DNA from: Nitrosospira sp. Nsp11
GTDB lineage: Bacteria; Pseudomonadota; Gammaproteobacteria; Burkholderiales; Nitrosomonadaceae
Direction of reading: 5' to 3'
DNA: 64,000 nucleotides
Assembly (NCBI RefSeq): GCF_900142705.1
Contig: NZ_FRBV01000001.1
Coordinates: 372,001 to 436,000 of the forward strand
The position numbers and the translations under genes were made by a program. How positions within the stretch are numbered: position 1 is the stretch's first letter; every line of letters starts with the position of its first letter. Positions 1 through 64,000 of this stretch are shown in pieces. Under the pieces are notes generated by a model. That model saw nothing but the letters and a program-made list of their open reading frames with translations. It was not told the DNA's origin and searched no databases.

Positions 1-285
1 GTTTTCGGGGGGTAATACCTTCCAATTGATTTTACCACCCCGAATTTCATTATCGTAGCGGCTGACGTGAAGGTAATCGAAATTGAGCGGAAATTCCAGC
101 AACGGTAGCAATTGACCGGTAAACACCACGGCCCCGCCCATTATGCTCAACACCAGCGGATACCGATGCGATAGTGCCGCAGTAATCTCGACTGCCATTT
201 GTTTGACCGTCTGGGATACCACGTCAGCAGAAAATATCTGCTCCGCTGCACCCAGGATCTTCTTCGCTTCTTCACAAGAAAGCAT
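1..285 (-). CDS. hpt: Hypoxanthine/guanine phosphoribosyltransferase, N-terminal part
   Basis: The gene runs off the left edge; 95 codons are visible from the ATG at 285. The translation opens MLSCEEAKKILGAAEQ and later shows VLSIMGGAVVFTGQLLPLL followed by DYLHVSRYDNEIRGG, the nucleotide-binding N-terminal half of type I purine phosphoribosyltransferases of the HGPRT group. The PRPP-binding loop would lie outside the window. The family salvages hypoxanthine and guanine to IMP and GMP in the cytoplasm. An upstream in-frame ATT at about 306-308 could extend the protein slightly; no clear ribosome binding site was seen. It lies 45 bp downstream of galU on the same strand. Confidence 0.8.
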   Translation of the reverse strand, partial: MLSCEEAKKILGAAEQIFSADVVSQTVKQMAVEITAALSHRYPLVLSIMGGAVVFTGQLLPLLEFPLNFDYLHVSRYDNEIRGGKINWKVLPPEN

Positions 286-330
286 CGGATCAGTATGGGT
301 ATCAGCTAAAATCGTAAAAAGAAAAAATCG

Positions 331-1215
331 TCAAACCAAAGGAATGTCGCGGCATCGGGCATCCAGATAATCGGAAAATTCCTGGCGCACTTCCGGATGC
401 TCAAGCGCCAGCGCGATAGTAGCCTTGAGATAACCTATCTTGCTTCCACAATCGTAACGGGTACCCGAGAATTCATACGCCAACGCGCGCTCTTCCAATA
501 ATAGCGAGGCGATGCCGTCCGTGAGCTGAATTTCCCCGCCCGCGCCAGGATCGATTTTTTCCAGATGCTCAAAAATTTTGGGAGTCAAAATATAACGGCC
601 CACTACGCCTAACGTTGAGGGTGCATCCTCTGGCTCGGGTTTTTCAACAATACCGGTGATAGGGTGCAGCCGGTTCATCCCTGGCCCGCATTTCACAATG
701 CCGTAATTCACCGTATCTTCCGGCTCGACTTCTTGTACGGCTAATATCGAGCAGCCGTTCTGTTCATATACACGGCACAACTGTTGCATGATCGGTTCGT
801 CATCCGCCAGCAAGTCGTCCGCAAGCAGTACTGCGAATGGTTCATTACCCACTGCGGGGCGAGCACATAAGATTGCATGGCCTAACCCGAGCGCTTCCGA
901 TTGACGGATATAGATGCAGGAAACGTTTTTCGGCAGAATATTCCGCAGCACTTCCAGCGTTTCCGTTTTACCGCGTGCTTCCAGCTCTGCTTCCATCTCG
1001 TAAGCTTTATCGAAATGATCCTCTATAGCACGCTTATGACGTCCAGTTATAAAGATCATTTCTGTTATGCCCGCCGCCACAGCCTCTTCAACGGCGTACT
1101 GGATCAAAGGCTTATCCACGACGGGCATCATTTCCTTGGGGCTCGCCTTGGTAGCAGGGAGGAAACGGGTGCCCATCCCCGCCACGGGGAAAACCGCTTT
1201 AGTTATTTTGGCCAT
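331..1215 (-). CDS. galU: UTP-glucose-1-phosphate uridylyltransferase
   Basis: This 294-residue protein has the nucleotidyltransferase signature [17 protein letters not shown] at residues 13-29, followed by the sugar-nucleotide pocket segment [14 protein letters not shown]. Later come [17 protein letters not shown] and [10 protein letters not shown], all typical of bacterial GalU. The enzyme makes UDP-glucose from UTP and glucose-1-phosphate for polysaccharide, LPS core and glycolipid synthesis. Length matches the family. The gene is 45 bp downstream of ligA, so it may be read from the same transcript, although the function is unrelated. Confidence 0.96.
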
Positions 1216-1260
1216 GAACGCACTCGCTTAGTGTTGGGATTTCGGAAAAATCAACTTGAA

Positions 1261-4598
<3,338 letters not shown>

Positions 4599-4602
4599 AT
4601 GT

Positions 4603-7600
4603 TCAAGTCACCGTGGAAGCGCCGCTCAGTCTTACAGCCTCTTCGATTTCTACCGCAACCACCCGTGAAACGCCTTTTTCCTGCATAGTGACGCCAATTA
4701 ATTGCTGCGCGATTCCCATAGTGATCTTATTGTGACTGATAAACACGAACTGGGTCCGAAGCGACATTTTCCGCACCAGATTGCAGAACCGCTCGGTGTT
4801 GCTATCATCCAGAGGGGCATCCACTTCATCCAACAGGCAAAACGGCGCAGGATTGAGTTGAAACAGCGAGAACACAAACGCCAGCGCAGTGAGCGCTTTT
4901 TCACCGCCGGACAAAAGGTTGATAGAACTGTTCTTCTTACCCGGCGGTTGGGCGAAAATTTGTATGCCTGCATCGAGAATTTCCTCACCCCTCAATATCA
5001 GCTTCGCTTGCCCGCCACCGAACATGGTGGGAAACATCTCTTCCAGATGCCCGTTGACCTTTTCGATAGTCTCCAGCAGTCGTTCGCGGGTTTCACGATC
5101 TATCTGCCGGATTGCATTTTTAAGGGTCTCGGATGCCTCCTCCAGATCCTGCGATTGTGAATCCAGATAAGTTTTACGCGTCTGGCAAGATTCCAGCTCA
5201 TCGAGCGCACCCGGATTGACTGCTCCCAACGCAGCAATTTCTCCATTCATCCGGTTTATCTCAGCCTGCAATGCGAAAGGTCTTGTTTTCCCGAGAGAGT
5301 GGACCAGTTCCTGCTCCGAACCACCTGATTCCCTTAATTGCTCACTAAACTGATCCTCGGCAATTCGCGCCTCTTGTTCCTTGAGGCGCGCCTGGTTGAT
5401 GCCCTCCCGCAGCGGGTGCAACTTTTGCTCGGCGGTCATGCGCTCCTGCTCTATTTCTCGCAATTCGCTGGCCGCATCTTCAAGGGCGTTGCGCGCAACC
5501 GCCAATCTCTCCTCACGCTGTTCACGCGACGCCAGCCGTTCCTGAAGCAGGCTGCTCAATTGCGTTTCATCAAAATCACTTTGTCCGGCTTGCAATTTTT
5601 CCAGATGAGCCTCGAGCTCAACAGCATTTTCGCCAATATATCGAATGGAATTCTCCACTTCGGAGATTTTATTCAAGCAGGTTTTTTCGTGAAATGCAGC
5701 CTCCTGCATTTCCTTCTCGGCAATCCGCACGCGCAGACGCTGTGCATCCAAAAACTGTTCCGCTGCTTCCCGCGCTTGTTTTTCCTTTTTTACCTGCTGT
5801 TGCAGCGCTTCGACCTGGACCTGATACTGCATCAATTTTTCTTCGGCCTCCTGCTTCCGGGAGGACTCTGCCGTTGCCTGCTGCCCTATTTCAGCCAATT
5901 CGCTGTCAATCTGCTTGTGCCGCTGGCTAGTGCGGTCAGCGAGTTGCGTGAGCTTCAATGCTTGCATTTGTACGTCGTGATGCAGTTGCTGTAGGCCCCC
6001 AATATCATCACGAAGACAAGATACAAATGATTCGAGCTCATGGCAGGCTTCCACCGCCATATCCAGCTCGGCTTTCTCCCCCGCCAGGCTTACTCTCAGC
6101 GCACCCGCTTCGACTTCAATCTGGGTTATCTCGCGTTGCCGCGCCAGCACGCCATGCAACTGGGAATCGGGAGCATAATAGGAAAGACTGTGACATGTAA
6201 TGATATGGCCCTCGCGGGTCACCAGCATTTCGCGGGAAGATAGGCTTGTTCGTGCCGAGAGACCCGCCCGCACATCCTCGGCCACAAATATTCCGTCCAG
6301 CCATTCGTCCAGCACAGGTCTTGTTTCTGCATGATCGCAAGTCAGATACGACTGCAGCAGTATCCAGCTCTCCCTTCCTCTCAAGTTCTTCTGTTGTTCG
6401 CCCGGTATTCCTTGTAATGCCTGGGCCGCTAACTCGAACACCGCCCATTTCCCCGGAGGAGGATCTTCCGCCCACTCGCGCGTCAGCTCCAATTGGCCAA
6501 GCGACACACTGTTCAGGCGCTCGCGCAGCACCGCTTCAAGCGCATCTTCCCACCCCTTCTCAATCTGGATGTGTTGCCACAAACGCGGCAGTGCATCAAG
6601 CTGATGCCTTGCGATCCATGCGCTCAGTCCCTCGCTGCCTTCGAGGCGTTTCTGCAGGCGCTGCAAAGCGCCAAGCCGCGCTTCGATCCGGACAATCTGC
6701 TGTTCCAGCATTTGCACTTTGTGCGAAAACTCGCGTTTCACTTTCTCGGCATTCAGCAGGAGGCTTTCGGTTTGCACGAGCGTTTCCTGTTTACTTTTCA
6801 GATCAGCAGCGCTGACCTCTATTTGCCGAGTCAAGCGGGACAGCGCTTCGATTTCCGGTTGCGGCAAGGAATCTCGTTCAGCCGTTAGCCGTGCCCGTCG
6901 CAGCTCAAGCTGCTGGAAGTTTTTTGCCGCGTGGACCCGGTTACTTTCCTCCAACTGACCAGCCTGCTCAACCAGCAACAGCTCACGCTGTATTTCGGTT
7001 AATTTCTCCTGGCATAACCGAAAAGCGGAGTCGGCTACCGGCAATTTTTCGCTTTCTGCCGCGACTTCCTGTTTGCCGGCTTCGCGCGCCAGGCGAGCCC
7101 GTTCAAATTCTTCGCGCCAACGGTTCAAACTTTCTGCTGCGTCCTCCGCTTGTTTTTTTTGGCTCTCAAGCTGGTTCTTCACTGCCTTGATTTGTTGCTC
7201 CATGCGATGATAGTTTTCACGCACGTGTCGAATTTGTTGTTCAATATGCGCTACTTCCGCATTGGCTGCATAAAGCTCGCCCTGAAACTCATGCAAGAGA
7301 TCGCCCATGGCGTAATGATGAGCGCGCTTCTCTTCCAGGCGTTTTTCTGCGTCGCGCAGGTTCGCGCTTTCCATTTCCAGCGAGGTCTGCAGCGATCGGA
7401 GTTCTTTTTCCGCAAGGGTACGTTGCGTGGCGGCTTCCTGTTTGCGGGCGTACCATAAAAGGTTTTGCGTTTTATGCAATTGGTCTTTCACGTCATTGAA
7501 GCGTCGGGCCACCTCGGCCTGTCGTTCCAGGCGTATTAACTGCTTTCCCAGTTCCTGGCAAATATCGCCTATCCGCAGAAGGTTGTCGCGTGTATCGGAG

Positions 7601-8151
7601 AGACGCGATTCAGTTTCCCGGCGCCGCTCACGATATCTGGAGATGCCTGCTGCTTCCTCCAGAAGTACGCGCAACTCCTCCGGCTTTGCCTCGATAATGC
7701 GAGAGATCATTCCCTGCTCGATAATGGCATAACCACGCCCGCCTACCCCGGTGCCAAGAAAGATATCCGCCACATCCCGCCGGCGGACATGGATATTATT
7801 GATGTGATAGGTTGACTCACCGTCGCGACGCAATATCCGTTTGATGGAGATCTCCGCATAGCTCGACCATTGACCTGCCGCCTTGCCAAGATTGTTATCA
7901 AACATCAGCTCCACGCTTGCTCTTCCCACTGGTTTGCGATTCGCGGAACCGTTAAAAATCACGTCCTGCATGGACTCGCCGCGCAACGCAGACGCCCGCG
8001 ATTCGCCCAGGACCCAGCGCACGGCGTCGATCACATTGGATTTTCCGCAGCCATTAGGACCCACAACGCCGACCAGATCCCCTGGAAGGGGAATCTCGGT
8101 AGGGTCGACAAAGGATTTGAACCCGGCTAGTTTGATGCGGGAGAGACGCAA
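4603..8151 (-). CDS. smc: Chromosome partition protein Smc
   Basis: A full-length SMC ATPase of 1182 residues. The Walker A motif GPNGCGKSN is at 31-39, followed by DAVRWVLGE. Two long Glu/Gln/Arg-rich coiled coils flank a hinge domain around residues 510-660 (SEGLSAWIARHQ onward, with the LVTREGHIITC segment). The C-terminal head has the ABC signature LLSGGEKALTALAFVF at about 1079 and Walker B CLLDEVDAPLDD at about 1106. The protein compacts and segregates the chromosome, normally with ScpA and ScpB, which are not in the window. It heads the smc-zipA-ligA operon and is divergent from queF across about 140 bp that must hold both promoters. Confidence 0.97.
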   Translation of the reverse strand: MRLSRIKLAGFKSFVDPTEIPLPGDLVGVVGPNGCGKSNVIDAVRWVLGESRASALRGESMQDVIFNGSANRKPVGRASVELMFDNNLGKAAGQWSSYAEISIKRILRRDGESTYHINNIHVRRRDVADIFLGTGVGGRGYAIIEQGMISRIIEAKPEELRVLLEEAAGISRYRERRRETESRLSDTRDNLLRIGDICQELGKQLIRLERQAEVARRFNDVKDQLHKTQNLLWYARKQEAATQRTLAEKELRSLQTSLEMESANLRDAEKRLEEKRAHHYAMGDLLHEFQGELYAANAEVAHIEQQIRHVRENYHRMEQQIKAVKNQLESQKKQAEDAAESLNRWREEFERARLAREAGKQEVAAESEKLPVADSAFRLCQEKLTEIQRELLLVEQAGQLEESNRVHAAKNFQQLELRRARLTAERDSLPQPEIEALSRLTRQIEVSAADLKSKQETLVQTESLLLNAEKVKREFSHKVQMLEQQIVRIEARLGALQRLQKRLEGSEGLSAWIARHQLDALPRLWQHIQIEKGWEDALEAVLRERLNSVSLGQLELTREWAEDPPPGKWAVFELAAQALQGIPGEQQKNLRGRESWILLQSYLTCDHAETRPVLDEWLDGIFVAEDVRAGLSARTSLSSREMLVTREGHIITCHSLSYYAPDSQLHGVLARQREITQIEVEAGALRVSLAGEKAELDMAVEACHELESFVSCLRDDIGGLQQLHHDVQMQALKLTQLADRTSQRHKQIDSELAEIGQQATAESSRKQEAEEKLMQYQVQVEALQQQVKKEKQAREAAEQFLDAQRLRVRIAEKEMQEAAFHEKTCLNKISEVENSIRYIGENAVELEAHLEKLQAGQSDFDETQLSSLLQERLASREQREERLAVARNALEDAASELREIEQERMTAEQKLHPLREGINQARLKEQEARIAEDQFSEQLRESGGSEQELVHSLGKTRPFALQAEINRMNGEIAALGAVNPGALDELESCQTRKTYLDSQSQDLEEASETLKNAIRQIDRETRERLLETIEKVNGHLEEMFPTMFGGGQAKLILRGEEILDAGIQIFAQPPGKKNSSINLLSGGEKALTALAFVFSLFQLNPAPFCLLDEVDAPLDDSNTERFCNLVRKMSLRTQFVFISHNKITMGIAQQLIGVTMQEKGVSRVVAVEIEEAVRLSGASTVT

Positions 8152-8289
8152 TTTGTCGTTCGCAACCAGTTATAATTGAGCGGCTCGAAAAGATAGCCTT
8201 GAAAAGAAGCCCTAAAGTTATTCTGAGCTATTGTGCAACGACCGTACCTCAGGGCAGACAATTCTAACCGATTTGAAAGAGATAAGAGA

Positions 8290-8709
8290 ATGCCCAGCAA
8301 CCCCACGACCAACTTGGAAGTTTTCCCAAACCCCGCGCCGGCGCGGGATTATCATATCCATATGGAGATTCCGGAGTTTACCTGCCTTTGTCCAAAAACC
8401 GGACAACCGGATTTTGCCACCTTGATTCTGGATTACATTCCGAACGTAAACTGCGTTGAGCTTAAAAGCCTCAAGCTCTACATCTGGTCTTATCGGAACG
8501 AGAAAACGTTTCATGAGGCTGTAACCAACCGTATTGCCGATGACCTCGTTGCTGTCCTGGAGCCAAGGTATTTACGCCTCACTGCCAAATTTTATGTGCG
8601 CGGCGGTATTTTTACCAATGTCATCGCGGAACATCGGAGGCCGGGCTGGCAACCGCTGCCGGCAGTAGAGCTGGCGGCATTCGGGGCTCAGCCTGCAACA
8701 CGAGGATAA
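8290..8709 (+). CDS. queF: NADPH-dependent 7-cyano-7-deazaguanine reductase
   Basis: Read from the ATG at 8290 the protein has 139 residues, the size of the short single-domain QueF type. The open frame extends upstream to 8233, but MPSNPTTN with the purine-rich GAGATAAGAGA just before it is a more natural start. The catalytic Cys is the second Cys of [15 protein letters not shown], and the substrate-binding Glu is in [22 protein letters not shown]. The enzyme reduces preQ0 to preQ1 in queuosine biosynthesis. No preQ1 riboswitch was recognised upstream, and no other queuosine gene is nearby. Confidence 0.95.
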
Positions 8710-8924
8710 TTTCTTTTTTGCGGGTAGCAGTCATGCATGGGGTCAGGCTCCGCCGTTATTGCCCACTTGTTGCTTTTTGATAGGTTGCTTTTGGCGATTT
8801 GCTGCCCCGAGATAATCTTTGTGCAGCTTGATTAAATTTTAGAAAGAGGCCTTACCCGACGAATTTTTTCCAATAAACCTCCACAAACCAATAAAACCTC
8901 GACAAAAGGTTAATAATAATAAGC

Positions 8925-10388
8925 ATGGAAGTCCAACGGCTCACTTCAGTTTTGATTATCAGCCTCACGCTGACAACCGCAAGTTTCGCAGCAAACGCAG
9001 ATGAGCATACCGATCAGCCAATTGCTGAGTTTGCGCAGGACGATACGCACGACACATCCGCCATTCTTCCCATTGCGGAAAACGATCCTGTCATTCCCCC
9101 CGCCGAAACGAGCCTCCCTGCCGGCAAGATAGCACCTTCTCTCCCCGTTGATCTATGGCAACGCATTCGTAATGGCTTCGCCATGGCTAAATTGGATAGT
9201 GAAAAGGTGCGCAGCAACGAGGATTTTTACGTTGATCGTCCCGAATATATCAAGCGCATCGTCGAACGCGGTAAACGCTACCTCTTTCATATCGTTGAAG
9301 AGGTGGAGCGCCGCGGCATGCCTGCCGAGATCGCCCTGCTGCCTATCATCGAAAGTGCTTTCAATCCAAAGGCATATTCCAATCGAAGTGCCGCCGGCAT
9401 CTGGCAGTTCATCCCATCCACAGGTAAGAATTATGGCTTGAAGCAGAATTGGTGGTATGACGAACGCAGGGACATAGTCGCCGCCACCGGCGCCGCACTT
9501 GATTATTTACAAAACCTTCATCGCATGTTTGGTGACTGGGAACTGGTGCTGGCTTCATATAATTGGGGTGAAGGTGCAGTGGGACGCTCGCTCATGAAAA
9601 ACCGTAACAGCGGGCTTCCGGAGGATTTCCGTAATATCGCGCTGCCACCTGAAACCCGAAACTATGTTCCCAGGCTGATCGCAATCAGAAATATTATCTT
9701 GAACCCGGCCGCCTTCGGGATTGAGCTTGAATCCGTCCCCAACGAGCCTTATTTCGGCCGGGTCGAAGCGACCCGCCATATGGACGTAAAACTGGCGGCA
9801 AGGCTTGCTGAAATTTCTGTGGATGAGTTTAAAGCGCTTAATCCGGGCCATAATCGGCCGGTCATTAATATTGACGGGCCTCGTACGCTGCTTCTTCCAG
9901 CGGAAAAAGTGGAGGTCTTTATGGAAAATCTGAAAGTTCATGACAGACCCTTGGTATCGTGGCAAGCCTACGAGGCAAAAAAAGATGAGACGATAGAAAA
10001 AATTTCGATTCGATATGGGATCAGCGTCGGGCGACTGAAGGAAATCAACGATATTGAGACGGGCGGCGCGATAATGGCAGGACAAACTTTGCTCGTTCCC
10101 CGTAACGGAAGTGCCGAAGGGATGGATATTTCTGTTATGAGCAACAAACCCGCCACGCCGAAAATGCTCGAACACAATTTCGTCTACGCCGTCAGGAAAG
10201 GCGATTCACTTTTGGGCATTGCCAAACGTCATGACGTCACGGTAGGGCAAATAATGTCATGGAACGGTGGCACAGGCCGTCTGCTGCAAATCGGCCAGAA
10301 GCTCACGCTAAAGCACAAGTTTGTGGATAAAACAGCGCTACCTGCTACTGAGGCAGGACCTGCTTTGCCGGAAAAAAAACGCATGTGA
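8925..10388 (+). CDS. mltD: Membrane-bound lytic murein transglycosylase D
   Basis: The 487-residue protein begins with a Sec signal sequence (LTSVLIISLTLTTASFAANA). The SLT domain follows with catalytic Glu143 in LLPIIESAFNPKAYSNRSAA and the GIWQFIPSTGKNYGL motif. Two LysM peptidoglycan-binding repeats are at about 325-375 (YEAKKDETIEKISIRYGIS) and 420-465 (YAVRKGDSLLGIAKRHDV). It cleaves glycan strands to give 1,6-anhydromuropeptides. No lipobox Cys follows the signal peptide, so it may be a soluble periplasmic form despite the family name. The gene stands alone on the plus strand. Confidence 0.94.
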   Translation: MEVQRLTSVLIISLTLTTASFAANADEHTDQPIAEFAQDDTHDTSAILPIAENDPVIPPAETSLPAGKIAPSLPVDLWQRIRNGFAMAKLDSEKVRSNEDFYVDRPEYIKRIVERGKRYLFHIVEEVERRGMPAEIALLPIIESAFNPKAYSNRSAAGIWQFIPSTGKNYGLKQNWWYDERRDIVAATGAALDYLQNLHRMFGDWELVLASYNWGEGAVGRSLMKNRNSGLPEDFRNIALPPETRNYVPRLIAIRNIILNPAAFGIELESVPNEPYFGRVEATRHMDVKLAARLAEISVDEFKALNPGHNRPVINIDGPRTLLLPAEKVEVFMENLKVHDRPLVSWQAYEAKKDETIEKISIRYGISVGRLKEINDIETGGAIMAGQTLLVPRNGSAEGMDISVMSNKPATPKMLEHNFVYAVRKGDSLLGIAKRHDVTVGQIMSWNGGTGRLLQIGQKLTLKHKFVDKTALPATEAGPALPEKKRM

Positions 10389-10690
10389 GCGTGCATGTAA
10401 ACGTATTGCCCGGCACTCGATGCGTCGGATTCATACGAACCAAACCGCACTTAAAGGACCAAAACGCGCCAGGAAGAGATTGCCAGGTGCTAGAAACAAA
10501 AAGCCACGAAGCGCGGACTCAACTCTCTATATAACTCAGAATAAGGCTCTGCTTAAGCAGTCTCGCCATGAGGCGGCGCTATCAGCCTAAGCCGATCAGT
10601 AGCGTGCCCGGTTGCTGTGCTGACAGTTCCAGACTTTGCTGATCAAAAAAATCCCGCTCTTACGGGAAGGTTCAGGAGCTCACCGAACGC
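10389..10690. other. Intergenic region between mltD and a convergent minus-strand operon
   Basis: These 302 bp contain no convincing gene. Reading frames are open on the plus strand just after mltD but look like read-through into Lys/Arg-rich noise. The right part holds the terminator of the minus-strand operon and a further inverted repeat (gttcag...ctgaac, about 10669-10700). Confidence 0.6.
10644..10667 (-). terminator. Rho-independent terminator of the deacetylase operon
   Basis: On the minus strand the sequence reads TCCCGTAAGAGCGGGA followed directly by TTTTTTT. This is a 5-bp GC-rich stem with a 6-base loop and a 7-T tract, about 25 bases after the stop codon of the gene ending at 10691. 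Confidence 0.75.
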
Positions 10691-11053
10691 TCACTGAACG
10701 GCAGGTTTATCACTCGTATTGACTCTTGAAACAAGCTCGGACTGGCCCTCGAAATAAGCTGCAGCGTCAAGAATGGGCTTGGGGTCGCCGCCTTGTCGGG
10801 CGACAATCTCTGCCGTCTCTTTATAGCCCTTCGCCAGCGATTTTGCCTGCTTGGGAAACAACGGTTCTCCTGTCTTTAGCTTGAAGTCATTCGCCTTTCG
10901 TATCTTCTTTCTAGCCTCGTCACTGGCTTGCTGAGCTGCATTATCAGTTTTTTTCGATGCCGTCTGTGCCGCCACCGGGGTTCCTGCGACAATGAAAATG
11001 GAAAGCGCAATAACCAGCAGGATGCGAAAAGCCGAGAAGCGGTGCATACTCAT
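10691..11053 (-). CDS. Small secreted protein of unknown function
   Basis: A 120-residue protein with an N-terminal signal sequence (FRILLVIALSIFIVAGTPVAAQ, predicted cleavage after AAQ) and a mature part of about 90 charged residues rich in Lys, Ala and Glu. A KKTDNAAQQASDEARKKIRK helix precedes KTGEPLFPKQAKSLAKGYKE. I do not recognise a family. The start codon overlaps the stop of the upstream deacetylase-like gene (ATGA), so the two are translated together, and a terminator follows. This makes a periplasmic accessory role to the deacetylase-like protein a reasonable inference. A second in-frame ATG two codons later (MHRF) is also possible. Confidence 0.65.
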   Translation of the reverse strand: MSMHRFSAFRILLVIALSIFIVAGTPVAAQTASKKTDNAAQQASDEARKKIRKANDFKLKTGEPLFPKQAKSLAKGYKETAEIVARQGGDPKPILDAAAYFEGQSELVSRVNTSDKPAVQ

Positions 11054-13188
11054 TGATTGAGCCCGCGGTCGACAATATGCGCCGTAGAGTTTGTACCCAC
11101 GTTAACAGCGCCGATAAATTGGCCTCCGTACAACTCTCCGCCAGAGAGTCCCGTGACATGAAGGTTCGGTACCGCTTTGTTTGCAGACAAGATAATCTGA
11201 TTGGTCGTGCGATTCCATTGCGCATGGATAATCGCAGACTTGACGTTGAGAGTTTCCGCGGTACCGTCACCGATCAGATAATATGGTAAATTCCTGACGG
11301 GTAAATTAAACAGTTGTTCATATTCCACGAAAACCGCATTGAGCCAGTCAAATTCCAGCGTATTACCGCTTTCGTCATATCTAGCCAAGTTCGCCTGATG
11401 GAAAAAATGAGGCCACCTGCTAAATGTCAGCATATGTCGTAACGCCATATCTGCTTCCACCATGAGGATTTCAGCATAATTCCGGGGAGAGCAGATAGCT
11501 TCGGGTATTTCACATGGATTTCGTCCCGCATTAACAAATCTCCCATTGTAAATATAGTTGTACTCATCTTCCAACTGGGATGGATTCGTCACATTATAAA
11601 AAATATTGGTTGGCCAGCGTGGCAACATCAGTCGATCCGTTCCGCTACCATCTTCGTACTGAGCGATATATTGTTCGACGTTCTCAGCCTGCTGCGATGC
11701 GTCGGCGCCGAGATACTCCACGCCCACGCTGGCCGCCGCTTCAAGGAATAGCGGATTGGCGCCACCCGCATCAAATGCTATGTCATCAGCTTGAACGTCA
11801 AACATATCAGGGTGCAAAGCAGGATCCTCCGTGCATTTGCGGTCTTTCAAGCCCGAGTGGGCGCCGCTTATCAGCACTCGGTTGTTTTGACTTCTTTCGG
11901 GAAGATCCAGAAGCGCCCAAACCGCCTGGTTCTTGGTAATTTCCGCGCGAATGGCCGCGACGTTGGTAAATCTAGCCTCATCACAGGGGGCATCCGCTGG
12001 AATCGGCGCCTTATCCAAATCCGCATGAGTGAAGGTATGGTTGATAAAACGAAAATCTCCTTTATTGGCGACCACCGCCGCGACCAGGTCTTCCGTCAAG
12101 TTTGCGGCCAGCGGCGCCGCTTCTGGATCGACAACCGCGCCCGAACCGTTGAACGGAAAATCCAGCTTGAAATTACCGGCTAGTGGATGTGCGGCACGAA
12201 ACGCTTGCTGTCTACGCACTGTATTATTGATGTCAGCGCCGTTCAAACGAAAGGTCATGACAGGATGTTCTTTCTTCAGAGCGGGATCCCATAATTTACT
12301 GCGGCGAAACAAGTCGTCCATATGGGCAGCCATATAGACAAAGCGTGAACCCACGAATATGCCTTGTGTCACCCAGTTGATGAACTCGTAGACCAAAACA
12401 TTAGAATGGACCAGGAACGGCGCGTTCGTGATAGTCGAGATCATCACCTCGCGTACAGGCGTTGCCTGGGAAGGCAGCATGTATCGCACGATCGATATCA
12501 ACGCCTCGCCATTTCGGGTTCGCAGAATGGGATCAACGTGCGGCACAGAACCATCCCGCATGCCGCTGGCATCATTTCGAGGGTTGGCCGTGAAGGCAAA
12601 GTCTGTAATTGAAAACGGACTCGCCCGGTTCACGTACTCAAAAACCTCCTTGCTATAGATGGCAGGCACCGTCCACTTGGCATCGAAGTCATTGCCGCTC
12701 GACGAATAGACAAGACCATAATCCAGATAAACTCCATGAGGAGGTTGCGGATCCGTATAAGTGGCTGGCCATCCTGACAGCACCGCCTCGCGTACGCCAA
12801 AGTTTTTCTGGTAATTATGCAGTATGTCCCATTCTGAGGGCGTGAAGTTGGGGACCAAATCGGCATCGGAAAGGATAACGCCGTTATAGTTTCCTACACA
12901 GCCCACATCCCCAGCCTTGCAGCCGACGCCGGCCGAAGATGAGGCAAGCATGGGGGCCGTTAAATCCTGTGTCTGGGCATTTAACACATCGTACGGCACT
13001 CCCATTTCATCAAGGACCGGCTTGATATAGGCGAATCCCAGATCTTCCGCTACCTCACCTGTCGTGATTACCAGTATTCTCAGCTTGACGGCATTATCAG
13101 AAAACGCGGATGGCGCCACAGCAGCTAAAGCCAGCCACATGGCCGCTGAAAGGAGCAGCAGGCGTTTTATGCTCAGACTCTGCTTCAT
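11050..13188 (-). CDS. Secreted Agd3/CE18-like polysaccharide deacetylase candidate
   Basis: Read from ATG 13188, preceded by AAGGAG at good spacing, this is a 712-residue exported protein with signal sequence MKQSLSIKRLLLLSAAMWLA. The open frame extends upstream to 13221, but that start spoils the signal. After an N-terminal domain (RILVITTGEVAEDLGFAYIK, GVILSDADLVPNFTPSEWD) comes a region with AAHMDDLF, FRLNGADIN and FINHTFTHADLDKA. This Asp ... H-x-x-x-H arrangement is that of metal-dependent carbohydrate deacetylases. Overall it resembles my recollection of the fungal Agd3 type (CE18 with an N-terminal carbohydrate-binding domain). Later RWPHFFHQANL adds conserved-looking His residues. 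Family assignment is by memory only. It is followed by a coupled small periplasmic protein. Confidence 0.6.
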   Translation of the reverse strand: MKQSLSIKRLLLLSAAMWLALAAVAPSAFSDNAVKLRILVITTGEVAEDLGFAYIKPVLDEMGVPYDVLNAQTQDLTAPMLASSSAGVGCKAGDVGCVGNYNGVILSDADLVPNFTPSEWDILHNYQKNFGVREAVLSGWPATYTDPQPPHGVYLDYGLVYSSSGNDFDAKWTVPAIYSKEVFEYVNRASPFSITDFAFTANPRNDASGMRDGSVPHVDPILRTRNGEALISIVRYMLPSQATPVREVMISTITNAPFLVHSNVLVYEFINWVTQGIFVGSRFVYMAAHMDDLFRRSKLWDPALKKEHPVMTFRLNGADINNTVRRQQAFRAAHPLAGNFKLDFPFNGSGAVVDPEAAPLAANLTEDLVAAVVANKGDFRFINHTFTHADLDKAPIPADAPCDEARFTNVAAIRAEITKNQAVWALLDLPERSQNNRVLISGAHSGLKDRKCTEDPALHPDMFDVQADDIAFDAGGANPLFLEAAASVGVEYLGADASQQAENVEQYIAQYEDGSGTDRLMLPRWPTNIFYNVTNPSQLEDEYNYIYNGRFVNAGRNPCEIPEAICSPRNYAEILMVEADMALRHMLTFSRWPHFFHQANLARYDESGNTLEFDWLNAVFVEYEQLFNLPVRNLPYYLIGDGTAETLNVKSAIIHAQWNRTTNQIILSANKAVPNLHVTGLSGGELYGGQFIGAVNVGTNSTAHIVDRGLNQ

Positions 13189-13500
13189 CAATAAAATCTC
13201 CTTATCGGAGACGAAAACCAAAAGAGTCCAATGAATTCCTCAAGATTAAAGATTGATTCTGTCCATTAATCTCACACTCCATCGCCACCCCTTAATCGAC
13301 AATAAGTCGCGCACTCACATTTGACAAGAAAACCTATGCCAGATTCTCCTGCATTACAATAAATGATAACCGGCTATTATATTGCTCTGCTCAGCAGGAA
13401 GAAGAAAAAAAGAGAAGGAAGTCCACTGAGCAAAAACCTGGATATGTCCGCGTAAAAGATATAGTTCGCAATCCCGTTCTGCATCCTTTAAAAAGGAAAC

Positions 13501-14628
13501 TTAACGAGCAAGCATTGGCCAATAAACATTGGTATCTACCGACAGCTCCAATTTTCGAGAAGACTTCTGATACCTATCCTGATGCTTTCGGCCACTTTTA
13601 CGCGCGATAAGGAGACCAATCAGGCCAAGCGCAAAGAGCGCTAATGTCGACGGTTCAGGAACAGCGCTAATTTCATTGGGGATGATTCCGCCCTCGCCCT
13701 GATTTCCGTTTCCACCGGTGCCGCTAATGCCGGAACCATTACCCATACCCCCGCCATCCGAGTTATCAAAATCGAACCAGCTATCGGCATCCCCGTTACC
13801 TCCAATACCAGTACCAGGGTTAGTACTGTCAGAACCTGTACCGGCACCAGTGCCTCCTGCGTGGCTTTGACCAGTACCACCACCGCCTCCGCTTCCACCA
13901 AGGCCGCCGCCACCGCCACCGAAGTCGCCACTATCCACAATGCTCTTATGGGGATACAAGCCAGCGCTTCCGCTACCCCCGGGCATTAAGTCTCGGCCCC
14001 TGCCACTCCTGCCAGAACCGCTACTGCCGCCCGACCCAATCTCTTCGGGGCAAAGACTTCCTCCTCGCTTGTGCGACTGCTCCTGCCGTGGTTGCAGGCA
14101 ACCGTCTCGCGAACTTTGCCGAACTATTGCAGGCGCCACAGCCGGTGAGGTTTTCCGAATAAATGCCTGTGAATTTTTTTCGACTGTTAGCGGATCCTCT
14201 AGTGAAATGCCCAACATGGCAAAAAATTCATCTGCGGCATTTTTGTCTTCACTTGATTCGACAATGTGAGTCACGTCGATGAGATCAGCAAACGGATGGT
14301 CCAGGATGAGAAAAGTCGCCATATCAAGACCCGGTAAATCGCTTCCAAAAACCGAGTGGAAGCCATAAAGTATATCGATTCCGCCCGGATAATTAGCCGA
14401 CGGCGCAGCATTCGCGGCAGTGTGCTGGTTCCACAAGAGAGGATTTGCAGGTATCCGAGCATCATCATCCCCCGTGCTGATCCTGGTGAGATCGCCGTAT
14501 TGCGCGTCATAGGCATCCCCATCCAAAGAAGGCGCAAGGTCGAGCTGAAATATGGGAAAAGCATGGGCGTTTGCAGAAAATAAAAGTATTAAAAATACCC
14601 CTGCTCGCAAGAAAATTTTTATGCTCAC
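13501..14628 (-). CDS. PEP-CTERM exported Gly-rich protein
   Basis: A 375-residue protein with signal sequence (MSIKIFLRAGVFLILLFSAN to AHA). An N-terminal domain of about 150 residues contains LDLAPSLDGDAYDAQYGD and GIDILYGFHSVFGSDLPGLD. A low-complexity Gly/Ser/Asp region follows at about 200-310. The C-terminus has the sorting motif VPEPSTLALFALGLIGLLIA followed by RKSGRK, the PEP-CTERM tripartite signal recognised by exosortase/EpsH. Such proteins are exported and often linked to exopolysaccharide. Oddly the frame continues 27 residues past the basic cluster, whereas these signals normally sit at the very end. The function of the N-terminal domain is unknown. Confidence 0.85.
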   Translation of the reverse strand: MSIKIFLRAGVFLILLFSANAHAFPIFQLDLAPSLDGDAYDAQYGDLTRISTGDDDARIPANPLLWNQHTAANAAPSANYPGGIDILYGFHSVFGSDLPGLDMATFLILDHPFADLIDVTHIVESSEDKNAADEFFAMLGISLEDPLTVEKNSQAFIRKTSPAVAPAIVRQSSRDGCLQPRQEQSHKRGGSLCPEEIGSGGSSGSGRSGRGRDLMPGGSGSAGLYPHKSIVDSGDFGGGGGGLGGSGGGGGTGQSHAGGTGAGTGSDSTNPGTGIGGNGDADSWFDFDNSDGGGMGNGSGISGTGGNGNQGEGGIIPNEISAVPEPSTLALFALGLIGLLIARKSGRKHQDRYQKSSRKLELSVDTNVYWPMLAR

Positions 14629-15238
14629 TTTACGCGTACTCCGATTTACCGATGCTCATCTGATAACTGAGGTAAAAACTTGAAGATCAGCGCGGTCCGG
14701 GCAGCGCGATCAGCAGTTCAAGCCCAAGAAAAAAGCCTTTCAAGTCATGTGCGCATCATAACAACCTCGGCAGTAGGGTCAATTGGACCTTGGTACACCT
14801 TCAGGCGCAAATGGATTATTACGTTCCGAGTTCAAGGACAAATTGGCGCTCCATCCTATCGGCGAGCAGGAAGCACGGACGAAGCCGGTAAGGGCAGGAA
14901 GGAAAAAATTACCGGTGAATCTCGGGCAGGAAGATATGTTCTGACGGACGTGCAGGGTGGAATCGAATAACTACGCTGAAGAAGTCCGTGGTAATTGAAC
15001 ACTCGCTCTTCAGGAGGCCTGGTAACAAAACCGCAGCCCATCCAGCATGGGTGATCGGAACCACATCAATACGCGCCATGATAGCAAGACGTACCGGCTA
15101 TTTGATGACGTCACCGCGACCTGTCGCCAAAAACGAAGATTGGACGACTATGATAGTGATACGGAGTCACTCAGGAAGGGAAATCCTGACCTGGCGAACC
15201 TACCTGCTCTTCATGGACAGATGCGGCAAATGTTGGAA
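14629..15238. other. Gene-poor region between PEP-CTERM gene and pirin
   Basis: About 610 bp without a gene I would call. Plus-strand reading frames exist at 14680-14970 and 15047-15244. The second (65 codons) ends with LRKGNPDLANLPALHGQMRQ, which reads like the C-terminus of a larger enzyme, possibly a sulfatase, but has no matching upstream part. The left end should carry the promoter of the PEP-CTERM gene. Confidence 0.5.
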
Positions 15239-16135
15239 CTATGACAAACGTCCCATCCTGCCGCTTTGGTAATCGGTAATCGCCTGTCTGATTTCCTCTG
15301 GCTTGTTCATAACAAAAGGGCCGCTTCCCACAATTGGTTCGTCGATCGGTTCACCGCAAAGCAGCAGCGTTGTTGCGTTTTGTGCGCTATCAATGCAAAT
15401 CTGGTCGCCAGCCCGATCAAACAGACCAACCTCCCCCGCCCGGATCGTTTCAGAACCATTCACGTTTACCGACCCTTTGAGCACTACCAGCAACGTGGTG
15501 TACCCTTCGGGTGTCGGGAGGCAGAATGACTGCTCACTCGCCAAACGAAGATCCCACACATGAACCGGCGTAAACGTTTGCGCCGGCCCCCTTATACCGC
15601 CAAACTCGCCAGCGATGATGCGCAGCGTTCCATAACCGCCGGGGAGATCCAGCGCGGGGATCTCCCTATTCGATATGCTTTGATAGCGCGGTGAGGACGT
15701 TTTGTCTTTTGCGGGCAGGTTGACCCACAACTGCACCATTTCCAGCGTACCGCCTTGTCGCGCAAAATTGCCGCCATGAAATTCTTCATGAACCAGGCCG
15801 GAGGCCGCCGTCATCCATTGCACATCACCGGGACCAATAATGCCGCCACTGCCGGAGCTGTCGCGATGCTCCACCTCGCCGCTATATACGATAGTTACCG
15901 TCTCGAATCCGCGATGCGGATGTTCACTGACACCAAGGCGTTTTTCTGTTGGCGGAAATTCCATCGGACCAGCATGATCGAGAAGCAGAAAAGGGCTGAT
16001 CATCGGCCCCAGGTTCGAATAGGCGAAAAGTGTTCGTACGGGGAAACCGTCGCCAACCCAGTGCTGCTCTCCCCCGCGCTGGACGCGCGATAATTTTTTG
16101 GTGGATTTTCCAGCTGCTATTTCAAGTATCCTCAT
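15239..16135 (-). CDS. Pirin family protein
   Basis: Read from MRILEIAAGK (ATG at 16135, preceded by GGGAGA) the protein has 298 residues; the open frame reaches back to 16195. The two-cupin pirin fold is shown by SEHPHRGFETVTIVYSGEVE with the metal-ligand His residues, then EHRDS and AASGLVHEEFHG supplying further His and Glu ligands. Pirins are iron-binding cupins; some bind transcription factors, others act as quercetin dioxygenases. The specific role here is unknown. It follows an EmrE-type exporter gene on the same strand by about 30 bp and is probably co-transcribed with it. Confidence 0.92.
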   Translation of the reverse strand: MRILEIAAGKSTKKLSRVQRGGEQHWVGDGFPVRTLFAYSNLGPMISPFLLLDHAGPMEFPPTEKRLGVSEHPHRGFETVTIVYSGEVEHRDSSGSGGIIGPGDVQWMTAASGLVHEEFHGGNFARQGGTLEMVQLWVNLPAKDKTSSPRYQSISNREIPALDLPGGYGTLRIIAGEFGGIRGPAQTFTPVHVWDLRLASEQSFCLPTPEGYTTLLVVLKGSVNVNGSETIRAGEVGLFDRAGDQICIDSAQNATTLLLCGEPIDEPIVGSGPFVMNKPEEIRQAITDYQSGRMGRLS

Positions 16136-16166
16136 GACATTCTCCCGCTTCAAGGTGAATAGTAGG

Positions 16167-16496
16167 TTAATGGGAAACTGACCTGGAAAATACATTCAGG
16201 ACAATTACGCCAGCGACGATAAGCGCCAGTCCGAGCATAGCGAAACCATCAAGCGTTTGCCCGAAAGCGAGCCACGCAATAAGCGTGACAAGCACGATAC
16301 CGGCGCCAGACCAGATAGCGTAGGCGACTCCAACGGGGATTGTGCGTAGGGTAAGAGACAGGAAAAAGAAGGCAGCGGCGTAGCCGGCTACCACTACAAG
16401 GGACGGCCACAATTGCGTGAATCCGTTACTCGACTTCAAAGCGGAAGTCGCAATAACTTCACTGATAATTGCGATAGAAAGGAAAAGCCATTGCAT
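16167..16496 (-). CDS. emrE: EmrE-type small multidrug resistance transporter
   Basis: A 109-residue membrane protein with four predicted transmembrane helices. The essential proton/substrate-coupling glutamate is E13 in [15 protein letters not shown]. The sequences [24 protein letters not shown] and [10 protein letters not shown] follow the E. coli EmrE pattern closely, so the QAC-exporter subgroup is more likely than SugE/Gdx. It would exchange protons for cationic drugs across the inner membrane as a dual-topology dimer. It lies directly upstream of the pirin gene on the same strand. Confidence 0.92.
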
Positions 16497-16757
16497 TGCC
16501 GGCTCCTGCCTGATCGGCGTACGGAATTGACTTTATTAACATCATACGCCAAGTGGCGACATCGGCGATAATCGGAACGCCACCCAGATGCTTTATGTGC
16601 GTCACCGTACCGACCAGATTTTTGCTCCTCAATAACGTTCAAAAATTCAGACGCGCGGCTGCTGGAAATCATAATCCATGAGTTGCAAGCCGACAAAAAA
16701 TAAGCAGAAACTACAGACTACCTCATCCTCGATCAAGACTCTAAAAAAGGGAATACC

Positions 16758-17924
16758 GTGCCACATCTTTCTATCATCGCCGCAACGTTGTTGTTATTTA
16801 CATCAGTGGTCAACGCTGCGGTAACCGAGGACGCTTATATTGCCGGTTATGCCGCTGGGATTCTCAAGCATGGTTTCAAGGTCGAAATACCGACGTTGAT
16901 CGTGCGGGAAGGCATCATTACAGTTCCGGCGAATAAACTGACACCGGACAACCGTATCTCGATTGTGCACGCACTGTCACAGATTCCGGGAGTCACTGCG
17001 GTTACTGTGTCTGAAAGTATTGCCGGTGGTTCCGCGCAGCGCGATGCATTCAAGCCTATTCAGCAACGCCCCGCCACCTCGCAGGAACCGGGACCGGAAG
17101 AGGCAGTTGCAAGTGAAGGAGTGCCCGCAGCGGGTCCAGCGGTTCTCGCAACCGGAATGCTGCCTGAAGGTCATCTGTTCAAGCCATTGCTGGCTGATCC
17201 CCGTTGGGCTCATTTCTCCGCCGCATACCGTAATTATGTTGGAAACAACATTGATGGAAATAACAATGGCGCTGTCAGCTTCGGGGAAACGATTCCGTTC
17301 TACCGCTCTAATTTTGGAAACTCGACGGTGCAATGGGAAGCCGGCCTCCAGGCTGCCGTCTTCAGCGACTTCAATCTCGGTGCGCCCTCTGCGGATCTCA
17401 TCAATACCGATTTTATAGCTTCGGCCTACGGAAGTATGCGAGCGGGCAACTTTTCGGCTTTCGGCCGCGTCTATCACCAGAGCTCGCATCTTGGCGACGA
17501 GTTTTTGCTGCGCAGGTTAACCAATTTCGAGCGGATCAACCTTAGCTATGAAGGAGCCGATCTCAGGCTGTCGTATGAGCTCCCGTATGGACTACGAGTC
17601 TACGGCGGAGGAGGAGGCATTTTTCACAAGGAACCCTCGACAATCAAACCTTGGTCAATACAATATGGTGTCGAGTTCAGAAGCCCCCGGCGAATCGAGG
17701 TTGTATCAATGCGACCGATTGTAGCGGTTGACATCAAAAACCATGAACAGAATGACTGGAACGCCGATGTATCCGCGAGGGCGGGCGTGCAATTGGATCA
17801 CTTCCAGGCATTTGGTCGAAAACTCCTGTTCCTGGTAGAATATTTCCACGGAAATTCTCCCACCGGGCAGTTTTTCAGACAAAGGGTCGACTATCTTGGT
17901 TTTGGCGCGCACTACCATTTTTAA
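16758..17924 (+). CDS. DUF1207 family exported protein
   Basis: The 388-residue protein starts at GTG 16758 with AAAGGGA upstream. A signal peptide (MPHLSIIAATLLLFTSVVNA) is followed by a domain of about 65 residues resembling a BON-like fold (YIAGYAAGILKHGFKVEIP, ISIVHALSQIPGVTAVTVSE). A Pro/Ala-rich linker then leads to the conserved DUF1207 region beginning LFKPLLADPRWAHFSAAYR. The end (DYLGFGAHYHF) and many alternating aromatic residues suggest an outer-membrane beta-barrel. The family has no established function. It is a single gene with its own upstream region. Confidence 0.85.
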   Translation: MPHLSIIAATLLLFTSVVNAAVTEDAYIAGYAAGILKHGFKVEIPTLIVREGIITVPANKLTPDNRISIVHALSQIPGVTAVTVSESIAGGSAQRDAFKPIQQRPATSQEPGPEEAVASEGVPAAGPAVLATGMLPEGHLFKPLLADPRWAHFSAAYRNYVGNNIDGNNNGAVSFGETIPFYRSNFGNSTVQWEAGLQAAVFSDFNLGAPSADLINTDFIASAYGSMRAGNFSAFGRVYHQSSHLGDEFLLRRLTNFERINLSYEGADLRLSYELPYGLRVYGGGGGIFHKEPSTIKPWSIQYGVEFRSPRRIEVVSMRPIVAVDIKNHEQNDWNADVSARAGVQLDHFQAFGRKLLFLVEYFHGNSPTGQFFRQRVDYLGFGAHYHF

Positions 17925-18069
17925 ACCCTGGCCGGCAAATGCTGCATGGATGCACTTCCACTTCCTGGCAACTGCACTTCAACCTGATTACTCGGTGGGA
18001 CTATTGCTGAGCAAGTCGATGAGCTCTGACCGCGTGGCCCGGTAGCGGCTGTTCCAAGATTTCCTACGC

Positions 18070-19908
18070 ATGTCCAACACCATTCAGCGGGCCTATCCGT
18101 CGCATGCTTACGATGCACTGCTCCGGCATGGCTTCCATCCCGTACTGGCTCGCGTCTATGCTGCGCGTGGTATCGAAGAGCCAGCGCAACTCGAGGTGGA
18201 TTGGTCCCGGCTAATCCCATTCAGTCGCCTGAAGAATATTTCACTAATGGCGCGATTTCTTGCCGAGGCAATCCTGGCTCGAAAACGTCTCCTGATCGTA
18301 GCCGATTATGATTCGGACGGCGCCACCGCTTGCGCCGTTGCCATCCGCGCTCTTAGGCAATTCGGCGCGGTAGTCGATTATCTTGTCCCCAACCGCTTCG
18401 AATACGGTTATGGCCTAACACCGGAGATCGTGCGTCTTGCAGCCGGCGCCGTAGGCGCAACGGCAACCGGCGGGACAAGCCGTCCCGACATACTGATCAC
18501 GGTGGATAATGGCATAGCCAGCGTAGAAGGCGTAGCTGAAGCCAACCGTTTCGGTATGCAAGTGCTTGTTACCGATCATCACCTGCCCGGGGATGAATTG
18601 CCGGATGCCGCAGTGATCGTGAATCCAAATCAGCCCGGCTGCGATTTTCCCAGTAAACATCTCGCCGGCGTCGGCGTAATGTTTTATCTGATGCTGGCGT
18701 TACGGGCAGAGTTGCGCGCAAATGGAGTTTTTCGCGCCCCTCAAAAGGAACCTAATCTTGCCATCCTGCTGGACCTGGTTGCGCTGGGCACCGTAGCCGA
18801 TGTCGTAAAACTCGATGACAACAACCGGATTTTAGTACACCAAGGTTTGCAGCGTATCCGCAAGGGGCGCGGCTGCGCAGGCATCAACGCTCTCCTGCAA
18901 GTTGCGCGACGGGATTTTCAGCGCGTATCCGCCTACGAACTGGGTTTCATGTTGGGGCCGAGATTGAACGCAGCGGGACGGCTCGACGACATGTCGCTAG
19001 GCATTGAGTGTCTCATTACAGATGATGCATCCCGCGCTTCGCAAATTGCCCTGCAACTCGATACGCTTAACCGCAAACGCCAGGAAATCGAGGCGGATAT
19101 GCAGGATAGTGCGTTAACGATGCTGGAGAATGCTCTCCTTCCGGTACCGGCTCCCCAATCACAACACCCAACTATAAAGGCGCCGGATACCCATAGCCTG
19201 AGCCTGTTCGATCCAAGCTGGCATCAAGGCGTGATAGGCATACTTGCATCGCGCATCAAGGATAAGTTCCATCGCCCAGTCATCGCATTCGCACCAGGCA
19301 GCAATGGCGAATTGAAGGGTTCGGGGAGATCCATTACGGGATTTCATCTAAGGGATGCACTGGATCTCGTTTCAAAACGCTATCCGGGCCTTTTGCTGAA
19401 ATTCGGCGGCCATTCAGCCGCGGCTGGGCTGACCATACTTACCGGTGATTTCGAAAAATTTCGCGATGCGTTCGAGCAAACTGCGCAGGCGCTGCTCGCG
19501 CCGGCTGATCTCAAGCGCATTATTGAAACCGACGGTGATCTGGACGAATCCGAAATGAATCTGGAACTGGCACGGCATCTTACGGAACAGATATGGGGCC
19601 AGGGTTTTGCGCCGCCCACATTCAGTAGCCGCTTTTGTGTGGAGGATCAGCGTGTGGTTGGGCAAAGACATTTAAAATTAAAACTGAGGAGACAGGAAAC
19701 AAAGATCAGGGATGGCGAGCGAATGAAGCCGAAGATTCTTTATGACGGCATATTATTTTCCCACGCAAGTCCTCTTCCAGATGTCATAGAGGCGATTTAC
19801 CGGCTACAGATAAATGAGTTCAACGGCAGTTCCACCTTGCAATTCATCCTGGAGCATTGGTTTCAGCCTGTGCCTGATGCTCAAGTTACGCTTTCTCAAG
19901 AGCGATGA
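18070..19908 (+). CDS. recJ: Single-stranded-DNA-specific exonuclease RecJ
   Basis: A 612-residue DHH phosphoesterase. Motif I is VADYDSDGATACA (D79-G84), the DHH motif is VTDHHLPGDELPDAA (169-171), and the DHHA1 motif GGHSAAAGLTI lies near 450. GLRNAGRxD-like sequence LGPRLNAAGRLDD is present. A C-terminal OB-type domain completes it. RecJ degrades single strands 5' to 3' in RecF recombination, mismatch repair and base excision repair. An insert of about 20 residues (PVPAPQSQHPTIKAPDTHSL) between the core domains is longer than usual. Nothing suggests an operon with mfd, which begins 176 bp later. Confidence 0.96.
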   Translation: MSNTIQRAYPSHAYDALLRHGFHPVLARVYAARGIEEPAQLEVDWSRLIPFSRLKNISLMARFLAEAILARKRLLIVADYDSDGATACAVAIRALRQFGAVVDYLVPNRFEYGYGLTPEIVRLAAGAVGATATGGTSRPDILITVDNGIASVEGVAEANRFGMQVLVTDHHLPGDELPDAAVIVNPNQPGCDFPSKHLAGVGVMFYLMLALRAELRANGVFRAPQKEPNLAILLDLVALGTVADVVKLDDNNRILVHQGLQRIRKGRGCAGINALLQVARRDFQRVSAYELGFMLGPRLNAAGRLDDMSLGIECLITDDASRASQIALQLDTLNRKRQEIEADMQDSALTMLENALLPVPAPQSQHPTIKAPDTHSLSLFDPSWHQGVIGILASRIKDKFHRPVIAFAPGSNGELKGSGRSITGFHLRDALDLVSKRYPGLLLKFGGHSAAAGLTILTGDFEKFRDAFEQTAQALLAPADLKRIIETDGDLDESEMNLELARHLTEQIWGQGFAPPTFSSRFCVEDQRVVGQRHLKLKLRRQETKIRDGERMKPKILYDGILFSHASPLPDVIEAIYRLQINEFNGSSTLQFILEHWFQPVPDAQVTLSQER

Positions 19909-20084
19909 ACCTGATACGCCGTTTTTTATCGCACCGTATTTCTGCCGGAGGGCGATGAAAGAAACATACTTTCGCAGCCAGCCATCCGTCTGCTGGATAT
20001 ACGGCATTATAACTGTCATATAATGTCTCTCTTTTTTATGTGGAGCGCGGTGTTTATTGGCCGCGGCTATTGAAAACAGTACAG

Positions 20085-23000
20085 ATGCCATTCAAGTTGA
20101 CTATTCCCCAGTCCGGTTCGATGATCCGCTATGGTCATTTCGACGGTTCCGGTGATGCCCTGGCTCTGGCAAAACTGGCGCAGGAAGCAAAACCTATCGC
20201 CATCATCACGGCAAGCGCGCTCGCCGCGCAAAGGCTGCTGGAGGAAATCCCTTTTTTTGCCCCCGAGTTGAGAACACGGCTGTTGCCGGACTGGGAGACC
20301 CTGCCCTACGATACCTTTTCACCTCATCAAGATCTCGTTTCCGACCGGCTTGCCACGCTTTACCAGCTCATGAGCGGCGCCTGCGATGTACTGATCGTTC
20401 CTGTCACTACCGCGTTATACCGAATGCCACCGCGAGAGTATCTGGCAGCGCATACTTTTTTTCTCAAGCGGGGTGAAACGCTTAATCTGAACACGCTACG
20501 CGGCCAAATGACTTTGGCGGGTTACAGCCATGTAACCCAGGTGCTCTCGCCGGGTGAATACAGTGTGCGCGGCGGGCTGGTAGATCTGTTTCCAATGGGT
20601 AGCCCGCTGCCCTACCGGATCGATTTGCTGGATAACGAAATTGAAACCATCCGTACGTTTGATGTGGATACGCAGAGAAGCGTCTATCCCGTCACGGAGA
20701 TACGATTACTGCCGGCGCGTGAATTCCCTCTCGACGAAGAAGCCCGCAGTCGTTTTCGAGGTCGTTTTCGCGAAAATTTCGAAGGTGATCCATCGAAAAG
20801 CCGCGTCTACAGAGACATAAGCAAGGGTGCTGCGCCTGCGGGCATCGAATATTACTTGCCGCTTTTTTTTGAGGATACCGCGACAATCTTCGATTACTTG
20901 CCGCAAACGACGCTGATATGCCTGCACCATGAACTCCACCCGGCAGTGGAAAACTTCTGGCGCGACACCCAATCACGCTATCAGCTTTTGCGAGGCGACA
21001 ATGATCACCCATTGCTGCAACCGGGAGAATTATTTGTCACGACGGAGGCTTTCTTCGGCGCGCTGAAGCCCTACGCGCGCATCGAAATCCCATCCGATGC
21101 TCAAACCTCGAAAGCCGAGACTCAAAGTTGGACCCGCTCGCTACCACTTCTTCAGATTGATCGCCGCGCTGACAATCCAGCTGAGAAGCTTGATATATTT
21201 ATCGCAGAATTCGCCTCTGAGTTCACCTTTCCCGCCGGGCGAACATTGCTATTGGCAGAAAGTCTCGGCAGGCGAGAACTGATTGCAGATCATCTGAAAC
21301 AGTATGGGCTCGATACCGATATCTGCGATAGCTATGCGCAATTTCGGTCAGGCGACAAACCTTTCATGCTTGGCGTGGGGCCCTTGCACAACGGTTTTAT
21401 ATTCCGTGGCGAAGGAACAGCCTTCATTACCGAAAACGAGCTGTATGCAAGACATTTGCACGGCCGTCGCGAACGTGATTCGCGCAAAACTTCCGCAGTG
21501 GCCGATGCGATGCTGCGCGATTTGTCCGAGATCAAATCCGGTGACCCGGTTGTGCATGAGCAGCACGGCATTGGCCGTTACCTCGGACTGGTAAGCATGG
21601 ATATGGGAGAAGGCGCAACAGAATTTCTATCGCTTGAATACGCCGGTGGAGATAAGTTATATGTACCGGTTTCGCAACTGCACCTTATTGGACGATACAG
21701 CGGGGCGACGCCTGAAGCTGCGCCGCTGCATAAACTCGGCAGCGGCCAATGGGACAAAGCCAAGCGTAAAGCGATGCAACAGGTACGCGATACCGCTGCG
21801 GAACTGCTGAATCTTTATGCTCAGCGTACCGCTCGTGTGGGCCATGCGTTCAGGCTCAGGCAGCATGATTATGAAGCATTTGTTGAAGGTTTCGGGTTCG
21901 AGGAAACGCCCGATCAGGCCGCCGCGATCGATGCGGTAATCGAGGATCTGGCTTCGGCCAAGCCCATGGACCGCCTGATCTGCGGAGATGTTGGTTTCGG
22001 CAAGACCGAAGTGGCGTTGCGAGCAGCCTTTGTCGCTGTTGCGGATGGTAAACAGGTGGCTGTACTGGTACCCACTACGCTCCTGGCTGAGCAGCATTTC
22101 CAAAACTTTTCCGATCGCTTCAGCCTGATTGCGAACGAATGGCCAATCAAAATTGCGGAGCTGTCGCGTTTCCGTTCGCCGAAGGAACAAACCCAGGCGT
22201 TGGCAGGGTTGGCTACCGGGCAAATCGACATTGTCATCGGTACGCATAAACTGGTCCAGAAAGGAGTGAAATTCAGTAACCTGGGCCTGGTCATCATCGA
22301 CGAGGAGCATCGCTTCGGTGTGCGTCACAAGGAGCAACTGAAAAGTCTGCGTTCTGAAGTGGACGTGCTGACGCTCACCGCCACACCCATTCCCCGCACG
22401 CTTGCCATGTCGCTGGAAGGTCTGCGTGACTTTTCCGTAATCGCTACCGCCCCGCAAAGGCGGCTCGCCATCAAAACTTTTGTCAATCGTTTTTCCGAGG
22501 GCATTATTCGCGAAGCATGCTCGCGCGAATTAAAACGCGGCGGGCAGATATACTTTCTGCACAACGAAGTGAGCACCATTCAACCCATGCATGACAAGCT
22601 TGCACAGTTGTTGCCGGAAGCGCGCATAAATATTGCCCATGGGCAAATGCGCGAACGCGAACTGGAACATGTGATGAAGGATTTTTATCAACAGCGCTTT
22701 AATCTGTTGCTTTGCACAACCATCATCGAAACCGGTATCGATGTTCCCACCGCCAATACCATCGTCATCAATCGCGCGGACAAATTCGGTCTGGCGCAAT
22801 TACATCAGTTGCGCGGACGCGTAGGCCGCTCCCATCATCAGGCGTACGCTTACTTATTGGTGCCGGAGGAAGAGGCGCTTGGAACACAAGCCAGAAAACG
22901 TCTGGAAGCCATCCAAGCCATGGAAGAGCTGGGCGCGGGTTTTTATCTCGCCATGCACGATCTGGAAATTCGTGGCGCTGGCGAAGTACTGGGGGAATCG

Positions 23001-23546
23001 CAAAGCGGCGAGATGCAGGAAATCGGCTTCACTCTCTATGCCACTATGCTTGATGCTGCGGTTCGATCATTAAAGGAGGGCAAAGAACCCGATATGCAGC
23101 ATCCCCTGGGCGTTGCAGCCGAAATAAACTTACATGTTCCCGCGTTGCTGCCTGATGGCTACTGTAATGATGTACATGAACGCCTGGTATTGTATAAGCG
23201 CATGGCGAACTGTACAAGCGATGATGGACTGGATGATATTCAGATAGAATTGTCGGACCGCTTCGGCCTCTTGCCGGACCCCGTCAGAGCACTGCTGGAT
23301 TGTCATCGCCTGCGTGTTGCAGCTACGCCATTGGGAATTACGCGCATTGAAGCAAGTGCCGACTCCATCCAGGTGCAATTCATCCCCAACCCGCCGGTTG
23401 ATGCCGCAAAAATCGTCGCGCTCCTTCAGCGCAGCCGCGATTATGAGCTTTCCGGTCCTGATCGCTTGAAAATAAAAGCACGCATCCCCGAAGTGAAAGA
23501 ACGGGTAACGCGGATAAAAAGCTTGATCACCGAGTTGAATGGCTGA
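20085..23546 (+). CDS. mfd: Transcription-repair coupling factor Mfd
   Basis: From ATG 20085 (MPFKLTIPQSG) the protein has 1153 residues; the frame is open to a GTG at 20040, but that extension looks unlike known N-termini. Order: UvrB-like domains 1a/2/1b (DWETLPYDTFSPHQDLVSDR), the RNA-polymerase-interacting domain at about 475-560 (GDPVVHEQHGIGRYLGL), then RecG-like translocase motifs with Walker A CGDVGFGKTEVALR at about 633 and DEEH at about 739, RVGRSHHQAYAYLL, and the TRCF C-terminal domain. Mfd removes stalled RNA polymerase and recruits UvrA. The housekeeping gene is complete with no oddities. Confidence 0.97.
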   Translation: MPFKLTIPQSGSMIRYGHFDGSGDALALAKLAQEAKPIAIITASALAAQRLLEEIPFFAPELRTRLLPDWETLPYDTFSPHQDLVSDRLATLYQLMSGACDVLIVPVTTALYRMPPREYLAAHTFFLKRGETLNLNTLRGQMTLAGYSHVTQVLSPGEYSVRGGLVDLFPMGSPLPYRIDLLDNEIETIRTFDVDTQRSVYPVTEIRLLPAREFPLDEEARSRFRGRFRENFEGDPSKSRVYRDISKGAAPAGIEYYLPLFFEDTATIFDYLPQTTLICLHHELHPAVENFWRDTQSRYQLLRGDNDHPLLQPGELFVTTEAFFGALKPYARIEIPSDAQTSKAETQSWTRSLPLLQIDRRADNPAEKLDIFIAEFASEFTFPAGRTLLLAESLGRRELIADHLKQYGLDTDICDSYAQFRSGDKPFMLGVGPLHNGFIFRGEGTAFITENELYARHLHGRRERDSRKTSAVADAMLRDLSEIKSGDPVVHEQHGIGRYLGLVSMDMGEGATEFLSLEYAGGDKLYVPVSQLHLIGRYSGATPEAAPLHKLGSGQWDKAKRKAMQQVRDTAAELLNLYAQRTARVGHAFRLRQHDYEAFVEGFGFEETPDQAAAIDAVIEDLASAKPMDRLICGDVGFGKTEVALRAAFVAVADGKQVAVLVPTTLLAEQHFQNFSDRFSLIANEWPIKIAELSRFRSPKEQTQALAGLATGQIDIVIGTHKLVQKGVKFSNLGLVIIDEEHRFGVRHKEQLKSLRSEVDVLTLTATPIPRTLAMSLEGLRDFSVIATAPQRRLAIKTFVNRFSEGIIREACSRELKRGGQIYFLHNEVSTIQPMHDKLAQLLPEARINIAHGQMRERELEHVMKDFYQQRFNLLLCTTIIETGIDVPTANTIVINRADKFGLAQLHQLRGRVGRSHHQAYAYLLVPEEEALGTQARKRLEAIQAMEELGAGFYLAMHDLEIRGAGEVLGESQSGEMQEIGFTLYATMLDAAVRSLKEGKEPDMQHPLGVAAEINLHVPALLPDGYCNDVHERLVLYKRMANCTSDDGLDDIQIELSDRFGLLPDPVRALLDCHRLRVAATPLGITRIEASADSIQVQFIPNPPVDAAKIVALLQRSRDYELSGPDRLKIKARIPEVKERVTRIKSLITELNG

Positions 23547-23754
23547 AAATCCAGTTGCGATTTGACGCGGAGTCGACTATGCGTTTTGGTATTCCTTCAA
23601 CTAAGTACCATTAGCCAAGTATTGTTGATGATTACGGCGTTTCCCTTTTTTTACAAAAATAAATAGATGCCCAATTGCAGCTTTTCAGGATAATCGCCCT
23701 TCATTCGGACATAACTTGTCCGTTAATAATCGTTTATGCCGGAAAACTATCCTG

Positions 23755-25449
23755 ATGGCGTGGCTAAGGAGTATTAAAAGCAAACTTGTTGTGTTTGCCA
23801 TGATGGCCACACTCATCCCGTCGTTAGGGCTGGGATTGTTGTCCTTTCGACAAAATGAGGCGCAGATAAGCGATAACGTAACCCGTGAACTTCGCGCCAT
23901 GACAAATTATGCCAGCCGCGAAATAAAGCTCTGGATTGATAAGCGTGTCCATGAGGTACACGTAACATCCACGTCCAATGTCGTCATAGACGGTTTATCG
24001 GCAATTAGCCGCCCCGAAGAGAGCTTACCTGGTGGAAATCCGCAAGCCCTCGCACACTATCTGCGATCGGTACAGGGAAAACTCGACACAATACTGGAAC
24101 TGACTGTCGTGGATGCGACGGGTAAAGTCGTGGCGAGCAGCACGCAAGCGCCGGCCAGAGTCACACTCCCCAAGGATTGGCCCCAGAGTTCCCTCACAGA
24201 AGGCCTGGTGATTGCACCGCCTCGCTGGAATACGGGATATGCTACCGCCACACTTAGCGTTGCGGTTCCGGTATTGTCCTACGACGATCTATTGATGGGC
24301 GCGTTAGTGGCCGTGCTTGATCTTCACGGCTTGCAGCCCCGCCTGAAAAGCGCGATAAAATCTCCATCGGGCGAAGTGATCCTGCTTGATTCAGACGGCA
24401 GAGCTCTCGCCAGCAGCCAGAACGACACAGATAAATTGCAGCAGCTGGATCCTTCCGTGCTGCGGCATCTGCTCGCGCAACCGGGCAACTCCATGGCCTT
24501 TCAAGGCCTCACACATCGCAACGTGATCGGGTTGGCTGAGGTATCCGCGGAGCCGGGGGTCACCATTGTGGCAGAGCTCGATCGCGCTGCAGTCTATGGC
24601 AAATGGATAGAACTTCGAAATATGTTTCTGGGGCTGGTAGGCGCACTGGTTCTGGTAGTGGCAGCCGTGGCCTTTCAGATGGGCCGTTCAATTGTCGTGC
24701 CGTTGCAACGGCTGATCCGTGCAGCGGACCGCATTGCCGGGGGCGACCTGGAGGTACGGCTTTCTGCAAAACGAAATGACGAACTCGGTCGCCTTACGGT
24801 GGTATTCGATCAGATGGCGGACCGGTTGCGCCAAAGCCACGCCGAGATTATGGCCGCTAATGAAGCCATGCAGCAACAGAATCAGGTCCTGGAGACGCTT
24901 TCCATCACCGACAGCCTTACCGGCCTGTACAATCGCAGTAAGCTCGATGCCATTCTGGCCGATGAGCTAGCGCGCTTTAAACGCACCCAACGGCAGTTTG
25001 CATTATTAATGCTGGACATTGATCACTTCAAGACATTAAACGATACCCATGGCCATATCACCGGCGATGAAATTCTGCGAAGCGTCGCCCGGATACTTCT
25101 TCAGTCTGTCCGTAGTATCGACTATGCAGCACGCTACGGGGGTGATGAACTTATTATTATTCTGGTTGATACTTCCGCAGACCTGGCCGCGAAAACTGCA
25201 GAACGCATCCGTTCCCAAGTAGAAAATGCGCAATATGGCAACAACGGCTCGACGATTGCAGTAACGGTGAGTATCGGTATCGCACAGTGTCAACCCGACG
25301 ACATGACGCCAACCGCAGTGTTCGCCCGCGCAGATCAAGCACTCTATCAAGCAAAGCGCGCGGGTCGCAACAGGCATATAGCGATCATTAATCCTGGTTT
25401 GTCCACCGCACCTACTGCTTGCCCAAGTAGGCTTCCACCAGCGTATTGA
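23755..25449 (+). CDS. Membrane diguanylate cyclase (Cache-HAMP-GGDEF)
   Basis: From ATG 23755 the protein has 564 residues; a TTG at 23716 is a weaker alternative. There are two transmembrane segments, near residues 12-32 and about 290-310, enclosing a periplasmic Cache-like sensor domain. A HAMP domain (IVVPLQRLIRAADRIAGGDL) and a short coiled coil follow, then a GGDEF domain starting SITDSLTGLYNRSKLD. The active-site loop reads RYGGDEL (462-466 for GGDEL) instead of GGDEF/GGEEF. The inhibitory RxxD site is intact (RSID). It should make c-di-GMP from GTP in response to an external ligand. The last 38 bp overlap the tail of a convergent gene. Confidence 0.92.
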   Translation: MAWLRSIKSKLVVFAMMATLIPSLGLGLLSFRQNEAQISDNVTRELRAMTNYASREIKLWIDKRVHEVHVTSTSNVVIDGLSAISRPEESLPGGNPQALAHYLRSVQGKLDTILELTVVDATGKVVASSTQAPARVTLPKDWPQSSLTEGLVIAPPRWNTGYATATLSVAVPVLSYDDLLMGALVAVLDLHGLQPRLKSAIKSPSGEVILLDSDGRALASSQNDTDKLQQLDPSVLRHLLAQPGNSMAFQGLTHRNVIGLAEVSAEPGVTIVAELDRAAVYGKWIELRNMFLGLVGALVLVVAAVAFQMGRSIVVPLQRLIRAADRIAGGDLEVRLSAKRNDELGRLTVVFDQMADRLRQSHAEIMAANEAMQQQNQVLETLSITDSLTGLYNRSKLDAILADELARFKRTQRQFALLMLDIDHFKTLNDTHGHITGDEILRSVARILLQSVRSIDYAARYGGDELIIILVDTSADLAAKTAERIRSQVENAQYGNNGSTIAVTVSIGIAQCQPDDMTPTAVFARADQALYQAKRAGRNRHIAIINPGLSTAPTACPSRLPPAY

Positions 25450-26257
25450 GTACCCATCCCGACCGGCCATCGGCCGAGATCAACAGCCATTCGCCCTGAT
25501 AGGCATCCGCTACCATAAGGGATTCCTTCTTCAATACGCCCAGCACTGCGGCACTTAAACCGGGCTTCTGGCGCAGATTGCTATTGGCAGTGGCACGAAG
25601 CGGGAGTGGAACCTGCAACGAGACTGTTATTTGATGCGACTCCGAGCTCTTGCGACCTTGGGTGTTTGTTAGCATGTTGATAAACTCACGAGCCTGCGCG
25701 GCATAATCCATGGCGACGGCATAGTTGTCCTCTGCGTACGATGTAGCGGCCGCATCCAGAAGGCGCGCTGCCTGAGCTTGAAGTACCTGCGCGGAGCCCG
25801 TGATTGGTGATGATTTCACGTTTTCCATGACCATTTCAACTTCCGCAATAGTGGAGGCGGCGGCGGGACGTGTAGCCAGACGCCTGAGTTTCACCTGGGC
25901 GTGAGCAGCCTTGCTGCTGGTTTCCTGCAATGTCTTTGCCTGGTCCTGCTGCCGGGCTTCCTGGCTGCGGATTTGGGCCTCCTTTTCCGCCACCAACTTC
26001 TGCAAGCGTTCGATTTCCTGCTGCTGCACCTCTTTTTCCACAAGCAGTTTTTGCAGGCGCTCGATTTCATGCTGTTCCCCAACACATGGAGACCAGAGGC
26101 TGCGGGCAATCTCGGCTTCAGAGGGAGAAGCTTTTGGAAGAATGCTGCATCCCGTCATAATCACGCCGATAAGCACGAAGATCATCCAGTCCGGCATTTG
26201 TCTTGGCTGAAGCTTTAAAAGACTGTAGTGCTCCACTGATCGCTTCAATAGTCCCAT
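25412..26257 (-). CDS. Lipoprotein with coiled coil and SH3 domain
   Basis: A 281-residue protein. GGAG ten bases before ATG 26257 supports that start, although MPDWM (26197) would give a more standard signal. The lipobox is VIMTGC, so it should be lipid-anchored. It is followed by a heptad-like coiled coil with two EIERLQKL repeats (about 63-110), an alpha-helical region with SYAEDNYAVAMDYAAQAREF, and a C-terminal bacterial SH3-type domain (LRATANSNLRQKPGL, YQGEWLLISADGRSGWV). SH3b domains commonly bind the cell wall. Its function is unknown. It overlaps the diguanylate cyclase gene tail-to-tail by 38 bp. Confidence 0.8.
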   Translation of the reverse strand: MGLLKRSVEHYSLLKLQPRQMPDWMIFVLIGVIMTGCSILPKASPSEAEIARSLWSPCVGEQHEIERLQKLLVEKEVQQQEIERLQKLVAEKEAQIRSQEARQQDQAKTLQETSSKAAHAQVKLRRLATRPAAASTIAEVEMVMENVKSSPITGSAQVLQAQAARLLDAAATSYAEDNYAVAMDYAAQAREFINMLTNTQGRKSSESHQITVSLQVPLPLRATANSNLRQKPGLSAAVLGVLKKESLMVADAYQGEWLLISADGRSGWVLNTLVEAYLGKQ

Positions 26258-26851
26258 GACTCGGTTACTCCGGATCGATCCTGATATTGGTTGAAACAGA
26301 TATTATCGCTCAGTTCCGGTTTATGTGGTACGCATCACCATTTTCACTGTATGGTCTAGTGCTAGCCAGGCAAAACTCGGCGGCGCGCAGACTTGCTATG
26401 CCACTCATCGAACAGGCAGCAGATATAGCAAGTATGAGTACATCCCCATTTGCTTGATCTTCAGGACCTGTGAAAGCTCTTTTCGAGATCATAAAAATAC
26501 AAGGCGACATGGGTAGATTGTACCTTCAGCCAGGCATGGATTTTAGGGTATCGGCTAAATCTCCAACCACCGAATAAATAGGCTCCGGCAATTCGATGTA
26601 GAAGTTACTAGCGATTGCTGGCAAAATGCTGGGTTGCCGGAAAAATATTAGTCCCGCTACATTGGCCTTTTCCGCAGCATAAAACTGCGGGGAACCTGCC
26701 TCGGACCGCCCTACAGGTTTACAGAAAGGCGTACAGGAGCGGCTACTCCATCTGTGTTCTCTCTTGAAGCAGTAGCACGCCTGGGCTGACCAGGCTATCT
26801 TCCAGCGCTTAAAGGGACTGGAAGCATCTTTAACAATAAATGGAACGGTAT
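26258..26851. other. Intergenic region upstream of serB
   Basis: About 590 bp with no gene I can support. A minus-strand frame at 26526-26885 (119 codons) overlaps the serB start and has only a TTG start. Its last 55 residues (for example NVAGLIFFRQPSILPAIAS) look somewhat protein-like, but no family is recognised. The region must contain promoters for serB and the divergent lipoprotein gene. Confidence 0.5.
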
Positions 26852-27697
26852 ATGAATCTAATAATACAAGGGCTTGAAATAGCAAACAGTGATTTGAGAG
26901 AGTTGGCGAAACTTGCCGGCGCTAACCATATCGAACGAATCACAGGCCAGGCGTTTCGGCTGGAAAACGCAACACGCCGCGAGCTTGTTGCTGAATACTG
27001 CGCTGATGCCGAACTGGACTTTGCGTTCGTCGAACAAACGGCGCAGCTTTCCGATTTTGGGCTGGTTGCGATGGATATGGATTCTACGCTGCTTGCGATC
27101 GAGTCCATTGATGAAATAGCCGACATGCACGGGATGAAACCTCAAGTGTCGGAAATTACACAGAGAACCATGCGTGGCGAAATCGTCTTTGCGGAAAGCT
27201 TGAGGCAGCGCACCGCCTTGCTGCAAGGGTTGCACCAGGATGCATTGCAGCAAGTTTACGATGAGCGTGTGCGATTAAGCCCCGGTGCGGAAATAATGCT
27301 GCAACGGATGAAATTTGCGGGTCTCAGGACCATGGTCATTTCTGGCGGATTCACGTTTTTTACGGACAGAATAAAAACAAAACTGAATCTCGATTATGCC
27401 GCAGCCAACAAACTCGAAATTGCGGATGGAAAGCTCACCGGCAAGGTAATGGGAGAAATCATCGGCGCCTCGGGAAAAGCCGAAGTGCTAAAAAGTGTGC
27501 GCGAAAAGCTGGGCTTGAGGCGAGAGCAAGTAATCGCCATCGGCGATGGCGCCAATGATCTCAAAATGATGGAAGAGGCCGGGGTCAGCATCGCTTATCA
27601 TGCGAAGCCCATCGTACAGGAGAAGGCTACTTATGCCATCAACCATGTGGGTCTCGATGGAGTAGCCAATTTGTTCACATGGTCCGCGTCATCCTGA
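26852..27697 (+). CDS. serB: Phosphoserine phosphatase SerB
   Basis: Read from ATG 26852 (MNLIIQGLEI) it has 281 residues; an ATG four codons earlier is possible. The HAD core starts with AMDMDSTLLAIESIDEIAD, where the two Asp are nucleophile and acid/base. The second motif is TMVISGGFTFFTDR, and the third is AIGDGANDLKMMEEAGVSIA with the magnesium-binding Asp residues. An N-terminal ACT-like domain of about 70 residues precedes it. The enzyme performs the last step of serine biosynthesis, converting phosphoserine to serine. It is a stand-alone gene convergent with the TonB receptor gene. Confidence 0.96.
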   Translation: MNLIIQGLEIANSDLRELAKLAGANHIERITGQAFRLENATRRELVAEYCADAELDFAFVEQTAQLSDFGLVAMDMDSTLLAIESIDEIADMHGMKPQVSEITQRTMRGEIVFAESLRQRTALLQGLHQDALQQVYDERVRLSPGAEIMLQRMKFAGLRTMVISGGFTFFTDRIKTKLNLDYAAANKLEIADGKLTGKVMGEIIGASGKAEVLKSVREKLGLRREQVIAIGDGANDLKMMEEAGVSIAYHAKPIVQEKATYAINHVGLDGVANLFTWSASS

Positions 27698-27728
27698 TCA
27701 TGCAATAACTCGTTACGTAAAAATAGCG

Positions 27729-30323
27729 TTAATAGCTGAACGCAGCTTCCACCAGGAAGGTGCGTTGCGGATAGGGGTGAAAAACAAAGGCCTTGTCATT
27801 GTTCAGGTTGGTAATACCGAACGAGAATCGGCTTTTAAGGCCGCTCTGGAACTTGTGCCGATAGCTGGTTTTCAAGTCCATGAAAAAGAAATCGCTCTGA
27901 GACCCGAAAACGTTATTCACATGATCCCGGTTATCGAGATCGTTAAACGAATCACTGGTATAACGGCCTGAAAATGCAATATCCCATGCCTCCGTGGCAT
28001 GATAGGTGGTGAAGAAATTTGCGCGCCAGTGCGGTAAACGGATACGCTGTTTGCCATCGAGATTAAAATCGGCATTTGCGCCTGTCGGATCCGTGAATCT
28101 GACAATCCCTCCCTTGTCCACTTTTGCATTCATCCAGGTACCGTTGAACATGAAGTCAAATTTAGATCCAAGGATACGCCGTTGATCGAAAATAAGCTCA
28201 ACGCCGGTGGTACTGGTCTGATCGATATTTTGAAATGCACTCGAAGTGAGTGCACCTGAGGCTCGCTGCACTTGCTGGATAGCATCTTTGATATCGTCGC
28301 GAAACACGTTTACGCGGACGTAACCCTTAGGTAGCGCGTATTCAACCATGAAATTGTGATGCACGCCATTCTCGGGCCTGAGCAGCGCATTGGCTGTAAG
28401 AATGCTGGTCGGTGAGCTGAGCGATTGAAACAACTCGGCAATTACGGGGAATCGGTGGGCTCGGCCAAAGGAGTAACGGAGTTTCAACGGTCCAGGCTCA
28501 TAGCCCAGCGAAACTTTGGGTGATAACGCGGATTCCGCGCGATCCGGTACTGAAGTACTTCCGACAACACCGTTGGACGCCGACCACCACTCCTGGCGCG
28601 CTCCTGCTGTTACATCCCAGTCAGGCAGGAAACGATATGCGGATTGGGCAAAGACCGCATGAGTCGATGTCTGGCCATCATTGTTCCGGTTGGCCTGCAA
28701 GGGGCCGCGAGTGAGCGTGGCATAGTCCGTCAGATCATACTGCCGAAAGCTTAAATTGTATTGATCAAAATGATATCCGCTCAGAAATGATAGTTTCTCG
28801 TTGCCTAGCAGCGCTGGCGTACTTAGCTTGAGGTCATAGTTCAACCAGCTGAATTTCTTGAAATCCTGAATCTGGCCCGCGCCAGTATTTGCGGGATCCT
28901 TTGGACTGAAAAAAGCTGAGGCGCGAGTATCTTTCAGGACATCGAAATGGCTGATGGTCGTGTCGATATTCCAGTTTGGAGTGAGAGCGCCACGTAGCTG
29001 CAGTCCTAGATTCAGCGTCTCTCGTTTGTCCTGGCTGCCCCCAAAACCACGTTGCGCGACATCGAACCGGGTCCCATCCAGGGAAGCGTTACCTTCCGTA
29101 TTGCAGCAGGCCGGCACTGCCCCTCCCCAAAACGGCTGTCCAGTCGCGTCGCTTACGTAGTTGCGGGGACGATTCTGGCTGCGTGTACGATCCTCATACG
29201 CCACTGTGAAGATAGCTTGGAGATCCGTAGTGATGTCGTAACCGAACTTGCCCTTGAACAAGTGGGTTTGTACCTTTTCCGGTCCGGTATCGCCATAGAT
29301 GATGCTGGGCGTACCGCGTGTATCGGGTGTCCGTATGCCACCCGTGACGGGAGTTCCGCCTGGGACATCAAACAGTCCCGTATTGTCGATGAAGTAAGAC
29401 TGTGGATGGCTCTGCGCTTCAAGACGGTTGTAGGCCAGGAATACTGTAAACCGGTCCTGAATCCGGTTGCCATACGATACGTATTGCCGATCGCCTATGA
29501 AAGTTCCCTGATCCGGCCCGTAGATCTTGTAGGGCTGAATAAACAGGCTGCTCTCGACATAAAATTCCTGCTTGCGCGGCATGCGCGTTTTTATGTTTAC
29601 CACACCACCGATGGAGTTGCCGCTATATTCCGCCGAGAAGGGTCCATAAACAACGTCGACGGAATCGATTTCATTTGGGCCTACCAACGACCAGCGCGGC
29701 GCACCGTTAAAGGAAGCCTGCAGAAAATTGTGCAGCGGCAAGCCATCGGCATAGACCATATTGCGCGCGGTCGAGAACATATCCGCACCCCGAATGCCGA
29801 GAACACCGTTGGGATCACCGACATAACGCTGCCGGATTTGCAGGCTCGGCTGATATTTCAGTACCTCCTCTGTGGTTTGCGCATTTTGCAGCTCGATCTG
29901 TGACCGGGTCACACGCGTCGAAGGCGAAGTGTAATGTGTATCACGCTCGGTCTCGCCGGTAACAACCATTTCCTTGAGTACCGTGTCCGGTTCGCCGCCT
30001 TGCGCGGGATTATCCTTATTTCCATCCTTGCGTTTGTTCTTGCCGGAAACGTCGCCCGCCGCTTTCTCTTCAACACCGGGAATGGAAACGGCGCCGGAAG
30101 CTGCTTGACTTGTATCTTCCGCCGATGAAGCCGGGCTGCCTGGCTGCACGGTTAACCCGCTGGCGGCGCCAGCGGAAGGGGGTGCCTGGGTGGCAGTTCC
30201 CTCGGCGCGAGAACCCTTATTTTCTTGTTTTGGCGGAAATTTTTTTGATTGGTCCGAATCTTCGGCTGCCGAGACCGGAGATACCCAAAGCAAACCTACC
30301 AGGAAAAACGAGAAAGATCTCAT
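27729..30323 (-). CDS. TonB-dependent outer-membrane receptor
   Basis: An 864-residue receptor with signal peptide (FFLVGLLWVSPVSAAE). An unusual 90-residue low-complexity linker rich in Gly, Ala, Ser and Lys separates it from the TonB-box-like EMVVTGETERD. The plug domain follows (STRVTRSQIELQNAQTTEEV, LGIRGADMFSTARNMVYADG, VDVVYGPFSAEYSGNSIGGV). The barrel ends FLVEAAFSY with a terminal aromatic. The substrate cannot be read from sequence. Its immediate upstream neighbour on the same strand encodes a BNR-repeat protein with a Cys-rich motif, so the two may form an uptake unit. No plug-linked regulator (FecI/FecR) is nearby. Confidence 0.93.
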   Translation of the reverse strand: MRSFSFFLVGLLWVSPVSAAEDSDQSKKFPPKQENKGSRAEGTATQAPPSAGAASGLTVQPGSPASSAEDTSQAASGAVSIPGVEEKAAGDVSGKNKRKDGNKDNPAQGGEPDTVLKEMVVTGETERDTHYTSPSTRVTRSQIELQNAQTTEEVLKYQPSLQIRQRYVGDPNGVLGIRGADMFSTARNMVYADGLPLHNFLQASFNGAPRWSLVGPNEIDSVDVVYGPFSAEYSGNSIGGVVNIKTRMPRKQEFYVESSLFIQPYKIYGPDQGTFIGDRQYVSYGNRIQDRFTVFLAYNRLEAQSHPQSYFIDNTGLFDVPGGTPVTGGIRTPDTRGTPSIIYGDTGPEKVQTHLFKGKFGYDITTDLQAIFTVAYEDRTRSQNRPRNYVSDATGQPFWGGAVPACCNTEGNASLDGTRFDVAQRGFGGSQDKRETLNLGLQLRGALTPNWNIDTTISHFDVLKDTRASAFFSPKDPANTGAGQIQDFKKFSWLNYDLKLSTPALLGNEKLSFLSGYHFDQYNLSFRQYDLTDYATLTRGPLQANRNNDGQTSTHAVFAQSAYRFLPDWDVTAGARQEWWSASNGVVGSTSVPDRAESALSPKVSLGYEPGPLKLRYSFGRAHRFPVIAELFQSLSSPTSILTANALLRPENGVHHNFMVEYALPKGYVRVNVFRDDIKDAIQQVQRASGALTSSAFQNIDQTSTTGVELIFDQRRILGSKFDFMFNGTWMNAKVDKGGIVRFTDPTGANADFNLDGKQRIRLPHWRANFFTTYHATEAWDIAFSGRYTSDSFNDLDNRDHVNNVFGSQSDFFFMDLKTSYRHKFQSGLKSRFSFGITNLNNDKAFVFHPYPQRTFLVEAAFSY

Positions 30324-30436
30324 ATTTATTTTTATATTATGTGATCGCTCTTACTGATAACGATCAACCAGGATCTTTACCAACATATGCTTCAAACGTT
30401 TCGTCAGCGCGACAATTTATTCCAATCCATGAAAGA

Positions 30437-31651
30437 TCAACTGGAGCGTCCGGCAGTGATTCGCTCAATCGGTATAATTCGCAGCCCCTCTTTTGCAGTG
30501 TTCCACACCACCAGCACTTTTTCGCCGTTAATCAACGGCAGTGGATAATCGGTTGCGCCAGCCGAAGACATCAAACGCGTCGGTTCGCTCCAGGAGACGC
30601 CGCCATTGACCGAATACATCATCTGGGCGGAGTAGGACTGCCCATCAAATTCTCGCCAGGAGAGGATAACGATTTTATCCTTCAAAACGACCGAGGCATG
30701 GTTTGCCTGTGCCGCAGGATTACCGATAGGCATGGGCTGGGATTCCCAATCCCCGTCGATATTTTTGTAGAACAACCCCTGGCGCGCCGTGCCATTGGTA
30801 AACCAGGCGAGGTGCAGCTTGCCCCATCTGTCAGCCGCCAGGCTTCCGCCATTATGCGGACAGGCATCAACTTGCCATTTGTCATGCGTCGCACGTCTCA
30901 CTCCACCCTCATCCAAATTTGCGATAGCGAAATCGCGCGTGTTGGTACCGAAAATATTCCGCCAGAGGGCGACAGGTCCATCCTTGGTCCAGGCGAGCGT
31001 TATTCGGCAACACTCGCATGTATGTTCGTGAAATCGATGGTTCGGGCCAAAACTTTTGCCGTTATCAAGCGATTTGACTGTATATATCGATGAGCCCCTA
31101 AATTTGTCGCCTTTTTCCTTGGCCGCATCCCGATCCCTCGCATCCAGCCATGCAATCACAACCCGCCCGTCGCCATCGATTGCCATCGAATCAAACCGGT
31201 GGCTGGTGATGCGCCCATCGTCATTCAGCGTAATGGGTGCGGAAAAGGTCTTACCTGAATCTGTCGAGCGCGCAAACCGGACGTTGCCGGCGTATTTCTG
31301 GGGCAAGGACTGCACCCAGGTCAGAAGCACGGCGCCATCGCGCGCAACTGCAATCTTGGGTCGGCTCTCGCCATCAGCCGATATGGCTTCCGGCTCGGGT
31401 GTGACGATAACCGGCGTGGAAAAATTAGTTCCGTCGTCGTCCGACCAGGAAACCAGCAGCCGCTGATTCTCTACCCTCGCTATCCATAGCCGTCCATTTT
31501 CATCCAGCGTTGCGCCCACCGCCAGCGTAGCCTTTGGAGCATGCGACATTGAATGGCTTTGTCCTCCATTAGCTGAATCCTGCTGACCCGCGAGCGCCGT
31601 TGCCGAAACGCTCATCAGGAAAATGGATGCAATACGAAGAATCCGGTACAT
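30437..31651 (-). CDS. Exported BNR-repeat (sialidase-fold) protein with CECC motif
   Basis: A 404-residue secreted protein (signal peptide RILRIASIFLMSVSATALAG). At least four Asp-box/BNR motifs mark a six-bladed sialidase-like propeller: SDDDGTNF, STDSGKTF, SLDNGKSF and VNGGVSWSEP. The catalytic Arg triad of true sialidases is not evident, so enzymatic sialidase activity is doubtful. Between blades is FHEHTCECCRITLAW (His208, His210, Cys212, Cys214, Cys215), and later DACPHNGGSL, a cluster that could bind a metal or a cofactor. Located 113 bp upstream of the TonB receptor, probably in one transcript, it may present a ligand to that receptor (inference). Confidence 0.8.
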   Translation of the reverse strand: MYRILRIASIFLMSVSATALAGQQDSANGGQSHSMSHAPKATLAVGATLDENGRLWIARVENQRLLVSWSDDDGTNFSTPVIVTPEPEAISADGESRPKIAVARDGAVLLTWVQSLPQKYAGNVRFARSTDSGKTFSAPITLNDDGRITSHRFDSMAIDGDGRVVIAWLDARDRDAAKEKGDKFRGSSIYTVKSLDNGKSFGPNHRFHEHTCECCRITLAWTKDGPVALWRNIFGTNTRDFAIANLDEGGVRRATHDKWQVDACPHNGGSLAADRWGKLHLAWFTNGTARQGLFYKNIDGDWESQPMPIGNPAAQANHASVVLKDKIVILSWREFDGQSYSAQMMYSVNGGVSWSEPTRLMSSAGATDYPLPLINGEKVLVVWNTAKEGLRIIPIERITAGRSS

Positions 31652-31893
31652 CTTTCGCTCCCATTACAGTGTTGAGGTCGAGAGTAATCTATTTGCCGAA
31701 ACATGGGAATGTGGCAAATTGTCGCACTTGATAATCGCGATCTCATGAATCCAAGGGCAGGAAGTGTGATAACAGATTGAAAGCAATACCTTAAGCATCC
31801 GTATTTCTGCATTTCTGGTTATTGCCTCTGCCTCTGCCGCGACCGCGGCAACAATCCGAATGCTCATCCGGGCATTTCCCCTGGGGTTGCTGC

Positions 31894-32059
31894 TAGCAGC
31901 CTGTCGGACTTAAGGAATCGCAGCGAAGAAGTGACTGGGTGAGGTCAGATTTTGGGGATTTTGAAGGCCGATAGTTATTCTATTGATCGAAAAAGCAGCG
32001 AAATATGAACTGGCCAGACGCTTTTGCAGCCGATTTCCTTTAAATCCGGCAGGCTGCTA
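31894..32059. mobile_element. MITE-like element, copy 1
   Basis: A 166-bp segment bounded by imperfect inverted repeats of about 27 bp (left TAGCAGCCTGTCGGACTTAA, right end reads TAGCAGCCTGCCGGATTTAA on the other strand). Both ends carry TA, compatible with TA target duplication. It has no ORF of its own and is highly similar to 46933-47075. Compared with that copy it has about 22 extra bases (31977-31999 region). Its right end supplies the TAG stop of the symporter gene. Confidence 0.85.
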
Positions 32060-33310
32060 ATGTTCGTTGATGTGCTGCTCATGCCCCACCCATTTCTGTA
32101 CCACGAGACTTCCCACCATGTCCCCTTCGACATTGACCGCCGTGCGAAAAGTATCCAGGAGGCGATCGATGGGCAGCAGGATGGCAATGGCTTCTGCGGG
32201 CAGGCCGACAGATTGCAGTACCACTACCATGGTCACCATCCCGGCACTGGGTATGCCGGGCGCGCCCATTGCAGCCAGCATGGCCGTCACAAATACGATC
32301 ATCTGTTGCATGAGGTTGAGCTCGATGCCTGCCAGATTAGCGATAAACAAGGCGGCCATTGCTTCGTACAACGCGGTACCGTCCATATTGAGCGTAGCGC
32401 CCAGCGGCACGACAAAACCGGCAATATCGCGTTTGACATGCAGATGCTGCTCGACGCAGCGCAAGGTGACCGGCAGAGTGGCGGAACTGGAACTGGTGGC
32501 GAAGGCCGTTATCAAGGCCTCCCGCGCCCCACGCCAGAATTTGAGCGGTCTCATGCCTGTAACCAGATAAAGAATCAACGGCAGGACTACCATGCCGTGC
32601 AATAAAGTTGTTGTCACCACCACGACTATGAATTCGACCAATGTGGCGAGCAAAGCCGCGTCCTGGGTGGCCGCAAGCTTCAACAGCAGTGCCATGATAC
32701 CGAATGGCGCCAAGCGCATGATCCAGCCCACCAGCATCAGCATCAGCTCCAGCAATTCCTGTAACAGAATGAGAATGTTGGCATAGCGTTCGCCGCCCAC
32801 CACCAGGGCAATCCCGAGCAAAAGCGCGAAAACCACTACAGCAATCACGTTACCCTCCGCCAGCGCAGTCATTGGGTTTTGGAACAGCGAATGGAGGAAG
32901 TGAGCGAAAAAATCGGATAACGTCATTTGCTCGGCTCGAAATCCCTGCATGGCATCCTGAAACATCGCGAGCTCCAGCCCTGCACCAGGACGGACAAGAT
33001 TGGCGGCAGTCAGGCCCAGCATGATCGCGAGCGCCATGGAGAATATGAAAAAGCCCAGCGTTGCTTTCCATACCTTGTGCATCTGCCTGTGTGCGCGTAA
33101 ATTGGCAACCCCCACGGCGATGGAAGTAAACACAAGTGGAATCATTACCATTTTCAACAAGTCGATAAACAGTGTTCCGACCAACTCGGCGAAATATAAC
33201 CCGGCCTGTGCGGCTGTAGATTCCTTTCCCAGCAGGGATAACCCCAGGCCCAGCAGGAGACCAGCCAGCACACCAGCCAGAATTTGCGCATTAAGCGATA
33301 TCTTTCTCAT
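32057..33310 (-). CDS. Dicarboxylate/amino acid:cation symporter (DAACS family)
   Basis: A 417-residue membrane protein with about eight transmembrane helices and two re-entrant loops. The serine-rich loop SSSSATLPVTLRCVEQ and the motif PLGATLNMDGTALYEA are the hallmark of the DctA/GltP family. The segment PGIPSAGMVTMVVVLQSVGL is the third conserved region. Substrate could be C4-dicarboxylate, glutamate or aspartate and cannot be decided here. The stop codon TAG falls within the end of a MITE-like element, so the original C-terminus may have been altered by insertion. Confidence 0.93.
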   Translation of the reverse strand: MRKISLNAQILAGVLAGLLLGLGLSLLGKESTAAQAGLYFAELVGTLFIDLLKMVMIPLVFTSIAVGVANLRAHRQMHKVWKATLGFFIFSMALAIMLGLTAANLVRPGAGLELAMFQDAMQGFRAEQMTLSDFFAHFLHSLFQNPMTALAEGNVIAVVVFALLLGIALVVGGERYANILILLQELLELMLMLVGWIMRLAPFGIMALLLKLAATQDAALLATLVEFIVVVVTTTLLHGMVVLPLILYLVTGMRPLKFWRGAREALITAFATSSSSATLPVTLRCVEQHLHVKRDIAGFVVPLGATLNMDGTALYEAMAALFIANLAGIELNLMQQMIVFVTAMLAAMGAPGIPSAGMVTMVVVLQSVGLPAEAIAILLPIDRLLDTFRTAVNVEGDMVGSLVVQKWVGHEQHINEH

Positions 33311-33582
33311 CGGTACGCCACTTTAGTGGTTGATTTTTGATAGACAGGAAAATATTCTTGTTCGAGGATATCATTTGAACGATGAGTGCAAGCACCGACC
33401 TGAAAAGGCAGGCAATTTGCGAGCAACAATACCAGATTTTCCGATCGGAAGAAGGTTGGGAGCAAGGCTCAAACAAATTTCATAGATAGAAATAAATCCA
33501 GGCTCTTTTCTGAAAATTGCCTTTCGCCATTGCTTTATGAGTTTGCCTCACTGGTGCTTCATATGCGCGAACCATCGCGCAT

Positions 33583-34620
33583 ATGGGGGAATCTCCGCAC
33601 GCCCTTCTCAGCAGCGATAATCCATTCATGGACATAGGCATGTCTTTTTCAGCTTTTGCGGCACCGTTCGTTGCTTTCATGATCGCGTTCGCGCTGATTT
33701 CCTATTTGATCAAGGGCGGCCTTCTCAAAGTGCTGGACTACCCGAATCCCCGCTCCCTTCACAGCAAGGCTGTTCCACGAACCGGCGGACTGGGCTTGAT
33801 GTCCGGGGCCCTCGTCTCATGGGCGCTTCTCCCCGGCATGCTGCCGTTGTCCATATGGGCAAGCGTTATATTACTGGTAGCAATCTCCTTTGCCGATGAT
33901 GTCTCCGGCCTGCCGGCCTGGGCAAGGTTTCTGATACATGGAGCGGTTGCAGTCTGGTTCTCCGTAGCAATGCTATCCGATACCCATGGCTGGATGGTCA
34001 CGGCGATGGCCGCGGTCGCAATTACCTGGATGCTCAATCTTTATAACTTCATGGACGGCTCAGATGGCTTGGCAGGCGGAATGACGCTGATTGGTTTCAG
34101 TTGCTACGGCGTGACCGCATGGCTAGCCGGGAATGAGCCGTTTGCCATGATCAATTTCTGCATCGCTGCGGCAGCGGCAGCTTTCTTGTTGTTTAATTTT
34201 CATCCCGCACGTATTTTCATGGGAGATGCAGGATCAATTCCGCTAGGATTCCTGGCCGCAATATTGGGTATTATGGGCTGGACAAACGGTAACTGGCCAT
34301 TATGGTTGCCGTTGCTTATATTTTCACCATTTATTGTCGATGCTTCTGTTACTCTCGCGAAACGCGGTCTGCGCGGTGAAAAAATTTGGGAGGCGCATCG
34401 CGAGCATTATTATCAGCACATGGTGCAAAGCGGTTTGGGTCATCGCAATACAGCCCTGCTCGGCTATGTTCTCATGTTAGCCGCGGGCGCCAGCGCAATA
34501 TGGGCGATGAGACAGCAAACTGCCGTTCAGCTCGGGGTCGGCGTCGCATGGGGTGGAATTTATCTCATCATGGTACTGGTATCCGACAACTATTGGAAAC
34601 GCCATCCGGGTCGCTCATAG
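33583..34620 (+). CDS. WecA/WbpL-like undecaprenyl-phosphate sugar-1-phosphate transferase
   Basis: A 345-residue polytopic membrane protein with about ten helices. Motifs of glycosyltransferase family 4: RSLHSKAVPRTGGLG near the N-terminus, FADDVSGLPAWARF, NLYNFMDGSDGLAGGM with the catalytic acidic residues, and ARIFMGDAGSIPLGFL. It transfers a UDP-linked aminosugar phosphate to undecaprenyl phosphate, initiating O-antigen or other polysaccharide. An alternative start is ATG 33628 (MDIGMSFSAF). The next gene, a CapD-type dehydratase, starts one base after the stop, so the two form an operon and may act on the same sugar pathway. Confidence 0.93.
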   Translation: MGESPHALLSSDNPFMDIGMSFSAFAAPFVAFMIAFALISYLIKGGLLKVLDYPNPRSLHSKAVPRTGGLGLMSGALVSWALLPGMLPLSIWASVILLVAISFADDVSGLPAWARFLIHGAVAVWFSVAMLSDTHGWMVTAMAAVAITWMLNLYNFMDGSDGLAGGMTLIGFSCYGVTAWLAGNEPFAMINFCIAAAAAAFLLFNFHPARIFMGDAGSIPLGFLAAILGIMGWTNGNWPLWLPLLIFSPFIVDASVTLAKRGLRGEKIWEAHREHYYQHMVQSGLGHRNTALLGYVLMLAAGASAIWAMRQQTAVQLGVGVAWGGIYLIMVLVSDNYWKRHPGRS

Positions 34621-34621
34621 C

Positions 34622-36580
34622 ATGCCTGTACATAAACTTAATATACGCGCGGGAATTGCCTTCATTCACGATCTTGCCGCAGTAATCGCTGCCTGGTGGT
34701 TCGCTTATTTGTTCCGTTTCAATTTCGAAATACCTCCTTTTTACCTGGCGGCATTGAAAGAAATCCTGCCATTTACGGTTTTGATACACGCGGCAGCGTT
34801 TCTATGGTTCGGCCTGTATCGCGGGCTCTGGCATTACGCCAGCTTGCCCGATTTACGGCGCATCCTCTTCGCTGTATTGGCATCAGCAGCCGCAGTTCCC
34901 CTGGCGTTATACCTGTTGCAAGTACACACCGGCGTACCACGTACCGTGTTGCTGCTGGCCCCTATTCTGCTTCTGGTTATCATGGGAGGAAGCCGCCTCG
35001 CCTATCGGTTATGGAAGGAGCATCGACTTTATGGACGAAAGAAACTGGAAAAAAATCTCGTCCTGGTGCTTGGGGCGGGAGATGCCGCAGTCGGACTGGT
35101 GAAAGAGCTTGCCCGGAGCGTGCAATGGGAAGTAGTGGGATTTCTGGACGATGATCCCGCTAAGCGGGGCTTGATGCTGCACGGCTTCAGGGTCATGGGG
35201 CGAATCAGCGAATTACCGGCCGTCGCAAAAAAGTATCGCGTGGATCATGCCATCATCGCCATGACATCCTCGTCTTCCGATCGCCGTAAAGTATACCGCG
35301 CCCAACCCGACAGGCGCCAACCGGACCGCCTTCTACGCAATCGGCGCCGGGCGATGCAAATGTGTTCGACCGCTGGCGTAAAGGCGCTGATCGTCCCTTC
35401 ATACGACGATTTGATCAGCGGTAAAATCACTGTGTCGCAGATCCGCACTGTCGAGCCGGAAGATTTACTGGGCCGGGACTCGGTGATATTGGATAACGAC
35501 GGATTGCATGGCTTGCTGGCAGGAAAAACTGTTTTGGTTACGGGTGCTGGCGGCTCAATCGGTTCGGAGTTGTGCCGTCAAATTGCGAAGTTCAGGCCGG
35601 GCCGCCTGGTGCTGTTCGAGTTGAACGAATTCGCGCTTTATAGCGTCGAGCAGGAATTCCAGGCCAATTTTCCGCACATCCCCATGGTATTCGCCATAGG
35701 CGATATCAAGGACGCTGCGCGGCTGGCTCAAGTGTTCTTGCAGTACCAGCCGAAGGTTGTATTCCATGCCGCAGCCTATAAGCATGTACCGTTGATGGAG
35801 CATGAAAATGCCTGGCAAGCTGTCATGAATAACGTTTTTGGAACTTATGTGCTGGCACAGGCTGCGATCAAGCAGGGCGTGGAAAAATTCGTATTGATCT
35901 CGACTGATAAAGCGGTGAATCCTACGAATGTCATGGGCGCGAGCAAGCGCCTGGCGGAAATGGTATGTCAGGCTCTGCAGCAATCCATCTCCATTGCTGG
36001 TAACGCCTCTGGAAAAGATGGCTTGACCGACAGGAATCATGTGCCGGGTTTTGTCATGGTACGTTTCGGAAACGTACTGGGTAGCGCGGGCAGTGTCATT
36101 CCAAAATTCCGTGAACAGATCGCAAAGGGTGGGCCGATCACTGTCACCCACTCGGAAATTACCCGCTACTTCATGTCTATAACTGAAGCCACGCAACTGG
36201 TTCTGCAAGCGGGACTAATGGGGAGGGGAAAGGGTGGCGGAGAAATTTTCGTGCTGGATATGGGCGATCCCGTGAAGATAGCCGACCTCGCAAGAGACTT
36301 GATCCGTCTTTCCGGCCTGAGCGAGAGTGATATACAAATTGTATACAACGGGTTACGCCCGGGGGAGAAACTCTACGAAGAGTTGTTGGCAGATGATGAG
36401 AACACTTTGCCGACACCCCATCCCAAATTGCGCATTGCCCAGGCCCGCCAGGTCGAGAAACAGTGGCTGACGGAACTGCTGGCATGGATAAACGAGAATC
36501 CGGCATTAAGCGATGAGGAAGTCAAACAGGACTTGAAAAGATGGGTTCCGGAATACTCAAGCCAGGAATTCATACAATGA
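34622..36580 (+). CDS. CapD/WbpM-type nucleotide-sugar 4,6-dehydratase
   Basis: From ATG 34622 (MPVHKLNIRAG) the protein has 652 residues; the open frame begins upstream but overlaps the previous gene. Four N-terminal membrane helices precede a CoA-binding-like Rossmann domain (LVLGAGDAAVGLVKELARSV). The second domain is an extended SDR with KTVLVTGAGGSIGSELCRQI and the TDKAVNPTNVMGASKRLAEM segment that replaces the classical YxxxK site. FlaA1/WbpM-type enzymes convert UDP-GlcNAc to the 4-keto-6-deoxy sugar. Between the domains there is an Arg-rich stretch (YRAQPDRRQPDRLLRNRRR) longer than I expect in this family. Confidence 0.93.
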   Translation: MPVHKLNIRAGIAFIHDLAAVIAAWWFAYLFRFNFEIPPFYLAALKEILPFTVLIHAAAFLWFGLYRGLWHYASLPDLRRILFAVLASAAAVPLALYLLQVHTGVPRTVLLLAPILLLVIMGGSRLAYRLWKEHRLYGRKKLEKNLVLVLGAGDAAVGLVKELARSVQWEVVGFLDDDPAKRGLMLHGFRVMGRISELPAVAKKYRVDHAIIAMTSSSSDRRKVYRAQPDRRQPDRLLRNRRRAMQMCSTAGVKALIVPSYDDLISGKITVSQIRTVEPEDLLGRDSVILDNDGLHGLLAGKTVLVTGAGGSIGSELCRQIAKFRPGRLVLFELNEFALYSVEQEFQANFPHIPMVFAIGDIKDAARLAQVFLQYQPKVVFHAAAYKHVPLMEHENAWQAVMNNVFGTYVLAQAAIKQGVEKFVLISTDKAVNPTNVMGASKRLAEMVCQALQQSISIAGNASGKDGLTDRNHVPGFVMVRFGNVLGSAGSVIPKFREQIAKGGPITVTHSEITRYFMSITEATQLVLQAGLMGRGKGGGEIFVLDMGDPVKIADLARDLIRLSGLSESDIQIVYNGLRPGEKLYEELLADDENTLPTPHPKLRIAQARQVEKQWLTELLAWINENPALSDEEVKQDLKRWVPEYSSQEFIQ

Positions 36581-36599
36581 TCTCCTGCTTCCCGCGCCA

Positions 36600-38450
36600 T
36601 TACCCAAGGGACGACTCAGAGTTTCTGGCCATCACATCCTTTTGCGCATATAAAGCCCGAGCAAGCTTGGCGTAAGCTCCACCTCTTGCGAGTAATTCCC
36701 GGTGACTGCCGATCTCGACGGCTCCGCCTCTACCCAGCAGGACGACGCGGTCCGCTTTCTCCATGGTGGCTAAACGATCGGCGATAACAAGCGTGGTACG
36801 CTCTTGCACGACGGCATCCAACGCTGCCTGCACATGATGCGCAGATTCGATGTCTATCTTTTCGGTTGCCTCATCCAGGATCAGGATAGGCGAATTTTTA
36901 ATCAGTGCGCGCGCAATGGCAATACGTAGCCGCTGTCCCCCCGTAAGGTTTACGCCGTGTTCCCCTACGAGGGTTTGCAATCCCTGGGGCATCTTCCGGA
37001 TGAACTCCGTTGCGTGCGCGGCTTGTGCTGCAGCAGTGATCGTTGCTTCTGTTGCCCGGCCCAGTGCGCCATAAGCGATATTGGCCGCTATCGTATCGTT
37101 GAAGAGCGTTGTCTTCGATGATACCAACGCAATATTGGCGCGCAGACTGGCCAATTTAAGGCTCCTTAAATCATGGCCATCAAGCAGAATCTTTCCTGAT
37201 GCGGGATTAATGAAACGCGGCACCAGACTCGTGAGCACAGCGGTGCTTCCTGAAAAACCTACTAATGCCACCATTTCACCCGGCTGTATGGTCAGAGTGA
37301 TACCCAACAGCGCCGAACATGCGCCGATACCCTGCTGGCCACCGGGCCCGGGATTCGCTTTGGAGCCGCCTTCAAAGCTCTTTTCCCGATCGTGGTAGAA
37401 ATGGACCTGTTCGAATCGTAATTCGCCGCGCGCACGCTCGACGATAATTGTTCCCGTGTCCGGTTCAGGCTCCTGGTCAAGCAGCGAAAATACGCTCTCG
37501 ACCGCTCCTAGTCCATGCCGCACGACCTCCTTCAGACCGGCAATGCGTTTCACTGGAGAAATCAGCATCAGCATGGCCGCCATGAAAGAAACAAAGCTGC
37601 CTGCAGTAATCTCATCGGCAAACGCTTGCTGAGCTGTTACATAAACAATAACCGCCAGCGCTCCTGCAGCGGCTATTTGTATCAACGGTACACGGAGAGA
37701 GGCCATAGCCATTCGTCTTTTAGCTAAGCGATGCGCTTCCTCCGCCTTTTCCCTCATGCGCTGGTTTTCATACTGCTCACCGCCGTGAAGCTTGACCACC
37801 TGGTAGTTCTCGATGGCATCCTCCAGCACCTGGTTGAGGCTTCCCATTGTTTGTTGGGCTTCCATTGCCATTTTTTGCAGTCGCACCGTGACGAGCCGCG
37901 TGATCAGCAGCATCGCCAAGGCCATCAATAACGCCAGCAAGGCAAGCCGCCAGTCGAGATAAAGCATCCATCCCAGCAATCCCAGAACCACAAGCACATC
38001 CTTGACTGCCACCGTTATGACATCGGTAAAGGTACGGGCGACCTGCTCGGTGTCGGATGTGATTCCGGAAACGAGGTTACCGCTCTCGTGACTGGTGCAA
38101 TAGGGAGCTGGCAAGGTCAACAACTTGGCGAACATCTCCACCTGCAAGTCCAGCACCAGTTTGCTTCCTAGCCAGTTCACCGCATAGGCCCCGATATGGC
38201 CGGCCACCGCCCGAACCGCAAACAGGCTGATGATCCCCAGCAGAACGAGCTGCATCAATTCCAGGTTCTTGCCAGCAATAGCGCCATCCAGCATCGGTTG
38301 CACCAACGCGACCAGCATAGGTACACTTGCCGCCATCGCAATCATGCTTATTACCCCAAGTATGACCGCGTCCCAATAGGGCGCGACATACCTTATCAAG
38401 CGCAGGCATAGTTGACGGCGGGTGGGAATTTGCGTGTTTTGCATGCGCAA
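36600..38450 (-). CDS. MsbA-like ABC half-transporter with degenerate ATPase site
   Basis: A 616-residue type I ABC exporter half. The transmembrane domain (about 1-320, six helices) follows MsbA closely, for example NWLGSKLVLDLQVEMFAKLL and GLGAVESVFSLLDQEPEPDTG. The nucleotide-binding domain is damaged. Walker A reads VGFSGSTAVLTSLVPRF (397-413), one residue shorter than normal and without the GKS/T lysine. The Q-loop reads LVSSKTTLFNDT, with Ser445 for Gln. The D-loop is EKID for SALD, and the H-loop is VIADRLAT with Asp558 for His. The signature NLTGGQRLRIAIARAL and Walker B ILILDEAT remain. An insert of about 20 Gly/Ser residues follows FYHDREKSF. MsbA flips lipid A; this copy probably cannot hydrolyse ATP normally. 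The frame is open throughout. Confidence 0.85.
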   Translation of the reverse strand: MRMQNTQIPTRRQLCLRLIRYVAPYWDAVILGVISMIAMAASVPMLVALVQPMLDGAIAGKNLELMQLVLLGIISLFAVRAVAGHIGAYAVNWLGSKLVLDLQVEMFAKLLTLPAPYCTSHESGNLVSGITSDTEQVARTFTDVITVAVKDVLVVLGLLGWMLYLDWRLALLALLMALAMLLITRLVTVRLQKMAMEAQQTMGSLNQVLEDAIENYQVVKLHGGEQYENQRMREKAEEAHRLAKRRMAMASLRVPLIQIAAAGALAVIVYVTAQQAFADEITAGSFVSFMAAMLMLISPVKRIAGLKEVVRHGLGAVESVFSLLDQEPEPDTGTIIVERARGELRFEQVHFYHDREKSFEGGSKANPGPGGQQGIGACSALLGITLTIQPGEMVALVGFSGSTAVLTSLVPRFINPASGKILLDGHDLRSLKLASLRANIALVSSKTTLFNDTIAANIAYGALGRATEATITAAAQAAHATEFIRKMPQGLQTLVGEHGVNLTGGQRLRIAIARALIKNSPILILDEATEKIDIESAHHVQAALDAVVQERTTLVIADRLATMEKADRVVLLGRGGAVEIGSHRELLARGGAYAKLARALYAQKDVMARNSESSLG

Positions 38451-38556
38451 GCAGAATCGGGAGAAGATGCACTACCAGGAGTTCTGGCAAAGCCGTATTA
38501 TGTCATCTGCTTCCATGCGCGATAAGGTGCTTGCGCGGAACATCACTACAATGGTC

Positions 38557-40623
38557 TCAGTCAAACTGATATTTTACGGTGAACCAGACATTACGCTCGC
38601 GAGCGGGTAGCGCATTGAAGCTCGTGCCTGGTGCGTTGCGAATCGCATATGAAAAATATTTTTCGTCGAATAAATTGTTTACTGCCATGCTCAGCAACAG
38701 CTTTCTTAGCTGGTGAGTAAACTTGAGATCCACGGTAACGTAATCCGGCATGCGACGCGTGGCTGTATTGGCCTGATCGTTATCGAATACCTGTTCCCCA
38801 ACATAATTCATCGTCGCAGCGAAACGCGTTGTCGGTGCAAGCCGAATGGTACCGCCAGCTGAAACCTTATGGCGCGGCACCAGCGGAATGATGTTTCCTG
38901 AAACATCGACGCCGCCGAAATTCCCCTGACGAAAACGTGCATCACTGTAAGTGTAGCTGCCGGATACATCGATTGCGCTGTTAACAGCCCAGGACGCCTC
39001 CAGTTCGAGACCTTGCCGCCGGGTAGGGGGGAGGTTCGTATTAGCAAAAAACCGAAACGGGTCTATGTTGATGAAGTTGATCTCATTGTTGAGGTTGATC
39101 CGGTAAAGTGAGGTACGGGCACGTACTGGTCCTTGCTGATAATCCAGCCCGATTTCTCCGGTATGAGCGGTTTGAGGCTCAAGTATCTTGATTATGGAAT
39201 CGAATGCCGGCCCACCGAACTGATTGAAGTTTTCATCTACCGTGGGTATACGGAAACTGCGGCCAAACTTACCGTAGAACGAAAATGCAGATCCCAGTGG
39301 CTGACGCACGCCGACGTCATAGGCATGGACGGTGCGGCTCTGCTGACCACGGGCATGCGCTGAGGGATTGAAACGATCATTGGCCTTATTGTCCACCCAT
39401 TGCAGCCGCCCTCCCAGCGTAATGGTCGTACCTTTGGGTAGAGTAGAGGTGTGTTGCAGGTAAACTGCGCGATTCTGCTGAGTCGCCACGACATCGGTCT
39501 GTAGTGTGGTGGCGGATGCTGAGCCCGGCACGGTTTCCGATCCGGTAAGGCGTTCGGCACGATAGTCCCACCATTCCAGATTCGCGCCCAGTATCAGTTC
39601 GTGATCCATTCCCAAAGCCTGAAACGGCAGTTTCGCCCTCGGATTGAACAGCCACACGTCGGATTGTGAATTGACGAACGTTTTGGAGTTGAAGCCATCG
39701 ATACTGTAATCATCAAACAATGCCGTGCGACGGACATCGCGAAAGGAAAGATCCGCGGCAAACTCGCCAAATCCAGTAGTGCGTTCTCCCCGGAGCGTCA
39801 CGTATGCGCCCTCGCGCGTGCTGAAATCGCGCGGCGTCGCGGTCCCTTTCCGGTCTGTTCGCAACTGCGATTCGGTGCGAGGCCCCGGTAATTCCAATCT
39901 TTGGTCATCCAGGCCGAACTTCAACAATGCCCGCCCACCGGTAAACTTATAGCGTAGATCTCCTTGCAGGTTCAGTTGACGCAATGCGTTGTTGACGCGA
40001 TAGTTATCCGTTTGCAGCGCGTTACCGGTGAGCGCCAACCCAAGGTTCTTGCCTGCAGCGTTTAGCGTCCCATTGAATTCCGTTGCACTATAGCTGCCAA
40101 TTGAAACGCCTCCGGTACCCGACACACGACCAGGCGCGGCAGCGCGTGTGACGATATTGATTACGCCACCCGTGGCGCCAGCCCCATAGGTCACGGCGCC
40201 GCTGCTTCGGAGCACTTCGATGCGCTCAATTGAATCAAGCGGAACGGTCGACCAGCGGACACCCACCAGTTCGTTTTCATTCATCCGCTGGCCATCGAGC
40301 AAAACCAGCGTGTTCTGATTACCCGTAATGCCGAATCCGCGCATGTCGATCTGGGGGTCCGGGCTGCCATCGACATTACGGGTATGGATGCCGGCCAGTT
40401 GTTGCAGCAACTCCGGCAAAGTCGAAGCAGCACTATTTTTGATCTGCTCGGCGTGGATCACAGAAACGCCTATCGGCAACTTCTCGACACGCTGATTAAA
40501 GCGGGTGGCGGTAACGACGATCTCTTCAAGCGGGAGTTTCGCCGGATCGCTGGATTCAGCGATCGCCATTGAAGACGCAGACATGACAAAAAATGGAAAA
40601 AGTAGTTTGTGGAATAGACCCAT
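38557..40623 (-). CDS. btuB: BtuB-like TonB-dependent receptor under cobalamin control
   Basis: From ATG 40623 the protein has 688 residues, with signal peptide (MGLFHKLLFPFFVMSASSMA) and TonB box LEEIVVTATRF. The plug contains STLPELLQQLAGIHTRN, QIDMRGFGITGNQNTLVLLD and GAVTYGAGATGGVINIVTRA. The barrel ends NVWFTVKYQFD. The open frame extends to 40728, but that extension lies in the leader RNA. A cobalamin riboswitch upstream on the same strand strongly suggests the ligand is vitamin B12 or another corrinoid; the protein alone would only justify TonB receptor. No btuFCD genes adjoin it. No clear Shine-Dalgarno precedes the ATG; instead CTCCTCC occurs about 16 bases upstream. Confidence 0.88.
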   Translation of the reverse strand: MGLFHKLLFPFFVMSASSMAIAESSDPAKLPLEEIVVTATRFNQRVEKLPIGVSVIHAEQIKNSAASTLPELLQQLAGIHTRNVDGSPDPQIDMRGFGITGNQNTLVLLDGQRMNENELVGVRWSTVPLDSIERIEVLRSSGAVTYGAGATGGVINIVTRAAAPGRVSGTGGVSIGSYSATEFNGTLNAAGKNLGLALTGNALQTDNYRVNNALRQLNLQGDLRYKFTGGRALLKFGLDDQRLELPGPRTESQLRTDRKGTATPRDFSTREGAYVTLRGERTTGFGEFAADLSFRDVRRTALFDDYSIDGFNSKTFVNSQSDVWLFNPRAKLPFQALGMDHELILGANLEWWDYRAERLTGSETVPGSASATTLQTDVVATQQNRAVYLQHTSTLPKGTTITLGGRLQWVDNKANDRFNPSAHARGQQSRTVHAYDVGVRQPLGSAFSFYGKFGRSFRIPTVDENFNQFGGPAFDSIIKILEPQTAHTGEIGLDYQQGPVRARTSLYRINLNNEINFINIDPFRFFANTNLPPTRRQGLELEASWAVNSAIDVSGSYTYSDARFRQGNFGGVDVSGNIIPLVPRHKVSAGGTIRLAPTTRFAATMNYVGEQVFDNDQANTATRRMPDYVTVDLKFTHQLRKLLLSMAVNNLFDEKYFSYAIRNAPGTSFNALPARERNVWFTVKYQFD

Positions 40624-40751
40624 GGTATCAGCTTGTAATTGGAGGAGTCGTATCCACCATGTATCGAGAACAAGGAAATACCGCAGAGGCTTTTGAGCGA
40701 ACAGATATCGATCAGGATACCGCCCCACGCGATATTTCCATTTGCGTTCAA

Positions 40752-41078
40752 GGCCGGTATCCGGGCTCGCAGGATTTGACGTATCACCTTCCCATGAATT
40801 GGAGCATTCACAGTGGCATCAGAGTTCTCTGAAAAAGTCTCCACGTCTGGCAGTTGGGTTGGCAACGTAATTGCCAACCCAGCGTTTTACGGAATACTTC
40901 CTGTTCAGAATTCCTTATTCGATACGCCCACACCTGCTTACCGTTGCGGGGGCAGCCCAGGCATTCAAGAAACCGCTGAATAAATCCTGTCGCAGGATTT
41001 ATATTCAGAGGTTGCTTAACCTGGTTCCCGTTTAACTCGACCGCGCAAAGCGGCCAGAGCACCTCAAACGTGGCCGGC
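40752..41078 (-). promoter_or_regulatory. Cobalamin riboswitch
   Basis: On the minus strand the conserved blocks of the cobalamin aptamer occur in order: GAGGTGCTC (near 41060), AAACGGGAACCAGGTTAAGC (41022-41033 region), GGCTGCCCCCGCAACGGTAAGC (near 40940-40957), GATGCCACTGTG (near 40810-40820), GGGAAGGTG (near 40785-40793) and GAGCCCGGATACCGGCC (40752-40768). It lies in the leader of the BtuB-like gene, about 130 bases before its start codon. At about 327 nt it is longer than usual because of two extra perfect hairpins, at 40981-41001 and 40856-40880. It should switch the receptor gene off when B12 is plentiful. Confidence 0.93.
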
Positions 41079-41086
41079 ATTCTACC

Positions 41087-41121
41087 AGAACCATCAGTTT
41101 GGGGCGTAAACTGATGGTTCT
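41087..41121. repeat. Perfect inverted repeat upstream of the riboswitch
   Basis: AGAACCATCAGTTT, a 7-base spacer, then AAACTGATGGTTCT: 14-bp perfect arms. It lies between the riboswitch and the zapB promoter region, where the two transcripts diverge. There is no T-tract on either side, so it is a poor intrinsic terminator. It could be a protein binding site or an RNA hairpin at the 5' end of the riboswitch transcript. Confidence 0.8.
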
Positions 41122-41216
41122 GCTTTCACTATCAAATTTATCGCTGCGAACTGGCCGATGGATCATGACTGACTGCTGTGGATTGCTTGAAACTACATTT
41201 AGAAAATCACGTTAGC

Positions 41217-41248
41217 AGTTGACTCAACAGGGAGTTGACTCAACAGGG
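41217..41248. repeat. 16-bp direct tandem duplication before zapB
   Basis: AGTTGACTCAACAGGG occurs twice back-to-back, immediately 5' of the zapB coding region (22 bases before ATG 41271). The unit contains the small palindrome GTTGACTCAAC. It is a recent-looking local duplication in the leader; a regulatory effect is possible but not shown. Confidence 0.85.
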
Positions 41249-41270
41249 ATTTCCAAACTATAGTGACTTG

Positions 41271-41471
41271 ATGGAATCGGAACTGAAATCCCTCGAAGAG
41301 AAAATTGATCAATTCGTGCATTTATGTCATCAATTGCGGTTGGAAAATATCCAACTCCGCCAGGACCTGGCTGGCACCATCAGTGAAAATAAGCGTTTGG
41401 CCGAAAAAATAGGTGTCGCAACCACTCGTCTCGAGGCTATCCTGATGCAGATTCCGGAAAGCGAAGAATGA
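41271..41471 (+). CDS. zapB: ZapB-like small coiled-coil cell division protein
   Basis: From ATG 41271 the protein has 66 residues and is nearly all coiled coil (MESELKSLEEKIDQFVHLCH, then LRLENIQLRQDLAGTISENK). It belongs to the small coiled-coil family always found directly upstream of zapA in betaproteobacteria (TIGR02449 type). ZapB-like proteins join ZapA to stabilise the Z ring. A TTG at 41235 would add 12 residues inside the duplicated leader and is less likely. The stop overlaps the zapA start (ATGA). Confidence 0.82.
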   Translation: MESELKSLEEKIDQFVHLCHQLRLENIQLRQDLAGTISENKRLAEKIGVATTRLEAILMQIPESEE

Positions 41472-41776
41472 AGACCGGCAAAGCTTTGGATGTAACCATC
41501 ATGGGGCGGGAATTCCGCGTTACCTGCCCCGACGAAGAGCGCGAGGAACTACTCCAAGCGGTGGCCTATCTCGACAAAAAGATGCGTGAAATCAGGGATA
41601 GCGGCAAAGTGGTCGGGTCAGAGCGCGTCGCTATCATGGCGGCCCTGAACATTACTCATGAATTGCTCACGACGAGAAACAGAGGAGGCTTTGACATGGA
41701 AGAATTTAAGCGTAGAATCGATCACATGCAGGCAGCGCTTGATGCGGTGATGCCGGAACAGGACAAGTTGTTTTAA
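41468..41776 (+). CDS. zapA: Cell division protein ZapA
   Basis: A 102-residue ZapA: N-terminal strand domain (ALDVTIMGREFRVTCPDEER) followed by LLQAVAYLDKKMREIRDSG and ERVAIMAALNITHELLTTRN, ending in a C-terminal coiled coil (FKRRIDHMQAALDAVM). ZapA bundles FtsZ filaments. Translation is coupled to zapB. As in many proteobacteria it is followed by the 6S RNA gene. Confidence 0.95.
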   Translation: MKTGKALDVTIMGREFRVTCPDEEREELLQAVAYLDKKMREIRDSGKVVGSERVAIMAALNITHELLTTRNRGGFDMEEFKRRIDHMQAALDAVMPEQDKLF

Positions 41777-41863
41777 CCCGGATTACAAATTCAAGCCAGC
41801 CCGAACAAATTCTTCATTTCGGCCGGCTGAGTCAGATATTAAATGCAGGCAGTAATGGATAAA

Positions 41864-42050
41864 AGTTGTTCCCTGCGGTGTTTGTTTAGCCCTATATTCT
41901 TTGAACCAACTTTTTAAGAACTGGTTGCAAACCATCGTGATGCTGTTGTGCGAGTCCTCTAAGGAAGCGCCTGATGCATCCGGCTAGTGACCGCCTTGGA
42001 CCCTAAGGTTCAAGATAAATGGGTTGACGGCATCCGCGGGGACCTTATCA
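41864..42050 (+). ncRNA. ssrS: 6S RNA
   Basis: About 185 nt directly downstream of zapA, the conserved location of ssrS. The 5' arm begins AGTTGTTCCCTGCGGTGTTT and the 3' arm ends GACGGCATCCGCGGGGACCTT; the two ends pair into the closing stem. Between them TGTGCGAGTCCTCTAAGGAAGCGCCTGATGCATCC and GTGACCGCCTTGGACCCTAAGGTTCAAG-like segments (partly quoted here by position 41950-42010) form the central bubble and terminal arm. 6S RNA binds sigma-70 RNA polymerase in stationary phase. Exact ends are approximate. The 5-formyl-THF cyclo-ligase gene that often follows is absent here. Confidence 0.88.
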
Positions 42051-42083
42051 GGAAACAATCCTGGCTGAACCACATTTTTGGAC

Positions 42084-44885
42084 TCAGTCACTCGGCTTCT
42101 TCGTCCCTGGCGCAGGATTATCCTTGCTGGTGACATGCATGGCAAGTTGCTGTTTTATTTCCGCGGGTTCATGATCAGGTTTTCCGCCTCCCGTCAATTG
42201 TACCCACCTGGCAACCGAAGGCACGCCTCGTTTGTTGACCAGGAACAACATATACCGTCCCGGTGGGGCGATGTTCTGCTCGCTCAGGACATTGACATGC
42301 AAACGGCAAAAATCGTGCGCCTTGAACTCAAGGTCTACCACGCGCTGCCCGGTCTCGCATGAGTGGGTTGTCGCCATGAGCCAGATCAGTTCGACCCAGT
42401 GAATCTCTTCAGCCTGTGGGGTATGGATTTCAAATTCTCCGCCGTACAGGATCTGCTGCGGTACTGTCTCGATGAAGGGCCGAGGGCCCCGGAACAGATA
42501 TGGCGGATGATAGATCTCAAGGCGCAATTCGTCGTCTCGCCTGTTCGGATTGGATCCGGCCGCAAGCACGCGGCCGTCGGGCAGCAGAAGGGCAATTGAA
42601 TGATACAGCCGTCCGGCTTGTGCCGTAGCGGCCGCAATCCAGGTGTCGGTAGCAGGATCGTATATCTCGGCCTCCAGAACCGCCGTTGCCACAACTTCAG
42701 ATTGGCCATTTCCACCTGAAACAAATACGGTCCGATCCGGCAGTAGAACCGCATTTACGTGAAACCGCGCGTGAGTCATGGACGCAACCGGCTCATAGGC
42801 CGGCGCGGAAGCTTTCAGATCGATAATATGCGCGGTGTTGATCGCGGGGTCGCCTCCGCCCAGGATCATGACCCGCTGGTCTTGGGCAGGCGCCAGCAGC
42901 ACGCTGCCGCAGTGATCTCTGCTCTGGCTGAATCCTTCCGGCAACGTGACAATGGTCATTGTGCTTGTGGCTATATTCAGGAACCCTGGCAACACTTCTA
43001 CCGGATTCGGAGAGCGGATCAAACAGATAGCTGGTTTCGAGCCCAACGAAGGGGCAGCCATCCCTGTCATACTCCTTTGTGCCGCCCGCGACAAGCAACC
43101 GGCCATCAGGCAGAAATGCCTGGCCTGCGCAGAAGAAGTCCACAGGAGTAAAAGGAGAAATAAACTCTCCGTTTTCATAATCCCACACCGCACTGCGCAA
43201 GCCGGTGGTGAAAAGTTCATCATTGCCCGAGCCAGCAAACAATAAAACTTTACCGGTATGCGACACCGCACCATGAATAGCGAGTATCGGCGCGGGACAG
43301 GGCAGCAATTCCCACCTTCCTTTCGTGGCTGCTTCAAGGATATCCCGCGAAGGCATGGCGCTCATTCCGCCCATGCCCATGCCGGCCATACCTACCGCTT
43401 CCACGGTTGGCGCCAGGTGCTCCCTAGCGCCGCCCGAATGGTCGTGGCCGGATGTGGGCGCTGCATCGTGGTCATGCAGGCAGCGCAGAATATCGACCGA
43501 TGGACACTCATTCATTCCATCGTCAAAGGGCAATTCCACCTCGATCGACTTGCTCAATTCGTCGGAAATCCAGATGTACTGGCGAGCACGAACCAGGCCG
43601 GCCAGACCGGCCATCATGTGCTCTTCAACGTGGCAGTGGAAAAGGAAATCTCCGCGAATTCGCACGCGACAGGCATTTTCCGACGGATTCCACTGAAACT
43701 GCTCGAGAGCGTACGGAAGCCGTATGGCGGGAGGAATCTCGGTATCGGTGATAAATGTTTCCAGAGAACTCATTCCGTGTACATCGGATGCGCCTCCAGG
43801 AGGAAGCGGCAGCGCCCAGCGAACCGAATGGGGGTGAAAGTTGTGCCAGATACCGGAGACATCCAGGTTGAATATACCAGCGTAGTTTCTCGCCAGTATC
43901 CCCCGCCACTGTCGGTGTGTTCCCGACAAACGGGCGGCCATTGAGGCAGAAGTTTGGAGCGCCGCCTCCAGCAGAAAACACAATGTGTTCATGGTTGTCG
44001 TCATTTTGCCAGTGGATGCTTCCGCCAGGGCACACCTGGATCAGGGAAGGGACGAATTTGTTGTCCTGGACGCTGACGTTTGCGCTGACCGGTGCGCCCG
44101 CCGTGACCTGGACTGTTCCATTCATCGCGGGACCGTGGATCGCGCAGTAATAGTGAACAATCTTCGCATCGGCAAAAACGAAATTGAACGAATCGCCATG
44201 AGCAAGAGGCTTGCTTTGAAACGCAACGCCCGAGCTTCCGGCAAATTGATGAATAAAAACCGGAACCTCATGATCTGCACAAGGCGCGGCCGGGTTTCGG
44301 ACGATCAAACCTCCGAATAAGCCCCAGATTAATGTTTCGCGCAACGTCGTGCGCGTGGTCATGAAACCCCCAGGCGCCCACCATGTCAGGCGTAACGTCG
44401 TAAACGTAAGTTCACTTCTGACCAGGAAGAATTTCATCGCTGCGCCCTCCATCGCGCCCCGCGACACCCAGTGGCCAGGCCCCATCCGATTCGATTCCGT
44501 AACGTAGCCCGTGAATATGAAAACTGTGACAGTCGCTTGTATCCGCGTTCCAGACATGGATATACAGCCGCTCCCATGGTTTTGCATAGAGCAGGCAGCC
44601 CGGAATCCTGCGATCCCACGGCGGTTCGTTGACATCCGCCTTGATGAGCTTCGCCTTGTTCGGAATCGTATATTGCGCGTCGAGATATTCGCGGTAGACC
44701 AGGCCATCGGCGGTACTGGCCAGGATTTCCTGCGCGGATACGCGGCCCGATTCATGGCCTGGGTTGAACATGCAATCGCACCCAAAGTGACGCGCGCAGG
44801 CCACAGGTGCGAGCGGGCTATAACTCGGCAGCGATTCAATTTTCAGAAAAATGTCGCGTCGGCGGAAGTTCATCATAGCCCCCAT
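42084..44885 (-). pseudogene. Broken multicopper oxidase / galactose-oxidase-like fusion
   Basis: The minus strand encodes in sequence a cupredoxin-type multicopper oxidase N-terminus (ERLYIHVWNADTSDCHSFHI, GLRYGIESDGAWPLG; then GAWGFHDHAHDVARNINLG, HYYCAIHGPAMNGTVQV, GDFLFHCHVEEHMMAGLAGL) and a kelch/galactose-oxidase-like C-terminus with a DUF1929-type end (VLLFAGSGNDELF, RVMILGGGDPAINTAHIIDL, YHSIALLLPDGRVLAAGSNP). The parts lie in three frames. Lesions seen: in-frame TGA at 44412-44414 (after LPGQK), a one-base gain near 44317-44320, net +1 shifts near 43871-43877 and near 43000-43008. His motifs are intact in every piece, so decay is recent or the sequence has errors. Met-rich MGMGGM/HDH segments join the halves. 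Confidence 0.82.
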
Positions 44886-45437
44886 GCCTCTTCGGGATCA
44901 TATGCTGGAATGAATTAGCGAGTACTCAATTGTAATAACAGGGCTGCCTGCGGAAGGCGCTATAAACATGACAAACCCGAGCGGCGCCTTGCTAGCCTGA
45001 TCTGACAAAACGCAATTGAGCCCGGTGCGAGATTTGATACGCGCTCTTCCGATAACCCAGTGCAGATCACGCTTGCCAAAATTACCAAAAAGGCAAGTAA
45101 AAGCGGCCGGCAACATTGCGAGAAAGGAGGCGCACATTTCGCTTTGACCTGCTTGATACCGTTTGCGCAAGCCCTGCCGCGTCAGCGGGTCAAGCAACGA
45201 TCTGAAATACGCGCTTTGCCAAATCGATTTCCCTGTATTAACCTGTCTGGCAGCGTCTCCTTACCTAATTTTCCAGGTGGAGCTTGCATTTGGGTTGTGA
45301 GTGGAACGTCCCATTCAAGATCAAATCTAGAAGGATGGGGTGTGCGAACTTAAGGTGAAATTGAATAATGCACATGTCTTTCTCGGCGGCGAACTCTCCT
45401 GCGCTCTGCATTTATTTTTTTGAAAGGACCTGCCAAT
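44886..45437. other. Intergenic region between oxidase pseudogene and amidohydrolase gene
   Basis: About 550 bp with no supported gene; short frames on both strands lack start signals and family resemblance. It should hold the two divergent promoters. A GAAAGGAGG-like sequence near 45120 has no ORF of note behind it. Confidence 0.5.
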
Positions 45438-46919
45438 ATGAACTCAGCTAAACCACTCGTTGATCCGGACGGCGCCCGACTCCCTATCAAGCTCGACACG
45501 ACATCCAACGGGGAGTTTGAGCCGGTACCGTTATCCCCCGTGAATCAGGCGGCGAACCGCCTCGCACATGAAGCGGCGGATAAGAATTCAAAGCGTTTGG
45601 CTGTTTCTCGAAGAAATTTTCTAATCTCCGCTTGCGGCGCGGCCTCCACTTTACTTGCCTTCAACGTAGCGAACGCCGCAGCAGGCAATGCAGGCGGCTT
45701 TTTCGATCTGCCGATCGAAGCTGCGCTCGATCCCGAACTCGCACAGGCGCGAATCGGAGGCAAGGGCGAATTCATCTTCGACGTCCAAGGCCACTTTGTG
45801 GACCCGAACGGCGCCTGGTTGCAGAAGCTCGCGCCCGGCGTAAAACCCCTGAGCCAGATGCCCAAAACGGGCTGCGCACTCGCGTCGGAGCCTGGCTCGC
45901 ACAGCTACCTGCGTTGCCTGGGTCCGGATGAGTTCATCAAGGACGTGTTCCTCGATTCCGATACCGATATGATGGTGCTCTCCTTTGTACCATCGAAACC
46001 TGACGCCGAACCGCTTACCATCCAGGAGGCCGACTCGGTGCGCAGGATCGTGGATCGGATGGAAGGGATGCACCGCTTGCTGATCCATGGACGCGTCAAC
46101 CCCAACCAGGAACATGACCTTGAAGCGATGGACGAGTTGAAAGAGCGCTGGAGCGTGTCTGCCTGGAAGACCTACACCCAGTTCGGCCCCGGTGGCAAAG
46201 GCTATTTTTTGTCGGATGACATCGGTACGCGTTTCATCGAAAAAGCACGCAAACTCGACGTCAAGGTCATCTGCGTACACAAGGGCTTGCCCTTCGGCAA
46301 ACGATCCTACGAGCACAGCCAATGCAGTGATATCGGCGTCGTCGCAAAGCGCTTTCCCGACGTAGCCTTCCTGGTCTATCACTCGGGCTTCGTAACTACC
46401 GTTCCTGAACGCGCCTTCAAGGGAAGGGGCGCTGATGACGGCATCGATACGCTGATCCGCTCGCTCATCGAGAACGGAGTATCGCCGAATAGCAACGTTT
46501 ATGCTGAGCTTGGCAGCACTTGGCGCTACCTGATGCGCGACCCGGAAGGTGCGGCGCATGCGCTGGGCAAACTTTTGAAGTACTGTGGCGAGAATAACGT
46601 TCTCTGGGGCACGGACTCCATCTGGTATGGCTCCCCGCAGGATCAGATTCAGGCGTTCCGCGCGTTCCAGATCGCGCCCGAATTGCGCGCCAGGTATGGC
46701 TATCCCGCAATAACTCCACAACTACGAGCCAGGATTTTTGGACTAAACGCTGCAAAGGTTTACTCGATCAGCCCGGAGGAGGTGAAGAAATATACCGAAC
46801 GCGACCGTATCGCCCGCGAGCGGTTGGCTTACATGGAACATCCCGAGCCGCATTTCCTCACCTACGGGCCGAAGACCCGGCGCGAATTCCTCAATCTACC
46901 GGGAGCTGGACAACCTTGA
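45438..46919 (+). CDS. Tat-exported amidohydrolase-family protein
   Basis: From ATG 45438, preceded by GAAAGGA, the protein has 493 residues; an in-frame TTG at 45420 is unlikely. A twin-arginine signal (SRRNFLISACGAASTLLAF) begins near residue 57, with a long N-region. The amidohydrolase-2 (PF04909-like) TIM barrel follows: FIFDVQGHFVDPNG, LIHGRVNPNQ, KVICVHKGLPFG, FLVYHSGFV and NNVLWGTDSIWYGSPQDQI. The first strand has QGHF in place of the usual HxH, while the C-terminal Asp is present, so metal binding may differ. Substrate unknown. The stop codon is 13 bp before MITE copy 2. Confidence 0.85.
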   Translation: MNSAKPLVDPDGARLPIKLDTTSNGEFEPVPLSPVNQAANRLAHEAADKNSKRLAVSRRNFLISACGAASTLLAFNVANAAAGNAGGFFDLPIEAALDPELAQARIGGKGEFIFDVQGHFVDPNGAWLQKLAPGVKPLSQMPKTGCALASEPGSHSYLRCLGPDEFIKDVFLDSDTDMMVLSFVPSKPDAEPLTIQEADSVRRIVDRMEGMHRLLIHGRVNPNQEHDLEAMDELKERWSVSAWKTYTQFGPGGKGYFLSDDIGTRFIEKARKLDVKVICVHKGLPFGKRSYEHSQCSDIGVVAKRFPDVAFLVYHSGFVTTVPERAFKGRGADDGIDTLIRSLIENGVSPNSNVYAELGSTWRYLMRDPEGAAHALGKLLKYCGENNVLWGTDSIWYGSPQDQIQAFRAFQIAPELRARYGYPAITPQLRARIFGLNAAKVYSISPEEVKKYTERDRIARERLAYMEHPEPHFLTYGPKTRREFLNLPGAGQP

Positions 46920-46932
46920 CCGCAGTTTCTGC

Positions 46933-47075
46933 TAGCAGCTTGTCGGACTTGAAGAATCGAAGTGAAAAAGTGCTGGCTGAGGGCATATTTTGAGGATTTT
47001 GATCGAAAAAGCAGCGAAATATGAACCACCCAGACGCTTTTGCAGCCGATTTCCTTTAAGCCCGACGGGTTGCTA
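46933..47075. mobile_element. MITE-like element, copy 2
   Basis: A 143-bp relative of 31894-32059, with TA at both ends and terminal inverted repeats (left TAGCAGCTTGTCGGACTTGA; right end on the other strand TAGCAACCCGTCGGGCTTAA). The internal part GATCGAAAAAGCAGCGAAAT and the stretch CAGACGCTTTTGCAGCCGAT are identical in both copies. It lies between two convergent genes and again contributes the TAG stop of the minus-strand gene (47073-47075). No coding capacity. Confidence 0.85.
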
Positions 47076-48395
47076 AGGTGCCGATGCCCATCCCAGCGCC
47101 AACGTATTATCTGCCTGGAGATCAACCGAAGTCCCGAATTTTTTGCCTTCCCTGTTCAGGACATCTCTTAGCCACAGGACATCCTTCTCAGCCGCATGAT
47201 TTAACCTGAAGCGTTTGACCTGCATGGGCGTCATGGATAAGCTGACCAACTTGCCAGTCGAGGGATTCGTACTGACAAAATACATCAGGGCGAGATCGCC
47301 GCGGTAAACCTCGTGCCCGGAAATGCCTTCATAGTCGTTCAGAAAATCGCCGCAGCCGTAAAGAATCAGTTTTCCTTTATAAACCTCGATCCCTTTCACA
47401 TGGTGAGACGAGTGGCCGTGGACGATGTCGACATCTGCTTCATCGATTAGCTGATGAGCAAACTCCTGTTGACCGGGTGGGATCTGATAGCCCCAATTAC
47501 TGCCCCAATGGATCGACGCAATCACGATGTCACCCGCCAATCTGGCTTTTCTGACACTGTCGCTAATGCCTCCAACCGTTACGGCGGAAAAATCAGGCAA
47601 TAGGTTTACTCCTGGTCTGTCCGGCGCAGCAGCCCAACTCCAGGGTATGCCACTGGTTTCCGACCCAAATGAGAAGACCAGCACCCTCCCCTTTTCCGGT
47701 ATGGCCATCACTGCAGGGCTCTGCGCCCCGTGAATATCGCGGCCGGCTCCTGCAATTTTTATATGCGCATCCTTTAACGTTTTCAGCGTTTCGGCAAGTC
47801 CCGAGTATCCCCAATCCAGAACATGATTGTTCGCGAGAGCGCAACAATCGATATTTGCCGCGGTAATGCAGGGAATATTGCCGGGATTCATTCGGTAATT
47901 GACCGCCTTATGTTCCACGTCATCACTGCGAGTGACCGCGGTTTCCAGATTGATAATGCGCACATCGGGCTTTCTGCTGTTCAACTCGGCCAGCGCATCG
48001 CCCCAGATATAGGAAAAATCGACGGACTTGGGGATTGGGCCGTTTGCCTCTTCGGCAAGCTCCACATATCCTCTCGCGCTTTTCATGTAACCCTCAAAGA
48101 GGATGGGGTCACTGGGATGTGGCAATACCTGGTCTATGCCTCTTCCCGTCATGACATCGCCACAGAGAAACAAGGTAATCGGGTGAAGGGACTGTGGATG
48201 CTGGCCGCCGGTCCTTTGTTCACTATCTATCGATAAGCTTCCGGCTTCGGCGGCGTTGTTGCCAGTATCAATTGTGATCGCCTGAGCGGACATTGGCCGA
48301 ACTGCAATGGTGATCCCCGCAGCAAGCGCATAACCGATAAACTGGCGCCGCTCCAGTTGCTGATTTATACCGTCGAAATTTTTAGGACTCTTCAT
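47073..48395 (-). CDS. CapA-family (PGA_cap) exported metallophosphatase-like protein
   Basis: A 440-residue protein with a signal-like N-terminus (RRQFIGYALAAGITIAVRP, a possible Tat signal). It has the CapA/poly-gamma-glutamate-synthesis fold: ITLFLCGDVMTGRGIDQVLP, RIINLETAVT, ADNHVLDWGY-like ALANNHVLDWGYSGL, VIASIHWGSNWGYQIPPGQQ and IVHGHSSHHVKGIEVYKGKL. These are the Asp, Asn and His residues of the calcineurin-like core. CapA-type proteins take part in polymer synthesis or release, but many members have no proven role. There are no capB/capC genes here. The stop codon lies in a MITE end. Confidence 0.87.
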   Translation of the reverse strand: MKSPKNFDGINQQLERRQFIGYALAAGITIAVRPMSAQAITIDTGNNAAEAGSLSIDSEQRTGGQHPQSLHPITLFLCGDVMTGRGIDQVLPHPSDPILFEGYMKSARGYVELAEEANGPIPKSVDFSYIWGDALAELNSRKPDVRIINLETAVTRSDDVEHKAVNYRMNPGNIPCITAANIDCCALANNHVLDWGYSGLAETLKTLKDAHIKIAGAGRDIHGAQSPAVMAIPEKGRVLVFSFGSETSGIPWSWAAAPDRPGVNLLPDFSAVTVGGISDSVRKARLAGDIVIASIHWGSNWGYQIPPGQQEFAHQLIDEADVDIVHGHSSHHVKGIEVYKGKLILYGCGDFLNDYEGISGHEVYRGDLALMYFVSTNPSTGKLVSLSMTPMQVKRFRLNHAAEKDVLWLRDVLNREGKKFGTSVDLQADNTLALGWASAP

Positions 48396-49077
48396 CGCCG
48401 AATCGCGCCAGTGCGTTTGATTGCGGTTGACCCTGTTAACTGCGATTGAAACACATCAATGAAGATCGGTGAATTCAATATAGCGCATATGGTAATAATT
48501 GCAGTTATTGATGTGGGGAAGACGACACATTTACGGCGCTCAAGTTTGGTTAATCCGTATTAGTTCAGGCTCAGCCCGACGCATTGTGTATTGCCGACAT
48601 GAAACCCAGACCTACCTATAGATCTGGTATAGGTCCGGATTGAGCCAGCGTTGAACTCGACTTCGGCCGCCTCCGACAGGCCGACTGGCGGCGCCATGTT
48701 GAAAAGCTTCAATGGACACTTGGGACAGGGGCGCTTCAATGCGCAGCGGCTATTGTCTTTAGGGAATGCCGGGCGCAAAATTGATAACGTGGCGGCCTCA
48801 CTATATTAAGGCGCGTCGCACTCTGCATTGCAAGGGTAGCGCTGGCGTAATTCACCCGCTGGGCAAGGGACTTGTGGCACATCCCGCATACCTTTGGAGT
48901 CGAATTTTCCACTTCTGTCCGGCGTGGTTCTGCGGCGAGTCAGACGTGCAGCCAATATGCTGTTATCGGTACTAAAAATGATCAAGACAATTACTATCTG
49001 ACAGAGAAGGGATAATGCAGTGTTATTAATTTGCTGTCAGACTATTACACTCTTGCACATCGAGGGGATGCCATGCC
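48396..49077. other. Intergenic region before the Kdo hydroxylase gene
   Basis: About 680 bp without a recognisable gene. A minus-strand frame at 48560-48778 (72 codons) ends VGLSEAAEVEFNAGSI... followed by GNTQCVGLSLN, which has a protein-like look but no start or family I know. It may be a fragment of a lost gene. Confidence 0.45.
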
Positions 49078-50028
49078 ATGGTAAATGAAGAACATGTTTC
49101 CGTATGCGAAGCTGAAACCGTGAAGATGCTGACGATCGAGCCCGGAGCCGATCTATCGACGCCGGAGATGCGACGCACAGCCATTGAGACGTTGGAAGGG
49201 GGAGGCGTCATCTACCTGCCCAGAAGCGGTTTTGAGCTGACCGAGCAAGAGCGGGACCTGATCTCTGACACGGCGAAGATCCTGACCCAAGAGCCCGACG
49301 TTCAGGACGGCCGGCCCACAATCATCTTCGATCCTGCGCGCGGCAGTATCAAGAAATATCATTACGCGCGCGTGCGCGGCAAGATGATGCGCGCCAAGGT
49401 CAGAGATACGGCGCGTCCTGATCTCGAGGCGGCCATGGCGCGCTACGGCAAGTGGACCGAAAGTGTGATCGGCCAATTGTTCCCCAGCTATCAAGGAACG
49501 CTGGACCGCAAACGGGTCACCTATCGGCCTTTTCAGCGCAGTAACATCCAGGCCCTGCACATCGACTCGAGCTACGGGTATCCTACCCAGGGGCGCGGCA
49601 TGTTGCGCATTTTCTCCAACATCCATCCCACCACTCGACCGCGTATCTGGCAGCTCGGCGAACCGTTTGAACCCTTCGTGCGTCGCTTCCTGCCTTCCGT
49701 GCGCCTCAAAGAGCCGAGTTTGATTTCTTCTATTCTGGCCCGCCTCGGCATCGTCGATGGAACCAAAACCAAATACGATCAGTACATTGCGGCGCTTCGC
49801 GCCCTCGGCATGAGCGACAAGGAATACCAGCAGACAGCACCGCACAAGTTCATGGAGTTTCCGCCCGGCTCAAGTTGGATCGCGATCACCGACCTGGTGC
49901 TGCACGGCGCGGTGTCGGGGCAGCACAGCTTCGATCAGACGTTCTACCTGCCCGTGGATGCGATGAACGATCCGTCGCGTTCATCGCTTCGCATTTTGGA
50001 GAGGTTGACCGGCGAGGCCCTGGTTTAA
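49078..50028 (+). CDS. kdoO: Kdo hydroxylase (Fe(II)/2-oxoglutarate dioxygenase)
   Basis: A 316-residue protein of the 3-deoxy-D-manno-oct-2-ulosonate hydroxylase family. The HxD iron ligands are His161 and Asp163 in NIQALHIDSSYGYPTQGRGM; the third His is in ITDLVLHGAVSGQHSFDQTF, after residue 270. TYRPFQRSN and RIFSNIHPTTRPRIWQLGE are family-typical. The enzyme oxidises the outer Kdo of lipid A-Kdo2 to Ko, altering LPS inner core. The gene is visibly richer in G+C than its neighbours and has 680 bp of empty DNA upstream, hinting at transfer. No other Ko gene is next to it. Confidence 0.88.
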   Translation: MVNEEHVSVCEAETVKMLTIEPGADLSTPEMRRTAIETLEGGGVIYLPRSGFELTEQERDLISDTAKILTQEPDVQDGRPTIIFDPARGSIKKYHYARVRGKMMRAKVRDTARPDLEAAMARYGKWTESVIGQLFPSYQGTLDRKRVTYRPFQRSNIQALHIDSSYGYPTQGRGMLRIFSNIHPTTRPRIWQLGEPFEPFVRRFLPSVRLKEPSLISSILARLGIVDGTKTKYDQYIAALRALGMSDKEYQQTAPHKFMEFPPGSSWIAITDLVLHGAVSGQHSFDQTFYLPVDAMNDPSRSSLRILERLTGEALV

Positions 50029-50282
50029 GCGAGCGACGGCCGCAGGACTCGTCAAGACGCTCCTGCCGGCCCGACGAGAGAAGGTCCCGGAGTTCCAGAG
50101 CCATCACGATTACCTTAGCGGCTGCGTACTGCTCTGCTCCTCCTCGGGCAGACCGGGGAAACGGTGGGAGTCCTCGACTTAAGCCTTGACTCTTTACTCA
50201 AGCACCAAATGCTTGCAATAGAACTTCATACACAGGTCGTTGATTTATAATACCTATATTGAAGCTATAATTTTGGATAGCC

Positions 50283-51599
50283 ATGACGAAGATTGTAAGC
50301 GGCTGGGGCTTTGACAGGATCACGCGCGAATTGAGCGGTGCGATGTGGACGTTTTCCCGCTTGCCTGACGATAGCTCGGCAGCAACTTTTGTCCACCGAT
50401 GCTTTCAGCACGAGATTTGGCACGAGATCAGGCTCCGCGAACGTATCGTAATCTGTGCGGTGCTACCGTTTGTGCCATTGGTGATCGCTGTACTGGCAAC
50501 AGTCTTTACCGCGCTAAACGGGCAGACAATAAAGAAGAGGACTGGGAAGGGGATAACCCGCCAAGCCCGCGAGCAGATCGGACTCGCGCTCCGGTGCGCG
50601 ATTTTGCCTCCCTGGTACTATATTTTCGAACTGCATGACGATGATAAGCGACAGCACGCCTCCGAATACGTGAATCGCTTTGAGATGAAAAGCGGGCTAT
50701 ATCGCCTCCTGCGCGACTACAATGGTGGCCTTCCCATTCCGGCGGAGCGCAGCACCGCGTGCATCAAAGACAAATTACGCTTCATGTCCCGTTGCCGTGA
50801 ATTTGATATTGCCACTGCGCCTGCCCTTCTGAGCATCGCAAAGGGAAAGATTACGGCAATTGATTGGAGCGGGCCGGGCCTCCCGGAGATCGATCTCTTC
50901 GTGAAGCCGTTGCATGGTCAGAACGGAAAAAATGCCACACGCTGGGATTATCTAGGTTCGGGGCAATATCGACGCAACGACGGTAAGAATGCTACCGCGA
51001 ACGAGGTGCTTGAATGCTTGCGCCAGGCATCACAACGAAGAGCTTTCCTGGTGCAGCCACGGCTCGTGAATCACAGGGAGATCGCCGACCTCGGCAATGG
51101 CACCCTTGCAACGATCCGGGTGATGAGCTGCCGTAATGAGCGAGGCGAATTCGAAGTTACCAATGCGGTTTTTCGCATGGCGCAAAATAGCACCGCCGTT
51201 GTCGACAATTTTCACAAAGGGGGAATCGCGGCCAATGTGGATATTCATACCGGCAAGCTGGGGAGGGCAACCTGCGGAGCCTGGGGGTCTACCGTGGATG
51301 GATGGTATGAGCAGTATTACGAAAATGGCGCGCAGATTCTGCATCGCAAGCTTCCATGCTGGCCTGAGCTGATCGATCTGGTCCGATATGCCCATGGCAC
51401 CGCGTTCTCTGACCAGGTGGTGATCGGCTGGGACGTCGCCCTGCTTGACAACGGACCATGCATGGTCGCAATTAACAAAGCACCGGATTTTGACATGCTC
51501 CAGCGGATCGGCAGGGGGCCGGTGGGCAACGAACGGCTGGGAAAACTCCTCGCGTTCAACCTGAGGCGTACTGTCGAGGCCAAGCATCATTCGGTTTAG
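50283..51599 (+). CDS. Sugar-transfer-associated ATP-grasp protein
   Basis: A 438-residue protein. The N-terminal 150 residues include one hydrophobic stretch (VICAVLPFVPLVIAVLATVF). The rest matches the sugar-transfer ATP-grasp family (PF14397-like): DLFVKPLHGQNGKNATRWDY, RAFLVQPRLVNHREIADLG, GTLATIRVMSCRNE, VDNFHKGGIAANVDIHTGKL and QVVIGWDVALLDNGPCMVAI. The family is found in capsule and surface-glycan loci; its reaction is not established. The last motif reads INKAPDFD where I expect an acidic metal ligand such as NxxPG; this may weaken activity. A TATAAT-like sequence lies at 50266, just upstream. It follows the Kdo hydroxylase gene by 254 bp. Confidence 0.78.
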   Translation: MTKIVSGWGFDRITRELSGAMWTFSRLPDDSSAATFVHRCFQHEIWHEIRLRERIVICAVLPFVPLVIAVLATVFTALNGQTIKKRTGKGITRQAREQIGLALRCAILPPWYYIFELHDDDKRQHASEYVNRFEMKSGLYRLLRDYNGGLPIPAERSTACIKDKLRFMSRCREFDIATAPALLSIAKGKITAIDWSGPGLPEIDLFVKPLHGQNGKNATRWDYLGSGQYRRNDGKNATANEVLECLRQASQRRAFLVQPRLVNHREIADLGNGTLATIRVMSCRNERGEFEVTNAVFRMAQNSTAVVDNFHKGGIAANVDIHTGKLGRATCGAWGSTVDGWYEQYYENGAQILHRKLPCWPELIDLVRYAHGTAFSDQVVIGWDVALLDNGPCMVAINKAPDFDMLQRIGRGPVGNERLGKLLAFNLRRTVEAKHHSV

Positions 51600-51894
51600 C
51601 AGGAGTCCGAAGAGTGATGTGCAGCTTCCCTGCAATTCAGAGTCATGACCATATCTTCGTTCCCTTGGTCGTATCGCAGAAGCAAATCACCACCCGTCGG
51701 AGAGAAGCGGCCGCGCTTCGGATCGGCTTTTCCGTACGTCATGCTGCAGGGTTCCCATATTGTTCCCTCGGGAATGGTTTTGGGTGGGATTCCGGACGAG
51801 ATTTTACCGGTTTTGTCGAACAATCAAGGTGATGGATTCGAGTATATTCTCTTGAAACAATCTTGGAACATTATAGGAACAGCAAGGAACTGAT
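51600..51894. other. Region upstream of the EVE gene with an open minus-strand frame
   Basis: These 295 bp have no certain gene. A minus-strand frame of 75 codons (51596-51823) includes IPEGTIWEPCSMTYGKADPK and FSPTGGDLLLRYDQG, which looks like real protein, but it opens immediately after a TGA with only a TTG and no ribosome binding site. It may be a gene remnant. Confidence 0.4.
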
Positions 51895-52350
51895 ATGCGC
51901 TACTGGCTAATGAAATCTGAACCCTCCGACGTAAGTATTGACGACCTTGGCGCAATGTACCAACAAACCGTCACCTGGTATGGCGTGCGTAACTACCAGG
52001 CACGCAATTTTATGCGCGATCAAATGCGCGTCGGCGATGGGGTTTTTTTCTACCATTCGAGCTGCAAACAACCCGGAATCGCCGGCATTGCCGAGGTTAG
52101 CAAACTTGCCTACCCGGACGCTACGCAATTCGATCCCGGCAGTAAATATTTCGATCCGAAAGCGACACCGCAGAGCCCGCGCTGGTTCAACGTTGACGTG
52201 CGGCTCGTCAAAAAGACGCGCCTGGTTAGCATCAAGGAATTAAGGGGTTATCCCGAACTGGCCACCCTGCGTATTCTACAAAAGGGTAGCCGTCTGTCCA
52301 TTACACCGGTGGATCCGGCCGAATGGAATTTCATCATGGGAATTCTGTAA
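51895..52350 (+). CDS. EVE domain protein
   Basis: A 151-residue single-domain protein: MRYWLMKSEPSDVSIDDL, WYGVRNYQARNFMRD, GDGVFFYHSSCKQPGIAGIA and PRWFNVDVRLVKK are the standard blocks of the EVE/thymocyte-nuclear-protein family. The fold is related to PUA and YTH domains and binds modified bases in DNA or RNA. Its role in bacteria is not settled; in some genomes EVE domains associate with restriction systems, but no such gene is present here. It is followed 81 bp later by a TauE-type exporter. Confidence 0.93.
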   Translation: MRYWLMKSEPSDVSIDDLGAMYQQTVTWYGVRNYQARNFMRDQMRVGDGVFFYHSSCKQPGIAGIAEVSKLAYPDATQFDPGSKYFDPKATPQSPRWFNVDVRLVKKTRLVSIKELRGYPELATLRILQKGSRLSITPVDPAEWNFIMGIL

Positions 52351-52431
52351 TGTCGGGCTTGTCGAGAATTTCCCCTCCAGGGAGTTATCCCGGCGCGCCG
52401 AAGCCGAGCGCCCATTACGGCAAAGGCTGAA

Positions 52432-53229
52432 GTGGAGTGGTGGCTCGCCTATCTGCTGTTGGGCATGTTCGTGGGCTTCTTTGCCGGACTGCTGGGTATT
52501 GGTGGCGGATTAGTCATGGTCCCGGTACTCAGCTTCATTTTCAGTGCCCAGCATTTTCCGCCTGAACGCATCCTGCACCTTGCTCTGGGCACTACCATGG
52601 CCTCGATCATATTCACTTCCGCTTCCAGCATGCGCGCACATCACGCTTATGGCGCGGTGAATTGGCAAGTGGTGAAATTTATCACTCCGGGTATCATCCT
52701 GGGCACATTGAGTGGCGCGACGGTGGCGGGAATGCTCTCCAGCCAGGTCCTCAGCATTATCGTAGTCGTGTTCATCTATTATGCCGCCACACAAATGCTG
52801 CTTAAAATCAGACCCAAACCCAGCCGCACGCTTCCCGGAAGGTGGGGTATGGTCGGGGCGGGCAGCATAATCGGGATGGTTTCCAGTTTTGTCGCGATCG
52901 GCGGGGGATTGCTGACGGTGCCGTTTCTTTCCATCTGCAACGTCAAACTGCAACATGCCATCGCCACTTCCGCGGCGGTGGGCTTTCCCATCGCCGTGGC
53001 TGGCACCATTGGATATATTGTGAATGGAATGACGCAATCCCAGCCGTTGCCGGATTACAGCCTCGGTTACGTCCATCTACCGGCGGTTGGCTGGGTCGCG
53101 CTCGCCAGCATGCTAACCGCACCCCTTGGCGCAAAAGCAACCCACATTATTCGGATGGCCACGCTCCAGGCAATTTTTGTCGTACTGCTTTACCTGTTGG
53201 GAACAAAGATGCTGATAGGGCTTTTTTAA
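52432..53229 (+). CDS. TauE/SafE family anion exporter
   Basis: A 265-residue membrane protein starting at GTG 52432. It contains about eight transmembrane helices and the repeated glycine motif of the family (FFAGLLGIGGGLVMVPVLSF in the first half, SFVAIGGGLLTVPFLSICN in the second). Members move sulfite, sulfoacetate or related organosulfur anions across the inner membrane. The substrate cannot be inferred here, as no sulfur-metabolism genes adjoin. Convergent with purC. Confidence 0.9.
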   Translation: MEWWLAYLLLGMFVGFFAGLLGIGGGLVMVPVLSFIFSAQHFPPERILHLALGTTMASIIFTSASSMRAHHAYGAVNWQVVKFITPGIILGTLSGATVAGMLSSQVLSIIVVVFIYYAATQMLLKIRPKPSRTLPGRWGMVGAGSIIGMVSSFVAIGGGLLTVPFLSICNVKLQHAIATSAAVGFPIAVAGTIGYIVNGMTQSQPLPDYSLGYVHLPAVGWVALASMLTAPLGAKATHIIRMATLQAIFVVLLYLLGTKMLIGLF

Positions 53230-53282
53230 CAGCAAAACTCCCTGGCGGCATGCTTGCTGTGCTCGTTTTTTCAGCCCTATAG

Positions 53283-54173
53283 CTAACCGGCCAAACGTCG
53301 CAGGGCTTCCTGATATTTTTCTGTTGTCTTGGCGAGCACATCGGGGGGTAGGGCAGGAGCCGGTGCTTTTTTGTTCCACTCCTGAGTCTCGAGCCAGTCG
53401 CGCACGAACTGTTTATCATAGCTGGGGGGATTTTTTCCTGGCGCATACTGGTCGGCAGGCCAGAAACGGGACGAATCGGGAGTCAGGGCCTCGTCTATCA
53501 GATAAAGTTCGCCTGCGTCGTCTCGACCGAATTCGAACTTGGTGTCCGCGATAATGATGCCTTTTGTTATCGCGTAATCTGCCGCTTCTGTATACAGCGC
53601 GATGGCTTTGTCTCGCACTTGCTCCGCTAACCCCTTGCCCAGCAGTTTTTCTGCTTCACTGAACGGGATGTTTTCATCATGCGCGCCATGCTCAGCCTTG
53701 GTTGAGGGCGTAAAGACCGCCCCTCCAGGCAACCTGTCGGCTTCCCGTAATCCAGGAGGAAATAAGATCCCGCAGATCATGCCGGTACTTTTATAATCCT
53801 TCCAGCCTGAGCCGGCAACGTATCCTCGCACGATGGCTTCTATTGCCAGCGGCTTCAACCGCTTTACCACAAATGCACGGCCGGACACCTGTTCATGCTC
53901 GCCCTTAGCTACAACCGCTTCCGGCGCAATGCCGGTCAGATGGTTAGGAATAATGCGAGCCAGTTTTTCAAACCAGAAACTGGATAGAGCGGTGAGCAGC
54001 TTTCCCTTCCCCGGAACAGGCGTCGGCAGGATCACGTCGAATGCGGAAAGTCGGTCGGTCTGGATAATCAGCAGCTTGTCTCCATCTACCGCGTAGATGT
54101 CGCGCACCTTTCCGCGATGCAACAGAGGCAAGCTTCGGATGCTGGATTCAAACAACGTGGATTGATCGGGCAT
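53283..54173 (-). CDS. purC: SAICAR synthetase
   Basis: A 296-residue phosphoribosylaminoimidazolesuccinocarboxamide synthase. The N-terminal nucleotide-binding segment is [20 protein letters not shown], followed by [39 protein letters not shown] and [20 protein letters not shown] are highly conserved catalytic regions. The length fits the longer single-domain form common in proteobacteria and yeast. It ligates aspartate to CAIR. The gene lies 45 bp downstream of purK, in an apparent purE-purK-purC operon read right to left. Confidence 0.97.
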
Positions 54174-54218
54174 GATGTTTATCTTTTACAAACGTGCCAT
54201 TGTAAATATGGAGACAGG

Positions 54219-55388
54219 CTAACATTCCAGCGATTGCTTGATTTTCAGCGCAAGCTGCAACGCGGCTTCAGTCGTCTCGGCGAGCACGGTATAGTGCCCC
54301 ATTTTTCGTCCTGGACGAGCATCAAGCTTGCCATATAAGTGTAATTCGACATTCGGATGCCGCCGCAACAGTTCCCATTCCGGCTCTCCCCGCTGCCATA
54401 GATCGCCCAACAAATTCACCATCACCGCTGCCCCATGCATGGCCGTGCTGCCGAGCGACAGGCCACAAAGTATTCTTACCTGCTGTTCGAACTGGGAGGT
54501 GGCGCAGGCATCAATAGTGTAATGGCCGCTGTTGTGTGGGCGCGGAGCAATTTCGTTCACTAGCAGCCTGCCATCGGCAAGCACAAAGAATTCCACGCAT
54601 AAAACGCCACGGTAATCGAGTTTCTCCGCAACCCGAACCGCAATTTCACGTGCTTTCTGAACGACAGCCTCCGATACCCTGGCTGGAACAATGCTGACAT
54701 CGAGTATGCCGTTACGGTGTTGATTCTCCGATACGGGAAAAGTGTTAACTTCGCCATCGAATCCGCGCGATACGATAACCGACACCTCACATTCCAATGA
54801 CAACAGTTTTTCCAGCACGCATGCAGTCCGGTTCATTCCACTCAGCGCATGATCCAGTTCTATTGCGTTTTTTACCCGTACCTGGCCCTTGCCGTCGTAA
54901 CCGAAACGGCTTACTTTGAGAATACCCGGAAATAATCCAGGAAACAGTTCCGGACGCTTTTGGGGCGACACCTCATCCAGATTGAGCGATTTATGCAATT
55001 CATGTGAATTCTGTATTACCGCATACGGCACAACCCCCAACCCGTTTGCCGCAAAAAAATTTTTTTCAAGAATGCGATCTTGCGCAATCGCTACACTGTT
55101 TGCTGCCGGACTGACCACACAGTGCTCAGCGAGTATTCGAAGGGACTCAGCGGGAACATTCTCGAATTCCGTGGTAACGCCCGCGCAGGTGGATGCGAGT
55201 TCACCCAGCGCATCGGCGTCGAGATAATCCGCACGCAAATGGCGGTTAGCCACGCTGCTCGATGGGTTCCCTACGGCTGGATCGAGTACGGTGACACGGT
55301 AGCCCATGCGCTGCGCAGCCATGATAAACATGCGGCCGAGCTGGCCGCCGCCAAGAAGCCCCAGCATCGCTCCCGGCCTGATGCTCAT
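54219..55388 (-). CDS. purK: N5-carboxyaminoimidazole ribonucleotide synthase
   Basis: A 389-residue ATP-grasp enzyme. The N-terminal [20 protein letters not shown] begins the AIR-binding domain. [11 protein letters not shown] is the flexible loop, and [20 protein letters not shown] contains the magnesium-binding acidic residues. It carboxylates AIR with bicarbonate and ATP to N5-CAIR, which PurE converts to CAIR. The start codon overlaps the purE stop (ATGA), so translation is coupled. Confidence 0.97.
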
Positions 55389-55876
55389 AATTTAGGCAGT
55401 GTCGTTGCCGCGACCGTTGCTGCCTGAGTTTCGCGAAATGCGACAAGACGCGTTGCGAGTTTTGTATCTTCCACCGCCAGCAGCGCAACGGCAAACAATG
55501 CCGCGTTGGATGCACCCGAATCGCCTATGGCGAAGGTGGCGACGGGGATACCCTTGGGCATCTGCACAATGGAAAGAAGCGAGTCCAGCCCTTTAAGCTG
55601 CCTGGAGGTAACCGGTACGCCCAGTACCGGCAGGATAGTCTTGGCGGCAATCATTCCAGGGAGATGGGCCGCACCGCCGGCACCAGCGATAATACACTTG
55701 AGCCCTCGCTTGACTGCGGTTTCCGCATACTCGAACATGCGATCCGGAGTACGATGAGCGGAAACCACCTCGGCCTCGTAAGGCACATTAAACTCACTCA
55801 ATATATTAGCCGCATGCTTCATGACTTCCCAATCGCTACTGCTACCCATTATTACGCCAACCACAGGATTGTTCAT
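55385..55876 (-). CDS. purE: N5-CAIR mutase
   Basis: A 163-residue class I PurE. It has the phosphate-binding [11 protein letters not shown] at the N-terminus, [13 protein letters not shown] with the catalytic His, [14 protein letters not shown], and [20 protein letters not shown]. It moves the carboxyl group of N5-CAIR to C4, forming CAIR. The first gene of the purEKC operon; 15 bp before it on the same strand ends the psiE gene. Confidence 0.97.
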
Positions 55877-55891
55877 CTAATGCCCTTCATT

Positions 55892-56335
55892 TCAATCGAG
55901 GGGACGCGTTTTTCTGGACGTCGCGTCTTCCAGATCCTCCAGGTCTTCCAGGTAGGGATAACGCACATGTCCAAAACGGATGACCAGAACCGCCAATGCG
56001 ACCAGTACAATCGAGGCGGAGACACCGAGCAGCCTCATACTATCCATCTCCTTGATATCGACGGTCACATATCGCGCCATCGCCACCATTGCGATGTAAA
56101 GAGGGAATCGTACCGGCAGCTTGCCGGACTCGAAATATAACCCCACCATAGTCAGGATTTCAAGATAGAGAAACATCAGCAGCAGATCTGCAAGCGTAAC
56201 TCTGGCGTTGTGTACCATCAGCATGGTTTCTTGATAACCTGCGAATATCGTGGCCAACGCGATAACGATGAGTCCTGCGGCTTCAAAGAGTCGAAGCATT
56301 CGGCGGGAATAAATAGTGGTGCGGGGATTCAGCAT
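55892..56335 (-). CDS. psiE: PsiE-family membrane protein
   Basis: A 147-residue protein with four transmembrane helices (LFEAAGLIVIALATIFAGYQ, LADLLLMFLYLEILTMVGLY, FPLYIAMVAMARYVTVDI, LLGVSASIVLVALAVLVI). The motif LYFESGKLPVRFPLYIAMVA is characteristic of phosphate-starvation-inducible PsiE. Function unknown; in E. coli psiE responds to phosphate and carbon status. The tail has a short acidic repeat (YLEDLEDLEDATS). It lies 15 bp upstream of purE on the same strand and may be co-transcribed. Confidence 0.9.
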   Translation of the reverse strand: MLNPRTTIYSRRMLRLFEAAGLIVIALATIFAGYQETMLMVHNARVTLADLLLMFLYLEILTMVGLYFESGKLPVRFPLYIAMVAMARYVTVDIKEMDSMRLLGVSASIVLVALAVLVIRFGHVRYPYLEDLEDLEDATSRKTRPLD

Positions 56336-56473
56336 TTTATTTTTCTGTCAGCAATTGCCAGCAATCAAAACCGATACTACCTCTTCCAGATGACAATTCC
56401 AATTTTGGGGCGCGGATTTTGATTGAAGTGGGCGATGATTATTGCAGGCGGCTCTATGGCTTTCCCCGGTATT

Positions 56474-57235
56474 TCAACCCTTCAACCTCAGCAGTAGTGC
56501 ACTATCCACCCAACCGGTGACAGGCAGATTCCCCTGTAGCATAGTAAATGGTTGCGTCGGTTCGCCCAGATCCGACAATACTACCGCCGCTCCGCTAAAA
56601 TCCTGTAGTCGAGTGTAATCGCTAATCGTGATTACCGTATCGAGCCCTGCAGCAAGCGATGCTCTCAGCCCGTTTTCAGAGTCTTCTATTGCCACGCATT
56701 GTTGTGCCGGCAACCCCAGTTGATCAAGTACCCAGTGATAAATATCCGGTTCGGGTTTTTTTCCGGGAACAATGTCTCCCGCGCCAATAACATCGAACCA
56801 GCCGGGGGAATCCTCCCCTAGCGTAGATTTTAAAAGTGCAGTTACGTTTTCTGGTGTCGTGGTAGTCGCAATAGCCATTTTTATATTCGTATCGAGCAAA
56901 TGATGAATCAGGCGAGCCACACCGGGACGTAGCGGAATTCCGCCGCTTTCGAGCAAATTCACATAGTGCTTCGTTTTCACCTTATGCAAGCCTGCTATCC
57001 ACTCATCCAGTCCGCTTCTGCTCAGTTCCGCAGGTGCATAGTTTTCCATGAAGTGCCGGATGCGCTCTTTTCCGCCCGTTATAGCCAGCAGTTCGCCATA
57101 GAGTTCGACTCCCCATTCCCAGTCGAGGCCGAACTCTTCGAACGCGGCATTGAAAGCGAGACGGTGCCCGTCACGCTCGGTATCAGCCAATGTGCCGTCA
57201 ACGTCAAACAGTACCGCACGAACCGCGCTATTCAT
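56474..57235 (-). CDS. CbbY-like HAD phosphatase
   Basis: From ATG 57235, preceded by GGAGG and AAAGGTGG, the protein has 253 residues. HAD motif I is LFDVDGTLADTERDGHRLAF, motif II is MAIATTTTPEN, and the motif III/IV region is GKKPEPDIYHWVLDQLGL followed by AIEDSENGLRASLAAGLDTV. The cap begins with EEFGLDWEWGVELYGELLAI, resembling CbbY, which removes xylulose-1,5-bisphosphate, an inhibitor of RuBisCO. There is no RuBisCO operon in the window, so the substrate is only suggested. Stand-alone gene. Confidence 0.85.
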   Translation of the reverse strand: MNSAVRAVLFDVDGTLADTERDGHRLAFNAAFEEFGLDWEWGVELYGELLAITGGKERIRHFMENYAPAELSRSGLDEWIAGLHKVKTKHYVNLLESGGIPLRPGVARLIHHLLDTNIKMAIATTTTPENVTALLKSTLGEDSPGWFDVIGAGDIVPGKKPEPDIYHWVLDQLGLPAQQCVAIEDSENGLRASLAAGLDTVITISDYTRLQDFSGAAVVLSDLGEPTQPFTMLQGNLPVTGWVDSALLLRLKG

Positions 57236-57298
57236 CGCCACCTTTACCTCCACCTTATCGCTTTATTTTCAAGACTCTTTGCCATGACACGCTATAGT

Positions 57299-58303
57299 TC
57301 AATCATCGCGCTGAACGGCACAACTTGCGCGTTGTAACCGATCCGCAATCGCCATCCAGCCTGGGTTATCCGGAGGGGCTTCCACTAGCAAGCAATCGAA
57401 CCGTTCATGGTCGAAACGGCGCAATGTTCCATATAAAAGACGACCGTATCCCGCCGGTTCAGCAGGCATGGAAAAATAGACGATATTTTTGTTTTCGGCA
57501 TGATCCATTTGTTGGTCCGACCAAGCTATTACCGCAACGCGCAATCCTTTTGCTCCAAGTTGGAGCGCGCGGGGGGATAATGATCCCGAAGGCCAGAGCT
57601 CCAATGGCGTTTCCGGCGCATAGTGAGACTTGAGCGCACCCGGCACGCGTACAGCAAGCTCCTCTTGTCCGGATAGTGTCACCCTGCCTTTCAATACCTC
57701 TGCCAGTGCCGGCAACGGGATGCCGCCAGGCCGCAATATAACGGCCATTTGGCCATCAAAGCCGACAATTGTGCTTTCCAGGCCAACTCGGCATGGGCCG
57801 CCATCCAGAATCATATCTACCGACTCACCCAGCTCTTCCCGCACGTGAGCCGCCGTTGTGGGACTTATACGCCCAAACCGGTTGGCGGACGGTGCGGCAA
57901 GCGCTTTCTCCGGGCCCAGTGCATTCAATAAGGCAAGCGCGACGGGGTGATCCGGCACCCGCAACCCAACCGTATCCTGGCCTCCCGTTACACTTTCCGG
58001 CACGTGACGGCTGCGCCGCAATACCAGAGTCAGCGGCCCCGGCCAGAAGCATTCGGCCAAATGCCAGGCCTGTTCGGGCACTTCTTGCGCCCAGCGTTGC
58101 AAGCCGGATGAGCCCGCAAGATGAACAATTAGCGGGTGATCCGCAGGCCGCTTTTTGATCTCGAATATGCGTCTCACAGCGGACGGGCTTGAGATATCCG
58201 CCCCCAGGCCATAAACCGTTTCGGTGGGAAAGGCCACTACCCCGCCCGTCCTTAGCAGCACAGCAGCAGCGGTGACCTGGCTGTGCGGTTCGGGTAATGT
58301 CAT
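57299..58303 (-). CDS. tsaC: L-threonylcarbamoyladenylate synthase (Sua5 type)
   Basis: A 334-residue Sua5-type enzyme with an N-terminal YrdC domain (VVAFPTETVYGLGADISSPS, IFEIKKRPADHPLIVHLAGS, WPGPLTLVLRR, APSANRFGRISPTTAAHV) and a C-terminal Sua5 domain (VPGALKSHYAPETPLELWPS onward). It makes threonylcarbamoyl-AMP from threonine, bicarbonate and ATP for t6A37 of ANN-decoding tRNAs. Its start overlaps the stop of the EEP hydrolase gene (ATGA), so the two are coupled. Confidence 0.94.
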   Translation of the reverse strand: MTLPEPHSQVTAAAVLLRTGGVVAFPTETVYGLGADISSPSAVRRIFEIKKRPADHPLIVHLAGSSGLQRWAQEVPEQAWHLAECFWPGPLTLVLRRSRHVPESVTGGQDTVGLRVPDHPVALALLNALGPEKALAAPSANRFGRISPTTAAHVREELGESVDMILDGGPCRVGLESTIVGFDGQMAVILRPGGIPLPALAEVLKGRVTLSGQEELAVRVPGALKSHYAPETPLELWPSGSLSPRALQLGAKGLRVAVIAWSDQQMDHAENKNIVYFSMPAEPAGYGRLLYGTLRRFDHERFDCLLVEAPPDNPGWMAIADRLQRASCAVQRDD

Positions 58304-59052
58304 CTGAGCGTCATTGTCGCCGACAGCACAGCATGATCCGAAGTTTTCGACCAGGGATGGCCTCGATGCACCTGCGTCTTTTCTACCTGGAACCCTCGCA
58401 CATAAATGCGGTCGAGCCGGAACAACGGTAATGCCGAGGGATAGCTGCGCGCCGCCCTACCCTCAGTCGACTCAAAAGCTTCGATCAGTCTAAATCGCTC
58501 AACCAGAACCCGGCTCGCCATTTCGCGCCAATCGTTGAAATCTCCGGCAATGACCAGCGGCGCCCCTCGCGGGACCAGTTGCTCGATATGCTGCCCCAAC
58601 ACTTGCAATTGCTGGGATTGCCCTCTCTTGAACAGCCCCAGGTGCACACATATGCAGTGAAGCCTTTCCGGCCAGCCAGGAACATCGATCTCGCAATGGA
58701 GCAGGCCCCGGCTCTCGAAACGATGCGCCGAAACATCGAGGTTGATCCATCGCATAATAGGGTAGCGGCTTAGAATTGCATTGCCGTGATGCCCTTCAGT
58801 ATATACCGCGTTTTTTCCGTATGCGAAATCCGACCAGACCGAATCGGCAAGAAACTCGTACTGGGGGTTGCATGGCCAGTTTTCGAAACGCGCCGCGTGC
58901 CCCTTGTGGAGGCCGACCACTTCCTGCAAAAAAATGATGTCTGCATTAAGCGCGCGCAAGCTGTCACGCAACTGATGCAACACCATGCGCCGATTAAAAT
59001 GGGAAAAACCTTTGTGAATGTTATAGGTCGCGATATGCAGCTTATTGAGCAT
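58300..59052 (-). CDS. Endonuclease/exonuclease/phosphatase family protein
   Basis: A 250-residue EEP-fold hydrolase: IATYNIHKGFSHFNRRMV, IIFLQEVVGLHKGHAARF with the metal-binding Glu, VHLGLFKRGQSQQL, VIAGDFNDW and the C-terminal SDHAVLSATMTL containing the catalytic Asp-His. It resembles proteins often found next to cardiolipin synthase genes. The substrate (nucleic acid, phospholipid or other phosphodiester) is unknown. Coupled to tsaC; nadA ends 90 bp upstream on the same strand. Confidence 0.88.
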   Translation of the reverse strand: MLNKLHIATYNIHKGFSHFNRRMVLHQLRDSLRALNADIIFLQEVVGLHKGHAARFENWPCNPQYEFLADSVWSDFAYGKNAVYTEGHHGNAILSRYPIMRWINLDVSAHRFESRGLLHCEIDVPGWPERLHCICVHLGLFKRGQSQQLQVLGQHIEQLVPRGAPLVIAGDFNDWREMASRVLVERFRLIEAFESTEGRAARSYPSALPLFRLDRIYVRGFQVEKTQVHRGHPWSKTSDHAVLSATMTLR

Positions 59053-59142
59053 ATGGTGAACGTCAGCTTATCCCGGAAAATTGATATGCATGCTCCCCGC
59101 CGATATCCGTTTCCGGTTCCCTGGAGAAATCGTATCTTTTCA

Positions 59143-60243
59143 TTATATTGAAACCTCCAGCATCCGCTCCAGTGCCAGCTTGGCAAGTACCGCTTCAGCA
59201 GCCGGCACATTGATCTGATTCACCACTTCGCCCTCGACCAGGTTTTCCAGCGTCCACGCCAGATGTTGTGGATCGATGCGCGCCATGGTGGAGCACATGC
59301 AGATTGTCGAGGCCATGAACTGCACTATTTTTCCTTCGGGTTTGAACTCCTCCGCAATACGGCTGACGAGATTCAGTTCGGTACCCACCAGCCAGCGGGT
59401 TCCCGCCTCCGCTTCGCGGATGGTCTTGATGATGTACTCGGTAGAGCCAACAAAATCGGAATTTTTACATACTTCGAAACTGCATTCCGGATGTGAAATC
59501 ACTTTTCCGTCCGGATGCTGATTGCGGAATCGCAGTATGTGCTGCGGCTGAAACATCTGATGCACCGAACAATGCCCCTGCCATAGCAGGATTTTTGCTT
59601 TCCTGATTTGCTCTGGCGTCAGCCCGCCCAACGGCTCATCAAAGTCCCACACCGCCATCTCGTCCAGTGGAACCCCCAGCTTGTGGCCGCTCCAGCGGCC
59701 CAGATGCTGATCTGGAAAAAACAGTACTTTTTCGCGGCGCGAAAAGGACCACTCCAGAATCTTTGTCGCATTGCTGGAAGTGCAGACGATACCACCGTGC
59801 TCGCCGCAAAAGGCTTTTAGATCAGCGGCCGAATTAATATAGGTCACGGGCGTGATCGTCTCATCAGGGTCAAGCACTTCCGACAACTCGCGCCAGGCAC
59901 GCTCCACCTTGGAAAGACTTGCCATATCCGCCATTGAGCAACCGGCTGCGAGATCAGGCAGGATGGTGATTTGCTCCGGCTTGGAGAGAACATCCGCCAC
60001 CTCAGCCATGAAATGCACCCCGCAAAATACCAAATAATCCGCATCGGTTTCCACGGCAAGGCGCGATAGCTTCAGGGAATCGCCAGTGAGATCGGCATGC
60101 TTGTAAACGTCTGCACGCTGATAATGATGAGCGAGTATAACGACGCGCTTTCCGAGTGCGGCTTTAGCCTCCACAATGCGCTGCGCGCAGTCATCATCTT
60201 TCAAGTTATCAAAACGTTCAAATGCAATAGCTTCCGCTGACAT
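59143..60243 (-). CDS. nadA: Quinolinate synthase A
   Basis: A 366-residue NadA. The three cysteines expected to hold the [4Fe-4S] cluster are seen in LPDLAAGCSMADMA (Cys102), LLWQGHCSVHQMF and STICMCSTMARIDPQ. Substrate-binding segments VILAHHYQRADVYKHADLTG, LVFCGVHFMAEVADVLSKPE and DQHLGRW are present. It condenses iminoaspartate with dihydroxyacetone phosphate in NAD biosynthesis. NadB and NadC are not in the window. The length is that of the longer proteobacterial form. Confidence 0.97.
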   Translation of the reverse strand: MSAEAIAFERFDNLKDDDCAQRIVEAKAALGKRVVILAHHYQRADVYKHADLTGDSLKLSRLAVETDADYLVFCGVHFMAEVADVLSKPEQITILPDLAAGCSMADMASLSKVERAWRELSEVLDPDETITPVTYINSAADLKAFCGEHGGIVCTSSNATKILEWSFSRREKVLFFPDQHLGRWSGHKLGVPLDEMAVWDFDEPLGGLTPEQIRKAKILLWQGHCSVHQMFQPQHILRFRNQHPDGKVISHPECSFEVCKNSDFVGSTEYIIKTIREAEAGTRWLVGTELNLVSRIAEEFKPEGKIVQFMASTICMCSTMARIDPQHLAWTLENLVEGEVVNQINVPAAEAVLAKLALERMLEVSI

Positions 60244-60529
60244 GGCTACTCCTGTTCTTTCCTCTGGAAACGGTTAGACAACCTCTAATAGGACCCACAT
60301 GGATCGCTTATCAAGAGCCGAGTTGGCAACTGCAATGCAACTGAGCTGTTAAAACTGGAATAATTCAAGGCATATGCGCCGTTGACGCGGTCCATCTGCA
60401 CGGAGCATTTCATTTTTGAAACAGCTCATTACAGATGCTGTTTTGCCACGATTATGCTCCAGTATCCTGCTGGCAACTCGGGTAGCTATCCAAAGGTCTG
60501 CCTGGAAAATACTTTATCAGACCAATATC

Positions 60530-61030
60530 CTAACTATCGGTTCTACCCGGCTCCAGGCATGGATTTTTTTCGCTACGATTATTTCTGTCGCTTTTATCTG
60601 ACGCCAGCTTTCGTATCGCCTCTGCGTTAGTCGGTGAAAAAACCTTTTCCACTGCTTTCTCCCAAGGAAACCAGGCAAAGCGGAGATGCTCTCTTGCTGC
60701 CACCAAGACCGGAACCGGCGCCGGCACGAGCAGGCCGAAAACATGCTCGGTATTGTGCGTCACCTCAGGTGCATACCGCCACCGCCATTCCTCATAAATC
60801 TCGTATTCGCTCTGAATGTTCCAGTCGGTCAACTCGTAGCAACTGGCATCCAGTCCGGTTTCCTCAGCCACTTCGCGCGCTGCCGTTTGCAGAAGCGTTT
60901 CGCCTTGATTCTGACTCCCCGTAACCGATTGCCAATACCCGGGATGATCCGCCCTCTCCAGCAACAGAACCTGCCTATCCGGCGTGTGGATAATTACCAG
61001 GACGGAAACCGGCGTCTTATAAATTTTCAC
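60530..61030 (-). CDS. nudB: Dihydroneopterin triphosphate diphosphatase (Nudix)
   Basis: A 166-residue Nudix hydrolase. The Nudix box lies in SQNQGETLLQTAAREVAEET (residues 40-60 region), with the metal-binding REVAEE glutamates. The N-terminal YKTPVSVLVIIHTPDRQVLL and central WQSVTGSQ match NudB, which removes pyrophosphate from dihydroneopterin triphosphate in folate synthesis. The C-terminal 15 residues (SDRNNRSEKNPCLEPG) are a polar extension. It follows aspS by 113 bp on the same strand, a common arrangement in betaproteobacteria. Confidence 0.92.
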   Translation of the reverse strand: MKIYKTPVSVLVIIHTPDRQVLLLERADHPGYWQSVTGSQNQGETLLQTAAREVAEETGLDASCYELTDWNIQSEYEIYEEWRWRYAPEVTHNTEHVFGLLVPAPVPVLVAAREHLRFAWFPWEKAVEKVFSPTNAEAIRKLASDKSDRNNRSEKNPCLEPGRTDS

Positions 61031-61142
61031 CGCGAAGACTTCGCAAAGAATAGAGATTGGAAAAATTACTCCGACCTGCGGAGAGCGCTGTTTTCAATCC
61101 GGATCTCCGCGCGAGCATGCTCCGAGCTTTTGCTTTTGGCGC

Positions 61143-62909
61143 TTACATATTTCGAAGCTTGATGTGCAATTCGCGCAACTGCTTTTCAGCCACCGCGCTG
61201 GGCGCATGGGTCAGCAGGCATTGGGCGCGCTGCGTCTTCGGAAAAGCAATGACATCGCGGATTGATTCGGAGCCCGTCATCATGGCAACGATACGGTCGA
61301 GTCCAAACGCGATGCCGCCATGAGGCGGCGCGCCGTATTGCAATGCTTCCAGCAGAAAACCAAATTTTTCACGCGCCTCATCGGCGCCGATATTCAGCGC
61401 GCGGAATACCTTTGACTGTACTTCCTGGCGATGGATGCGCACCGAACCACCGCCAATTTCCGAGCCATTCAGCACCATATCGTACGCCCTGGATAATGCA
61501 TTTCCGGGATCACTCTCCAGCAGGTCTTCGTGGCCATCCGCAGGAGAGGTAAACGGATGATGCAAGGCTTTCCAGCGGTTTTCTTCCTCATCGCGCTCAA
61601 ACATGGGAAAATCGACTACCCATAAAGGCTTCCAGCCAGATTCGGCAAGTCCACGGTCATGCCCGACCCTGGCGCGCAACGCACCAAGCGCCTCATTCAC
61701 CACCTGGGCCTTGTCCGCGCCGAAAAATATGAGATCGCCATCTTCCGCGCCTGTACGTTCCAGGATAACTTGTATTACTGCCTCTGGCAGAAATTTCAGT
61801 ATCGGCGACTGCAGGCCTTCAAGACCCTTTTCCAGCGCGTTAACTTTGATATAGGCCAGCCCCTTCGCCCCATATATGGCTACAAAACTCGTGTAGTCAT
61901 CTATTTCCTTACGGGATAATGTCCCACCCGCCGGTACCCGGAGCGCGGCCACCCTGCCGCGGGTTTTCAGGGCGGCTTCGCGGAAGACCTTGAATTCCAC
62001 ATCCTGCATCACATCGGTAAGCTCGGTCAGAACCAGCGAGACACGCAAATCCGGTTTGTCCGAGCCGTACCGGGACATCGCTTCTCCGTAAGCCAGGCGC
62101 GGGAAGGGACTTGGTAGATCAATATTCATTGCGCTTTTGAATATTCCGCAAATCATCTCTTCCATCAGCGCCATGATCTGGGCTTCGTTCAGGAAAGACG
62201 TCTCGATATCAATCTGGGTGAATTCCGGCTGGCGATCGGCGCGCAAATCCTCATCGCGAAAGCATTTGGTGATCTGGTAGTAACGGTCGAATCCGGCCAC
62301 CATCAGGAGCTGCTTGAACAACTGCGGCGATTGTGGAAGCGCGAAAAAATGTCCCGTGTTGACACGCGACGGCACCAGGTAATCGCGCGCACCCTCGGGC
62401 GTCGATTTGGTCAGCATGGGCGTTTCAACATCGATGAAGCCATGCTGGTCGAGAAATACGCGAACCGCCATCGCCACCTTGTAGCGCAACCGCAGGTTTT
62501 CCTGCATTTTCGGACGTCGCAGATCGAGATAGCGATGTTCCAGGCGCACGGCTTCACTCAGGTTTTCATCGTCCATCAGAAACGGTGGCGTGAGCGAAGC
62601 ATTGAGTATCTCGATGGACTGTGCCAGCACCTCGATTTCACCGCTGACGAGGTCGGGGTTGATGGTCCCAGCAGGACGGGGTCTTACCGTGCCGGTAACT
62701 CTGAGTACGAACTCGTTGCGAATTTTCTCCGCGCTTTCAAAAGTGGGCGCATTGTCGGGATCGCATACCACCTGCACCAACCCCTCGCGGTCGCGCAGAT
62801 CGATGAATATGACGCCACCATGGTCGCGACGGCGATGCACCCAGCCATAGAGGGTGACATTCTGCTTCAGATATTTGGCATCAATGAGGCCGCAGTAGTC
62901 AGTACGCAT
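61143..62909 (-). CDS. aspS: Aspartyl-tRNA synthetase, probably non-discriminating
   Basis: A 588-residue bacterial-type AspRS with N-terminal OB anticodon-binding domain ([20 protein letters not shown]), class II motif 2 ([20 protein letters not shown]), the bacterial GAD insertion domain and motif 3 ([16 protein letters not shown]). His30 in RRRDHGG corresponds to the anticodon-region His of non-discriminating AspRS such as the Pseudomonas enzyme, where discriminating ones have Leu. If so it also charges tRNA-Asn with Asp, to be amidated by GatCAB. It is in a FmdB-DUF502-aspS-nudB run. Confidence 0.96.
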
Positions 62910-62938
62910 GACAGCTCTGTAATCGGGGGAAAAAGAAA

Positions 62939-63619
62939 TCAGGATTTGTCGCTTGAAGCAGAACTGGCAGCGCCATGCAGCAGCGCTGCCTGTGATTGGC
63001 TCGCATCTTTTTTACCATTGCCGGGTGCGACGACACCCATTGAAATAATATATTTCAATGCCGCATCCACACTCATGTCGAGCTCGATCACATCACTTTT
63101 CGGCATCATCAGGAAAAATCCGGAAGTAGGGTTGGGTGTAGTCGGCACATAGACACTCACATAGTCTCCCTTGAGATGGTTGGCCACATCACCGCCCGGG
63201 TGCCCGGTCATGAATGCGATCGTCCACGAACCCTTACGCGGATATTGCACCAGCAATGCCTTGCGGAACGCCTCCCCCTGACTGGAAAACAGCGTGTCGC
63301 TGACTTGCTTGACCCCGTAATAGATCGATTTTACGACCGGTATGCGCCATAAAACGCCTTCCCAGAATATCACCAGCCGCTGGCCGATGATATTCGTCGT
63401 CAGCAAGCCGGTGAGAAATACCACAAGCAAGGTCAATACAGTACCGACGCCGGGCACATATACGCCCACAAGCGCTTCAGGGCGCAGGGCCTCCGGCAAG
63501 AGCAGCAGGGACTGATCCATGGTACCAATGAGAAATTTCAACGCCCAGGCGGTAATGCCCAGCGGTACCCAGATCAAAAGCCCCGTAATGAAATAGCGTT
63601 TCACGTTAGCAGGTTGCAA
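62939..63619 (-). CDS. DUF502 family membrane protein
   Basis: A 226-residue protein with two N-terminal transmembrane segments ([20 protein letters not shown] and [20 protein letters not shown]) and a soluble domain beginning ERL-like [20 protein letters not shown], then [23 protein letters not shown] and [18 protein letters not shown]. These are the standard DUF502 blocks. Function unknown. The gene starts two bases after the FmdB gene stop and precedes aspS by 29 bp, so all are likely in one operon. Confidence 0.92.
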
Positions 63620-63621
63620 GC

Positions 63622-63918
63622 TTACTCACCCGGGCAAGCTGGGCACGCAGCGCCCGAAGCTGGTGCTGCTGCAGGTCCGGTTTCACTCTTGACAGCGGCT
63701 GGCGCTTCCGCATCAGATTTCGGTTTTGGCTTTGCACCGTTCTTGAAATCGGTAACGTACCAGCCACTACCCTTCAATTGAAAGCCCGCAGCGGAAATAA
63801 GCTTGACATAAGCATCGCTGCCGCACGAGGGACACGCCGCAACCGGCGCATCGTTCACCTTTTGCAGATATTCTTTTTCAAAACCACAGGACCCGCAACG
63901 GTATTCATAGATCGGCAT
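63622..63918 (-). CDS. FmdB-family zinc ribbon protein
   Basis: From ATG 63918, preceded by GGAGGG, the protein has 98 residues; the open frame extends to 63966. A zinc ribbon is formed by [20 protein letters not shown] and [17 protein letters not shown] (two CxxC pairs). [14 protein letters not shown] is typical of the family. An Ala/Pro-rich tail ends ACPACPGE, adding a third CxxC-like pair. The founding member is a putative regulator of formamidase and amidase; the function in most bacteria is unknown. Confidence 0.92.
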
Positions 63919-64000
63919 GACAGCCCTCCAATACAGCGGAATAGAAAAAATGGAATTATACCTCAACCACTTGCCTAACCGGAAAATATGGGCTGCAAGC

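Follow-up and report, generated by a model that had tools for sequence, protein, structure and literature searches.

Lipid A synthesis is committed at the LpxC step, and MsbA, the lipid A flippase, is usually viewed as inseparable from both ATP hydrolysis and LPS. An ABC-exporter-like membrane fold operating free of ATP is found in peptide transporters of the SbmA/BacA type, which have no nucleotide-binding domain (NBD) and belong to another family. In MsbA the lipid A headgroup is ringed by R78, R148, Q256, R296 and K299 (PMC8660845), and an exterior lipid site is formed by R188, R238 and K243 (PMC10945598). Two laboratory forms, MsbA-deltaK382 (without the Walker A lysine) and MsbA-MD (without the NBD), are reported not to rescue an E. 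coli msbA mutant; MsbA-MD is called drug transport-active, and PE flopping by E. coli MsbA is described as needing ATP (PMC8660845). Natural loss of catalytic residues in exporters kept by selection is documented for TAP, MRP1 and Pdr5, each of which has one degenerate site and keeps one canonical site, with the Walker A lysine absent from one site of Pdr5 (PMC7756269).

The gene examined here lies in a window (the whole stretch of DNA analyzed, 64,000 nucleotides) from Nitrosospira sp. Nsp11, the genome of which comprises 3.2 Mb in 35 contigs and is 99.97% complete. It forms a single stop-free frame of 616 codons on the minus strand, in agreement with the first-pass annotation of this DNA, and starts at a TTG, followed two codons on by an ATG in the same frame (38444). 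The gene and its surroundings in the window are as follows.

33583..34620, plus strand: wecA-like glycosyl transferase family 4 gene (PF00953)
34553..36580, plus strand: capD-like sugar-nucleotide dehydratase gene (PF02719), tail to tail with the msbA-like gene
36600..38450, minus strand: full-length MsbA-fold half-transporter with a degenerate ATP site, 616 amino acids from TTG
38557..40728, minus strand: TonB-dependent receptor gene, upstream of the msbA-like gene; 5 of 10 outgroup regions likewise carry a relative close to msbA
41468..41776, plus strand: zapA (PF05164), a member of the conserved msbA neighborhood

Both the ABC exporter transmembrane domain (TMD) and the NBD were matched by Pfam. 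The best NCBIfam model was TIGR02203 (MsbA) at 571.3 bits, below the curated cut-off of 602, and the closest solved structures were MsbA proteins. The product resembles MsbA (TIGR02203; E. coli b0914; PDB 8gk7, 7met, 3b5w) in domain order and approximate length and shares with it the cavity residues R78, R148 (as lysine), Q256 and K299, but it is without the A-loop, Walker A, Q-, D- and H-loop residues, and the tested lipid A genes are missing. Like one site of Pdr5 it has no Walker A lysine; unlike TAP, MRP1 and Pdr5, a homodimer would have no canonical site at all, and no partner is evident. The resemblance to MsbA-deltaK382 and MsbA-MD is likewise partial, since the Nsp11 protein keeps its NBD. 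Terminator and promoter scans yielded no useful signal. A galactose-oxidase-like gene at 42084-44885 (minus strand) is broken across three frames, its relative at locus L109 (genome G002) being one frame of 1022 amino acids; this broken gene at 42-45 kb forms a contrast to the intact msbA-like gene nearby.

The ATP-site positions of the Nsp11 protein were read as follows.

37392..37394, minus strand: A-loop column (E. coli Tyr351), occupied by His353
37227..37259, minus strand: remnant of Walker A at residues 398-408, GFSGSTAVLTS, shorter by one residue and with Thr403 in the Lys382 column
37116..37118, minus strand: Q-loop position (E. coli Gln424), occupied by Ser445
36933..36947, minus strand: ABC signature, reading LTGGQ, close to canonical in this protein and lost in many relatives
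36870..36875, minus strand: Walker B Asp526-Glu527, kept
36852..36863, minus strand: D-loop EKID, replacing SALD
36777..36779, minus strand: H-loop position (E. coli His537), occupied by Asp558

The first-pass annotation had described the Walker A, Q-loop, D-loop and H-loop losses together with a retained signature-like motif and Walker B, and all of these were seen in the sequence. The A-loop loss, which it did not list, is a further change; a tyrosine sits one residue before the His353 column. A glycine-rich insertion of approximately 20 residues follows the A-loop position, at about residues 355-380, and is missing from the aligned solved MsbA relative.

To place these changes in a wider context, a family set of 125 genomes was compared, comprising Nitrosospira (g1, 23 genomes) and its sister genera g2 (8), g4 (9) and g3 (85). 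An ortholog was present in 23/23 Nitrosospira genomes, with identities of 45-100%. ATP motifs were read in 53 of the 125 genomes (23/23 of g1, 4/8 of g2, 6/9 of g4 and 20/85 of g3) by an ORF-based extraction that favors open frames, the 20 g3 loci being a non-random sample, mostly of the best-scoring matches. The full motif set, defined as Walker A, Q-loop, signature, Walker B and H-loop, was found in 0/23 Nitrosospira, 0/10 g2 and g4, and 0/20 g3 loci; it was complete in 29/29 orthologs from other families of the order, these being the best-scoring of 123 other genomes of the order with a match. The A-loop tyrosine was present in all 29 outgroup proteins and in 1/23 g1, 0/10 g2 and g4, and 1/20 g3 loci. 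The Walker A lysine alone survives in 11/23, 3/10 and 16/20 loci of these groups, and a complete Walker A (Gly, Gly, Lys, Ser/Thr) was found in none of g1, none of g2 and g4, and a single g3 locus. An intact signature was seen in 3/23 g1, 0/10 g2 and g4, and 0/20 g3 loci. Within Nitrosospira, the Walker B glutamate is kept in 23/23, the Asp-Glu pair in 16/23 and the H-loop histidine in 8/23. The replacements vary among lineages, and the Walker A loop is deleted in four g4 genomes. Retention was further examined at positions at least 90% identical in the 29 canonical relatives. In Nitrosospira, retention was 0.48 at 19 ATP-motif positions versus 0.80 at 98 other NBD positions and 0.67 at 99 TMD positions, and the difference between ATP-motif and other NBD positions was significant in every group (Mann-Whitney, p = 0.0001 in Nitrosospira, 0.0009 in g2 and g4, 0.018 in g3), indicating that loss is concentrated on the ATP contacts beyond what chance would give.

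A search with the Nsp11 protein at E 1e-72 gave no match in 40 of the 125 family genomes, two of which (G029 and G030) do carry a copy, found through TIGR02203. Loss of msbA across the whole of g3 was considered and rejected, a looser threshold having recovered a divergent copy in 20/20 extracted g3 loci, although complete g3 genomes, G097, G038 and G110 among them, may have lost the gene. The genus g3 is probably Nitrosomonas, because lpxK alone is reported for N. europaea (PMC3087551) and LpxK was confined, within the family, to g3, where 82/85 genomes had it. Five loci (L036-L040, in G017, G010, G016, G007 and G014; 5/125 family genomes) have degenerate ATP motifs yet score above the TIGR02203 cut-off, so that these proteins would be named lipid A exporters by automated annotation.

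Phylogeny and gene order were used to establish the origin of the gene. In a tree of 80 proteins, 45 degenerate sequences grouped together with an SH-aLRT of 100, nested in an MsbA clade of equal support (100), and six paralogous exporters fell outside that clade; the tree was made by a quick method, and warnings were raised for some long branches and skewed compositions. The genome encodes five PF00664 exporters in total. Against TIGR02203 the four others scored 466, 415, 324 and, for one, with no match listed, all below the 571 of the msbA-like product; L003, L004 and L005 are among these lower-scoring proteins, L003 being presumably Atm1-like, and L001 is a cyanophycin-associated ABC exporter (NF052233, 1398 bits). 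Neighborhoods were typed by Pfam for the window and by reading of the sequence elsewhere, with crude gene calls. A TonB receptor adjoins the gene or lies within three ORFs of it in 14/15 Nitrosospira regions, and capD is adjacent or one small ORF away, tail to tail, in 13/15; in g3 this arrangement with capD occurs in 13/20 regions. Among 10 outgroup regions, one of which (L134) showed no msbA in these gene calls, combinations vary, with a TonB receptor in 5, an EVE-like gene in 6, a TSUP-like gene in 4 and zapA in 3. The outgroup genome G159 has a canonical msbA with the same TonB receptor, EVE-like and TSUP-like genes, and sugar-transferase-like genes between msbA and the capD-wecA pair. Tree position and a neighborhood shared with canonical msbA indicate that the gene is very probably a vertical ortholog of the lipid A flippase gene and not the paralog proposed in the first-pass annotation. 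The second, functional MsbA that was expected elsewhere did not emerge from the genome search, and a paralog beside a functional MsbA is rejected, since none of the other four exporters scores as MsbA. With the tested lipid A genes missing, a second MsbA is also not to be expected.

Loss of lipid A genes in this family has been published: N. europaea is reported to have lpxK alone, and N. multiformis lpxA alone (PMC3087551). That paper is silent on MsbA, and the literature searched, as far as its text was available, yielded nothing on MsbA of Nitrosospira or its family. In our set LpxC was detected in 0/125 family genomes by a search that did match E. coli and three further controls. WaaA was found in only 1/125 (G079). 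That genome is a MAG that is fragmented, shows 6% contamination and gave two LpxK matches, and its WaaA is possibly on foreign contigs. LpxK was present in 82/125 family genomes, all of them g3, a genus that keeps LpxK though LpxC was found in no family genome. With G159 proteins as tblastn queries, lpxD, lpxA and lpxB were found in 0/12 family bamA regions versus all three in 4/4 outgroup regions, and the G159 genes themselves were confirmed by curated HMMs; in 12/12 family regions the bamA locus continues with fabZ and then rnhB. The window also holds a Kdo hydroxylase-like gene (49078-50028, plus strand, 316 amino acids, PF11004 at 278.7 bits), in a genome without detected LpxC, LpxK or WaaA, which is a further putative orphan LPS-type gene.

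Proteins of the Lpt system were retained. LptF/LptG were detected in 121/125 family genomes and LptD in 26/26 tested, the Nsp11 copy lying at C34:501561-502655, and lipopolysaccharide export proteins are mentioned in the genome announcement of N. stercoris (PMC6706690). Since the LptF/G models also match controls such as Thermus and Thermotoga, finding LptF/G retained does not necessarily imply a cargo like lipid A.

All 53 loci read have one open frame across both domains (from residue 24 or earlier to residue 556 or later, in Nsp11 numbering). Pairwise Nei-Gojobori dN/dS, computed on stop-to-stop frames that include a few codons before the start, ranged from 0.15 to 0.30 in 12 close pairs, whereas WecA gave 0.14-0.29 and CapD 0.04-0.15, each in 11 pairs; these values carry no error bars, and pairs share genomes. 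The by-domain comparison suggested in the first-pass annotation was run, and TMD and NBD were found under similar constraint. The four closest canonical msbA pairs gave 0.056-0.092 at dS 0.42-0.77, a range that most Nitrosospira pairs fall below, so that the two sets are not strictly comparable; eight other outgroup pairs gave 0.19-0.49 at near-saturated dS. Because the values for the degenerate gene are above those of the four closest canonical pairs, constraint looks relaxed relative to canonical msbA, but real. When random substitution was simulated, the frame remained stop-free in 29% of runs at 0.02 substitutions per site, 4% at 0.05 and 0/2000 at 0.25. Neither a broken frame nor a dN/dS near 1, as would mark a pseudogene, was found. 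Read together, the sequences argue strongly that the family has lost both lipid A genes and the ATP-binding and hydrolysis residues of MsbA while the two-domain protein has stayed under purifying selection. The gene loss itself was known (PMC3087551); the new element, for which the case is strong, is an ATP-dead MsbA kept after it.

The lipid cavity was compared in the same orthologs. In Nitrosospira, R78 is conserved in 23/23, R148 as K/R in 23/23, Q256 in 23/23 and K299 as K/R in 21/23. The acidic residue at position 41 (D41/E) is lost in 23/23, the Nsp11 protein included, and R238 of the exterior site is arginine in only 8/23; R296 and D252 are not conserved in the outgroups either. The ring is eroded in g3, with R78 in 18/20, R148 as K/R in 7/20 and K299 as K/R in 9/20. 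From the basic ring kept in Nitrosospira, the protein of this genus looks able to hold an anionic lipid despite the loss of lipid A genes. Ceramide/CPG2 (phosphosphingolipid) genes, with putative transport genes, have been reported for N. eutropha (PMC11324152; PMC9386255).

The explanation that we favor, at even confidence, is that MsbA was orphaned by the loss of LPS and retained as an ATP-independent, lipid-handling pseudo-ATPase. The protein would work without nucleotide, and its transmembrane chamber, which keeps most of the basic phosphate-coordinating ring, would probably bind an anionic lipid, with phosphosphingolipids among the candidates, in an envelope that has no LPS. The bound lipid might traverse the inner membrane or be lodged there, either passively or driven by an ion gradient, with the dead NBDs holding the dimer in a fixed geometry. 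The protein may act upstream of the retained Lpt proteins, as the presence of LptF/G and LptD suggests that something may still travel the Lpt route. Confidence differs among these parts. Lipid handling by the product falls slightly short of an even chance, and an ATP-free flipping step of this kind is doubtful; given the failure of E. coli MsbA without the Walker A lysine or the NBD (PMC8660845), it is a conjecture, and no precedent for ATP-free movement of lipid by MsbA was found in the literature consulted. Conversion of MsbA, after the loss of LPS, into a nucleotide-free gate supplying the Lpt proteins with a substitute lipid for the outer membrane (possibly a phosphosphingolipid) is decidedly unlikely. 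Erosion of the ring in g3, the loss of D41/E and the low retention of R238 in Nitrosospira, dN/dS above that of the four closest canonical pairs and genomes without a match all count against the favored explanation.

In the main rival the product is a scaffold or regulator: the dead MsbA would move nothing and would anchor or tune a polysaccharide assembly complex with the products of the neighboring wecA and capD genes. The tail-to-tail arrangement with capD, at most one small ORF apart in 13/15 Nitrosospira regions, and the adjacency in 13/20 g3 regions agree with such a role, as do rmlA- and rmlC-like genes flanking the other side in one Pfam-typed g3 region (L210) and the better conservation of the NBD outside the ATP motifs than of the TMD in g1 (0.80 vs 0.67). 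However, proximity to capD and wecA is inherited, as G159 has a canonical msbA in the same region, the convergent orientation of the gene and capD means that they form no operon, and the lipid ring of the cavity is kept in Nitrosospira; we regard this role as unlikely. Slow decay of a gene made dispensable by lipid A loss, eroding by substitutions in a still unbroken frame, would account for motif losses that vary by lineage, for dN/dS above the four closest canonical pairs and for genomes seemingly without the gene. A six-frame search also flagged a stop inside the matched span of eight copies (G016, G017, G028, G033, G044, G096, G099 and G105), but all except G105 were read with an open frame over both domains, indicating that the flagged stops of those seven lie near the ends. 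Furthermore, dN/dS resembles that of the adjacent WecA, an unconstrained frame would seldom have stayed open in the simulations at 0.05 per site and never at 0.25, and the nearby oxidase gene has broken where the msbA-like gene has not. Decay is thus distinctly improbable, and the earlier view that this is not simple decay is borne out by the 53/53 open frames and the dN/dS values.

The remaining explanations concern the ATP site itself. The first-pass annotation had proposed a degenerate half paired with a canonical half-transporter of the genome, and the near-intact LTGGQ of Nsp11 could indeed make a composite site complete when paired with another half; the genome encodes four further exporters. 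With the signature intact in only 3/53 family loci, neither composite site could be complete in most species, and no partner exporter gene lies beside the msbA-like gene in the Nitrosospira and g3 regions viewed, which makes a heterodimer highly improbable. Continued ATPase activity through unusual residues could draw on the Walker B residues and occasional H-loop histidines of Nitrosospira and on the Walker A lysines surviving in each group, yet a complete Walker A occurs at one locus and the full motif set at none, and E. coli MsbA without that lysine is termed ATPase-deficient (PMC8660845); such activity is hardly credible. The probability of sequencing or assembly error is negligible, as independent genomes share or parallel the changes. 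Alignment of orthologs, which the earlier annotation had recommended as a check, gave no Nitrosospira genome of the 23 with a complete motif set, and read error was rejected on the ortholog of G001, which is 90% identical and shares the Walker A, Q-loop and H-loop changes.

With lipid A genes and the ATP site of MsbA lost but the protein kept, this family of ammonia oxidizers represents a natural experiment on the MsbA fold without ATP. The retained Lpt proteins point to another outer-membrane lipid, and a route for it, in nitrifiers. If MsbA did become a nucleotide-free lipid gate, an ABC exporter would have turned into an ATP-independent lipid transporter in all genera of one bacterial family.
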